Origin: Syncephalis plumigaleata
Taxonomy: Eukaryota > Zoopagomycota > Zoopagomycetes > Zoopagales > Piptocephalidaceae
NCBI GenBank assembly: GCA_025201365.1
Contig: JAIXMF010000005.1
Coordinates: 1,240,001 to 1,304,000, forward strand
Length of the DNA stretch: 64,000 nt
Direction: 5' to 3'
The notes beneath the pieces are model-generated. The model saw only the letters and a list, made by a program, of their open reading frames with translations. It had not been told where the DNA came from and did no database searches. The position numbers and the translations under genes were made by a program. Of this stretch, positions 1 through 64,000 are shown in pieces (position 1 is the first letter of the stretch; each line of letters opens with the position of its first letter).

Positions 1-370
1 TACCTGATAAAACTCTCACCATACGTGTACATCCACTGGTGGCCTATATACAACAATCATTCATGACGAAATCAGCACCGTATCTGCGTTAAAGTATACT
101 CGCGATGAAGTTGAAACGGTATTCGCCGTGTCTCTACGCGAGTTGGCCAATCCAGCCCGATGGCACTTGATTCAATTCCGTAATCGTGGTCCTCTAGTAC
201 CCGAATGGCGAATTGCCGATCTACCAGGCATTCCTGCGGATATGCCACCCATCTGGGGACTCACGGCATTTATACTGAACAATGTACTGCAAACTCTATT
301 TAAAGTGGATCGTCTAGAAACAAGATTGGCATGGCAAAAGATTGGCGAGGCAGCTTTACGTCAAACATGA
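1..370 (+). CDS. Nudix hydrolase, CoA diphosphatase type (3-prime part only)
   Basis: This is the C-terminal part of a Nudix-fold hydrolase of the peroxisomal/mitochondrial CoA-diphosphatase group (yeast Pcd1, human NUDT7/NUDT8). These enzymes split CoA and related nucleotide conjugates into phosphopantetheine and 3-prime,5-prime-ADP. Visible support is a TIRVHPLVAYI strand, then DEVETVFAVSLREL, and near the end PPIWGLTAFIL, which matches the IWGLTA segment typical of this subgroup. The Nudix box would lie upstream, outside the window. The first strand is in frame 3 (to about position 50) and the remainder in frame 2 (from about 60), so one small indel separates them. No intron-sized gap fits there. 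The stop is at 368-370. The family is fairly clear; the exact substrate is not. Confidence 0.6.
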
Positions 371-1321
371 CCAAATAGATCTGTAACAACATAATGTAGT
401 AGCTTGTAAATAAATACAGCGATATTAGTTCATACTGTTCAATTCATATCCAAGTATTTCTCTTTGTTAATGCCAATATGGTAATCAGTTTTTTATTTTA
501 TTGAATAGCGTATAAATTAATATAAAATGGCGTGATGACACAAATGAACCATCTACATATTTGTTATCTTTTGTCTTCCCCTTCTTCTTTATCCATCCAT
601 CCATCCATCCATGTATCGATTCATTTGTATAATGTTTATTGTTATTACTTGTAATACATTAATGAATAAACATAATTAGCTCATCTATTTATTAGATTAA
701 TCATGTTAATGGTAAGTAATCGATGAGTATTACCTAGATACTTACATACGCGCGCGTTATATATACATATGCATGCATGATGATGCAACTATGCCACGGA
801 TTTTGTCAGAGCGGTGTTTGCCTTTCTGTGGCCTCCGTCTTGTTACGCCCGTTGGTAGAGCAACGGCATCGGATACACCTACGGAGTGCGTTTTGTGCTG
901 CGTAACCGTGTCCACCATGTGCCAAAGTCACCATTTGAGTTGGATGTGCACCTAGTATATATGATGTTTTCTTAACATCATGTATTCATCCAGTATGGTC
1001 TATCTACATGATAAATGTGAATAGATTGCCGCTGTTTACGTCACATCCGTAGTTAGGAGACATACATTTACATACCCACACTACTGCCGAAATGTTCATT
1101 ACTTTTTTACTATTTTATTTATAATACACATTATAATAAAACTTATTTCTATCTATCTAATGATATACGGACGATACTTTATTAATTAATTATATAGATG
1201 ATTTATTAATAAATACAATAGTCAAAGCCTAACAATGTTAACTGGTTGGAAAGCACGTAATATCATACAAAGCAGCTATAGCAAAAGAAAAGAGAATGAA
1301 TATAAATGTTATGAACTCAGT
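371..1321. other. Intergenic, AT-rich
   Basis: No gene is supported here. A short CCAT tandem run lies near 592-611. The stretch around 846-880 contains TTGGTAGAGC,A that recalls a tRNA D-arm, but no T-arm or acceptor stem follows. An AATAAA-like motif near 409-415 could serve the upstream Nudix gene. Confidence 0.5.
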
Positions 1322-1968
1322 TTATTGACTGGCTAATATAATGTAATCCTCAATAAAGATCAGGATTGAATATTCGTGTATACAGTATATACTGATGAAT
1401 AGAACAAGTGAGAGATCTACTGTATAATTGTCAGTTAGAGGAGTGCCATCCAGATCTGGCACATATGGTGTCCCACAACCTTTTTCTTTTGGGTTTGGCT
1501 TATAGTAAATACACGTTTCTCCTTTATCGCATTCGATTCGCACTTTGGCCTGGAGCATTGAAGACTGGGCGTCTTTGGAGCACAGTAACCACGCGACATG
1601 GTTTTGCGACATGATAGCATTGCGTACGCCATTACAGTGGCAGCTAGGCAGCGCCATAGTACATATAGGCCGCTCCGTTGAATCGATTGGATGATAAGGT
1701 ATGGGCGATGACTCCTCAACACAACTAAATTGCTTCTTTGGAGATATTTGCTTAGCAAGGGTGACAATGGCTCCTCAACACACGTTAATCGCTTCTCTGA
1801 AGCAATTGGATTAGCAGTTGCCGCGTATGCCAGCATACCGACAACATTAGACTGATGGAACGCATACTGAATGATGTTACTTGGTAGGTGTTGATTTGAT
1901 GAATGCACTAATGAATAGTTGAAGCAGGCACAGTAGGATAAGAAGCGATGAATGTATGGGATGATCAT
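1322..1968 (-). CDS. Possible secreted cysteine-rich protein (8 Cys), exon structure uncertain
   Basis: From about 1740 down to 1322 one minus-strand frame encodes a protein-like stretch with eight cysteines (FSC, PIC, SCHC, LLC, IEC, ETC, KGC) and a GCGTPYVPDLDG segment. Upstream, a TATAAATA motif lies near 1998 and an ATG at 1968. Shortly after it, a different frame reads SLLILLCLLQLFISAF, which looks like a signal-peptide core. A single-base frame break near 1945 and an intron with a TGCTAA-like branch site would join them. A direct repeat of about 25 bp (around GTGTTGAGGAG) occurs twice near 1710-1785. I do not recognise the family. A small secreted, disulfide-rich protein is the best reading, but start and splicing are inferred. 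Confidence 0.35.
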
Positions 1969-3108
1969 TCAACAAGCATGATACATACGTGTATTTATAC
2001 CTGCGATACCTGTAAGCTACCTGTCTAATTCGGTTAATGTCACCGGATGGCATTGATGTGTTATACGCTATGACATGGGCGTAAATCGGTGACAAGCATA
2101 TTATGGTAATACAATTGCCAAAAAGCTCACACTTCAGAATATAAAGATTGGCGATGTTTTATTATTGTTCTACGAAGGCATCCGCATAAGTAGAAGTGGC
2201 AAGTTACTATTAATGCCACTTGAATGTATCACGCTATTAAAGCTACAAATCAAACTGGCCTTATTCCAGCATCATAATTAGCATGAACAAGTAATGACAT
2301 TTCAAGTCAAGTCAACCAAGCAAGTGATTGATTGCTTGATGTTCTTCCTCGCATTAGTAAAATGAAAAAACTATCACGGCATTGTATGGATGATTGTTTT
2401 GGCGTCATCGTATATCCATTCATTTTCTCCATAAACATTCTCTTCTGTAATGGAAGTACTAGTAGCAGCAGCAATGTTACTAGTAATGTAGAATTAGCTC
2501 ACGCTTTGCCCCGATCCACTCCTGAACACTGTTATGCCTTTCTTCAATCATCCATTTATACGATAGTTTGTAGAAGGTAGCACATACTAGCAATACAATA
2601 AATGATGTGTCAAATTTGGCTAAGGTTGATTCGTTGCCATTCACTATGATGAAATTCGATGCAGTCTATCATACTAACATCTGAATGACACTCCAGCATG
2701 TCCACCTCATCTTGATGAACTATCCCAAACGATACTCGTAGTCAATTCACGACTAGAGCGACTAAACTCTCCTCTGTATGTCACTCCTTTATGATAAACC
2801 TTCTATGTGGGGTGTACTACTGCTAGCACTACTGGTAGTAGCAGTATTCTAGCAAGTAAGCAAGTAAGCAAGCAAACTACACTGTCATGCGTACCAGTTC
2901 TTCCTATACTTCAGAGGTGGTGTCAACAATAAGGGATAGTATTGCTGACTTGCTGGCCAAGTAACCTGCAACTTTAATGATAAAACTAGTATTTGCATGC
3001 AATATAATCAAGATTGATGTTACAATTGTGGAATGATCATGTATAATAGAACCACATATGCATGTACGTATGTATGTAGCTGGTATCATCATCATCATTC
3101 GAAAGTAT
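1969..3108. other. Intergenic
   Basis: Besides the putative TATA box near 1998 I see no supported gene. The short frames at 2332-2580 lack homology, splice context and composition of coding DNA. A GCAAGTAA/GCAAGCAA tandem stretch lies near 2851-2876. The 3-prime UTR of TAF11 must fall at the right end, where ATC repeats occur (3084-3098). Confidence 0.5.
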
Positions 3109-4279
3109 TTAAAAGTTAGATGGAGGGCGTCGTCGATAAATGGCACATGCAGGTATACCATGCGTAGACTTGTAACGACGTAGTGCTTCCCGCAAATGTT
3201 CCGGTCGTAGTGGTCCAGTTTGTTCCGTTTCTTCCATAACATCGCGTGCTAAATCATGAATATTCCATTTAGTTTACAATTTACTAAAAGGATAGAGATG
3301 TACTATATATATACTACTTACCAATCTCAATGATTTCACCAACAAATACTTTAGTAAACCCTGCTACTACAAATGCCATGGTAGGCGATATTGTTTGCTG
3401 TAGTATCGATGCTACCAACTATTAAATGGTATGATTAATATACATAATCTATTCTACTTTGAATGAGCATCCTCGTTATACTTCTTACCTTTCGTACTGC
3501 ACTTTTACTCAACGCTGAACGACGATAAACCTCGTAGCGTTGTAATTGTTCCTCTGAGAATACACTCATTAACATACTAATAGTATTGCAATAATTAGCA
3601 AGCGTATCCCGCCTATTAACCATCTATTTATCGTTTACCGTAGTTCCTGTTTCGAGGCAGCATCCTTTGCTTGTTCCATTGCTTCTGCATCGAGTGCTTC
3701 CTCCTCTTCATCTTCCTCTTCGCCATAATCACCCGCTTGACTCATTTGACGTAGCGGATGTCGCGACGACTCACCACCATGTATCGATTTGGTCCTTGCC
3801 TCCGAGAGTAGGGCAGTTTTACCACCACCACCAGCAGCAGCACCAGGGGTGGATAACGCGTCATCGTCAATGGGATGATCCGCACTAGATGGTGAGGCAG
3901 CGCCTAACTTGGATGGTGTACGCGGTGATCGATCAAGTTCCATGTCATCGTTCATCAACAATTCTCGCATCATATTCGCTTGTAGTCCGTGTAGTCCGGG
4001 TACATTCTGGCCTAGACCGCTAATCGGCGAGAATAACGCACTTGGCTGGAAACCCGATGGAATTGGTTCCAAGTCATCGAGATCCACGTCAAGATCGTCG
4101 TCGTCCAAGTCATCGGCACTTCCGAGTTCTTCATCAACCTCTGTATTGTCCTCCATTTTGGCCTCCATATTCATGGCAAGTGTATCCGTAAGATTAGTTA
4201 ACGCGGACGCGTCCAAACCAATGGAGCCTTGTTCCAAACTGGCTAGGAATGCGTCAATGGAGGCATTCTCGTCAGACAT
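3109..4279 (-). CDS. TAF11: TFIID subunit TAF11 (histone-fold)
   Basis: TAF11 pairs with TAF13 through a histone fold and helps TFIID load TBP on promoters. Four exons: 4279-3639, 3576-3489, 3418-3322, 3248-3109, giving 321 residues with all phases consistent. The first about 215 residues are acidic and Ser/Pro-rich (long D/E runs, poly-Gly near 150), a disordered extension common in fungi. The histone fold follows: FSEEQLQRYEVYRRSALSKS, VRKLVASILQQTISPTMAFVVAG, FTKVFVGEIIEIARDV, then LRPEHLREALRRYK. The tail ends RRRPPSNF. The start at 4279 follows a short divergent promoter shared with RCC1. No frame break. The identification is strong. Confidence 0.9.
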
Positions 4280-4658
4280 TGTTCGTTTAACTAGACTATT
4301 TCTATGACAAAAGTGGTATTAACTATAAGAGCTAAAAGTGACCAGAAGTTCGTCAAGTTAGAGTAAAAGTGGTTTGGTTTTTTTGGAACAACACAAATGT
4401 AAACAAAAAGGGTGGATCTCTTAATAAAGTGAACGCGTATCTCCTGCTTTTCTTTTCTTCTTCCTCTTATTCTTATTGCTATCGTACGTTTACGTTGTGA
4501 ACAATCCATAGTTTATCAGTCAGTCAGTCAGTCAGATTTGATATCAAATCTTTATTTAAACGTATCTATGTAAGTGGCGTGTTTTCTCGTTGATATATAT
4601 ATATATTGTAATAGCTAATCTCATACGCCGTTTATTGACGACAACACCAAAAGACAAT
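4280..4658. promoter_or_regulatory. Shared divergent promoter of TAF11 and RCC1
   Basis: 379 bp separate the two start codons of divergently transcribed nuclear genes. A CAGT tandem run lies at about 4519-4534 and an alternating TA tract near 4593-4606, the latter just before the RCC1 start. An ATG at 4590 is in frame with RCC1 but the residues it would add are hydrophobic and unlike the family, so I place the start at 4659. Confidence 0.5.
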
Positions 4659-6324
4659 ATGACCGTTCCAAAGCCTAATGCTAGAAAGCCTACGGCTGTC
4701 GTGCGTAACCTTTACTCTACGACTGCACCACGCGTGTGGAAGAATAAGGATCTTACGACGAGGCAAAAGGTAGACGAGATTCGTCGTACGGGTGCCCATA
4801 AGGATCTGGTCCCTTATCTTCCGGAGGCTAAACGTCCTCAAAAGTCCGGTAGCGTTCTTGTCTTTGGTACGGGCGATGCTGGACAACTTGGTCTAGGTGA
4901 AGATGTCGAACTGCGTAAATTTCCTGCTCAAAATAAAACACTTAATGAGAATAATGTCAAGGCGGTGGATGTAGCCGCTGGTGGCATGCATACGGTGGTG
5001 TTGGACGACCAAGGTCAACTATGGAGCTGGGGCTGTAACGATCAATTTGCCCTGGGTCGCTCGTCTAGCGAGGATGAAGGCTACATACCGACAAAGATGC
5101 AAGTAGAGGATGAAGATGTGCGATTTGTTAAGGTAGTCTGCGCCGACTCCATGACCATTGCTCTTTCGGAGGATGGTACCGTTTATACCTGTGGTACATT
5201 CCGTGTAAGTAAATAATGACACTAGCTAATCAAGCATAGTATGCTAACCCTAATGATTGATGAATAGAATTCACGGGGCAGTCTAGGCTTTAATCCGGGC
5301 ACTGATGTTCAGAAACAATTGACCATTCTACGTGCACTGGTCGGCTTCGTCATTGTCGATATTGCCTGCGGTGTTGATCATGTCCTAGCGCTCTCCAACT
5401 CTGGCGTCATCTTCCAATGGGGTTGCGGCGAACAAGCGCAACTCGGTCGACGTGTACTGGAACGACACGAGACGCAGGCCACTATTCCACGCGAGTTATG
5501 GATCCCCGGTGCCAAAGTGATCGGTGCGGGATCGTTCTGCTCGTTCGCCTACACGCACGATGGCACACTCTATGCATGGGGACTGAACAACTACAGTCAA
5601 ACGGGAATAGACCCGGAGGATGGTGGATTTGAAATGGAGATTGTGCATCCCACTAAAGTGCGCGCCATGTCGCAATCGAACATGTCACCGGTGGTTCAGA
5701 TTCACGGCGGTGAACACCACACCGTGGCACTATTAGAGAACGGCGAGGTATGGACATGGGGTCGAGGTGACTCGGGCCAACTGGGTATTCCAATGGATCA
5801 AGTACGGGAACTTAATAAGAAGATGGCCGAGGAGCGTGGCGAGAATACTGAAGAGATATCCAAGCATAAATTGGCTGTAGCATGGCCACAGCATGTTACA
5901 ACATTCACACGACCAATCCGTAAGATTGCCGCGGGTGGCAATCATTCTCTAGCCGTTGATGATGATGCCAAAGTATACTCGTGGGGTTACGGCGACAGTA
6001 TGCAACTAGGCAGCGGTGAAGAGGATGACCGTCCTACACCCGAGCCTGTGGGTGGTAAACAACTAGAAGACGCAGGTTGCCTTGCCGTGTCAGGTGGGGC
6101 ATCATTCCGTTATACTAACTACAAGTCAATCGGTAGCTCGTGAAGCACTACTAACCACGCCACTAAGTATAACCATTCTTACGACCGAAGAGTCAGCTAG
6201 TAGCCGTTCTAGCAAACAACAGAATAGTAAAGCTAGCAAAACCAACAATGGTAGCAGTAGCAGCAAACGTACACGCGATACACCAGATGCTAATGATGCT
6301 AAAGCAAAGAAAAATCGAAAGTAA
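4659..6324 (+). CDS. RCC1: RCC1, Ran guanine-nucleotide exchange factor
   Basis: RCC1 (yeast Srm1/Prp20) sits on chromatin and loads GTP on Ran, which sets the nuclear Ran-GTP gradient. Exon 1 is 4659-5204; exon 2 starts at 5268. A basic N-terminal tail is followed by the seven-bladed propeller, with repeats visible as GTGDAGQLGLG, AAGGMHTVVLDDQGQLWSWG, CGVDHVLALSNSGVIFQWG, YAWGLNNYSQTG, GGEHHTVALLENGEVWTWG,RGDSGQLG and AAGGNHSLAVDDDAKVYSWG,YGDSMQLG. The last blade should read VSGG then HHSVILTT, but a GGGG run at 6096-6099 shifts the frame by one. With three G the frame runs on through a Ser/Lys-rich tail to the stop at 6322-6324. In the sequence as given a stop comes at 6141-6143. I take the long form as real. 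Confidence 0.88.
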
Positions 6325-8079
6325 CCATTTCTTATAAGTGCAATCTATAATAATAAGGTGGATATATGTAAATGATTACATTCTTCATCTTATTATTCAT
6401 TCCTATTACACTACTATTGCTGCTGTTGCTGCTACTACTGCTATCTCCCATTATTAAGGAGTAGTTTGCGTTTCTTTTTATTATTATTACATGTTCATCT
6501 TGATAAAAGAGTTGTTATTATGCGTATCTCTACAGATACGATACATTAGAGAAATGATTTGTTGTTTGCCAAGCTTCTTCCATATATTTATGAATGTAAT
6601 CACATGTGTTCATTTTTTATCACATGAACGAATGGTAAGGAGTACTTGTGGGTGTGTGTGCGTTATCAATTTGCTAACCGGAATCGACTATTCCGTTAAA
6701 ATTCATGCCAAACTAGACCATGTATCTAGCAACTATTATAGACGCGTAATTGACTGTTAATACCACTGTTACGTAGAGTAATGCGTTTCCATAACAGATT
6801 TCAACACATCTTGTTGAAAGTAAAAAGGGAAAGCACATACACACGTATACATACAAATAAGCATACGTCAATCTCCGCTTCAGTTACCCCAAAATAAGCA
6901 TGTGCAATTCGTGAGAGAGCGATAAAGCAGCGTTGTTTATTGGGCCAATCATTTGGGATTAGACATCGTTTACGCATCTTTTCTCAACACGGTCGTACAA
7001 ATTTTCAAAAGACGCTTCTTTTGTTAACAAGTATCCCATTATCAATGAGATGATAGAAGATGCGGGAACATGTGAACAATCTGCATCATGCAACCTGACA
7101 ATAAAGCAAGAGATAGATAGATAGATAGATAGAGCAACACTATAGGATGCGAATAATTATGGCATTTGATTCTATTTGTTTTTGCCTTTTAAAAGAGAGG
7201 AGGAATAAGGGAAACCTCCTTTTTCCAGTTATTGTTATTGATTCTTCTTTTTCTTCTTTTGTTGCCTTAATCCACGCGTTACTCGGCGGTATCTCGTACG
7301 ATTCAACAACGAAGCATATCGTAGTTGATCGAGTGAATCAACCATTAAAGAAGAGGAAGAACAGAAAAGGGGCAGTGAAGACACACGTACACATTAGTGT
7401 TTATATTAGCTTTCTCTCTCTCTTTCTCTTTATTATTTATTAAGACATCAATTAACTTTCTATTTGATTGCTATACACAACATATTGATTATTACTGGTA
7501 AGATCAAGTAATGATGCATGTGCTTTAATCATATGACAATGAGGGTGCAAACGATAAGGATGGATACATGGTATCCTGACTAGGTTGTGTAGCATCACCA
7601 GTATATACTGCATGAGAGTACATGTAGAAGCTGTAGTGATGATGATGATGATGATGATGACGGTAGTAGTAGTAGCAATAGTTGGCATATGACATGCCAC
7701 CATGAACATTTTGCCTATGGCGTGGCACATCACCTATATAAATGTCGTCCATTTTTACCTGATCGTAAAATGGATGATACTTTATAATCATTGTGCAAAT
7801 ATTTACACACACGCGCTTGTTAACTCTCCGTCACCTACTTCTCTATTCGTATTATCGTGCAACCTATTGCTATTACTATTATTATTGTTATTGCTATTGA
7901 TATTGCTATTGTTGTGTATGACCTGTAAGGTGTACGCGCGTGAAAAGGCCTATCTCCTCTCGTTTCCTGCTCGCTTCTAGTCGTCTACGCTACGTGCAAT
8001 AGTGCTTACTCGTTTATCTTTATTTTTTCTGTCTATTTATTATTAGTATATCACCAACAATAGCAACAACAACAACACC
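6325..8079. other. Intergenic, 1.75 kb
   Basis: No gene is supported. A GATA tandem run lies near 7111-7133 and a GAT tandem run near 7637-7660; the latter gives the opposite strand an open frame with eight His in a row (7525-7812), which I treat as a repeat artefact. Homopurine/homopyrimidine tracts and CT repeats occur near 7414-7432. The right end must hold the desaturase promoter; CAA repeats precede its ATG at 8080. Confidence 0.5.
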
Positions 8080-9526
8080 ATGCCACCATTACCTCCTGAT
8101 GCAGGCGTTAATGCCAATGCCCTCGCCGCTGAACGATTAAACAACAACGACGTCAGTGTGGATGCCATCACTCAGGCTAAATTGGATAAATATCGTAATA
8201 ACTCGGCGGCCTTCCGTACCGCACGCGATGCCGAGTCCACTTTTGTACCGCCCACCTTCACTGTCAAGGAGTTGCGTGACGCAATACCGAGTCATTGTTT
8301 CGAGCGTAATGCGTGGTATTCATCACGTTACGTGCTCGAGGATTTTGTGCTTATCGCCATTTTCTCCACCGCCATCTGTCTAGTGGACAACTGGCTCGAC
8401 GCTCAGGCGGCACCACTTTGGACGAAGATCGTGGCGTGGGGAGTCTACGCTTTCCTTCAGGGTGTGGCGGGTACCGGTCTTTGGGTAATCGCTCATGAAT
8501 GGTAAGTCGTATTAACTTTTTCTTTTTTAACCAGCAAGAACACGCACATACTTATAAAAATATCCTATATGTATGTATGTATGTATGCGTATATAGTGGG
8601 CATCAAGCTTACGCCGAATCAACCACCATTAATTTCGGCGTTGGCTACGTACTTCACACTCTCCTATTGGTACCATTCCATAGCTGGCGTATCAGTCATG
8701 CCACTCATCATGCCCATACCAATCATATGACGAAGGATCAAGTATTTGTACCGAAAACACGCGCTCAAATGGGATTGCAATCAGTGTCCACAGACAATGA
8801 TGACTCTACCCAGGAGGGTGAACATCACGAGTCCATCCTGAAAGAAACGCCCATCTACTCGTGTCTAAGTGTACTCGTTATGTTACTCTTGGGCTGGCCA
8901 CTCTATCTATTCTTCAATGTATCGGGTCAGAAGTACGGTCGTTGGACTTCACACTTTAATCCACGCGCGGCTATCTTCAAACCGGAGCAAATGAACCAGG
9001 TGAATGCGTCACTTTGGGTGTTCTCGCGATGCTCGCTACCCTAGTATGGTCCGGTATGCAATGGGGCTGGCAAGTGCCCATTCTCTACTACGGATTGCCC
9101 TATCTATGGGTCAACTTCTGGCTTATTACCATCACCTTTTTACAACACACGGATCCAACCCTGCCACACTACCGTGCACCAGAGTGGGACTTTGTACGTG
9201 GTGCACTCTGTACCGTTGACCGTGATTTCGGCTGGTTCTTGAACGTGCGTCTGCATCACATCCATGACACGCATGTCGCTCATCATTTATTCTCGCGTAT
9301 GCCGCATTATCACGCCGAGGAGGCTACCCGTCATCTACGCGAGAAACTCGGCCCACAGTACTATATCTACGATCGTACACCCATTTGGAAGGCACTCTAC
9401 CGATCATGGCGTCAATGTCGTTACGTGGAAGACACGGGCGATGTTCTCTTCTTCCGTGGCGTAAACGAGAATATTCCTGCACTGCTAGAAAACAAGAGTA
9501 ATATCACGAATAAATCACATACATAA
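8080..9526 (+). CDS. FAD2: Delta-12-type membrane fatty acid desaturase
   Basis: An ER membrane di-iron desaturase that inserts the second double bond (oleate to linoleate). Exon 1 is 8080-8501 and exon 2 starts at 8597. All three histidine boxes are visible: HECGH split across the intron, HATHH (usually HRRHH in this family), and HVAHH near the C-terminus. Membrane segments flank box 1 (LEDFVLIAIFSTAICLV; GVYAFLQGVAGTGLWVIA) and the middle region (LSVLVMLLLGWPLYLFF; WVNFWLITITFL). Between about 9000 and 9015 the frame changes by one (…QMNQVNAS then LGVLAMLATLVW), most simply one lost base, since no intron fits. The stop is at 9524-9526. The first intron carries a TATG microsatellite (8569-8587). 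Delta-12 versus a delta-15 or bifunctional enzyme cannot be told from sequence alone. Confidence 0.85.
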
Positions 9527-10274
9527 GGTGTTATTGTCGATTCAATCTAATTCTATATCGTATAACGTAGTTATTTACTTTGAAAAAAAAGATAGGATAA
9601 ATCTATTATTATTGTATGTGCAAGGGCATTGTTCAATATCCCAACCACATTGACTAATAGAATACAATTAGATACTGAGATAGTATCATCCTAATTCATG
9701 CATGTTCAACAATATAAGAATAAAAGCAAAAGTAAGCTTTATTCCTATTGATCAATAAATAATCCATGTATTAAGCAGAATTCAACGGCTTGACTGCCTT
9801 TCCTAGCTTGCTAAGTGCATATGCTATTTTAGTGAATGTCGAGAAAGGAATGAATGATCTAGAATAAATCGTTAATATACTTCATATTATACGCTATACT
9901 ATTGCAATGCTTACCTAGTTTCTTATCATCTCATTCCAGCATAATAATTGTACGTGGATCAGGGCATTTCTTTGCATTTCGAGCACCATCTATTGTAAAT
10001 GGCATTAGTTAGTACGAATTAATCAATAGACCGATTGACCATTCATACTTGCCCATTCCTCGTATATCATCAGTCAATACAATGATGACTAAGGATTGAT
10101 GTTGATATTAGTGTATACATTAATAAATGCAAATATATTTCGACAATAAAATCAACCCACTAGTATTAATGATCTAAAGCAACTGTTTATTGCGTATTTT
10201 ATTGTAACCAGCAGAATCAACCAACTAATTGATACGAGCATACGATGTTGAAGTAACAAAGCAGTTATCAAGCA
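9527..10274 (-). pseudogene. Intergenic with a likely gene remnant (two terminal exons)
   Basis: On the minus strand two exon-like pieces fit together: 10088-10053 and 9989-9931. They join in phase to read IIVLTDDIRGMDGARN and AKKCPDPRTIIMLE, then stop. The intron between them would start GCAAGT and carries a TACTAAC site before TACAATAG. No upstream exons with start or signal peptide are seen, and the poly(A)-like motif of the next gene lies between. It could be the end of a decayed paralogue of the secreted gene at 10275-10973. The rest of the interval shows nothing I can name. Confidence 0.25.
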
Positions 10275-10973
10275 CTATTGAAGTATGCTCTTTATCCGCG
10301 ATTCAATATATTCTGTCGCAGCTAAAACATCTATAGCTGGATTCACCATCCGAAACAAATCTACCAATATTACTGTGGATTTGTCCTTTAAGGATAGTAG
10401 GTATTGTGTCTTTTTCTTCACTTGAAGTTTACCTTTACCCACAACACTAAACATCAAGCTATTCTTAGCATCGAAGCATAGATCTATTGGATATTGATGT
10501 TAGTATTAATTAGTGTGGCTTGCAGTATACTTACTATCGGGGACAGGATCAATTTGTAGGTTATTTGCATATGCAAATTGCAATCCTAAATAACAGCGTT
10601 AGTACGACATATCTACAATCATTACTTGATGCTTACCTGCATAAAATTCCGATTGAGCAAGTATGGTCTGTACCTTTCGTTGACTTTTATCAGGACTAGC
10701 ACGAACGAGTTCTAAGTAATTCTCATACTTCTGCGCACATGGTGCCGTAGCTCTTTTACATTGATACGGTTGAGCATTGTTAGTGAGTGCACTGCCGGGT
10801 ATATATGTATCTTTGCAAACAATATAGCCGAGCTTGTTACGTCTGCTTAGTGTATGTCCTTGACGAGTACTTGGTAGGGAGCTGCCCGTTGTCGTAATGG
10901 CTGCATTGGTGGTTGATGCTAGTAGAAGCATGGTAGTTGCGATAACGCCGGTCAAGCCTAGATTGAAGCGCAT
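10275..10973 (-). CDS. Secreted protein of unknown function
   Basis: Three exons, 10973-10637, 10585-10535 and 10483-10275, join in phase to 198 residues. The first about 24 residues (MRFNLGLTGVIATTMLLLAS then TTNA) form a clear signal peptide. A SRR dibasic site near residue 45 could be a Kex2-type cut. Four cysteines follow (IVC, YQC, APC, NLC), enough for two disulfides. The C-terminal half (VILVDLFRMVNP, YIESRIKSIL) looks helical and ordered. The introns carry TACTAAC and TACTAAC-like sites. I do not recognise the family. Secretion is well supported; the role is unknown. Confidence 0.65.
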
Positions 10974-11923
10974 GGTGAACTATGTATTCCGGTAGATTCG
11001 TAGTGAGTTGTAGGACGAGTGTATAGAAAGTGTAGTGATATGGTTATCCATCTTTGCATCACGAATAAATGGCGCCCATTTATAGGAGTAGGAATAGCAG
11101 TTGCAGTTGCAGTAGTTGACCAGTTGGGTATGCATTGTCAATGAACCATTTGAACTGTAAGGTATTTCTTTTTTTCATTTATGTCACTACACTATCGTGC
11201 TTTTTTTTCTTTATTGCATTGATAAGGCAATAGCAGTTGTTGTGATTGGATCGTGTAGTGAATATTACTCGTTTGTTGGATAGAATGGCAAGAATCCATG
11301 ACAGATATTGTATCAGTTCCAGATGGCATTACCTTCTTAGTCAAGCACGACGACAGATCATATAACTGGTCAGGTTATTAACCATCTAATTTGCTTCTGA
11401 TTCAGCATGCCAAAGATTCGGAATAACTACAAATGCGCAATTATACTTGATGAGGGGAAGTCATGGAACGTGGTGATATACTCGACAAAGATTGACGCCA
11501 TTTGTCTATTCAGTAATACGTGTAGCCGTGAACTATACGGATGGTCATTATTGCTACAAGCACCTATCGACATGATTGATGATACTCGATAGTGACATTG
11601 CTCATATTACTGCTCCATTGTTAATCATATTGACTGGATTGCCATATGCATATTGATTTGGACTAGCGGTGTCAACTATGGAACACGGCATTCTAATGCC
11701 CATCTCCGCATGTTTCGGCACAAGTACTCGTTTGCTATAGCGGTACATACTCGAATGTATTAAACTGACACCGCCATCATGTATCTAATCAAATTGTAAT
11801 GGAGATGAACGAGAATTGAATATTAATGCTAAAACTAGCCTATTATCATTGTCATTTGCGTCAGAATGTCATGGTATATTGCCAAAGAAAAAAGAATAAT
11901 GAGAATAATGAATACTTGTTACT
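10974..11923. other. Intergenic
   Basis: This holds the promoter of the secreted gene (a TATAAA-like motif reads on the minus strand near 11077-11082) and otherwise AT-rich DNA. The small plus-strand frame at 11407-11592 has no signal peptide, splice partner or recognisable motif. Confidence 0.4.
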
Positions 11924-12381
11924 TTATTCGAATTTGTATCTATCGCAATTTCCCGGATGCAACTCGCACCAAGGCATACTAATAGGATCGGCACGTATGC
12001 CTCGCTGTAGCAATCGGTGTCGTAGCTTGTAGATACGCGACAGAGCATCTCGCGAGTTATACACCTGTCCATTAACATCCCTGTGACCACTCCATAGTTT
12101 CTCGCCTACAGCACCGGCACGAGGCCAGACTCGCATGTCAAGCACGTAGGTATCGCTTTTCTCGGACCATAAGGCCACTTCACCGCCAAGTATATCGGGA
12201 TGCGATCTATCCACATTACCGGTCAACTCAAATCCCTCGATTATGCTGTGCGCGTACATGTGCTGCCATGATCTGTAGGAATTGCACTCTGGATTCTTAT
12301 CGTCTACCGACCACATCCAATCACCTTGACCACGATCGAGATACCAATGATCGCTGATGGATACAATGACGCGCAATCCCA
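11924..12381 (-). pseudogene. C-terminal fragment of a GH20 beta-N-acetylhexosaminidase
   Basis: About 150 residues match the C-terminal end of fungal GH20 hexosaminidases, which trim chitin-derived GlcNAc: LRVIVSISDHWYLDRGQGDW, then GGEVALWSEKSDTYVLD, RVWPRAGAVGEKLWSG, and RGIRADPISMPWCELHPGNC. The full enzyme is about 550 residues. The catalytic Asp-Glu pair and the N-terminal three quarters are missing. Upstream of an acceptor-like TTATTGTAG at about 12382 I find no coding DNA of this family before the duplicated segment starts at 12890. The fragment itself has no stop or frame break, so loss of the rest looks recent and is probably linked to the local rearrangement. Confidence 0.65.
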
Positions 12382-12889
12382 CTACAATAATCCGTGTACT
12401 GCAATCATAGTAGCGTATACCGAATGGTCACGGATATCATATGTGGTGCTAGGCTGTGTCATGCTATCAACGAGATACAATAATGATAAAATTGACAATC
12501 ATTGAGCAGACGATATGTACTTGTGCATGACAAATAAACTGCTATCAATAATGCTGATTAGTTGTGTTTACACAATCATTCAAACACTAGTGTACACCAA
12601 TGCGGTAGATGCATGCGACGTACAGCAGAACGTCTAAATCCAATTGTTAATGGTGCCACGATGTGCTATTGAAGAATACGTATCCGTTGCAATTACCTCT
12701 CTCTCTTTCTCTCTCTCTTCTCTATTTCACATTTGACTACGTCCTCCGTAATCACTTGTATGTGTATCAAATCGTGTTTTCATCACTCTCATTGACCGCT
12801 GTTGTCATCACTCGCTTCCATGCTGTTGTATTATTTAAGCATTAAAGTATAGAAACGTAGACGTTGTCTTTGTTCCTAGCATTACAGCG
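12382..12889. other. Spacer between GH20 fragment and duplicated segment
   Basis: No coding signal. A CTCT-rich tract lies at 12693-12725. The right edge is where similarity to the other copy of the duplicated segment (around 63700) begins. Confidence 0.4.
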
Positions 12890-13123
12890 ACACTAGATAT
12901 AGTTATGACTTGTTGTAATCCAAGTGTAATGACAATATGTAGGAAGCATAGTTCTAAGGATACTGACATATGTGATGAAATAGTACTCGTGTAATCAATA
13001 TTCGAAGACCTCACTCGATATACGATGCTCATTCATGGCACACGATAAGTAATAAGCATAGTTGGAGTAGAAGAAAGAATCGGACGATGAATAGAGTAGA
13101 AGAATGCCCTATAGCATTACATA

Positions 13124-13129
13124 TTTATT
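13124..13129 (-). terminator. Poly(A) signal of copy A
   Basis: AATAAA on the minus strand, at the same place relative to the gene as in copy B. A 3-prime UTR intron after the stop is also conserved (donor at 13381, acceptor TTACAG). Confidence 0.5.
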
Positions 13130-13384
13130 CAATCAATGAACCAGCCATTATTTAATATTTATGTAATAGGACCATGGATGAATAGACCGAAGGGACTTGT
13201 AGATATGCTTGTAGTTGCTGTACCAAGGAATAGTGACTTGAATGATGTGGACACTAAAGGGTCTTGCACCAATACATTCTTGACTTGAATACCTATAATA
13301 TCTACTTGATGATGCCCTTGTCTTGTTCTGTAATCATAATGGATTAGTATAAGAATGATTATTTGTTGGATTGTTACTTACTGT

Positions 13385-15630
13385 TTAATCTCGTGGCTAT
13401 TCAATCAATTAATATAGATTGTATTGTGATTAGTGTAGCGTAGGTGATGATTGAAATGATAACTTACATCCTATCATAAAGGACATACATGGATCATGCG
13501 CCATACTGTAGTTAGTACTCATTCATACACTAGAGTCAGTGATATTTACTTACCCACTATCATACATGAGTATAAGTAGATCATGTGCCGTATTAATATC
13601 AATACACGCATACGTTATCATCGGGAATAGTAACTTACGCACTGTTATCCACAAATATATGGAAATCATGTGCGATGTTTATCATTAGTACGTCGTATAC
13701 TACGGTCAGAATGATAACTTACAGACTGGTATACAGGAACACATGTGGATTGTGTGGCATATTGATATTAGTACTCATTCATTCATCACAGTCAAAATAA
13801 TGACTTACAAACTATCATACATGAACATAAAGAAATCATATGCCATACTATCATTAGTACCCCATTCATTACAATTAGGTGATAACTTACGTTCTATCAT
13901 ACGGGAAATCATGCATCAAAGTATAATTAGTACATTCATTCACCACAACCAGAATGATTACTTACGCCCTATCATACAAGAATGTAGGCGGATAATGTGT
14001 CGTATCATAGTTAGTATGCCATACATTACGGCCAGAACGATTACTTACGTCCTGTTTATACGAAAACACGCATTGATTATGGATCATATTATAGTTAGTA
14101 CATCGATACATTGTAGCCAGAATAATGACTTACAGGCTGGTATACAGAAACATATGTAAATCACATGCAATACTATGATTAGTACCTCATACATTACGAT
14201 AAGAATGATTACTTACAGTCTATCAAACAGAAATATACGTGGATCGTGTGTCATAGCGTGGTTAGTACAGCATTCACTATAGTCAAAATGATAACTTACG
14301 CTCTATCATACACGAACGTATGCGGTAGTGGGCCACATTGGTATTAGTACACCTGATATTATGATCAGAATGATCACTTACATGCTGTAATACATGGGTG
14401 TATGTGGATCATGGGCGATATCATCGTTAGTACATTCATTCATTACGGTCAGAATGGCAACCTACGCACTGTTATAGGCAGATATACATAGATAGAGGGC
14501 CACATCATAATTAGTATACCATAGTTTATAAATGGAATGATAACTTACACACTGTCATACCGGGACATACGTATGGATTGTGTGTCATATTGTGATTATT
14601 AGCACATTCATTCACTGCGGTCAGAGTGATTACGTACCATCTATCATAGAGGAACGTATGTGGATCGTGTGTTATAGCGTGATTAGTACCTCATAGGTTA
14701 TAGGTAGACTATTAACTTACTCCCTGTTTATACACAAACACAGATGAAGCGTGCGCCATACCATAATTAGTATCTCATTCATCATGATCGGAATGATAAC
14801 TTACGTTCTATCATACATGAACATACGTAAGTCGTGTGCCATATCGAAGTTAGTGCGCCGTACAACATCACCAGAGTGATTACTTACGATCTATCATACA
14901 TGAGCATGTGTCATATCGTAGTTAGTACTTCATTTATTGCGGTCATAATGATTACTTACATCCTATCATACACAGACATGTGTTAATCGTGTGCCACGTT
15001 ATAATTAGTACCTCATTCGTTGCAGTCAGGATGATTACTTACAAACTATCATACAGGAAAATACAGGACGTATCCCATATTATAATTAGCTCATTCATAG
15101 ATTATAATCAGGATGATTACTTACTTGCTATTATACAACAACATATGTAGGTTGTCATAACGTGATTAGTACGTCATTCATTGCCATCATACTGATAACC
15201 TACGCACTGTGATAGACAAGTATATGGATTGTGTAACAGATTGTGATTAGTACTCGTACACTACGATCAAAATGATGACTTACAGCAGCTTGAAATGGTA
15301 ATCACATGTGGTTTCGATTTGTATTACAATTAGCATAGTGTCTGTTGTAGTCAATAGGATAGCTTACGAACTATTATTAACAAGTCAATACGTACAATAA
15401 ACATTATGATGTGATTAGCGTATCAAAACAACCATTTAATATACATGAACTTACGTTCTTTCGCTAATCATTGGTGGACAATGAAACAATAGACTACGAT
15501 TAGTACATCAATTGATAGGGTTACGGCCAGACATACCACGACGTTCCAGGGCAGGACTAGCTTCAACGGTGACCAGACTGGTGACAGCGACAACGGCGAC
15601 GGCAATAGCGATAACGGCAGAGAACTTCAT
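13385..15630 (-). CDS. Small secreted Cys-rich peptide encoded by single-codon exons, copy A
   Basis: Paralogue of the gene at 60982-63220. Exon 1 (15630-15537) encodes signal peptide MKFSAVIAIAVAVVAVTSLV, then TVEASPALERR. Then come exon 2 (15463-15455, 9 nt), exon 3 (15370-15368, 3 nt) and exon 4 (15288-15284, 5 nt). After exon 4 the phase is 0 and 22 exons of exactly 3 nt follow. Their lowest coordinates are 15204, 15125, 15043, 14960, 14888, 14805, 14721, 14638, 14549, 14466, 14382, 14300, 14217, 14134, 14049, 13966, 13891, 13809, 13723, 13639, 13554, 13468. The last exon (13396-13382) reads Pro-Arg-Asp-stop. Mature residues: AKELPA, CQFDINGMCC, HSTPDGNFSCWDPRD, pattern C-x7-CC-x9-C. Each exon is flanked by AG and GTAAGT or a variant (GTAGGT, GTACGT). 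Splicing is inferred from sequence. The agreement with copy B in exon number, phase, cysteines and stop is the main support. Confidence 0.85.
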
Positions 15631-15780
15631 GTTGATGTTGGCCTAGTAAAATGGATAGATAGCTCAGCTGACTAGAACGAGAGTAGAAAGTAGTGAGAGC
15701 AGAATAGAGTAGAAGAGAGTAGAGTAAAGTAGAAAAGTGAATATGAAGACGACAAGTCGAGTGTGTCAAAAAGTGCTTGA

Positions 15781-15786
15781 TTTATA
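15781..15786 (-). promoter_or_regulatory. TATA box of copy A
   Basis: TATAAA on the minus strand, 151 bp before the ATG, in the context GGCTATAAATCA shared with copy B. Between it and the ATG lies a CTCTACT-type pyrimidine-rich leader. Confidence 0.5.
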
Positions 15787-16114
15787 GCCGAGATGATGCT
15801 AAATATTCAGGTGGAATGTATGATGATGATGGCTATTGTGGTGTCATTCATTATACACGTGAGTAATTCCCCTAAGCATCTACTCCACATGCCGACATGT
15901 TGTAACGGCATGAAATGATATTATCACGCTGTATTACACATTTCACTACATTGTTTTAGCTTTAAGAGGCCTTCCCTCCTCATTTCCTTCATCCGGGATA
16001 TTTTTCACGGGACCTTATAATCAATCCTATGCTGCTATCCACTATTTCCTCCATACTCGTCACTTCCATTTCTCTTTTACCTGTTATTTCCAGGGAGAAA
16101 CATTCGCATTGGGA

Positions 16115-16297
16115 TTACTTTGGTGGTGGTGCGGTAGAAGTCGCCATTGTCCAAAAGTAGCAGGACTGGTATTCGGATAAACCGGTTTTTGTAAGAAGAA
16201 AACCGGAAGGTCCCAGCACCATGGACTTTTGGCCATACACTTTGCCAACCTCAATTCGAGTAAAAGAGATAAGTAAAACAGAGCATGTTACAGCCAT
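16115..16297 (-). other. Small upstream reading frame shared by both copies (copy A)
   Basis: 60 codons starting MAVTCSVLLISFTRIEVGKV, same strand as the array gene and about 670 bp upstream of its ATG. The first about 37 codons match copy B; after that the frames diverge through an indel. The start looks weakly like a signal peptide. It could be a first exon of another small gene, or chance openness in duplicated DNA. Confidence 0.2.
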
Positions 16298-16430
16298 TTC
16301 ATTTTCGAATAGAAATCTAGGCTAAATGAATAAAATAGCCAATCATTTAGCAAGGAGTGAAGTAACCGTCAGCTGCGATACAATGGCACAAATGCAAGCA
16401 TACAACAATGCACGAGTGTTCCACAATACC

Positions 16431-17734
16431 CGTTGCTTTCAAAGTGATCGGATTGGTCAGTCCAATGTAAGCAAGCTGGGGAATATGAGTATTTGCCGAA
16501 GGAGGAAGTGTTTAGTTGCTTGGAATTATCGAATGCAACTATCATTAGTCTAGGAACTGACGCTGCTCGTTTACATCCACCTATTTGTTCGACATCATTC
16601 TTTCCAGTCAATAAAAGTACTCATTTCCATCTTCACTTGTTTTAACTCCTTAGTCCCGCATTTCACTAACACTAGACATTATGCTATGCTCGGATTGTTA
16701 TGCGTATTACATGCATGTGTGGTGAGGATAGTCAGCTGCTCGATGAAGTCGATTAAGAAGTGGCTAGGTAAGAATAGGAAACATGCCTGCCTAGCTGGAC
16801 AGTGATGGTAAATCAAGTTGAATAGCCGATATTATGCTCTTTTAGCATAGAAATACGTGCGAATTACGAACAATACACGATAGCTTCCAATAATAGGGCG
16901 TGCATGTAATTATTATTCTGACTTGATTGTCACATTCATACAAATGTCATTCATTATCATGACATCTACATGACATGTTCATTTGTATGTCATCTATCAT
17001 TGCTCATTCCATTGTCAATTGACGTGATCAATACTGATTGCAATATATCACGACATGTCATCTAATGCTCCTACAATCATATGGACATGAACATACTTGA
17101 TGGTATCTATAATGCGATACGACATTCATCCAATCAATATGATCAATTATCATTATTGATTACGCTGTATAAACCAGCACACTTGATGATCTAATAAATC
17201 CATTCATTCATTTACATACACATGCAGTTTACTCTACCGACAACTTCCCAGTTGCTCATAGACTTGTGTAGCACATACTGAATCCTACTAGTACACTTAC
17301 TAGCAATGCTCAACATTATACCATCGCCCTTTGTCACTTTATCTATTTGTTGCTGAGCTATAAGCGGCATTATACCATTGCAGCAAAGTTATCAATGTCA
17401 TTAAATGATACGAAGCTTACATTGCCGTATTCACAATATACATACTCGAATAAACACAGATATTAAGCAATACAATACATGTTAATAATAATCATCATAT
17501 TGCTACTATTATTGAGTAGTTATCATGGCACTAGCATTTGAGGGTCATTGCTTCCACACATAAAATACGTAAGTATTATTAGCATAGCTATTATTTATTT
17601 GTAAAAAAGGATAACAGTGTTAATTGGATGGAAAAGTCTGTACCAATTATGATCATACTTTGACTTGAATCGCACCAATATTCAAATCGATAACTTGCTT
17701 CTCATTTCCTTCCTTTACTACCATATCGACTGTT
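16431..17734. other. Intergenic, 1.3 kb
   Basis: No supported gene. Repeated short words related to ATGTCAT and ATTCATT are frequent (16920-17060), with no clear periodicity. The right end is the promoter of the membrane-protein gene. Confidence 0.4.
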
Positions 17735-18445
17735 ATGTATCTACTCATTTACACCACCGCTGCTTTTTACTTTCTACTAGTCTACGGACTTACCCTTACC
17801 TCGCTGTTTGACCTGCGCTGGTTGGTTGTATCGGGACCGGCACCGTTTAGTTACGAGGTAACCTACGGTCTAGGTGTTCGTTGCAGTGCCTTCGGCCAGT
17901 GTCGTGCATTCCCGCAGGAATCCGAAGGGGATTGCTCCGAGGATGACCCGCTCCAAGTTGGTAGCATTAGTAGCGGCCCCGTCCTCGGCTACCAGTTCAA
18001 CTTTTGCGGTAGTTGGCGGGCAGCGCGCTTTGCCGCTATGGCGGGGGCCGCCCTCGGAGTGGTCATACTAGCCGAGATATTCGGTGTGTTGTGTGCTAGT
18101 TCCTTAGCACGCCAACAGCGTGCTTGGAAATCAATTACCGCTTTGTTCGCGGCACATGGTACGTGCAATAGCAATAATAACAATAATATAGTTAACATTG
18201 CCATACTTGCTCATATATACACATAATTAACGTAATATTCGTTATTAGCTTTATGTTACATGTTTGCCACAGGGATCATACACTATTTGCGTGAAATGTC
18301 CGATCGCTTTTATTTCGGTACTAGTTTTGGATCAGGATTCTACATGGCACTAATAGGATGGATTCTGGACTGGTTTGCGGTAGTTGCCCTTTGCGCGTAT
18401 GGGCTAGTCAAGTCACAACAGGATTATTATGTAATTATAGCTTGA
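17735..18445 (+). CDS. SUR7/PalI/claudin-like membrane protein
   Basis: Two exons, 17735-18158 and 18273-18445, join in phase to 198 residues. Hydrophobic segments: residues about 3-25 (AAFYFLLVYGLTLTSLF), about 90-115 (FAAMAGAALGVVILAEIFGVL), and two near the C-terminus (ALFAAHGIIHYL; ALIGWILDWFAVVALCAYGLV). The first extracellular loop holds GLGVRCSAFGQC, like the W/G-x-C-x(n)-C loop of claudin-fold proteins, and an acidic, Cys-containing stretch. This layout fits fungal SUR7/PalI proteins, which mark plasma-membrane domains or act in pH sensing. The acceptor at CACAG (18272) was chosen because it keeps the frame and joins two clearly membrane-like parts. Family assignment is by architecture, not by strong motifs. 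Confidence 0.6.
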
Positions 18446-18973
18446 ATATGCGAATATTAGTAGTAGTTTTTTGTTTTTTAACGAAACAGACAAGTTTATT
18501 TGCATAGTTAATTTTTTTTGGTAAATATAGTGTCGCCATTAAGTATATATATATATATGTAGATATATAAATTGTTAGGTATAATGTCATGTGCAAAGGG
18601 AAAGAAGAATACTACATTGTCACCGCTTAGCGTAAATATAAACAAATAATCACCTAGTAATTGGTGTGAGGAGGAATGCCACGCTTATACGGCGTAGAAC
18701 GAAGCTATAAAGACACAAAATGATAAAGGGATAGTGTAGAGTGGAAAACTAATAAAGTGTAAATGTAAAGATAGATGATAATTACTATGAAAGAGATCAA
18801 AATGAAAGGCAGAAAAAGAAAGAAGGGAAGACAGGAATAGTGGTATAGGTAACGGCAGATGAATGAATAAATGAACAAGTAGCGAAGGGAAGCGACGTAG
18901 AGGAAGAAGAGTGATTAGAATAAATGGCGATGGCGCAGAATATTTACAACAATGCAGTATTTTTTAAAGTTAC
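18446..18973. other. Spacer between convergent genes
   Basis: AT-rich, purine-rich on the plus strand (18720-18940). It holds the 3-prime UTRs of the SUR7-like gene and of the ankyrin gene, which converge here. A TA tract lies near 18545-18556. Confidence 0.4.
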
Positions 18974-21053
18974 TTAATGACGACGAAAGAGTAGCGATGG
19001 TAGTAGTGAGGAACGCTGAGATTCCGATGAATCTGTCACAACTCCTTGGTGACTTTGCACCGTTGCCGTACTAGGACGACGACGATGACGACGCCAACCG
19101 AGTGAGGATCTTGTACTGGAAGTGCAGGATGAAGCATCTGACGCTATCATTTCAATATGCGTAACATCTGATGTCATAGTGGCATCGCTAGCCACCGTTT
19201 TTACCTCCATATTAGCGTCGATAGATGATGCTAGCATGGAATTGGACAATTTTGAAGGAATACATCTTGGAGTTAATGGTCTATTGGGTGTAGGATCGGT
19301 GTCGGATCGATGCTCCAGTGCTGATACCGGCACACAAGCACTTATGGGTGATGATGGCGATGATTGAGCGATAATATTGTAGCCCTTCGTCGAGGTGTCC
19401 ATCATCATGCAGGCTGCACTTGAATCCCAACTAGCCACGGCTGAATCCACATTTCGTGTCATGTTTAATGAGCCATCATGATGTGAGCCCCAATGCGACA
19501 AGTGTCGTTGCGAGAAACTAGGCGATGGTGCTGTACTGGCCATGGTACTATCGGTTGATGTAGGACTTGGTGATGCAACGCCTACTTCGCTATCGGCTAC
19601 CGACCAGCGTCGTATTGTTTTACCAAGACTAGCCGCTATCGGGCCTAGAAGGAAACGTGCCGCAAAACTAGACGATTTACCACCACCATTGCTGTTGCTG
19701 CTGTTGCTGTTGCTATTTTGTGATGTCGCGCGTTTATTGGTAGATGATGCACATGCATCCGACGGTGCCAAATGCTGACTCTCTGCGGTAGTGAATGTCG
19801 ATAGCGAATGTTGAACAGGAACATTGGCCGTATCATCACTTGTATTCTCATGAATAGGTGAGCATTTACCACTTATCTCTAGTGCCTCATGCTCGCCAAT
19901 AGAAACAGTACCGCTACGTAGTGACATAGTATCGCCACGATAACTACTCGTTGATCGTGATGGAACACGAATAACCGGTATTTTTACATGACTACTATTG
20001 CTGTAGTTATCAGATAATGCATCACTGCCTAATTGTTCGAATATTTGAATCAATCTAACAATATGCGGATGACCACGCAATAGAGCAGCGGTTAATGGGG
20101 TCTGCCCAGAATCATCTCGCAATGTCCAGTCGGCATTTCTGCTGAGTAACAATTTAACAATGTCTAGATTACCGTTGGCTGCGGCAAAATGAAGCGGCGT
20201 ACTACCTCGTGCATTTACTTTAGATGATAGAATCACCACATTACCACTGTATTTACGTGGATATCTAAATTATCAGACATAGGCATATATAAGTTAATTG
20301 TTACTAATCAAATGATGCCTAGATGTTATTAGCCTACCTGCGAGCATTGACATCGGCACCATGATCTAGAAGCATTTGAACAGTTTGCACGGAACCACTA
20401 CAACACGCCACGTGAATGGGAAGCACACCATTGAGTACAGAGTTAACGGGTTGGCCTAGATCTAGTGCAAATTTTACTAGACCAATATTGCCCGTTGCCG
20501 CTCCCTGATGTAGACCTAGATTGCGTAGTGGAACAATACCCGATTGTCGTTGATTAGGTCCTTGCACATGAGTCGTATTTACTACCATTCCAATTGGACC
20601 GCATGGTAGCGAGGATGGCATATGGTTAGTGGAGGTGAATAGCGTTTTTAGTATGGATCGACGACGAATCCGACCATTAGGTGTGGTGGGTTCACTCGAT
20701 GATGTCGCGGTAGATGGTACCGACAAATAGTCTGTATCTAATACGGTGCTCCTATCCATCATACCAGATGATGAAAAGGCCGAATTATGTGATGGTGAGC
20801 GTTGAAATGACGATTTCCATGCCTTAGACGAGGGTGCACCTTCACCATGACTATATGAGAATCGCTTAGGTGTAACTGACTCCTGTAACAATGCATCTTT
20901 TGCCTTTAACTGAGGAGATGCCGGTAAAGAGGTCGATGAGGATGCCGGAGCCATTACAGTGTCAGAACCATTTCTCCTATGTGTCCTATGGCGATAATTC
21001 CAATAGAATGATGGTGTCGGAAGACCCTGATCCAACTCTGATGTACTCGCCAT
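18974..21053 (-). CDS. Ankyrin-repeat protein with long Ser-rich tails
   Basis: Two exons, 21053-20338 and 20264-18974, give 668 residues. Residues about 1-170 are Ser/Pro/Thr-rich and disordered. Ankyrin repeats follow: LHQGAATGNIGLVKFALDLG, GVLPIHVACCSGSVQTVQML,LDHGADVNARR, STPLHFAAANGNLDIVKLLL, and QTPLTAALLRGHPHIVRL. The intron splits the repeat block right after NAR; the next residues RYPRKYSGN resemble the ARRYPRK insert found in a widespread fungal ankyrin family. The last about 300 residues are again Ser-rich with a basic patch (WRRHRRRPS). It is probably a cytoplasmic scaffold or regulator; no catalytic domain is seen. No frame break. Confidence 0.8.
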
Positions 21054-22698
21054 ATTGATAAGAATATGTGTGTGTGTGTGTGGGTGTTGAAATAATCGAT
21101 TATAGTGTTGGTTATAATGGTTAATATAATAATAATAATGGTGGTGGTGGTGGTGGTAATAATAAACGGCGATTTTGCTGATATTTCCCGTAGTAAAGAG
21201 TGATATCGACTGGAATATAATAAAGAAAATGCTTGTTACGCTATTTTAAATGCAAATACTAAGGAAATAAGGGATATAGAGGGGAAAAATACACAAGCAG
21301 GTCGTGTGCCAACAGACATACGTTTATATAAATGTATGGAGAAATAGGTGAGAATGAAAATGTAAGTGAACGCAAACGAGTATGAGTGATCAAGGCGATT
21401 ACACCCGTAAAGCAAAGGTATTCCGAGGGAGTCCGGTTACAGAAATGAACTTGAATCGCCTAGATGGATAGGATGCCAATGAAGTATCGCGATATACACG
21501 CACATAGATTAGCATATATAGTTTGTTTGTACGCATACATACACGAGTAGTGTTGTACACGAAGGGGCTATAGTAAAAGGGTTGTACGTAGTTCTAACCG
21601 GTCCTATGCAGAGCAAGCAATAGGCCATAACAATAATGGCGAGGGATAGACGGTGGTGGTGGTGGTATACAATAGTTTCAGTATTGTGTACGTACGTGTA
21701 CACACACACACAAAAGATATACAAGTCTACCGCACGATAGAGATGACAGAATAGAGAAATGAAGAAACAACTGTAACAATACTAGTAGTAACAGTAGCAG
21801 TAGCAGTAATAGAGATGACAACAGTACTAGCACTAATAGTGGTACGGTTAGAATAGTATTAGAGTTATTAGTATTCGATCCCTATTATTATACAATATAG
21901 CCTAGGTAGCTTGTATATTCAAAAAGTATAACGCAACGCTAATAGAATGAGAAACGATGACGGCACACGGAACAGCAATGATCCCGTTGCTACTATTATA
22001 GCAATAGTAACAGTGACAACGACGCCACTACCACTTCCAGAAGAGTACTGTCCGTTCTACTGTAACGAAAAAAAGGGAAGGAGAAATCAGCTCCGTTTCC
22101 CATCCCGATTATTCGTGATACTGTATCATCTTAGTATTTAGAACGGTAATAACAGTAGCCCTGAACATGTCAACAATGTACGAAACAGCCATCGTGTACT
22201 ACGCAAAGTTTTCGATAGACTGTCACTTTTTGTATCTCTCTTGTATCTCTCGCTCTTTCGCTCTCTCTCTCTCCCTTCCTCCCATTTCTGTTTTTCAATT
22301 TCACTATGACTACTTTACTCGTATTTCTGTTCTATTGATACTAATAGTAGCAGACTATCATCCTATAGCAATGCCACATTGTACACGAATACTTGTTTGC
22401 TGCTATCCCGATAACAAATAGCCAAATGGAATCAACCACCCTTCTCCTATTTACTTACCTATAGGTAACTGGAAGAGATAGCATAGGATGGAATGAACAA
22501 CCGCTATTGCAGTTGTAGTAGTTGTAGTAGTTGTAGCGATATAAGTAGTAGTAGTAGTTGCAGTGGTTACTACTACTGCAAATACGGCAATAATCGCCTT
22601 AATCGAAATAACAATAACAGTATAGTCTACAAGGACGGGCGAATATGGAGATCAAAAAGGAATAACCTATGCTAAGCTGATGTAAAAAGATACGCACA

Positions 22699-22745
<47 letters not shown>

Positions 22746-23136
22746 TCAAAGGCGTACTCATGTGCGATGAACACGCGTGTCCGCGTGAACGTTTATTCTC
22801 TGACCCCAACCCACAACTGCAAGAATCGTGACCATTTCAACCCATTATCATCGTTATCATCAGCATCAATCGGATATAGTAGGGTAAGCCGCTATGGTCA
22901 ATGGAAAGTACACACATACACGCACGCACACGCACACGCATATACATCCATAGCCATATACATAGCCATGCATACAAGCACATACGCTCTCTTTCTCTCC
23001 TTTATGCACTTGCAGTATTCGCCTGCTTTATGATGGATAAACCGATGTATACTATAAATAGATGTATAGGTATTTATTGAGTCAATATGTCAATCATTAG
23101 TGTAAAATAGACATGTATATTCTTCTACGATTACTG
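21054..23136. other. Intergenic, 2.1 kb, repeat-rich
   Basis: No gene is supported. The part next to 21053 is the ankyrin-gene promoter and leader, with GT, AAT and GGT tandem runs (21068-21083, 21128-21157). AGTAGC- and GTAGTT-type runs occur near 21785-21810 and 22505-22560. The small open frames (21947-22141, 22167-22421, 22698-23033) are low-complexity and have no homology. Confidence 0.4.
22703..22742. repeat. GT dinucleotide microsatellite
   Basis: About 20 uninterrupted TG units, with CA-rich DNA about 180 bp further on (22910-22940). Confidence 0.9.
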
Positions 23137-26009
23137 CTATTGCTGTTGAGTAGCACGTTGACGTCGTGTGCGCACGGTCGATCCTGTCTTATCCTTCTGA
23201 TCATGGGATGCAGATGATACAGGCGTGGTGGTTGCATCTATCGTCGTATCAGCTTCTGACATGGTCTGATCTGAATCCATTGTGTCCGGTTTAGCATCAC
23301 TAATGTCAGATGTTTGATTCGTGCTTAATGCTTCCGCTTGCATTTTACGATTGTTCAAAAAGGTGGACACCGCTCCTTGATACAATTCATCTTGCAATTG
23401 TCGTACTCGTGTATGATGTTGTTGTATACGGTGTAGTTCACGTTGTAGTTGCTCGGCACGATCTCGTAGTTGTTGTTGTGCATCAGGTGCTTGCTATTGA
23501 GTAGCACGCATTCATAAAACATTGCCAAGCATTAACCATAATAATCATTATAGCAGGAGTTGTTGATAGAGAAAAGAAGAAAAAAGAAAGCACTGGTTAG
23601 TAAAATAGAATCACTGTGTATGTAGCTAATATCACAGAGAAAACCATTCACATCTAGATATCATCATCATCATCATAAAGGCCAAGCAAATCACGTGATA
23701 TGTGCTATGCCTAGCCTAAATGGCCTAGTGCAGATGGTATGGTGTAAGGCATGGCTACTTACTTGGCGTCTCGTTAACCATTCATCCCGTAGATCGGCAT
23801 AGTCGACACCTGCCCAGCCAATATCGGTTGTTTAAGAAACATGAATACGTAATGTTAATAAATTGTATATAAAGACGCGAATATTCAACATGAGTCATCG
23901 CCACTGATGACGCGCAAGTAGCGCAATGTATCTGGCCGTGCTATCATTCGCGCAAAACACGAATGTCTCCACAAGCCTCAGACCAGAGGAACATAATCAC
24001 CAATAGGATGATTCCCGCCATTAATGGTCACTTTGTGTAAATCTATATAAACGTATACACTAGGTCACTTACATTCCATTTCTAATTCTTTATCAAAATC
24101 ATCAAAATCCTATTGTCATTTAAGATATGAAGTGTTACCATGTTATCGTGTTATTACCGTGTATAGATTGATATAGATCATGCTTGATGCTTATTACCTC
24201 TTTACAATCACCGAGATAGGTCCATATACTTGATGCCTGCGTATGAATGGCATCTATCGACGACATTGTTGTAGCTTGTCCATTTTGATCATAATGCTGC
24301 TGCTGCTGCTGCTGCTGCTGACCCTGATGACTGTATTGTGTCGTATTACGAACGAGTTGTGTACGCTTAAATGCTCGAATGGGCGGGCTAGTCAATTTCT
24401 GATGAGATACAACCGATTGATTCATTAATGTGCCTACACGATCAGGTTTAAGTAGAATTTGTACATTGGTCACTGGACCTAATAATATCCAACAATTAGT
24501 ATAATGAGTGCATTAGATATATATGTATGTATATGTATATATATTATTCAATGTTTACAATGTGTATACCTTTATGTTGTGTAAATGTGCGTAATAATTG
24601 TCTACTAGCCACATCCCATACTTTAACAGTGGTGTCCTCTGAACTAGAAATTAAAAGTGATCCATCCATAGATATCGCTAACCCGGTGATAGTACCACTA
24701 ATAAAGACATATTAGTCTGTGAGATACTACCATCTATCATGTTGTACTATTATGATTACTACTCGTATAGATCTATCTAATTACCTATGTCCTTGGAATA
24801 GTTTGCCGGTTTGTCCGCTTTTCGCACCGGGTAATGCAACACCCTCGACGCCACCACCACTCTTGCTGCCCGTTATACTATCCTGTCCTACCGGTTCCCA
24901 GTCTAGTTCTTGTACATTCTCTGCATTCGCCTCATCTCGTTGTCGATAGAGATCCGCCTGATAGATGAGCCCCTGCTGACTACCCACCAATACAATGGTT
25001 TCACTTGGATGAACGCAACAAGCATGCAATGCCACAGGGAACAGCAAGGTCAATAGCAATTGTCCACTACTCAATGACCATATCTACATAGAAGACACAT
25101 GACCATAATGACCATGACCATGATGATTGTTACAATGGTGTGTATGTATATACTTGCACCACTCAACTTACCTTGCCGGTGTGATCTTGCGAAACGGTAA
25201 ACACGCGTGCCTGTGCAAATCCACCACTCGTACAATATATATCGGTGATAGGAAGCGCGTGATCAGACCAAGCGTGACATGGTACGGGCGCCTCCTCTCG
25301 ATCTTTGGCCACCACACTTTTACGACAATCCACGTTAATAAACTAGCTAGTTCATACTACTGCCTGCATTGATTATACGCCATTCTTACCTGCCCATAAG
25401 CCATACTTTAGCGGTAGCATCGGCACTACCCGAGATTAACACTGTGTCATCATCAATAAATCGTAGTACATCGACAGTTTTGAAGTGTGCATCTATTACG
25501 CGTAATAATGTACCAGAGGTCACCTATATATATACATGTATTCATATATATTACAAAAAATATTTTCTTGATACCAACTAGCTAGTAGAGTACCTACCTC
25601 CCAAACATAAATACGTCCTGCTGCGGTGCCCATAGCACAATAGATACCGGAATGAGATACGGCAACTGCAGTGCCCACTTCAGGTAGTGTGAATTTAAGA
25701 AACGCTTGATCCTTTATAGAATGCAATAGAATTATTATTATTATTATCTATATAATATGTATATACTATCTCCTATAAACACGCTACCTTTTCAAACTGA
25801 TAAACGTGCATCATTGCTTTGTCCGCTTGAGCTACGTAAATTGCACCGGCTCTCGAGTCGCCTCCCTTTACTGAAGTATTACCAATGAATAATGCATGAG
25901 GACGACAGTCGCCTCCAGTTAGCTTGTAGCTGGAGAACACGGTACCAGTACGTGGATCCCATAGCTGTAATCCACCAGTACTGGCAGTCAACACGGTTTC
26001 CGTAAGCAT
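23137..26009 (-). CDS. IPI3: Rix1-complex WD40 subunit IPI3/WDR18
   Basis: IPI3 (human WDR18) is the WD40 subunit of the Rix1 complex, which acts in pre-60S ribosome maturation (ITS2 processing, Rea1/Midasin step). Ten exons: 26009-25788, 25711-25598, 25523-25390, 25316-25172, 25083-24785, 24697-24570, 24478-24198, 24109-24073, 23809-23763, 23493-23137. They give 587 residues with no frame break. Blades are visible as LTASTGGLQLWDPRTGTVFS, AVSHSGIYCAMGTAAGRIYV,WE, LISGSADATAKVWL, VSQDHTGKIWSLSSGQLL, and LAISMDGSLLISSSEDTTVK,VWDV. A polyQ tract (CAG/CTG run at 24298-24321) and an acidic DFDDFDKELEM linker lead to a C-terminal coiled coil (QQQLRDRAEQLQRELHRI). Exons of 37 and 47 nt show that short exons are normal here. 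Confidence 0.88.
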
Positions 26010-26240
26010 TGTAGGTAGTAAATAGGAGGGAAGAGAGAGAGAGAAAAAGATAGGAGGAGAATAGTGTAGCGTATTTTATTTTTCTTTTTTTTGTAAACAC
26101 AATCAATCAATAAACTCATTCTAACAATAATGACACCTTTAGAATATGAAAAGTACAGCTCATTTATTAGGATTAGATTCACGTTTGTTTTTATACGAAG
26201 CTAACTTGTAAACAGGTGAAATCATCGATCTGAATGTTAA

Positions 26241-27151
26241 TTAGATATCTGGTGCTTGATAATTCTCCATAAGTTTAGTACGGAATGCTACCCCACCATT
26301 GTTGCGCGTTAGAATATAGCGAGATCATTAATAATTGATCATCTGCTTACCGATGGATTATCCCACAACGCAGCTGCTTCCAAGTTTAATGGACTGTCAT
26401 TATTAGGTTCTAGTATAACAATGTAAGTAATGATTAATAACGGTTATATTAGACTTGATTACGAATACTTGCCATCCAAGAGACTTTGCAAGGAGATTAA
26501 GATAGATTGCGCATTATAGATGGCTGACCATTTCTCCTATTGTGCATACACATATACATAGATGCACGAGTTAGTGCTACTGTTAGTATGAATGATAGTG
26601 TAGCAAGTTACCTTGAGAATATCAAGACATATGTTGCCGTGGACATCGACATTCGGATGATAGCATGGTGATTCGAATCGGACTACCGGTGCTGAGAATG
26701 GATAGTCAGCGGGGAATGTCATAGAGATCTTGAATACAAGTCCTTCGTACACCTGGAGTAGAAGATGTGCATTAGATATATGTATATAGTCACAATAAAG
26801 AATGTTACATACCGTGCCAGCAGGACCAGTAATAGTACCAGCCCATGTGAGTAGACTATCACCAACGGGGAATGCTGTCACTCCATCAATATTGGCCATC
26901 TACGAGATAGTCATCATAGACTAGTTAGTTAGTTATATTGATAGTATGAGTGAATGATAGACATGATATGCATACCATTAATTGCATTAGTTCACTTTGT
27001 AATCTATTATATTCATAGTAAATAAACTATTAGTATGAAAGTTGGAAAAGTATACCGATTAAACACATTACCGCTTAGTGACAGAGGCAGAAGCAGCTTG
27101 AGTGTCTTTGCCATTAGACACGGATCGTCCACCATTGCTAATAGTTGCCAT
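26241..27151 (-). CDS. UBE2C: Ubiquitin-conjugating enzyme E2 C (APC/C E2)
   Basis: UBE2C/UbcH10 starts ubiquitin chains on APC/C substrates in mitosis. Seven exons: 27151-27072, 27003-26976, 26899-26813, 26752-26612, 26536-26473, 26408/9-26351, 26287-26241. The UBC fold reads KRLQSELMQLM, LTWAGTITGPAGTVYEGLVF, the PCYHPNVDVHGNICLDILK active-site region with the catalytic Cys in NICLDIL, then EKWSAIYNAQSILISLQSLL,DEPN and ALWDNP. The Cys neighbourhood and the N-terminal extension match UBE2C rather than other E2s. The fifth intron starts GC (GCAAGT at 26472), a GC-AG intron. At the last intron (26350-26288) the expected NPS-AFRTKLMENYQAPDI needs one more G than standard splicing leaves. Either a G is missing at the donor (GG for GGG) or the intron ends one base early. 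Confidence 0.86.
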
Positions 27152-29173
27152 AGTTGAATAAAAAAACACGAAAATAACAAAATATGGATCTAAAGCAATG
27201 CTATTAGTAATGGTCATACACACGCTTATATATATGTATATATACTACGTGTACAGATAGGTTGACACGGTATACTTACAATAAAGAAGGTGAGCACTAG
27301 GAATAGATTGAAATTGGATACGTTCCTACTGTGATAACTATTGTCGCCAAGGTAAATCACGGGTTGATAAGCAACTAGAGACAGATACACAAAGCGATAG
27401 TTGCGAACGCACTATAGAAAGCAGCAATAGTAACAAGAAGAAGAAGAACAAGGCAAGATGCTACTGTGAAGAGAAGCGAGTATGCAAAAGAGAAAGAAAA
27501 AGAGAGAGAGAGAGAGGAAGCAAGTGCGACGCGATCAAGCAACAATGAAAAAAAAGAAACGCGCAGGTTACACGTCCATCATCAAATCATAAACAATAAA
27601 TCGCCATTCATCCTTTATTAAGCCATTCTATTTTCAGTAAACTTTGCACTAATGCTAGCTATTTCATATATTCTTTGTCTTAGCCTGACAAGCAAGCATG
27701 GTGCATGGTACTTGAACTAGCATTCTATGCATATCAATGATTAATCGCTATCAATATTATCCTTGTCTGTACTAGATTCAATCCAGTTACAGGTGCACAT
27801 GTATCAGTAAAACGACTGTTATACTAGAGCCTAAGTTGCTTCAGAATTAGAATAGTCGAGGCATACTGTACTGCTACATAGGCCTGTCTCTGTCGAACTA
27901 TTCAGGCCGCGTACAATGGAATAAGTCAATGTGATAATGTCTCATGATCAACTTGAAAGTAATGCTATTGCTATTGCTGATGCTAATGCTGGTGCTGCTT
28001 ATCATACAAAGGTAGTTAGCATGGACATGACATATGACCTACACTAACCCAGCTGCCATGTTTACACAGCATCATTGTCTATCGCTTCTATTACAGCACA
28101 ATAGACACGACAACGAGGTATAAATAGGATAGCGTATACTGACATCATAAATGTGCTTCCTTGTCGTTACTCACGTTTTTTCCGGGATTGCCACGATATA
28201 TTTCCTCGTTTTGGACTTGCGCTGTCTACATACGCACACTCATCCATACATCCACACGCATAGTCACATAACCACATAACCACGCATCCATGCTGTATTC
28301 TTTTACTCCGCCCTTCTGAGCCAGTGCTTATCGTGTCTCCTCATCTGCGATTATTCACCCATCTCCCATTCATTTAACCACTTGCTAGTTTGTACATTTT
28401 TAACCGCATTTATTATTCGCCCACAGACACAGACACACACACACGCACACCCCATTGATTGTGCGCAGTATTAATCGTAGCTGAACACGGTTCATTTTCT
28501 CTTTCTCACTTTTACTTATTCTCTCTCTCTCTCTTTCGTTCTCTCTCTTTCGTATATCCGTATCCCATCTTTATTCTATTTGACTTGCAATCTGGTTGGA
28601 GTTACCACTTACTGCTACTACTAGTGTGTGTGCGTGCGTGTGTTACCATTGTTGTCGTTGTCGTTGCCAGTAGTAGTGGCAGTAGTGTCGGTGCTATATA
28701 GTCCACCAAAAAACTTTATTTAACAGAATCTTTTGTTTTCGTTTGCGTTATTATATCAGTTGACGAATAGCTGCATTTTCCTTTTTCTCTCCTGCCTTGA
28801 TTCTTGATTGCATATAAACGCATTCCTGGAACAAGTGGTTACAAGTTATTGCGTTAACTGACAGTAACGTATCGTCTTCTCTCCTCCTGCTGCTGCTGCT
28901 GCTGTTGTCAGTCCGTCATTATTCTCAGTCATAAACCTTTTCTTTTCTGTTCACTCTGTTCTATTCAACAGACAACGATACACTACCTGATTTCTGTTAT
29001 ACTAGATTCACGTTAGTTGCTGGCAACAGTTGGCTGGTGTAATAGTCGCGTTCCTCTGGCCTATATTTATAAGCGTCTCTCCATCCTAATATAGTGACAG
29101 TTATTGTTGTTTTCCATCGTATTATCATACATTAATCATTTACTATCACCACCACCACCATCATAATTACGCC
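27152..29173. promoter_or_regulatory. Divergent intergenic region between UBE2C and ABC transporter
   Basis: 2 kb with no supported gene. Purine runs lie near 27430-27520 (AGAGAG) and pyrimidine runs near 28500-28555 (CTCTCT), the latter opening a spurious hydrophobic frame at 28459-28701. CA-rich DNA lies at 28425-28450 and a GCTGCT run at 28888-28905. Both flanking genes start outward from here. Confidence 0.4.
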
Positions 29174-32100
29174 ATGGTAACGTGGTCCGATATTCAAACT
29201 GATGCCACGAACTCGGCCACCGCTCGTGCAGCCAATCAACTACCTCTGCAGCTGTCAACCAGTTATCTGACTCTGTTCAAGCTAGTTCAGTAGATATAGC
29301 GGCAGATGAGACGGTGATCGGACGTGGTAACAACACCCTACTAGAAAACGCTAATGAACATGGTATTGCTAAGGTATCCGAACAAACACACAATGATAAA
29401 TCACCGGAGCAGACATCCAATAAGAGTGTAAAGAATGACATTCAATCGACTAGTAATTATTACAGCGATAGTCAAACAAGTAATCATGGTCAGCATAGCA
29501 CAGAAACTGTCAGTAATCACAATAACAATGATGAGGATGGTAGTTACAATTACAATAACTATGAAGATGACGATGATGACGATGACGATGACGATGAAGA
29601 TGATCAAACACCAGGATTGAATCGTAAATTACGACTTGTCGGGCGTAATTTCATATCTCGTTGGTTGTTCATGCCTGTATTCTCACTATTACGCTATTCA
29701 CAAAAGCATAATTTAACCCTTGATATATTCCGCTTGCCATCAAGTGAGTCAGCTCGACATGTAGCAAAACGTTTGGAGAAACAAATGGCTCGTGAATTCA
29801 ATAGGGAAAGCAAGTACAAAGATCGTGAAAGTAAAAAGTAAGCTTGTTGCTACACGAATGATTGAGAGATGACATTCTTATATATATTATTCCTATTTGT
29901 TTAGAAATCCATCAGTAAGACGCGCATTACGTAGGACATTTCTGCGTAATCATAACTTTTTGGCAATTTGGCGACTATTTGCCATTGGATTCACCTATGT
30001 TGGCGCGTATTACTTTTTCAAGAATGTCGTTTCATTTATCGAAGATCTTAGTAAGCAGAAGGAATCAAACGACTACATTACAACGCACGTCTATGCACTG
30101 GCTCTACTACTCAGTCTATGGTTGTCCAGTATATGCTCACATCAATTGGTGGCGGAGAGTACACGCACCGGTATTCAGGTGCGATCGGCAATTATGGCGT
30201 TAATCTTTCGCAAATCACTTCGACTGCATAGTGTTGAACTGGCTATTGGCGATATTGTTAATCTGCTTGCCGACGACGTTAATCGATTGGCCGAGGCCTA
30301 CGTGCATCGACATTACATTTGGAGTTCCGTGCTCGAAGGCATTGTAGTCGTTGCGCTAGCCTTTGTGGAATTGGGAACGAGTGCCGCACCATCACTTGCT
30401 CTATTGGTCGTTCTGTTTCCCGTCCAGTACAAGTTGGGACAATTAATCTCGCGTAACTCATTCGCTATGGCGCGTAGAACTGCCGATCGTGTGGGTGCCA
30501 TTTCGGAAATTCTTACATCGCTTCGCACCATTAAATGCTACGCATGGGAGGTATTCTTCCGTGATCGTGTCAAGGCCATTCGCCGCGAGGAACTTCGTCA
30601 CTTGAGTCGCAGTCTAATGGCGAAGGCATGGACATTTATGATTGCCTTCGTATCGCCGGTACTACTAGCACTCCTGTGCCTTATTATGGAACAGAAACTG
30701 ACGGGCGAGGTGAATATGCGCGCCACTCATATATTCACGATCTTGTCCATTTACAATATGATGCGAGTACCATTAATCATGCTTCCACTAGCTGTACGCA
30801 GTCAGCAAAGCGCCAAGGTAGTGCATCATCGACTGGACGAGTTCTTCTCGCAACCGGAAGTTCGTCCATTAACGGTGGAACCACCACCGTCTGATGATGC
30901 TGCACTACGCATCTACATGGTAAGTACAACAATGATTAAGGGAATTTCATTCTAACTAACAATGCTGTACCTCTATACCATTATAGAATAATGCCGATTT
31001 CATATGGGAAGGCGAAGTCAATGCAACAATATCATTTCTTTCCATGAGTGTACGTGCAGGTGATATTGTAGCTATTGTCGGCGATGTTGGTGCGGGTAAA
31101 TCATCGATTCTACGCGCTATCATGGGACAACTACGCAAATCCGAGGGTATCATGCATCTTTACGGATCGATCGCGTATGTGCCTTCTGAGCCATGGCTAG
31201 TTAGCACGACACTAAAGGAGAATATCATATTTGGCATGCCATACGATGAGCATAAATATCGAGCGGTTGTACGAGCATGTGCACTAACTCGTGATATTCA
31301 ATCATTAAGTCGAGGTAAGAAGACAAGGTTGTATATATATATATATATATTCTTACTAATTATTGCTATATTAAGGCGATGAAACCACCATTGGAGAGCG
31401 TGGTGCTAATCTCACACTTGCACAACGACATCGTGTTAGCATTGCTCGTGCCGTGTATAGCGACGCGGCTATCCTATTAATGGACGATCCACTAAGTACG
31501 ATGGATGCCCAGATTGGCAAGCGTATATTCAACGAATGCATTACCGGCTACCTCAAGGATAAAGCGGTTATTCTCGTTACTAATCAATTGCAACTACTCG
31601 AGAAATGCGATCAAATCATTGTAATGAGCGATGGTCAAAGTATCGAGCAGGGCACATTCGAGGAGTTGATTGCAAAGGATTTGAATCTAGCTACTCTAGT
31701 TGGTGAAAGTATTGAAATTGAAGATCCATATCTCGTTGATGATCTGGTAGATGAAATTGACATTCCACTAGCATCATCATCGTCATTAAGCGATCATGAC
31801 AATGAACACATGCCATCAAGGCAATCGGGTAGACGTCCTCGCGCTTCATCTACGCCATCATCGCCTAATATGGAACATGGTACCACTACATCCACCGGTC
31901 CAATGATTACATTTGCCGAGGTTGAACGACCTGATCGTACGGCAGATGGTCTCAATACCCTAGACACTAATGAAGGAACTAGTCCTGCGGCAATGCTACG
32001 TGGATCATTGAGAATGACTGCCGGTAATTCCGCATCTAATAATGGTGGCATCAACTTGCCCGTACCGAATGGCAACAATCTGACCTTTAATGGATTGAGC

Positions 32101-35100
32101 AGCATGCAAGTCACTAGTGCGAATGATTTCACCATAGGTGGCCACTACACAACACAGCACACCATCATGGGTGGCACTATTCTCGGCACCATTGGTCATG
32201 GTAATACATTGGCTAAAGCGTTGGAGCGTAGTCAATTGACAATCCATAGTCTACACGATCTACAAGGTGAAGACACGGATGTGACGGGACGAGGCGGTTA
32301 CAGTGGATCTGGTTGGTCGGCCTACTTGCTATTTATGCGATGTGCCACCGGTCTACCCATATTCATTATGATCTGTCTCTTCTTTTTCATTGTACAAAGT
32401 CTTCGTATCTTTAGTGGTAAGTATTATAATAGTCATAGTCATAGTAATAGTAATAGTAATAGTATGAGCAACGATAATAACGATGGCTATTGTTACCTTT
32501 AATTTATAGACTTTTGGTTAAAACACTATTCGGACGAGGTGGAGCTAGCTCAAGAAAAGAATGCAGAAATTCATTCTAGTATGGTATTAGGCTACATGAG
32601 TATCTATGCCATTGCAGCGGTAAGTTTATCATCATCTATGGTCATTTCAACATATTACTAAACACATCTATGTATATGTATATATATATAGGCTACCTAC
32701 ACTATTGGTGCATTTACTGCTGGTCAATTCTTCTACTGGTCAATGATGCAGAAGAGTCGAGTATTGCATAAAAAGATATTTATTGTAAGTGGAATAGTAG
32801 ATACATGCTATATATAAATATCTAATAATTGTATTATAGCGTATATTGCGTATTCCCATGTCCTACTTTGAGTACACACCTATTGGACGTATTCTTTATT
32901 CATTTGCTCGACATCAATACACTGTGGATGATGTGTTATCAGAGGCTATGCTACAAACATTGGTATACGTACCATTATTACTGGGCGTGGTTGTTGCCGT
33001 GATTATCGTTGTGCCATACTCAGTAATTGTGGCACTGGTTGTATTCGGTATTATTTGGTAAGTGATAATGACACTGCTTGTTTGTATAGTTAATAATAAT
33101 AATATCGTTGCTATTCATAGGATACTTAATAATATGGCATTGCAAGCTGAACGACAACTACGACGTATGGAAGGTAAGTAATGATGACATTGTGATTAAT
33201 AATAATGATAAATGTGTGTTTACTTACTCATTAATGTCATTATATCCTCGATATAGCCGAGAGTAAACCGCCCATTTTTGCTCATTTATCGGCCACTCTA
33301 GAAGGTTTGGCGAGCATTCATGTCTACCATGCTGAAAGTCGATTTGACGCGGCCAATATAGAAAAGATTGATGCAAATACAAAGGCACTATACGCGGTGA
33401 CACAGCGTAAGTTTGTCTAGTTTAGTAGGAATACTTTGTACGTATTAACTAATCAACACATTTAATACGAATAGTAAGAGGTTGGCTTGCATTATACGTT
33501 GACTTTGCCGTGTTACTCTTCGTGTACGCTAGCGAGTTGTTTATTCTCTTCTTCCGCGATGAATTAGAGGAGGGACCGGCGGGACTTGTGCTTACCAATG
33601 CAATGCAGCTTGTGGTGTTTGCACAATGGGCGATCACCGCACTACGTGAAGTGCACGATTCAATAGGCAGCGTGGAGGAACTGGTGCGATATGGTCACAA
33701 TATTCCATCGGAAGCACCTGTCGTGATACCCGATAAGACACCACCACCGGATTGGCCATCACGCGGCAAGATTGAATTTGATAGTGTGTGCTACGTTATC
33801 ATCGATTTGGAGCACCTGTGGTGAAGCGGACATCATTTGTTATTCGTGCGCGAGAGAAGGTGGCATTGTCGGTAGGACGGGCTCGGGAAAGTCCACCTTG
33901 CTCATTAGTCTGTTGCGTCTTATTGAACCGGCTGAGGGTCGAATTGAAATTGACGGTCTCGACATATCGGAAATGGGCTTACGTGATCTACGACGAAAAA
34001 TTGCCGTCCTTCCTCAGGAGCCGAATCTATTCGATGGCACTGTGCGTAGTAATTTGGACCCGTTCGATCAACGAACCGATGAAGAGATCTGGGGTGCATT
34101 ACGTGCCGCACACCTTGCCGATAAGATCAAATCGATGCCGTTACGCTTGGATGCCTCCATCATCGAGAATGGCAAGGGTTTCTCGCTAGGACAGAAGCAG
34201 CTGTTCTGTATTGCACGCGCCATCTTGTCACGATGCCGTATCCTGTTGATGGACGAGGCGACCAGTGCACTCGATATGCAAACAGAAACAATGATACACG
34301 AGACTATTCGCAAGAACTTTGCCAGCTACACTGTACTGCAGATTGGTCATCGATTGAACACGATTATAGACTCGGACAAGATAATGGTCATGGATCAAGG
34401 GCGTATTGTGGAGTTTGATACACCGCGTCGTTTATTACGAAACGAGAACAGCTTCTTTACCTCGTTAGTGGCGCAAAGCGGCGAAGAAGCCGCGAGGAAA
34501 CTGCGTGAAAAGGTGTTTAGCGGTAAAGGATCACGAGATAAGATGAAGGATGATGATGATAATAATGACGGAGAAGAAGGAGATCGTGATGAACCGGAAG
34601 AGCGTGTAACGACACTAGTGATATATCGCAACGACCACTCCTTACCACGGATAATAGTGTCGTAAATGCTGAATCATTACAACGACAAGCGAGTGATCGC
34701 AGTCAGCATGCTGAGACTAGACCGGAGGAGTCCACGGCAATTGCTACAGCAGAGGCAAAAGATACCGCGAAACTCGGTTCTACATTAAGGAATAGCGCGC
34801 AGGGTCTTTCGCTACGTGTTAACACTACCACTCGATCTATAGCTTCTATGGAATCGGTTGGATCATCACGATCTAAGAACAAGTCGACAGTAGTGGTTGC
34901 TAATACACCCTCGTCTATTAACATGTCCACACCTACTGAAATGCCGCCATCGCTTGGTTCGGTATTCTCGCCACCACCACCACAGCGGATGATGAGAATA
35001 CTGGTGAGACGACGAGTGATTCAGCCAATAGAACGGGTGATGCTGCTAATGTCGCGACATCAGCCGTACCAGTATCGCGTAAAAGTAATGCAAGCGATAT

Positions 35101-35113
35101 TGGAGGTGTATGA
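29174..35113 (+). CDS. ABCC-family (MRP-type) full ABC transporter
   Basis: A membrane exporter of the ABCC/MRP class (yeast Ycf1, Yor1), typically moving organic anions or conjugates. Exons: 29174-29837, 29905-30919, 30987-31314, 31376-32416, 32510-32619, 32692-32784, 32840-33057, 33121-33173, 33257-33406, then 33475 to the end. An acidic, Asn/Ser-rich N-terminus with eleven Asp in a row comes before TMD1. NBD1 has Walker A GDVGAGKSS, a weak signature (NLTLAQ) and DD in Walker B (LLMDDPLS), usual for ABCC. A long Ser/Asn-rich linker leads to TMD2. NBD2 has GRTGSGKST, FSLGQ, and LLMDEATSALD. Frames break by one base at about 29250, 33794, 33862, 34625 and 34975. Each side is plainly the same protein. 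I end it at 35113 after a disordered tail. Confidence 0.84.
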
Positions 35114-35962
35114 TCTTCATTATCATTCTAATTATTATTATTATATCTATTATATTTTGCTTTTGTGACTATCTCATCGTCTATCCTAGCTATTATTGTT
35201 TAAGTTAGAATACAGTAACATATACATTCATACCTACATACATATCAATTAATAAATAAATAATATATGATTTTATTTTATCCTTATAACCTTAGCATAG
35301 ATGAGAGATGTTTCTTGCTCTCTGATTATTCGTTGCATGTTTGTCTAGTGATGATGATGATGTGATGTGATTATTGATGTGAGCGGATAGTCCCAGCTTA
35401 AGCGAAGCCAAGGGACTGTCCTTTAGGTCGAACGACCAAAAAATTATAGCTGCCAAAACTCTTGATGGCGTTTCGGTGGTATTGCCGCAACGGCACTACC
35501 ATGACATTATGAAGAGATACAGCAAGTATATTACTACCGACTGTACGTAAACAAAATACGACAAGCGTATTCTGCCCTCTCCGTCACAGCCCCTTTATAA
35601 GGAGCAACTATTGCAGTTAGGATGGGTTGTGTGAATCAACCATATTCCCAAATTACATGATCATATTATGGGATTACTTGACATGTCAATGAAATGAATC
35701 GGTAATAGATTCGTGTTTGCTACAGGATAGAGACGATGAATCCGTATAGTTGTTAGCGAATACAATTCTCTATTATATTGGTTTATTTAGAAATTAAAGC
35801 ATGAACAAGAAAAAGCAAAAAGTATAAGAATAATGATGATGAATAATGGCAATGAACTTTTTTCTCTTTGAAAATAAATGTTGATTTAACGTAGTCTTGC
35901 GTCTTGACGACGTGCAACTCCCATGCGCTGCACGCCTTCTATTACTTCGCGTCGTAGAAGGT
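35114..35962. other. Spacer with clustered hairpins
   Basis: No protein gene. Three perfect or near-perfect inverted repeats lie close together: GGATAGTCCC (35385-35394) with GGGACTGTCC (35412-35421); GGTC-GAAC-GACC (35426-35437); and GGTATTGCCG-CAA-CGGCACTACC (35478-35500). Their density stands out from the surrounding AT-rich DNA. They could belong to a structured RNA, but I recognise no known RNA family, and no Pol III boxes or snRNA/snoRNA motifs are clear. Confidence 0.3.
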
Positions 35963-37426
35963 TTAATCGATTAACATTGTTACGCTATTGTTATTATTGC
36001 GATCAGTTGGACCAAGTGGCTTTTCCGCAACAAATATATGCAGATTATGATACGATTGATTGGTACCAATGATGGGTCTCGCCATATCGACTAGTGCATC
36101 GTATTCGGCACGGGATACACGACCTGTAGTCAGTGCGGTAGCAGCACCGGCACTCATAGTCATTTGTAAATGCTGGGTCATGGCACGACCAACCTGACCG
36201 CCCCACTCGCCACAAGGAATTGCAATGGTATCGCGATAAGTACCGACGAAACCTACGCATTTCAACAGTGTCCAAGTGTCGAATGGCATCGGGGTTCACT
36301 CCACTTTGCTGAAGCGCGTCCGATAGTATTGTGTTTAGCTGAACGAGCGCGTCTTTATTGGCGGAATTGATGGTATTTGGATTGCTAATGCCTCCGCAGC
36401 CAGTACCTCCGTATTCAGCGAGAGTTCTATCTCTACTAGAATGATGCGACCACCTGGACGACAAAGTCGAAACAGTTCCCTTGCCACATACGGCCATTGT
36501 TTCTCGGTGATGTAACAACCAATCTGTCGTTGATGAATCAAGTCAAAGCTATTATCATCGTGCGACAACTCTATTATCATCGATTATTGTAAGTATAATT
36601 AGACGAATCGTCATATGTCACGATTGCCACTTACTATTTAGTATGTTACCGTATTCCCAGCGACAATTCTTGGGTAAAGGTGTGTGGCCCATCATGTCGA
36701 CAATATCACAGCCGATAAAGTCAACACTGGGATATTCAGCGGCCATTTCCTATCAATGCGATAATACGTCAGCATTGATTCTAGACGTATTCGTCATTAT
36801 TACCGCTTACCATTAGCCATAGACCATCGCCTGTACCGACATCTAATACACGGGACATGTCCAGTTCGGTTACCATGGGACAATTGCCACCGATAACATC
36901 TTTAACAATTCGATGATATAGTCCATATCTACACGTATCTCCTTGATTAGATAACATGATCATCAATGGATACACGGCAATTCCAGCTTACCTCTCTGTT
37001 TCCATAGTGTCTAGCGGGACTATAGAGCAAGCATCTCGCATGCGAATATGAGGACGACCATCCATCCAGCAAAAGTCTATTTCACTCGATGTGTTGCGTC
37101 GTAATACTCGTCGAGTTTGCCAGCGATAGTGTGGACTACCACTACCACTACCGCTATTCTTCTCCACTTCTGGCAATAGCATCGATCCATCGAGTAGCGT
37201 GTTGCAATGAGATTTGACGTTGATGCGACATTTTATTGTAGGAAGGATGATGCTGTAGTGAAGAACGACGGGGATGTGCGTTAAGGGAGACTAGCGTGGA
37301 TGATGATGCACTCTCGCTATCACTACTAGTAATGGAACCTGGTGATATGGTCCATTGGCGGAGTTGGTCACCATTTTCTGTCGATGAATGATCGTACAAT
37401 CTAGTTTTACTAGGTTGATTTCCCAT
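35963..37426 (-). CDS. SAM-dependent methyltransferase, paralogue 1 of 3 (N-myristoylation start)
   Basis: A class I, Rossmann-fold methyltransferase of the UMTA-like fungal type (Methyltransf_25 class). Exons: 37426-36992, 36928-36811, 36749-36635, 36570-35963. Motif I is VLDVGTGDGLWL at the end of exon 2, followed by EMAAEYPSVDFIGCDIVD and FDLIHQRQIGCY (post-I acid and motif II region), then RELFRLCRPGGRIILVE. The protein starts MGNQPSK, a fit to the N-myristoylation consensus (Gly2, Ser6), so it may sit on membranes. Single-base frame breaks lie near 37175, 36410 and 36290. The protein on each side is intact, so assembly error or early decay are both possible. Exons 2 and 3 (118 and 115 nt) match those of paralogues 2 and 3. 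The substrate is unknown. Confidence 0.75.
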
Positions 37427-38426
37427 ATTGTTACTATCCAGAAAACAATATTAGCGTACACACACACACACGCGCTACTATGATGGATTAACGGAGCGAG
37501 CAAGCAAGCAAGCAGCAAAAAAGAAGAAGAAGAAGGCAAGGTAGGGTATATCCAACAACAACAACAATAACAATGGTAGCGCAAAAATAGAAGAATACCA
37601 GCTGCACGCCAAGCTTAGCTATAAAATAGTTTTATATAATATAAATAACAAGAAGAAAGCGTCGTGCGACGATGGCCAAGGAGAAGTCGGAGAAAAAAGC
37701 AAGTCTACAGAGGGATAAGAGCCACCGGTGAGCACGCACTATCGAGGTCGTCTAAGGTGAAGAGTGAACGCGTGTGTGCGTGTAAGTATATGTGATGTGT
37801 GTGTGTACCTGTGTGGTGTATGTGTATTTGCGCGCGAACATATCTAATTATTATACCATACTAGCATCGACTCGACACACCTTTGCAGCATTCATATGGC
37901 CTCGCAACACACACACACGCACGCACACTGCCTCGCTGCTTTGTGACGCAATTGCCGATGGGAATCATCTTAGTGTTCAAGGCGAACGTTCCACTAAGAC
38001 AAACGCATGCCACGAGAAAAAAGCAGGTTTTTTTCGTTCTACCCATAATTGACCACAATAGCACGATAGAGAAGAAAGGAAATAAGTGGGACGGTGGTTA
38101 GGGATGCGGAACAAGCACTGGATTGGTACGATTTTATTCGTTCAAGCAAAACGTTGTTATACACGTTTCGATAATCATATTTATCAATAAAGAGTAAGGG
38201 TTCACAATGAGAAAGGAAAAAGGAAAGGAGAGAAAGAGAAAGAGAAAGAGAAAGAGAGAGAGATCAAGTTATAATACAAAAGCAATATATATAAATAAAA
38301 TGACTAATAATAGTAATAATAGAAACATAATCAATTGGTTCCAGATGATGAAAATGATAATGATAATGAAAATATGAATGCTAAGCACGACTTAGCCATT
38401 CTCAGGTGGAGTGGAGAAACGCCTTG
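37427..38426. other. Spacer between methyltransferase genes 1 and 2
   Basis: It holds the promoter of paralogue 1 (AGCAAGCA and GAAGAA runs near 37500-37540) and the 3-prime end of paralogue 2. A CA repeat lies near 37905-37925 and a GAAAGA tract at 38225-38265. No other gene is supported. Confidence 0.4.
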
Positions 38427-40100
38427 TCATCCAACTTGTTCCTTGTTATGGTCATGTGGATTATTAATTGTACTTTCGGTATTGACACTCGAATTGCGTC
38501 TGAAACTTGTTATGCTCCATCGAAATGTTGGCGTAGCCGGTGTAGCCGGTAGTGTAGCGAGTGTCGTCATTGATGAAGCGTTGCCAAATGGTTTTCTAGC
38601 ATGGTAAAAGTACATGACTGCGCAGCATTGGTTGATTTCCATCTCCGCTAGTGCATTATTGATAATAGAGTGCACTTCGTGACTGCGCAGTTTGCAATAG
38701 CGAACTAGCACTGGACGTGCCGATTCTATCATGTGCCGTGTAGCATCCGCTAGAATGCGCCCGACGAGTCCTCCCCATGCACCGACTGGCACGGCAATCC
38801 GCTTCGATTGGATGTCGACAAAACCTGCCTGGCGTAGTCGTGGCTCCATTTGTTCCAGAGCATTTGGATCAATACCTGCGTTGCTAAGACCGCTACGAAG
38901 TAAACGCTGCAATTCAGCCACATTATGTCCTATAGGTTCCCAGTGGATTCCCATCTCCATTAGTTGAACTTGACCGTCGGGACTGCAAGCACGATACAAT
39001 TCCTGTAGTGTGCGTGACAATCGTTTAGTGGGCAAATAGAAGCCAAGCTGTCGTTGATGTACCAAATCGAACTGATCATCGTCGAAAGGCAAGCCTAGCA
39101 TTGACGAGAATGGAAGTGGGAAGGGATTAGCAAATAATAATCGACGTTGCGGTAATACCATGTGTGTATTACTTACCATGTAGAATGTTACATTCTGTCC
39201 ATTTACAATTGGTTGGTAGTACATCACCAACGGTCAAGTCGACCACATCACAACCGATGACTTTGCTATCTGGGAATTCGATGGCCATTTCCTATATTGT
39301 TACGGTGTAAGCAAGTATTCGTGGTAGGTGATTCGCGTATAGATATGCACACTTACCCGTATCCATATGCCACTGCCAGTACCAACATCCAAGATTTTAC
39401 GAGGTGAATATGGAAGCTTGCCCTGATAATTACCATCAAGTACATGTTTCACAATATAGTGAAATCGATCCATACTATTGAATCAATGAAAGGGGAGATA
39501 ATAGAGAACAAGGTTATTAGACATATACATAAGGGAAGGGTGCTGCCAAGCATCATTGACTTACCTGTCCGTTTCTAACAAGTCGCTGGGAAGCAAAGCG
39601 CACGTATTACCAATGCGAACATGCGTACGACCCTCGACCAATCGTGTGCCAGTAGGCTCTTGAGTGATAGCGCGTTGCCATGCGCGCCAAGAGATACGGC
39701 GAGAATTGCGACGAGAATTACGACGTGACACACGTGTGTCCGTATATTCACTTTGGTTCAGGCTGTCGTTACTACTCGCATGTTGCATACCTGTACCAGT
39801 AGTGCTATTATTCGTGTCGGACGACTGGGAGGAGAAGCTATTTTGCACTCGAATTGCCTGCGGTATCGGCAAACTATCAGACCTGATGACACGTGAAGAT
39901 GACCGACCAATACTGTTGATTCCAATGAGCGACAATCGACTAGCTGTGGTGTTTTCTTGTTTGGTGGTGGCAATTGGCACGTTAGAGTTGCTGATCGATT
40001 GTCGACTCAATCGTTTTCTATTTGAAGTTTGAATCGAGAGAGAACGGTTTTGTGATGGATTGTAACTAGAGTAATCTAGTTTCGTTGGCTGATTGCCCAT
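38427..40100 (-). CDS. SAM-dependent methyltransferase, paralogue 2 of 3 (N-myristoylation start)
   Basis: Intact paralogue of 478 residues in four exons: 40100-39565, 39474-39357, 39291-39177, 39094-38427, all in phase. It starts MGNQPTKLD (Gly2, Thr6), again a myristoylation-type N-terminus, followed by about 170 Ser/Arg-rich disordered residues. The core reads KILDVGTGSGIWI (SAM-binding motif I), EMAIEFPDSKVIGCDVVD, FDLVHQRQLGFYLP, ELYRACSPDGQVQLMEMG, and GFVDIQSKRIAVPVGAWGG. The ATG at 40100 was preferred to the longer open frame upstream (to 40316) because paralogue 1 starts with the same MGNQP. Intron positions match the other two copies, which points to tandem duplication. No frame break. 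Confidence 0.82.
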
Positions 40101-41270
40101 GATACGCTTACAACTTGATGGTGTGTATACGAAGAAGCGAGTGTACAATAGATTACAATATTTTGTTACTAAAGGAATAAAGAGATAGTTTAGTATAGCT
40201 GTATATCCTACAATATATATGCGTGTAATAGAGATGTTTACTAAAGGAAAAAAGGAAAATAAGAGAAAACGCCATTCAAAGAAGAGTAATACTAACGGGA
40301 ATGTACCAGTAGCCACGTTTTATATGTATACTCCTCGACGACAATTGTTCACTGTATTCCGCGTGATGTTGTCATGTAGATTCCCAACACTGGTCGTAGA
40401 ATGATGGATTACATTTATCCGTAGAAGGAAGGTTGAAGGAAGGGAGAGGAAGAAGGAGAGGGAGAGCCTCGTGTTACAAGGCTACATGAGACTTGATATG
40501 CTAATGGTCACACACTATGGAATGGGAAAAGTGATGTCAAAGCAAGCAACCATGCGTGTGCATCCTTGGCGATAGACTTGCCAACTAATTAATGCTCTAC
40601 AATGTTGGCGGTAGCATTCTAAATTAATGACAGGAAACGTACTAAGCTGGTCATTCAATTCCTTGACCTGTACACTTTGATATCATTCAAGCGATCGCTA
40701 TTGTTATTATTGCTGTAATAATATATATATATATATATGAATAGTACGATGACTACTCATTAGTGCCTATTATTATTATTATTATCTTTATCTCCGTATA
40801 AGCCTAGCCATACTTGCATGTACATTTCCTGAGTCGGATTGACATTATGCATTCAAAATTGGTCTTTTCTTTAGTTGATCATAATCAACTTGCAAATGAT
40901 GCATCAAACATTAGCTAGAAATTAGGTGATCATGCTACTGGGCCTTTTTTCACACTCATTGACCATACTAATAAAAATGATTCATCGCAGCAAAGTTATG
41001 AATGTGGCGTACTTGTATACAGAAGCAAATCAGCCAGGCGCCGTTCGGAGCCGACTTCCGTTTGAACTCGGCCCGCACTTGTTATGATGAGCTATTTCAT
41101 CTGTATTATCGAGCGTTTGCCATGCTCCATCACCGCGCGTACTTGTAAAAAAAGCGTCTATCTCCGGAGTTAAATCTCGCGTACATATCCTTTCCTACAC
41201 GCGGTATGACGTGTTTGCTGCTATTATTTATTAATGAGATAATACATAGAGAGAAGGAGAAAGATATATA
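40101..41270. other. Spacer between methyltransferase genes 2 and 3
   Basis: No gene. A TA tract lies at 40721-40738, TATTAT runs at 40768-40785, and a GGAAGGAGAGG purine tract at 40420-40465. A GC-richer stretch with short inverted words (GGCGCC, CGGAGCC) lies near 41037-41080; I see no RNA family in it. Confidence 0.4.
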
Positions 41271-42601
41271 TTAATGTTTTGCATTGGATGATGATATGGA
41301 TTTTCGTGCGGAATATATAAAAAGCGTAATGGAAGCAGTATAAGAAGCATCTAACTCTTGTTTCATAGCGTCTACTCTTAGATCCAGTTCCTTTGGAGCA
41401 AACGTGCCAAGACGACGAAACATTGGCTCAGCTGAATTCATCACCTGGGAGAACACTTGATACATGCATGCGCCAATATTGTCACCCCAATATCCCAGTG
41501 GTACGTCTACCGTTCGGGTTGTAACATCAACAAATCCAGCCGATACGAGCAGCCGTGATAATCGTGTGTTAACACGACAATCCATCTTCAATTTGTTCTG
41601 GCCATCCTCGAGTGCATTGGCCACGAGCCCGCATAATGGACCGGCCCGAGTAGGCCGCCAATCTAACTCGAGTAAATTTATCGTGCCATTTGCTTTGCAT
41701 ACACGAAATAGTTCGCGTGCTACAGGTTGCCATTTGCTTCCAGGAATGTGAAAAATCAGAAAGCTTTGACGAATCAAGTCGAATTGATCATTTTCAAATG
41801 GTAGCTCTAGACAGAAATTAACAACTCAAGTGACTATACGTGCGCATATACTCGTGGTAATACTTACTCTTTAGAATATCGCCATTTACAAATTTACATT
41901 GAGATGGCAATGGTTCGCTAGACGTTTGATCCACTATATCGCAACCTACAAATTGACAGCTTGGGAATTGCATTGACATTTGCTTCGAAAAGTATATCAT
42001 CAGCTATAATGGTTTATCATCTATTCACGAGCTCACCTTCATCCAAATACCACTACCGGTACCAACATCAAGTATGTATTTTCGATCGAGATCGATTTCG
42101 CCGTAGAATAACGATCCAGTAATAAGCTGTACGATGTGGTGCAGTAGATCCCAGCTTGTTATCAAGTAGCAATGTCAATGTATTGCTGTTCTACACGAGT
42201 ATATTAATAGTCGTTTACCTGGTACTTGAAAGTATATCACTGGGGATTAAGGCTGGCCTACCCAATACGCTCAAGTGTAGTCGTCCCTCGATCCAATAAT
42301 GCGCCGAGTTATGCTTCCACAACTGACGTAGTATACGCAGTTTAAAATTCTTAATAATCAAGCGTTTAGTGCCCTTTGCCTCTTTGGATTTCTGCTTTAT
42401 CCTTAGCATGTCGCATTCATTGCACTTGTGACAATTGTTACCGCCGCAACTAGTACTCGTGGATAGCGCTAATGGCTCGAGTCCACCTGTTGTAACCAAG
42501 TGCTGCCAATCATTCGATAAAGCAATGGAATTCGATGCTGCTAAAGTGGCTGTGTCGGTCGAGATATTCTGCCTTCTGGATTTGTTGCCAGTAAATAGCA
42601 T
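41271..42601 (-). CDS. SAM-dependent methyltransferase, paralogue 3 of 3
   Basis: Intact, 383 residues, four exons: 42601-42219, 42154-42037, 41982-41868, 41806-41271. The same core is present: YILDVGTGSGIWM (motif I), QMSMQFPSCQFVGCDIVDQ, FDLIRQSFLIFHIP, ELFRVCKANGTINLLELD, GFVDVTTRTVDVPLGYWG. The N-terminus (MLFTGNKSRR) lacks the Gly2 myristoylation signal of paralogues 1 and 2 and instead carries a CGGNNCHKCNEC cluster of four Cys, possibly metal-binding. Exons 2 and 3 are again 118 and 115 nt. The acceptor of intron 1 (AACAAG) was chosen by phase and by alignment with the paralogues. Divergence is clearly higher than between 1 and 2. Confidence 0.82.
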
Positions 42602-43496
42602 TGGAGAGAAATAGATGGAGAGAGAAGATGAGAGATGAAATGAGCAGTCAAGTTACAAAATAATGATTTGTTATTGACTAGCAATAGGGAAAAAACAAGT
42701 AAGTTCGAATAGGATTAGACTTTTTTGAATGCAGGTAAATTGTAATAATAATAGTAAGGCACCATTATGTATACGGCAAACAACCAAATAAAACAATGTT
42801 AGATAGCCGACTACAAAGCGAAGATGGACCATTAATGAAGAATTGATAGAGGGGTGAATCGAATAAAAAACCTTGTATCATACTCCAACAATAGTAACAG
42901 TCTAGTTATACGGTCACATTAAAGTGCTAGAGATTAGGCGTCAAGTGTTGTCAGTCGGCGTAAATTTGTGACGTGTTTACAATATGCGAGTTACCGGTTT
43001 TACCGTATGTTTCCATGTAACATTATACTTGCTCTAGACACATTACCAGTTGTGATTTATCTTATTACAATTTAATCAGTTAGTACAATGCTATAGGTAA
43101 ATGAGTTCACTCAAGATACAATTCATCACCATTGATACTCTAGACATTGCCGGATATTGCATATAATGGTTTATTCATAATCGATCACACTATGAACAGA
43201 AAGTGAAATGAAACCAATAATGGAAATAGGAAATAGGAAATAGCAAAGCACATCTGATGAAAAGAAAATAAACAAGATCGACCGCAAAAAGCCATTCAAG
43301 GATGCTGGCGACTATTCAATCTGCTCGATGTCGCCCTCTTCATAATAATATTCACCTCGTTTAGAATAGATTATCATATTGTCGCTTGTAAATCGTTGCA
43401 TTCTATAATTGCACATGTATGCCTAGTTTAACATTGAACTAGTATAATGAATAAAAATCAAGCATGAAAGGTGGAGCGTTTTATAGCGTAGCCACA
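42602..43496. other. Spacer between methyltransferase 3 and the checkpoint kinase
   Basis: AT-rich, no supported gene. A GAAATAG tandem run lies at about 43223-43241. Confidence 0.4.
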
Positions 43497-46309
43497 CTAA
43501 TGCTTCCATGTTGGTTGTACGCATCGAGGGCGTTTACTCGTTGCCGAAGCTACCGGTGTACCTGCTGTACTATCATGCACATCAGGCAACGGTGTAAACT
43601 GGTTGCGTTTCACACGACCATGATTAGGCGTGCCAGATCCATCTAGCGCAGTATCCGGTGTACGTTGATGAATAACCTCGACGCCCTCGGAGACAGCGGC
43701 AAATGACTGACTAGGCGTCACGAATACACCGGAATGTTGGTGTGCATTTAGATTGTTGAATTGCGCCGTCAACAATCCATAATTGTTAATGTCCTCGTTA
43801 GCCAACACGGTGGGTTCTCGTCGTAATGATCGCGTGTTTACGAAGCTCGTGCGTAACTCGCGTAGCAATGCCTCGTCTAGCTGGCCAACCGTTAAATCGG
43901 TGGCCTGCATCCATGGATGACTTAGTGCCTCTTCGACTGTGGCACGCTCTTCATACTTGGTATTGAGTAGCCATTCAATCAAATCTTTACCTGTTAACAT
44001 TACGTCAAATATTAGTGCTTGCCAGTTGATTTATCCATTTCATGTCATGTCATGCCATGTACTCCTCCACACATACCACTTTCGGAAACATTACGCCACA
44101 CCGGGTCATTGAAATGGTAAAGCCCCTGCTGGATCTGTTGCTGAAGTGATAGTGGACCACGTGTTGCTGCAAAGATATTCTAGATATTAGTAGTCATTCA
44201 TTCATTCATTCATTCATTCATCTAGTATACTTACAACTAAATGGCACTTGACCGACAAGCAAACGTATAAAATGACACCGCAACTCCACATGTCAACTGC
44301 TTTGGTGTACGCACGCTGCGACTGTCCATTGAATATCTCGGGTGCAACTAGATTAATTGATGTCACCATCATCAGTGTTAGCATAGTACATATTGTTATA
44401 CACACGTGAATAACAAAAACATACCATAGCTTGGCGTGCCACATAGTGTGTGTAAGAAGGTTTCCTCGCTAACCATTTTCGCCAATCCAAAATCGGAGAT
44501 CTTCAACCTCAATGAAGTGTTATCCACCATTAGAATATTCTATAAATAAATAAATAAAAGATGAAGGAAAAGAACAATTAGCACCTATCATGCATGCATG
44601 TATCTCGACTTACCTCCGGTTTCAAATCTCGATGTGTGATATCTCGATTGTGCAAATACTACAGGAAGAGAGTTACATTCAATGATGCTAAACTAGTTTA
44701 ACAAAAATGTTAAATACCTTAATGGCATGGAATAGTTGCAAGAAAATGATACGAGCTTCTGGTTCCGTAAAACATCGCTTCTTCTTAATGCGATCGAATA
44801 GTTCTCCGCCTTGAAGACTAATACAAAGAAAAGATGAATAGGTTAGCATTGCTTACTCGTAATAATCACGAATAGACATTGTTGACTTACTACTCAAGTA
44901 CCATATAAAAATGATCTTCATTGAACACTTCATGAATTTTTACTATACATGGCTAATAGCACATTCAGTTTAGATAGGTAAACAAAAAGCATAACAAGTC
45001 AGTTGCAAGGTAGTAGTAGTAGTAGTAGTCTACTTGACATTTATCTATTACTTACATGATCCAATGCCATTAAGATTCGAGTCTCTTGATCTGTTTGTTG
45101 ATTGGGCTGACCACGCTTATAAAGCGCACGCTTATCCATGATCTTAACCGCCACCAATTGACCTGTTCGACGTTCCAATGCCAATTTAACGGTAGCAAAG
45201 CGCCACTAATTACAAGCATTACTCTAGCTTACATCTACGTAGTTATCGGTTTACTTACGTTCCCAGTATACTATGTATAACGTAAGAGTCATCAAACTAC
45301 GCATAACAGATGGGATCAATTAGTAGTTGTCATTGCTATTCAACAAGTGCAACTCACCTTTTCAATACGATCTGAATTGGGTTTAAGGAACATATAGACT
45401 ATATGCGCACATGCTTGATTAGTCACACATTTAACGTGGTATAGCTGATGACCACCTACATTTGTCGTAGAAATAGGGAATATCCGATCCCGCTGTCCAG
45501 ATGGCCAGTTGCAATTCATCGCCGTGATTCAGTTCTCGTCGATTGCCTCGTCCGATCTTGACGCCATTAATAAATGTACCATTAGAGCTAAGATCCTCGA
45601 CAAAGACTCGCTCTCGTCCTTGATCGCCCATACCAATGGGACGTCGTTCCTAGTAATGGTCAGTAAAGTGACATGTTATGCGATTATCTGTAATCTTGCA
45701 CTTACCGTCACCTTGTAAATAAGACAATGACGATTACTAATAAGCGATGAATCAAATCTAATCGACAGACAAGTGAAACAAAGGTGTGAACCGAGTAACA
45801 ATTAATGATGAGTCAGGAATGATACACAGACATATATATATAAGTAAACAACACTTACATCACATCGCATTCTCGATGTCGTCCTAATAAGTAGCCACCT
45901 TGCTTGCCACCAGGAGTATCTTCCTTCGTCATGTATATAGTTTATACTTATCATTGGCCGTTTGTAGTATACCCCATGCGCGGGATGCCTCTTTCATTTG
46001 ATTCAACGACGTGGCAGCCTCGTCCATATCAATTTCCTGGGTCATTTCCGTTTGAAAGGAGTGCACATTGAATGTAGCATTGGGATCAGCGACGAGATCA
46101 TCCACACTATTGACTACGTGATAGCTGTTAAACTCGGAATCCATTCTAGTCGCATGGATATGCGCTATTTCCGACGATTGTGCCATTAAATCGGCCGACC
46201 GACTAAAGCTAAAATGCGTATTACTCATGCCAGGTGGATTACCAAACATTTCCGACGTGGACGGACCAGTCCCACCACTAGAGAATAACGGACTATCTGA
46301 CATGTCCAT
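43497..46309 (-). CDS. CHK2: FHA-domain checkpoint kinase, Chk2/Cds1/Rad53 type
   Basis: A nuclear Ser/Thr kinase of the DNA-damage and replication checkpoint. Thirteen exons: 46309-45859, 45757-45706, 45649-45460, 45398-45358, 45270-45259, 45205-45056, 44952-44891, 44817-44718, 44658-44614, 44539-44425, 44347-44235, 44166-44077, 43990-43497. The N-terminus has TQ/SQ sites. The FHA domain reads GGYLLGRHRECDV, SLISNRHCLIY, DLSSNGTFINGVKIG. The kinase domain has FATVKLALERRTGQLVAVKI,M (VAVK lysine), HRDLKPENIL, KISDFGLAK, and a T-loop ending CGTPSYVAPE. The fifth exon is only 12 nt (TATACTGGGAAC) and lies in the glycine-loop region. Frames break by one base near 45930 (WGILQTANDKYK to KEDTPGGKQ) and near 44255 (VCL to GQVPFS). 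The C-terminal tail is Thr-Pro-rich with a basic NLS-like end. Confidence 0.85.
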
Positions 46310-47142
46310 GTTTGACCGGTATATATATACTAGTAGAGAATGCCTAGCGGTGAAGTGCTTACTGAGGAATGCCAAGTAATCGCTAATAATAGTCGTCGTC
46401 GTCGTCGTCGTTGTAACTATTGAATAAAAAAGAAAGAAAACGCTCGACTGATGAAACGTCACTCCTATACTAAATAGATAACGAGGCAAAGAGAACTGAC
46501 AATAGCTAAATCAACGAGACGTAGTTGTACGCAACAAGAATCACAAAATAGAAGTGAAAGGGAGAGAAAGGGAGAGATAATAAGCAAAAAAAGTAATTGA
46601 GTAAACAGAAGAACAAGAACAAGAACAGTAACGAGCGAGACGTTAGTTTACACCACGTGATCTAGCTCCCAGTTCCCATCCGATATTACTACGGTCACAA
46701 TAGTAGCAACAATAATAATGGTGGTGGTGGTGGTGGTGGTACCAATTGTAGTAGAAGCTAATAGAACGAGTAACTATCTCGACATATACTTTACTTGAAT
46801 AGTACGGATGACACAGTTGAAGAAACAGAAAGAATAGCGATAAAGAAATGACCTACTATCTCTCTTTCACTCTTTCACTTTAGCGGCGATACCTCCTTTA
46901 ACCGGAGCCCCTTTAACAAAAGCGGAGCTATCCTCCTATAGATGCACACCATAGACCACACTCGCCTATTCGTATACACGTTGTTTCCACCTTTATGCAG
47001 GATGAGTCAATCTTTCATTAACTTTGTAAATGATGACTGCCTATTTAGCATGTTTTGTCATTCAACGAGTTACTAATAATTACATGAATCTATTCAATAA
47101 ATGATAACAGTGCATTAGATTGGTTTAACAATTATTACTACT
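46310..47142. other. Spacer between kinase promoter and hydrolase 3-prime end
   Basis: It holds the kinase promoter and leader: a GTC/GAC tandem run near 46396-46411, a GGGAGAGAAA run near 46560-46578, and a GGT tandem run at 46721-46741. No gene is supported. Confidence 0.4.
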
Positions 47143-48469
47143 TTAATGAAATAAAGCGTTATGTTCATTTAGTATCGCATTCATGAAATGATCAAGCAAC
47201 AATTGATTGTAGTTGTCCTTCTCTTGAATTTGAACTGAATGACCACATCCCTTGTATACTTGTAGGGGAGCATGAAGTACTTTGGCTATTGCCTCAGAGT
47301 TGAACATGTAAATGACGGTATCGTCACTTCCCGTACATACGATAGTTGGTATATTTGCTTTGTGGATGAGCGCCAATCGATCATCTGTAACATGATGTGT
47401 TTTCATCGCATTGGCCTGACCTATAATTCCTGCTTCTGTCATGGGTGCACACGTTTAATCCACGTCATACTCCACTAAACAACCGTAGTCATAGTGAGTG
47501 TTGGTATAACAACCTAGACGGTAGATTAGCTACTCACTTGAACAACCCAATCTCGATTAGTTATGCCGGGATTATCTTTGTAGGGTGCATCTAACCAGAC
47601 CTAATTACAAGTTAGGATAGTAACAATTATACAATTACATTGACATACCTTGGGGAATGCTTTATCGAAATCGGATGTCGTCTTCTGATTGACCGCGGCA
47701 AGTCGACGACGTGTACGCTCAACCATTAACTCTTGATTCTAATGGAGAGAAAATGAGAATGACAAATCATGTCAGCGTGAATTCAGCTTACTTGGGCTAT
47801 TGTGGCATCAGCCAGCGTACTAGTTAAGCAGAGTGACTTGACATATTGTGGATAATTGATGGCTAGCTCCATGGCAATCATACCACCCATACTGGAACCA
47901 ACAACATGGACATTAGATGTCCAGCCAAGATGGTCCAACAGACCAATAGTGTCATCGGCCATACCTTTGATGCTAGATATGCAAATGGGTAAGTCTACAA
48001 TTATTATTATTATTATTATTATTATTTATACTTGCGTATAATTAGAGCTTGGTGCCTCTATTGTCCACAATAAGCTTGTCAATTATAATACAAATGGAAA
48101 TACTACGACTAGTGTATACTTACCTGAACGACCAGCACCTCGATTATCGAACACGCATACTTGATAGCCTTTATCGACTAAGAAATCCACTTGAAGATTC
48201 CATAATTCCATGGGACTACTTGCTCCTAATCATCAATGGTCAATCCAGCTGGTTCATCGTCATAGAATTCAATCGAGATACTTACCCATAATCAATAATG
48301 CTCGTTTATCGCCAGTACCTTTTACTGAATAAGCTAGTCGTACCGGATCTGTATACGAATTCACTATGACACTCTCATAGGATTCACCCACTGTATTACC
48401 TAATGGATTCGCCATTACAATAGAACTAATAGCCGAATGAATTAAGAATAGGAATCGGAAATAGCGCAT
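47143..48469 (-). CDS. Secreted or lumenal alpha/beta hydrolase
   Basis: Alpha/beta-hydrolase fold of the AB_hydrolase_1 group (esterase or lipase-like; substrate unknown). Six exons: 48469-48286, 48225-48124, 47994-47792, 47738-47649, 47600-47538, 47474-47143. The N-terminus MRYFRFLFLIHSAISSIVMA is a signal peptide. FDNRGAGRS precedes the nucleophile elbow GSSMGG (catalytic Ser). The acid is likely in GSDDTV and the histidine in GCGHSV, so the triad is complete. In the last exon the frame changes at a CCC run (plus strand GGG at 47443-47445): WSMTWIKRVH, then PMTEAGIIGQANAMK. One lost C explains it. The intron after the second exon holds an ATT microsatellite (47999-48024). Confidence 0.78.
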
Positions 48470-48965
48470 ACTGAAGAAGAAAAGAAAAGCTGATTAACGG
48501 GATACTGATTGCTAACTATTGGGCTACTTCTTAATTGACGTCTTGGCTAATCCATCGAGCTATTTAAGTATACGTAACAGCAGCATAATGTCATGGGGGA
48601 AGGCTAGAACTCCGTTTACCTGTATGTCAGGTCACTGCATGATGCATGCCATCCTATTCGTACGCAACACCAACCAAGAATGGCGTTGCAATTTACAGCA
48701 TAGTATCGTAGGTTGTCCATTAAGCAATGGCTACTAGATTCTGTATGGATGTTGAAACAGTCACCGTGTACTACCACTAGCAATGAACCAATTGTCATCA
48801 TTTGATAATAGTGACAAGTTGTATGCAAGCTATTCATCCTCAACGAAAAGTACAATTTTCCATATAATTGATGATGATCGCGTGACACCCGCATCTTTTC
48901 CTATCTCCTATATTGTTTGCGCTTTATTATTACATGATTCCATCGGTTTAAATCACGGCAATACG
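48470..48965. other. Promoter region between hydrolase and BORCS8-like gene
   Basis: Divergent starts. An open frame from 48783 runs in phase into the BORCS8-like start at 48966 but has no coding look before it; I treat 48966 as the likelier start. Confidence 0.35.
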
Positions 48966-49489
48966 ATGACTTATGAACAGAATAGTCGTCCATATATTCG
49001 AAGAGCATCTGCGGGTGTAGTCTTGGATAAGGTACACGACCAGAAACAGTGGCAGAAGAGCAAACTCGTCAAGGTAAGCGCGGTAATCTTGGCTGTTCTC
49101 TAGTCTAAGTTATGCTTACCGTCAATTAGCGGGACATGCCTTGGCTCATGCGTTGAAAACCACGCTCAATGACGCATCCATTGGGCTATATCGTGTATGT
49201 GAACATGTAGAGAAGCGTGTACCGCAAATTGTTCAAGATAAAGTAAGAAATGGATAATGGATTGCTTTGCGCTATATAGAACTAAGCGTTTATTATTATG
49301 TTTGTTATTCAAGCGTAATTTACGTCGACTTGAGGAGCGAGTCGAGCTAGGAACGGCTAATATGCTAGATGCCCGCAAGACTATCGGGCACTGCGAGATA
49401 CGGATACATTTGAACATGTACAGCAATGGCTTGCTCAGGCCATTCGACTTGCGGCTAATGCGCAAAGCTCAAGCATGGATGTCAGCTAG
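48966..49489 (+). CDS. BORCS8/MEF2BNB-like protein
   Basis: It resembles BORC subunit 8, part of the complex that links lysosomes or vacuoles to Arl8 and kinesin. Exons: 48966-49073, 49130-49242, 49314-49489. The family signature is NDASIGLYRVCEHVEKRVPQ,IVQDK (human: NEPSVALYRLQEHVRRSLPE,LAQHK), then a helical RNLRRLEERVELGTANMLDA,RKTI and DTFEHVQQWLAQAIRLAANA. Two single-base problems: the first intron leaves the frame one G short (either GGG read as GG at the donor at 49074, or an intron ending one base early), and a GGG run at 49386-49388 needs four G. The 3-prime end lies 25 bp from the stop of the convergent DUF3684 gene. Confidence 0.62.
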
Positions 49490-49513
49490 CTTAGTTAGGG
49501 ACATTAGTCTGCG

Positions 49514-52500
49514 CTATCGACATGATGCCCTCTTGAAGTAGACGACTGGTAATGCACTAAAATATTGTTCGGCAAACGATGAGAGATAGTACTGTACATA
49601 AACAGGATACAAACGAACAAATAGTTAGTTAGCAGTTAATGCAGTAATCATTAGTTGACTGACTTACCTCATGCTGCGAACTATGCTCGCGACAAAAGTT
49701 GTGCGCCAATTCATGGCATAATGTCATAAACCAGTAAATATACGTTTCACACTGCTCCTTCACTGTACCATTAGTCGATGATGTCGTCGTCGTCGTATTA
49801 AAGTGTAACCCATCGTAGTAGCGTAGATTAAAGAATAATGATCGAGCTGGTAGTTGATTAAAGGCTATCGTGCCACCATCCTTATCATAAAAGATATGCA
49901 CGGTCGTCTTGTCCAGTTGGAATATATCGCATAATAGCAGCAGGACATTGGTGAATCTATCAGTGATTGCATCAATCGTGTATCCGCTATTAGGGTCGTT
50001 TCATCCAATGATTTATCAATGTAGAACTGAATAGAATTCTGCTTATTCGTTACATGATGCAGATTCTGCGATGGTATCGAATCGCAATAGGATGCAATAC
50101 TCTCGGTCACCTGTCGTATTTGACCCTCACTATGCAGCGTGTTGCTTTTATACGGTTGCACGATGTGATGGCAGATTTCAAGGCAGTTTGTAGTCGTTTC
50201 GTGGAACTAGGATCGACCTGGCTCACTTCTTGTTTCGGTGGTTGTGGCGGTGCTGCCTCAGGTAGAAGCGGTTCTCTGTTTGTTCAGTGGGCGGTGCCTG
50301 CCATCCTAATAGCTGTCGTGATAATCGACCGAATAGACCGGATCCACCACTACCGCTGCCAAGCGAGCTGTTATTCCGATGTTGCGATCGTTTTCTATCA
50401 TCAGCAACTGGTGGTGGTGTTTCACTGGCATCATTCTCGCTGATTACTTTCGGTTTCTCCTCGGGATATTCCATATTAGCTAATCGATTGGCCACACGCT
50501 CCACATGACGATCCGATTCGCGTGACAATTGTTCGCGTATAAACTCGGTGTCACAATTGGGGAATGCCACTTTTAATTGTTGTACATATTGCTCCATAAG
50601 ACGTGGTGGCAGATTATTTGATCTACTATTAGTAGTAGTAGTGGACGGTTTGACCTGTGAGTTTATACCTGCTGCTTCTGCTTCTGCTGATGATGATGAT
50701 GAAACATTTTTCGCAGTAGGTTGTGGATTAGGCGTGTCAAGAATACGATCAACTGGGAAACCCTTACGACGTAGATTCTCCATACTTGATGATAATAGAG
50801 TAGATAGCAAAAGTGCGTCATTTAGACGACATTTAGAGAATAACACTTTACCAAGTGCATTGGCAGCATCGAAATGATCGAAATCCGCCCTAGACATATA
50901 AAGACGACATGCACCATTACTGGCATCGACACATGCCGAGGTAGGCTGAGTCTTTATCGTCTTGGTGGGTATGAACTCGAGTTGAATAGCAATCTCTGGC
51001 ACCTCAAACACCGTAAGCTTCTTCTTAAGCCATTTGCTATCATGTAGAATACGCGAACCATCCCCGCCTTGTTGATAGTCGTAGAATAAAAGTGGTGCTC
51101 GTTCCTTGATCAATTTCTCTAGTTGCATCGCAACATTAGTACGACTAGGCGTGCCACGACGTATGAATGTTTCCTTGACACGTTTAGATAGCCAGGTACT
51201 GCCGAGTTTCTATTATTATGATTATTATTATTATTATTACCATTGTATCTAGTATGCACGTTCATTATTTACCTCGTAGAACTTTTCCAACATTACTTCC
51301 ATTGGTGCACTAATCATCGAGCGATATGTATCAGTTAAACGTCACTCTACCATCACTTTACTCTTACCTTAATGGCGAGAATATCTGTTGCAATACCGTA
51401 TCATCAATAGATAGATATCACTTGCTTGTGCCAACTCATATTGCAATTGATCTCGTGACTCGGATTCGACTATCGAATTATTCTGCGTATTACCCGATTC
51501 ATTATTGTCCGTGGTATCAATGTCTATCAAGGTTTTTTCCGATTTATCATCGGTCAATGTTTTCTCGTTCTTTTTAATCACTCGTTGAGTTCCCAATAAG
51601 AAGGCTGAGGTACGTAGTTTCGACATTAAACTACGATCGGTTATCAATCTATCGCAATTAAGCGCCAATTGACGTAGTACATTAAGATAGGCTTCATAGC
51701 CACCACACGAATTAAGGAAGGCTTGTGGTGATTTAGTTAGCATGAGTGCTAAATCTTTAGCGCTAGGTTCATCGCGGACACCGCATGTTCGTAGAAAACT
51801 ATTTGCTATCGCTCCATAATTGACATAATCAAAGAAACTAACGTGTTGACTAGGCAGCACAAACAAGTGTGCGTGTGTGTTAACATACAACTGATGTCAA
51901 CTACTATACTATGTTGCTAACTACTTACCTTTGCTCATCACTATTGCCACTAAAGTAACAACTAGATGGTGTGACCAGACGCATTGTAGGTTTCTCGTCT
52001 GTATAGTTATTACAGGAATAAACTGTATATTCTCCAATGATTTATAATGATGTCTCGAGAATTCTAATGGGTACGTGTAAGTATAACTAGTAGACTTATA
52101 TGTAATATTTCATGTAACATTCAACTTACCTGATTGACGACTGGCCAAGAATTCAACATACTTTGTGCTTCACTCGCTGATTTGGGCGGCTTCTCCTTTA
52201 ATCGATCCAATAGCTGATCCGGCTGTGGAAATGCTCGTACACCTAGTTTATCGGCATGATGCGACCATGCCGGTTGTAGGATATGGAATCCCATAATGGC
52301 ACAGGAAGCATTCGTGAAACATTCAGATGGACGAGCACGCGTGTTTTCCGTGCCAACACACGGTAGTAATGCCAGTTTAATCTTACTAGCGTGATAGCTA
52401 TCCTTGTAGTAGGAATTAAAGTTGCCCGTCAAGAATGTAAGAGCCAGCTTTGATTTGACATCATCTGAATCGGCTGCAATGGCCAATAAATCATTCAGTG

Positions 52501-55500
52501 GCGGATAAGTTCTTAGTCCAAGGTGAACAAGTAATTTGCCTAATACACGCTTATTATTATAAGTAGAATGCCATACAGCTCGTCGATTGTGCCCCATTAC
52601 CTTCATCCGTATAAGTACGGAATTTACCCGTATTCCATTGTATGATCGGTAGACCCATTTGTCGTAGATTATCCTGAGGAATGTATAATTCATTGGCGCA
52701 GTAATAACGAGACGACGGTTTCGGTGTACCGTCCTCGTTAACACCCTCATCTCTGGGGAAGAATGCCGTATGGCGTAGTCGATCCGTTTCATTCGAAGTT
52801 AATGTCGATTGAATTGACGCTAGGAATTTCGCCAATTGAATGTGATCCCATTTCAAGTCGCGTTGTCTACTGAATATCATTTGTAGATCAACATGCTATA
52901 TAATCAAGTATTAATAAATGAATAACAGATAACTAGATAGATTGATAAAGTAATAGTTTACCTTTCGTACGCCCAGTGCAGTTAGGAGTGTATCGGTAAC
53001 ACCTTTGCCCAGTGTAATCAATGGCAGATCAGGAAATAGAGTAACATTCTTGAAATAGGCATCTGTAGGTGCAACAAGACCTTTCTGCGTAGGAATACAT
53101 CGTTTCGTATGCAGCAATTGCACTATACGTTGCTGTGCAGATGCCGCATGATGTGACCATGCCCGTGACAATGTGGCCAGTACAGATTCGGCGAATGTCG
53201 AGTCGGTTTCAAGTTCAGGCCGATGATTAGCAATGAACTCGATCCACATCACTAATGATAACTCCGTCCATGGTCTATAGAATACATAGATGACTAGTTA
53301 ACAGCTGGTTATTAGCAGCTCACAGCATCATACTCACCCGAAACAATGGCTCAATTCCTGTAGCTTAAATGCTTTTGTAATCTCATAGTCAATAACAAGC
53401 GGTGGCATCGGCATAGTAGGCGGGACAACACTAGGATTAATGTAATAGTGTACATCGCTAAATGGTCGATTCGATGCTGGAAAGATGGCTCGACTAAGTA
53501 GCACGCGTTTATACTCGATCGATTGTACTCGTTGCTCGTGGATCCACCATTGCATCAGCGCCGTGAGCTCTTTAGTGGATAGTCGTCGTTTCTGCAACTC
53601 GTTCAGCACATCCTGAGCATCGACTGTTCGTAGATACCCGAGCATTTCCAACTTTTCTAGGAAACCTTTACAAGAATTGACAATAACCGATGGTAGTACA
53701 GGTATAGTATTTACAAATGGAGCGAGTGTAGGGTTGGCACGTTTTGCCATATGGGCCAACATAACCCCTCTATCCGTTAGTATGTGCGGCGAGCGTGTAC
53801 CAGTAGAGCCGAAGAAATGATGCACGCCCAGTTCACCCACCAGACCATTCGGTGTACTCGTTTGATAGCTGAACACTTGAATGGCATGACTAGCGCGTTT
53901 CTGTAGGAAGGATTGCACGGATTCACCGGCCTCATTGCTCGATGATTCCGGTGAGAATGTCGTGAAATTTCCCATTAAATCTCGATAAATATTGGCAATA
54001 GTGTTCATTTCATCCTCGTATAGTACGCGAGCCAGTAGACCACACATCGAGAGTAGATCTTCATTCCATGCCGCTAAGCATGGATCGACAAAATCGATAG
54101 ATTCACGCTCTACCTAAACATATAGTTAGCTAATCATGAACGTATCATCATAGTGTTGTATCGTTTATTTACCGTTGGAATAAAATGCGCTGCTATATGA
54201 CTACTGAATCCTGTGGTTTGATGTGTAGGAAATCCAATATAAACCTAGTGTGATCAATACAACAATTAGCTCGATAGATCAATGCGTGTACCTATCATTA
54301 TTATTATTATTTCACTATTGCTTACATGTCCCTGCTTAGGAAATGGCATTAACTCGGAGAATACCGATTTCTTGTCCAATTCACTAACATCATGCTCCTC
54401 ATAGCCCGAGTAGATTGTTTGTACCGTGGTAGTACTAGGCGGTCGTTTCTTCGTGGTACGTTCCATGTCGTGTATTTGCTGTTTAGTCACGCGTACTTGA
54501 AGATGTGCACGAGCCACTCTAGCAAATACCGATACCACTTTGGCGTCATGACTCGCTCCCGTAGATGGAGTGATCGATTTAAAATGAACCTGTTGCACGT
54601 CAATCTCCGTTAATGTGAACATCTTTTGCGGCGATTTCATTTGTAGGCCAGGTAGATCTCGTACGGATATGGGACGCGGCACACCCATTTGCTTCTCTAT
54701 AGTATGAACGGGCTTGCCATCAATGATCACTTTAACTTGAGATAAATTAGATGTGAAACTCTATTTTCAGTATTGTCATCATTCTTGTTAATGTTACCCT
54801 AGCTTATACGTAAAGTTATGTTCACTTACAATCGATGATGCTAGAAATCGACCAAACTCATCACGATTTGGTATTTCAAATGGATCACGCATATCCAATA
54901 GAAAAGTAGTCCACGCATGATCAATCGATTGATTTGTTGCTTTATCGTTTGATATAGCACTCGTGCCATCGGCATTATTACTAGTGGAGATGGCCGCCTT
55001 CTTCGTGTATAGTTGATCTCCTTTCCATAGAAATGCCATACATTCTTGACCTGATGTAACACTGTTGCATGATTAGTTACCAATCTATAGATCACACCTG
55101 ATAATAATCATCATCATCACTTACAATGGTCCTTCACAAATGGAGAATAGACTGTAGAAACCGACACCAAAGAATCCAATCTAGATATCATGTTATCGCG
55201 TATTAGCATTTCTATTCGTTCATTCATACACTGACTGCTAATCAACCAGCATCAGCATCATCTACCTTTTGCTCGTCAGGATTTCCCTCGGCAATCTTCT
55301 TTAATCGATGCCAATCCTCTCCGGAGAATACTCGTCCGTTATTCCTTACTTGCACCCGTCGACAATGCTCTTTACCGAATAGACCCGATTTCTCTACGCC
55401 TTCAAAGTGAATTTCCACACATTTGGCACCTTATATCGACTTGTCGTTTAGTATTCGTTATGGTAACCTAGCTAGTGTTCGCTTTATTTACCTGCATCAT

Positions 55501-55728
55501 TTGCATTTTGTAACAATTCTCGGAATACCGTGTATTTAGCCGAGTAACGAGCGAGAATCTTGTCAATAAGATGACGCTGATTCACTTCAACCTAACAGGA
55601 ATGGTTAGCAGTCTACCTCGAGTATACAACCGCGATTACGGCGTACTTGCCTTCTCTTCAATGCCTGTGGTTTCAATAACTTGAGCACGAAGTGCAGCTA
55701 TCGACTGACTAGTCGACGAGAATGCCAT
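49514..55728 (-). CDS. DUF3684/sacsin-like protein: HSP90-type ATPase domain with C-terminal HExxH
   Basis: A very large fungal protein with an N-terminal Bergerat-fold ATPase like sacsin. Motifs: VFRELLQNANDAGAKCVEI (N-box), IGFFGVGFYSLFSICEGPFV (G-box), then a long middle region and a C-terminal YWFMTLCHELAHNFCREHSS,QHEYYLSSFAEQYF with a zincin-type HELAH. Exons in order: 55728-55651, 55591-55492, 55429-55266, 55180-55125, 55061-54830, 54760-54326, 54244-54173, 54113-53338, 53274-52962, 52895-52130, 52063-51929, 51849-51368, 51309-51273, then 51209 to about 49668, and 49591-49514. The first intron is GC-AG (GCAAGT at 55650). Frame breaks: a GGGG run (plus strand CCCC 52592-52595), the 52130/52063 junction (one G short), one inside exon 11, one near 51405, and at least two between 50290 and 49960. 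Function is unknown; chaperone-like ATPase is a family-level inference. Confidence 0.78.
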
Positions 55729-55981
55729 AACAACGGAAGATAGTAGCTTGTGGTAGAGGTGGTAACGAGAAAGAAAGAGATATCGATTGAAGCGATAATA
55801 ATAATGATGATAGTCAAATGAGTTTAAATTTAAAAAGTAGTCAACAATGATTATGACTAATGTTGTATACAATACCTACATCTCTCTCTTTATAATCTAC
55901 ATTATTCCAAGTGGATATCCTGTATATTAGCATTTTATTATATTATAATGTTAGTAACCGTATTCGTAACTATTACGCTTG

Positions 55982-56750
55982 CTACGACGAACTACTCTTC
56001 TCCCATGGTTTAGGGCGTGGCGTCATACTAGACTGACTAGGTGGTTCTTCATTGAGTCTATCAGGAATATATCGTATACCTATTATTATTATTGTTGTTG
56101 TTGCAAATAACAATAACAATGATAAGCATTAGATGTATATGTCGCTACTTTTACATTATATCAATGGCAATTATTACCTGGTACAGGTTTACCCGCAGCA
56201 ATCAATTCGCAAATGGCTTGAAATGAATTAGGATAAGCTGGTTCTTGCGCGGATGAATCTATAGATATATATATATTACATCTACTGAGTATATTCATTC
56301 CTTCATTCCTTCATTCCTTCTATATTGCCATTAGTTTACCTGTAGTCTCTGGTGAAGAAGTAGCCTGCTCCTCCTTTTTATCCATCTTATCAGTATCTTC
56401 TTGTGGTTCATTTCTCGTTTGTTTCCATTGATAGTAGGTGTCATAGTCAAATGCCTCAATGAATCTAGTATGGTCGTTACAATAGCTATTAGGCATATTC
56501 TAGCATGTAATCACTCACTTATTATAATAGAACCAACGAGCGCGTTCCGTTTCTATCGAGTGTAATTCTTCTTCCGTTACCGTATCTTTTCCAAGTAGAT
56601 TCTTTAAACCGGCCTAATCATCAATGAACACAATAAGCACTTTACCGGTATTCCTTCTTCTTATCTCGTATTTACCTGAAATCGAGTATCATTGACAAAG
56701 TCATAGGCTTCAAACGCCTTGTAAGTATGAACCGGTTGTGTGGAATCCAT
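55982..56750 (-). CDS. PEX39: KPWE-motif peroxisomal import factor, PEX39-like
   Basis: 157 residues in five exons: 56750-56676, 56613-56519, 56464-56340, 56258-56178, 56079-55982, all in phase. The C-terminal half reads SFQAICELIAAGKPVPGIRY,IPD, then RPKPWEKSSSS. The PG-IP element plus the terminal KPWE motif is the hallmark of the YJR012C/C6orf226 family, recently named Pex39, which works with Pex7 in PTS2 import. The N-terminal half (ARWFYYNKFIEAFDYDTYYQ,W) is aromatic and helical and precedes an acidic Glu/Asp-rich linker. A 74-bp piece of its upstream region (56781-56854) recurs at 60111-60184. No frame break. The assignment rests on the short motifs. Confidence 0.7.
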
Positions 56751-58315
56751 ATTGGTGTTAATAAGAAGAGAGAAGAGAAAAGAATCAGTTTGTTTATTAA
56801 CTTATTCTATACAAATGAGAAATGTAGAACGAAACAAAAATATATGATAATGATTCAATGCACACAATGCGATTTCGATTCGTAAAATGCCATTGCCATT
56901 TCCAAAGCATCTTCGATAGAATGCTGTCACTCATTGTTAAAGTGTGTGTGTGTGGCGAGTCGATAGCGGATGGTTGATGCTCTTTCCTAGCATGACACAA
57001 GCTTTGTAAGTGCTTATCGGTCATTCATTGATTACGATCGAATCCCCGAGTAGATTTAGTCATGGAACATACTGCTGTCATGTTCTATTACTGCAATGTT
57101 CATGTATTGCCGGTGCAACCATTAGTTCTCTGTTTTGATATCGACACATTAGCTGTGCATGATACGGAAATACATCCTCGTCTAATTGATAGTTGCTCCG
57201 TAGTTCATCCCATTCGAGAAGTCATACGTGCGGGCTATAGGTGTAGACATGTTACCCTCCTTCCTAGTTTGAAGTGCTTTTCGTTGCTGCTATTCACCGA
57301 ATTGCATTCTATCGGACGTGCTGGAATAACTGGTGACGACCACTTGCTGTAATCTCGTTGGAATCCACGTTTAAGCCTGTGGCATGTCTGCAGCCTTTCT
57401 GTCCAATGTTTTGACATCTTCTCGTTGACATCTTCCTGAATAAGGATTCCAAGGGGAAAGCATGAGTTGGTAAGCCAGCTTTTGCATCAAAGTAATAAGG
57501 AAAATATATAATTAGCAATGCCACACGATCTGTATACCAAATATATCATTACAGTGAGGTTCTACACAAAGGACTACACTGGTTATTGTCAACCCTTTCA
57601 TAGCAAGATGTGTTTTGTAAACGTGGTATGAAACTCGATTATAGAATGTTTTTATGACATGTGTGCCATTCTTATTACAGTGCATTATTCTTCTCGCTCC
57701 TAGATGCAGTTTGTAATATTGCTCAACTATGATAATTCTTACTGTATTATCACCGATGAATACTATGCTACTTAGATGTTGCTAGCATTATACTGTCAAT
57801 AGTAGCGTGTTAATATGAGTAACAAACACAATACACTGTACAGCGCTACAATGCTATAATGCTAGCATACTCGAGACAAATTAGCAATAGATGCGAAATG
57901 GCCAATTCAACACTCGTGATACATAAAGCAACAAGAACTGAGCACATTTATACCGAGTTCTTTATGCCAAATGAAGCTTGTATACATCATGCAAAATTCT
58001 AATCATGGCTATTGTATAGATTTATCGTTTATTCATCATCGAGATGTACATACAAGCAGAAAAACATCACAGAAATATAAATAGACGGATATCTGTCAAC
58101 AGTAAGCTATAGTTTATCATCATTCCTTTTATACGATTACACCTCATACAGCTTATCAAAGCATACACTTTACTCTTTATTACAATTTATATTATTGTTA
58201 ACGAGCTTACACTACTCGAGAAGCCAAGCTACAAGTAATCGTCCACGGTTATCATTCGACAGTTATCCATTCATTTGCGTACAAGTAATCGTCGTCCAGA
58301 TCCAACACTTGCACC
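56751..58315. other. Divergent intergenic region, 1.57 kb
   Basis: It begins with the PEX39-like promoter, including a GTGTGTGT run at 56941-56952, and ends with the promoter of the kinase-fold gene. The plus frame at 57062-57352 lacks family motifs or a signal peptide. CTATTGT/CAATAG-type words recur between 57700 and 58000 without a clear unit. Nothing else is supported. Confidence 0.4.
56781..56854 (+). repeat. 74-bp direct repeat, copy next to PEX39-like gene
   Basis: Starts AGAATCAGTTTGTTTATT and ends TATATGATAATGATT. It matches 60111-60184 with about five differences. It lies in the upstream region of the PEX39-like gene, which makes this the likely source copy. Confidence 0.85.
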
Positions 58316-59677
58316 ATGAAGTCTTTATCATTCAGTAGCACAGTTCTTGTTTCCACTTTGGTTGCTGTTGCATATATTCAGCAGGCATTGGGAACACCGG
58401 TATTGTTCAAACTTGCCACTGGTAAGTGTGGATATACTAGACTATACCTGTTCTAACCTCCATTGAATTAGCAAATGATGACGTGTCAAAGAGATGGGTT
58501 ACATTGCCAGTGGGCATGGAGGGCAAGCTTCATCCAGGTCTTACAGTTACAAAAGTTGTCGGATATGGTACTTATTCGGCAATGGGTGTTGCCACATATA
58601 ATAATCAAGATAGATTTATTAAATGCGGATACTATGGAATGGCCGGCGGAGAAGACAAGATATTGAAGGTAATAATACGCCACTATGGTTGTTTATTACT
58701 ATGGCTAACATACTATTACTAGGCAATTGCCAAGGCCAAACAAGCAAATCCTCAAGATGGCCAATACTTTGTGGATCACATAGAGACATTCAAGACTGGT
58801 TTGCCATCTGCAACTGCAGAATTTATCAAGAGTTTTAGACCTAGTTTCTTGCCCAAAGAAATTCCTTATGTTAACTTTGGTCGATGCATGATTATGGAGT
58901 ATGCTGGAGATATGTCATTGGATGAATACATTAAGACACTGAATGTCAACAACCGAGATCGTTTTATCTACGATATAGCTATTCAGCTTCTCAAAGGTGA
59001 GTCAATGTCGATTATTGTTATTGCATATGTGATTATTAACATTATTTGTATAGCCCATAGACTTCTCATAGAATCAGATTATCTATAACAACATGAAATC
59101 TTCAGGTAAGTGTAGTATGAATATCATGACTTGCCAATCACTAATATGCATCGTACTAGATATCATTGTAAAACGGGATGCAAATGGTAACCCACATATC
59201 AAGCTTGTTGACTTTGACATGAGTGTCATGTTCGAAGAAGGCAAACCACTTGTAGGAAGAGTAGCCAATCAAGATCCTAGTAATTACCCACCAGAGTTTG
59301 TAAAGTTCAAGTGGGCTAGTATGCCACAGGTCGACACTTGGTATATTGGCGCAAGGATTTACCAGCTTATAACTGGTGGAAATGTTAAAAAGGATACTTT
59401 AAGGGAGCATACAGAGCGATATGCTACTAGTAATCGTAGATCAGGAGGTGGTCTTATAAATTTTGTGAAGGATTACGCTAATGGTAAACTTACTCCGCCA
59501 CCGGTCACGAAATACGGAAATGATGGTGGCGATGTTGCACCCTACCTAACTGATTTACTAAAGGTGCTTTTGACTCCTAAGGTGGCCGATCGACCAACAC
59601 CAGAGGAATATCTTAATAGACCAGCTGATATGCGACATCCTGCACAGATGCAGCTTGTAGTGCGCCCTCGTAATTAA
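58316..59677 (+). CDS. Secreted protein-kinase-fold protein, probably a pseudokinase
   Basis: Exons: 58316-58421, 58472-58668, 58723-58996, 59054-59105, 59160-59677. A clear signal peptide (MKSLSFSSTVLVSTLVAVAY,IQQALG) is followed by a kinase-like core: VTKVVGYGTYSAMGVAT (glycine-loop-like), RFIKCGYYG (lysine strand), YVNFGRCMIMEYAG (hinge), SLDEYIKTL, a YNNMKSS segment at the HRD position, and HIKLVDFDMS at the DFG position. The usual catalytic Asp (HRD) and the DFG Gly are both replaced, so catalysis is doubtful. Then PSNYPPEFV,KFKWASMPQVDTWYIGARIY, as in the APE to helix-F region. The short fourth exon has a one- or two-base frame problem before IIYNNMK. The protein likely enters the secretory path; it is of the type expanded in some zoopagalean fungi (recall, not shown here). 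Confidence 0.62.
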
Positions 59678-60199
59678 CGATACACTATTGCCATGGTCAA
59701 TGTTCATGATAAATTATAAGCAAATGTTAGATACAATGAATCTAGTAACGTATTATCAGTCGATAGAATGCATAGCAATAAAGCTGCTTTCAATTAATAC
59801 ACTTTATTGATGTCAATGACATATTCATATACTAGAATGACTAGATAGATGTAATGGTCGTGTACACCGTTTGATTTGAATGCGTGGCAACTATTCAAGC
59901 TTAAGATAGATTGAGCGTACAAATATCGAGTCATGTATTCGTATAGTACTAATCAACGATGACACTTACAAATGAGCTAATTATTGATTCATGATATGGA
60001 TCAATATGATTATACTATTATTGAAATGTTATGTCTCAACAGGAATGCAATCGAATAGAACTACTAGAAGCATCCAATTGAATAGCCATTGAGCTTCATG
60101 CAGTCATAGAAGAATCAGTTTGTTTATTGGCTCATTCTATACGAATGAGAAATGTAGAACGAAACAAAAATATATGATAATAATTGCAACGAACACGTA
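59678..60199. other. Spacer up to duplicated segment copy B
   Basis: No gene. It contains the second copy of the 74-bp repeat (60111-60184), which ends about 15 bp before similarity to copy A starts. Confidence 0.4.
60111..60184 (+). repeat. 74-bp direct repeat, copy at the edge of segment B
   Basis: About 93 percent identical by eye to 56781-56854, same orientation. It lies directly at the left edge of duplicated segment B and is absent at the matching edge of segment A (near 16430), so it marks a junction made when segment B came to rest here or a separate local duplication. Confidence 0.85.
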
Positions 60200-60331
60200 T
60201 TCTTCAATAACACTCATACATTGTTGTATGCTTGCATTTGTGCCATGTATTGCGGATGACGGTTACTTCATTCCTCGCTAAATGGTTGGCTATTCTAATA
60301 ATTTAGTCCAAGTCTTCTATTCCAAAATGGA

Positions 60332-60535
60332 ATGGCTGTAACATGCTCTGTTTTACTTATCTCTTTTACTCGAATTGAGGCTGGCAAAGTGTATGGCCAA
60401 AAGTCCATGGTGCTGGGACCTTCCGGTTTTTTTCTTACAAAACTGGCTTATCCAAACACCAGTCCTGCTGCTTTTGGACAACGATGTCCCCTATCACGTC
60501 GCCGAGACAATCCCAATGCGAATGTTTCTTTCTAG
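60332..60535 (+). other. Small upstream reading frame shared by both copies (copy B)
   Basis: 67 codons starting MAVTCSVLLISFTRIEAGKV, then YGQKSMVLGPSGFF. One residue differs from copy A in the first 20; the match ends at about codon 37. See the copy A entry for alternatives. Confidence 0.2.
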
Positions 60536-60836
60536 AAATAACAGGTAAAAGAGAAATGGGAATGGCGAGTATGGAGGAAATAGTGGATAGCAGCATAGGA
60601 TTGGGTTACAAGGTCCCGTGAAAAAGATCTCAGGTAAAGGAAATAAGGAGAGAAGGCCTATTAGAGCTAAAACAATGTAATGAAATGTGTAATGCAGCGG
60701 GATAATATCATTTTATGCTGTTACAACATGTCGGCATGTGGAGTAGATGCTTAGGGGAATTACTCGCGTGAATAATGAATGACGCCACGATAGCCATCAT
60801 CATGCTTTCCACCTAAATATTTAGCATCATCTCGGC

Positions 60837-60843
60837 TATAAAT
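60837..60843 (+). promoter_or_regulatory. TATA box of copy B
   Basis: TATAAAT in the context GGCTATAAATCA, 145 bp before the ATG at 60982, conserved in copy A. A CTCTACT-type pyrimidine-rich leader (60886-60936) follows. Confidence 0.5.
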
Positions 60844-60981
60844 CAAGCACTTTTGACACACCCAACTTGCCATCCTCATATTCACTCTTCTACTCTACTC
60901 TACTCTACTTTCTCTACTCTACTATCTACTCTCGTTCTAGTCAGCTGAGCTATCTATCCATTCCATTAGGCCAACATCAAC

Positions 60982-63220
60982 ATGAAGTTCTCTGCCGTTA
61001 TTGCCATTGCCGCCGCCGTCGTCGCTCTCACCAGTCTGGTCGCCGTTGAAGCTAGTCCCGCATTGGTCCGTCGTGGTATGTCTGGCCGTGACCCTATCAA
61101 TTGATGTACTAATCGTAGTCTATTGTTTCATTGTCCACCGATGATTAGCGAAAGATCGTAAGTTCATGTATATTAAATGGTTGTTTTGACATGCTAATCA
61201 CATCATAATGTTTATTGTACGTATTGACTTGTTAATAATAGTTCGTAAGCTATCCTATTGACTACAACAGACACTATGCTAATTGTAATACAAATCAAAA
61301 TTATGTGATTACCATTTCAAGCTGCTGTAAGTTACCATTTTGATTGTAGTGTACGAGTACTAACAACATCTGTTACACAATCCATATACTTGTCTATCAC
61401 AGTGCGTAGGTTAACATTTTGATCGTAATGAATGACGTACTAATCACGTTATGACACATAACCTACATATATTCCTGTATAATAGGAAGTAAGTCATTGT
61501 TCTGACCGTAATGAATGAAGTACTAATTATGGTATGGGACACGTCCTGTATGTTCCTGTATGATAGTGGGTAAGTCATCATTCTGACTGCAACGAATGAG
61601 ATACTAACAATAGTATGGCACACGATTAACACATGTCTGTGTATGATAGGATGTAAGTTATCATTATGACCGCAATAAATGAAGTACTAACTACGATATG
61701 ACACATGATCCTGTATGATAGTATGTAAGTAATCACTCTGGTGATGTTGTACGGCGCACTAACTTCGATATTGCACACGACTTACGTATGTTCCTGTATG
61801 ATAGAACGTAAGTTATTATTCCGATTGTGATGAATGAGATACTAATTATGATATGGCACACGTTTCATCTGTGTTTGTGTATAAACAGGGCGTAAGTTAA
61901 TAGTCTACCTATAACCTATGAGGTACTAATCACGCTATAACACACGATTCACATACGTTCCTCTATGATAGTATGTAAGTAACCACTCTGACCGCAGTGA
62001 ATGAATGTGCTAATACTGATATGGCCCGCAATCCATACGTATGCCCCGGTATGATAGTGTGTAAGTTATCATTTCATTTATAAACTATGGTGTACTAATT
62101 ACAATCTGCCATACAATTCATATATCTGCCTATAACAGTGTGTAGGTTGCCATTATGACCGTAATGAATGAATGTACTAACTATGATATCGCCCATGATC
62201 CACATACGCCCATGTATTACAGCATGTAAGTGATCATTCTGATCATAATATCAAGTGTACTAATACCAATGTGGCCCACTACCGCATACGTTCGTGTATG
62301 ATAGAGCGTAAGTTATCATTTTGACTACAGTGAATGAATGTACTAACCACGCTATGACATACGATCCACGTATATTTCTGTTTGATAGACTGTAAGTAAT
62401 CATTCTTATCGTAATGTATGAGGCACTAATCATAGTACGGCATGTGATTTACATATGTTTCTGTATACCAGCCTGTAAGTCATTATTCTGGCTACAATGT
62501 ATCGATGTACTAATTATGCTATGGCACACGATTAACACATGTCTGTGTATGATAGGGAGTAAGTAATCGTTCTGGCCGTAATGTATGGCATACTAACTAT
62601 GATACGACACATTATCCATCTACGTTCTTGTATGATAGGGCGTAAGTAATGATTCTGACTGTGGAGAATGAATGTACTAATTATACTTTGATGCATGATC
62701 TCCCGTATGATAGGGCGTAAGTTATCACTCTGATTGTAATGAGTGGGGTACTAATCATAGTATGGCACATGATTTCTTTATGTTCATGTATGATAGTTTG
62801 TAAGTCATTATTCTGACTGTAACCTATGAGGTACTAATCAAGCTATGACATATAATCCACGTATGTTCTCGTATGACAGTCTGTAAGTAATCATTCTGAC
62901 CGTATTATACGACGTACTAATGATAAACATGGCACATGATTTCCATACATTTGTGGATAACAGTGCGTAAGTTACTATTCCCGATGATAACGTATAGGTG
63001 TACTGATATTAATACGGCACATGATCTACTTATACTCATGTATGATAGTGGGTAAGTAAATATCGCTGACTCTAATGTATGAATGAGTACTAACTACAGT
63101 ATGGCGCATGATCCATGTATGTCCTTTATGATAGGATGTAAGTTATCATTTCAATCATCACCTACGCTACACTAATCACAATACAATCTATATTAATTGA
63201 TTGAATAGCCACGAGATTAA
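60982..63220 (+). CDS. Small secreted Cys-rich peptide encoded by single-codon exons, copy B
   Basis: A 62-residue prepropeptide from 27 exons. Exon 1 (60982-61075, 94 nt) encodes signal peptide MKFSAVIAIAAAVVALTSLV, then AVEASPALVRR (dibasic, Kex2-like). Exon 2 is 61149-61157 (9 nt), exon 3 61242-61244, exon 4 61322-61326 (5 nt). 94+9+3+5=111, so phase is 0 from here. Then 22 exons of 3 nt start at 61403, 61486, 61567, 61650, 61722, 61805, 61889, 61972, 62058, 62139, 62223, 62305, 62389, 62472, 62556, 62639, 62714, 62797, 62880, 62964, 63049, 63135. Exon 27 starts at 63209 and reads Pro-Arg-Asp-stop (63218-63220). Mature peptide: AKDLPA, CEWDYNGYCC, HSTPGGGFSCWDPRD. Four Cys, C-x7-CC-x9-C, suggest two disulfides. 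Introns of the array are 69-83 nt, with GTAAGT or GTAGGT donors, TACTAA-type branch sites and TATGATAG- or AACAG-type acceptors. Target and role are unknown. Confidence 0.88.
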
Positions 63221-63223
63221 GCA

Positions 63224-63275
63224 GTAAGTAATAATCCACAATAATCATGCCCATACTAATCCATTATGATTACAG
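63224..63275 (+). other. 3-prime UTR intron of copy B
   Basis: GTAAGT donor three bases after the stop, CATACTAATC branch site and TTACAG acceptor. Conserved in copy A. The junction lies very close to the stop codon, so nonsense-mediated decay is not expected from it. Confidence 0.6.
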
Positions 63276-63470
63276 GACAAGACAAGGACATCATCAAGTA
63301 GATATTATAGGTATTCAAGTCAAGAATGTATTGGTGCAAGTCCCTCATTTAGTGTCCATACCATTCAAGTCATTATTCCTTGGATCAAGAAATATATCTA
63401 CAAGTCTCTTACGTCTATTCATCCATGGTCCTATTACATAAATATCAACTAATGGCTGGTTCATTGATTG

Positions 63471-63476
63471 AATAAA
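63471..63476 (+). terminator. Poly(A) signal of copy B
   Basis: AATAAA about 195 bp after the UTR intron; the same motif is at the matching place in copy A. Confidence 0.5.
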
Positions 63477-63811
63477 TATGTAATGCTATAGGGCATTCTT
63501 CTACTCTATTCATCGTTGATTCTTTCTTCTACTCCAACTATGCTTATTACTTATCGTGTGCATGAATGAGCATTGTATATCGAGTGAGGTCGTCGAATAT
63601 TGCTTACATGATGCTATTTCATCACATATGTCAGTACCCTTAGAACTATGCTTCCTACATATTGTCATTACACTTGGATTACAACATGTCATAGTTATGC
63701 CTAGGTTGAAAGTGGACAACCTTTTCTCATGTTTATATTAAATGTAAAAAAGTGTAATCACTTTATTCATCGATGGCAACTCTTTGTTAACGTCTTTGTA
63801 TGCGCAATTGA

Positions 63812-64000
63812 TTATTCAAAACGATTTTCAATACGCTTCTCATTGGACAATGATTTCAACTTGTCAATCAATTCGGATAGCACATGTGTTTGTCCCTTGG
63901 CCTTGCTGCCAACATCATCGCGATTGCGTACGTTCACGGATTGCGTATCCAGCTCTTCTTGACCCACGACTAATAGGTGAATAGTAGTAGTAAGTTAATT
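63812..64000 (-). CDS. THS1: Threonyl-tRNA synthetase, C-terminal exon (gene continues past the window)
   Basis: The last exon (63969-63812) encodes VVGQEELDTQSVNVRNRDDV, then LSELIDKLKSLSNEKRIE and a stop. This matches the end of the anticodon-binding domain of cytosolic class II threonyl-tRNA synthetase (VVGEKE, VNVRTRD in relatives). The acceptor is CACCTATTAG at 63970. From there to 64000 is intron, whose donor is outside the window. The stop lies about 100 bp from the edge of duplicated segment B, so this gene converges with the single-codon-exon gene. Related aaRS anticodon domains (ProRS, GlyRS) fit less well. Confidence 0.78.

Follow-up and report, generated by a model that had tools for sequence, protein, structure and literature searches.

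A predicted gene family with tandem single-codon exons in Syncephalis plumigaleata

Can most of a mature peptide be assembled from exons that are each only one codon long? This question is raised by a locus of Syncephalis plumigaleata at positions 60982-63223 (plus strand) of the window, the 64,000-nucleotide stretch of DNA analysed here, in which a putative signal-peptide exon is followed by a long run of 3-nt exons. The genome assembly amounts to 32.6 Mb in 383 contigs. S. plumigaleata, which grows on mucoralean hosts, is placed in the Zoopagales. Syncephalis is listed among the mycoparasites (PMC6784888). We consider it highly probable that the locus is a working gene belonging to a large family, in which a codon-per-exon array is spliced intron by intron to encode a peptide that is likely secreted and of the effector or antimicrobial type.

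Structure of the window gene

The original prediction of 22 consecutive 3-nt exons, headed by exons of 94, 9, 3 and 5 nt that bring the frame to phase 0 after 111 nt, is borne out. All of these exons are present where they had been placed, and a frame-blind splice-signal parser, which makes no use of frame past the start codon, recovers the same set. The features of the window gene and of a second array gene in the window are listed below; the leading exons rest on the splice-signal parse, and all 22 array exons on a site scan together with that parse.

60837..60844, plus strand: TATA-box-like TATAAATC, 145 nt upstream of the ATG
60982..61075, plus strand: exon 1, 94 nt, putative signal peptide and Kex2-like Arg-Arg site
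61149..61157, plus strand: 9-nt exon
61242..61244, plus strand: 3-nt leading exon
61322..61326, plus strand: 5-nt exon, which sets phase 0 (94+9+3+5 = 111)
61403..61405, plus strand: single-codon exon TGC (C)
61486..61488, plus strand: single-codon exon GAA (E)
61567..61569, plus strand: single-codon exon TGG (W)
61650..61652, plus strand: single-codon exon GAT (D)
61722..61724, plus strand: single-codon exon TAT (Y)
61805..61807, plus strand: single-codon exon AAC (N)
61889..61891, plus strand: single-codon exon GGC (G)
61972..61974, plus strand: single-codon exon TAT (Y)
62058..62060, plus strand: single-codon exon TGT (C)
62139..62141, plus strand: single-codon exon TGT (C)
62223..62225, plus strand: single-codon exon CAT (H)
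62305..62307, plus strand: single-codon exon AGC (S)
62389..62391, plus strand: single-codon exon ACT (T)
62472..62474, plus strand: single-codon exon CCT (P)
62556..62558, plus strand: single-codon exon GGA (G)
62639..62641, plus strand: single-codon exon GGC (G)
62714..62716, plus strand: single-codon exon GGC (G)
62797..62799, plus strand: single-codon exon TTT (F)
62880..62882, plus strand: single-codon exon TCT (S)
62964..62966, plus strand: single-codon exon TGC (C)
63049..63051, plus strand: single-codon exon TGG (W)
63135..63137, plus strand: single-codon exon GAT (D)
63209..63223, plus strand: last coding exon, 15 nt, Pro-Arg-Asp-stop, with TAA at 63218-63220
63224..63275, plus strand: putative 3' untranslated region intron, GTAAGT ... 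TACTAA ... ACAG by eye
13382..15630, minus strand: second array gene, with exon 1 at 15537-15630 and leading exons of 9, 3 and 5 nt
15204-15206 down to 13468-13470, minus strand: 22 single-codon exons of the second array gene, with the last coding exon at 13382-13396

The signal peptide and Kex2 assignments of exon 1 follow general features of such sequences and are presumptive. The 21 introns between the 22 array exons measure 69-83 nt, in agreement with the intervals given in the original prediction, which had also proposed a TACTAA-type branch site in each of them; exact TACTAA is present in 17 of the 21, and the other four contain one-base variants (e.g. CACTAA, TACTGA), one of which was read by eye. 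The donors are GTAAGT or GTAGGT. Joined, the array codons read CEWDYNGYCCHSTPGGGFSCWD and continue into PRD-stop, and on rereading the codons, the cysteine spacing and the in-phase Pro-Arg-Asp-stop all proved correct.

Among AG-NNN-GTRRGT motifs spaced 60-95 nt apart, chains of up to 22 form on the plus strand of the window and of up to 14 on its minus strand. Once 13001-16500 and 60501-64000 are set aside, the longest chain on either strand is 1, and the same value is obtained for the plus strand when the window is shuffled 100 times with its dinucleotides preserved. A chance origin of the array is excluded. The second array gene, which was overlooked in the first reading, shares 91% identity with the window gene over the searched stretch.

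Gene family, predicted products and deposited models

Used as a DNA query against its own genome, the window gene yields 88 matches, with several frequently falling in one locus, and its signal-peptide exon, used as a protein query, yields at least 150. A 44-codon open frame, which is the mark of exon 1 running into a similar intron 1, occurs in 70 of the 150 exon-1 matches listed, some being second copies on small contigs; several array genes (e.g. L031, L036 and L043) do not carry the mark. Arrays were predicted from this mark at three loci that were then fetched (L057, L058 and L060), and all three contain single-codon arrays; in two the reading frame leads to TAAGCA, and L058 is not closed in the parse. 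The sole long-frame copy fetched, L059, has no array, so that the signal exon of the array genes is also found at the head of at least one gene of another structure. In total, 34 array loci were examined, comprising 31 parsed loci and the three fetched ones, and the genome possibly contains twice that number. The arrays range from 8 to 45 exons of 3 nt per locus. Whole-unit change between family copies is visible in L048 (17 units) and L050 (29 units), the introns of which differ by 0.8% over the 17 shared units.

Exons of the 31 loci were parsed using donor, branch-site and acceptor preferences together with intron length, chaining introns of 40-130 nt and exons of at least 1 nt from the family ATG with 27 open codons. 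The signal preferences were set by hand after the family had been seen, and the parser was relaxed twice after inspection of failures, using splice criteria and never frame. By the parser rule, 17 of the 31 loci have a full open frame that starts at the ATG and runs into a terminal exon with TAAGCR at its end. Two further loci (g02 and L032) also reach a stop but miss the terminal-exon rule, which brings the number to 19 of 31 with inspection. TATAAATY is located at most 190 nt upstream in 26 of the 31 loci, and TAAGCR followed by GTAAG occurs once in 26 loci and is absent from the other five.

The 19 spliced products have a hydrophobic N terminus with ten residues invariant in all 19 aligned products, and 17 of the 19 have Arg-Arg at 30-31 by eye. 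Exon 1, which is common to the array genes and L059, represents a conserved, putative secretory-signal exon combined with divergent downstream parts. The frequent C-x-CC-x-C pattern presumably forms two disulphides in the predicted products. The product of the window gene had been described as looking like a real secreted peptide; the codon part of this description is supported, and the secretion part leans on the appearance of the N terminus. None of the 19 products gave a Pfam match above the curated cut-off. The best match, found for one of the 19, was to CBM_14 (PF01607; E 0.017, 15.7 bits vs a cut-off of 22.1), which may offer a weak lead to chitin binding, but only a lead. The deposited protein P0023 gave sub-threshold Pfam matches down to E 0.003, and a search for a relative in the PDB returned a best match of E 0.029.

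A profile of the 19 spliced products identified 27 protein matches, 18 of which are S. plumigaleata entries; no deposited model of the window gene was found among the 27. Four entries were judged by protein alignment alone. P0001 contains 41 of the 48 residues predicted past residue 36 of L039, P0006 contains 40 of 45 for L034 and P0012 contains 30 of 42 for L051, and P0002 has only a short stretch in common with L044 (13/38). P0009, the apparent counterpart of L047, runs from exon 1 into the sequence of intron 1, where it ends, and has no array. P0001, P0006 and P0012 omit some predicted exons, and the C-terminal end of P0001 diverges from the prediction. The annotation pipeline presumably joined dozens of array exons independently of the present analysis; the deposited models may be computer predictions, and are supportive rather than RNA evidence.

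The residues missing from these models bear on the possibility that the array is transcribed while splicing passes over many of the 3-nt exons, above all where the donor is weak, which would result in an in-frame mixture of peptides with single-codon differences. At the complete-frame loci the array exons are whole phase-0 codons, and any subset of them would remain in frame. P0006 omits five array residues, three of which correspond to certain exons with non-GTAAGT donors, namely TGC and CCT (GTAGGT) and CGG (GTAAAT). The other two (C of CC and E of EE) correspond to either of two exons, one with GTAGGT or GTAGAT. However, P0006 retains exons with GTAAGC and GTACGT, and P0001, while omitting exons with GTAGGT, GTGAGT and GTAAGC, also omits two with GTAAGT (CCT and a 2-nt exon) and retains others with GTGAGT and GTAGGC. 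Donor preferences of a gene finder would account equally well for the omissions in both models. We regard such partial inclusion as possible but rather doubtful. In the preferred reading, a codon-per-exon gene spliced intron by intron, every exon would be included in the mRNA, as deduced from the genomic DNA.

Reading frame, divergence and splice signals

Twelve of the 31 loci have no complete frame. One 2-nt exon each is present in L036, L038, L043 and L045, the exon 1 frame is shifted in L033 and L054, the array of L040 is interrupted, and the parse fails at the start or end in L029, L042, L052, L055 and L056; leading-exon parse failures persist in L029, L036, L052, L054 and L056. The four copies with a 2-nt exon and the two with a shifted exon 1 frame could indicate a decayed family, in which once-coding arrays are now mostly silent or broken. 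Against such decay, which we judge very unlikely, the window gene, 16 further loci by the parser rule and two by inspection are complete, and L048 and L050, for all the near-identity of their introns (0.8% difference), differ by three amino acids over 17 codons, with no stop among them. L052 and L054 are 99.6% identical with 15 gap columns, indicating that small indels separate near-duplicate contigs too, and some of the 2-nt exons and frame shifts may therefore be sequencing errors.

In the working family that we favour, exon length is nearly constant. Past the leading exons, 787 of 810 internal exons from 29 loci are exactly 3 nt long, and the remaining 23 measure 2 nt (5 exons), 5 nt (7), 6 nt (6), 9 nt (3), 31 nt and 41 nt, those of 5, 9, 31 and 41 nt being mostly leading exons or parser merges. 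The unit statistics exclude L054, owing to its 99.6% identity to L052, and L040, which matches L041 at 95% of 2737 aligned bases and may be a separate copy. Introns of the 29 loci are 57-88 nt long and represent all three classes modulo 3. The 787 array codons contain no stop, compared with 37.2 expected from position-specific base composition; the corresponding probability of approximately 3e-17 assumes independent loci, and the array loci are related.

Divergence between paralogs was compared in eight pairs, using each gene once and requiring at least eight aligned units; units were aligned on their introns and skipped where the introns differed by more than 30%, and three of the pairs rest on 9, 9 and 13 units. 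Exon bases differ at 101 of 387 positions (26%), compared with 799 of 10120 intron positions (8%). Broken down by position, the first, second and third exon bases differ in 22, 26 and 30% of cases, positions -1 and -2 do not differ at all, and those from +1 to +6 differ in 0-5%. Intron positions -11 (22.7%) and +7 (21.7%) vary about as much as the first exon base does, and the remaining intron positions within 30 bases show 0-16% difference. The exon excess has p < 0.01 in seven of the eight pairs, the clearest being L035/L044 (exon 21/78 vs intron 74/2020) and the exception L053/L056 (exon 0/24 vs intron 56/610). Cysteine is retained in 21 of 21 cases, three of them with synonymous TGC/TGT exchange, compared with 63 of 108 for other residues (p 7e-5). 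Among the 45 non-synonymous codon changes, 34 involve two or three bases, and some multi-base changes sit between flanks that are only 0-7% different. This pattern would be given by diversifying selection on a disulphide-held peptide, and hardly by a non-coding repeat. An alternative is that the array is non-coding, a minisatellite-like run of introns whose motifs only resemble splice signals, and that it is excised whole as a single large intron or left unspliced. This might be suspected from the detection of part of the window array as an 83-nt-period tandem repeat and from the ability of tandem repeats to spread without function, but it is extremely improbable and was rejected in view of the absence of stops in 787 codons, the constancy of 787 of 810 exons at 3 nt while introns vary, the greater divergence of the three exon bases than of the introns with cysteines kept, the closure of 17 of 31 frames on a conserved stop, and the chain statistics of the window.

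U2-type introns have GT-AG ends, a GTAAGT-like donor and a TACTAAC-like branch site, and these major-class features are found in the array introns. Donors of the 787 array exons include 658 GTAAGT and seven GC donors, acceptors are TAG (556), CAG (228) and AAG (3), and exact TACTAA is present in 570 of the 787 introns preceding array exons. GC donors are confined to TGG exons (7/7) and GTACGT to ATG exons (4/4).

As a reference for the array codons, 3243 codons were taken from 13 long ORFs of the window that had been called mechanically and are not curated genes. Codons ending in YA, which together with the donor G would make a new YAG acceptor, are avoided in array exons (6/787 vs 509/3243 in the ORFs), and codons ending in RA show no such avoidance (153/557 vs 348/1524). 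Furthermore, CAG is absent from array exons (0/29 vs 40/123 in the ORFs), AAG is rare (4/59 vs 55/116) and GAG is used as in the ORFs (24/45 vs 77/162). The strength of 3' splice sites decreases in the order CAG, AAG, GAG, and the order of avoidance in the array equals it. Codons ending in G are also rare (38/735 vs 562/3115 in the ORFs, ATG and TGG excluded). In addition, the first and third bases are coupled. Array codons with a first purine end in C or T in a ratio of 195:95, compared with 21:133 for those with a first pyrimidine when Cys is excluded, and 195:95 vs 69:179 when it is included. The coupling is seen in 27 of 28 scorable genes, and the ORFs show a weak opposite tendency. An expectation that the arrays follow ordinary-gene codon usage was not borne out (Spearman 0.02 for raw counts and 0.26 for relative synonymous usage), and this departure in part follows the splicing rules.

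The interpretation of the window gene given in the original prediction, with each trinucleotide as one codon of a peptide, is supported by the absence of stops in 787 codons, by complete frames at 19 of 31 loci and by exon divergence with cysteines kept. Further support comes from the codon choice according to splicing rules and from the three deposited models with long residue runs.

Proposed mechanism, related architectures and possible codon exchange

Splicing of the array in the cell, which we infer from its anatomy, frame and pattern of change, might proceed as follows. Exon 1 would encode a signal peptide that ends at an Arg-Arg processing site, and the mature peptide would be encoded by single codons set between tandem introns of ~80 nt. 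Carrying mostly strong GTAAGT, TACTAA and TAG/CAG signals, each intron could be removed by the major spliceosome through intron definition, probably in sequence, with one neighbour cleared before the next. The codon bases would be kept free of competing acceptors, and successive codons would be linked in phase 0 up to the in-frame stop. With a single codon per unit and repeated intron sequence on either side of it, an array could gain or lose units while staying in frame, and the array codons change faster than the introns. The putative signal peptide and Arg-Arg point to secretion and Kex2-type processing. Given a mycoparasite and fast-changing secreted peptides, the products are most likely effectors or antimicrobial-type peptides involved in an arms race with host fungi.

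Several known systems resemble the array genes in part. The KQY/KHI cassette effectors of the pea aphid combine a conserved signal-peptide region with divergent secreted parts encoded by miniature exons (PMC7495047), and a conserved, putative secretory-signal exon with divergent downstream parts encoded by miniature exons is found in the family described here. KQY1a has 37 exons, 33 of them at most 15 bp long; it differs in being an insect gene with exons of 6-416 bp spread over 45.7 kb, and a run of 3-nt exons with ~80-nt tandem introns is not part of that description (PMC7495047). The schistosome MEG genes encode parasite proteins that are secreted behind a conserved signal peptide; their short exons are mostly multiples of three, and alternative splicing diversifies their proteins (PMC10526429). 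The array products are predicted to be secreted as well. They have 10-20 short exons of 6-81 bp (3-81 is also given), mostly 15 bp, and introns of 0.1-5 kb, in contrast to the 8-45 exons of 3 nt and the introns of 57-88 nt of the array genes (PMC10526429). As in MEG genes, short internal exons are numerous in the array genes and their lengths are mostly multiples of three (787 of 810 being 3 nt), but the exon and intron sizes of MEG genes (6-81 bp, most 15 bp; 0.1-5 kb) are not shared. Aphid bicycle genes are also fast-evolving putative effectors, for which sequence searches find few homologs and gene structure is used instead; they differ from the array genes in being an insect family (PMC9168663). 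Exons of 1 nt in Arabidopsis APC11 (PMC4674806) and Fusarium CYP621A (PMC12940212), and of 3 bp in Drosophila hth (PMC7392893), indicate that exons of 1-3 nt can be spliced, fungi included. In these three cases a single tiny exon lies in an ordinary gene, whereas the array genes are built from such exons.

The original prediction held the architecture to be undescribed, and no gene with tandem single-codon exons was found in the literature searched, which covered few subscription papers or bioRxiv preprints. Compared by architecture, the family files as an unrelated, extreme form of the short-exon secreted-gene kind. It would extend exon size down to one codon across most of a mature protein, dozens consecutively and at 34 loci, and ideas on exon recognition, together with the expected crowding of spliceosomes at 3-nt exons, would need to accommodate such genes. 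As the three bases obey a visible rule, the family provides a natural test bed for tiny-exon recognition. It also suggests a route by which a parasite could alter its secreted peptides in single-codon steps with the frame preserved, and indicates that families of secreted peptides can evade standard gene finding and, probably, short-read alignment.

More tentatively, and with considerable reserve, we propose that the codon is itself the evolutionary unit in these genes, with the introns acting as homology arms for the swap, insertion or deletion of codon cassettes and the splicing grammar limiting the codons. When array positions were paired with non-homologous positions having the most similar flanks, the same codon was found in 13.5% of cases for upstream flanks, 12.2% for downstream flanks and 16.5% for both, compared with 4.1-4.2% under within-gene permutation (maximum over 500 runs, 6.6-7.4%). 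Similar flanks gave the same codon in 15.9% of cases where the neighbouring codons differ, and in 57% of cases in the top tenth. As simple proof of cassette shuffling this linkage is weakened by the location of the excess identity between same-codon units (Cys excluded), which lies mainly at -3 to -5 and -11 and more weakly at +6, +14 and +17; part of this excess could stem from local splice context. Point mutations under strong selection are a possible alternative to codon cassettes, and single-codon exchange is possible. Signs in keeping with cassettes are the codon-specific donors, the codon changes of two or three bases, and the 12-unit difference between near-identical copies.

Base patterns in exons and introns

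Among the 787 single-codon exons of the 29 loci kept for statistics, the first and third bases of the codon are coupled, with a first-position purine followed by C at the last position and a first-position pyrimidine followed by T. This coupling is present in 27 of the 28 genes scored, and codons ending in G are rare across the same set of exons. In the introns of the eight paralog pairs, which were aligned unit by unit, 22.7% of bases differ at position -11 (before the exon) and 21.7% at position +7 (after the exon), a variability similar to that of the first exon base.

Changes in array length and possible changes in frame

The array genes L048 and L050 differ by 0.8% in their introns across 17 common units, and they contain 17 and 29 codon units, respectively; the length of the array is altered by 12 whole codons, in frame. 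In L029, five leading exons of 9 nt each precede the array. Two of these exons have the same sequence, as would be expected if duplication had copied a larger unit along with its intron as well. Furthermore, L036, L038, L043 and L045 each contain one 2-nt exon within an otherwise 3-nt array, which may represent a sequencing error, decay or a real frame change.

Putative signal peptides outside the known array genes

Similar putative signal peptides also head ordinary long reading frames, namely L059, a copy lacking an array, and the deposited protein P0023, both from S. plumigaleata, as well as the deposited protein P0022. Close signal peptides were identified in eight protein entries (P0019-P0022 and P0024-P0027; sources jgi and ena), some of which terminate like exon 1 read into an intron after Arg-Arg-Gly. 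Together, these signal peptides and read-through-like ends hint that array genes might also occur in related species.

Minor spliceosome

The window also contains a match to a minor spliceosome component:
35401-35598, minus strand, U11 spliceosomal RNA (53.7 bits, cut-off 39)
Based on this match, the minor spliceosome seems to be kept in S. plumigaleata.
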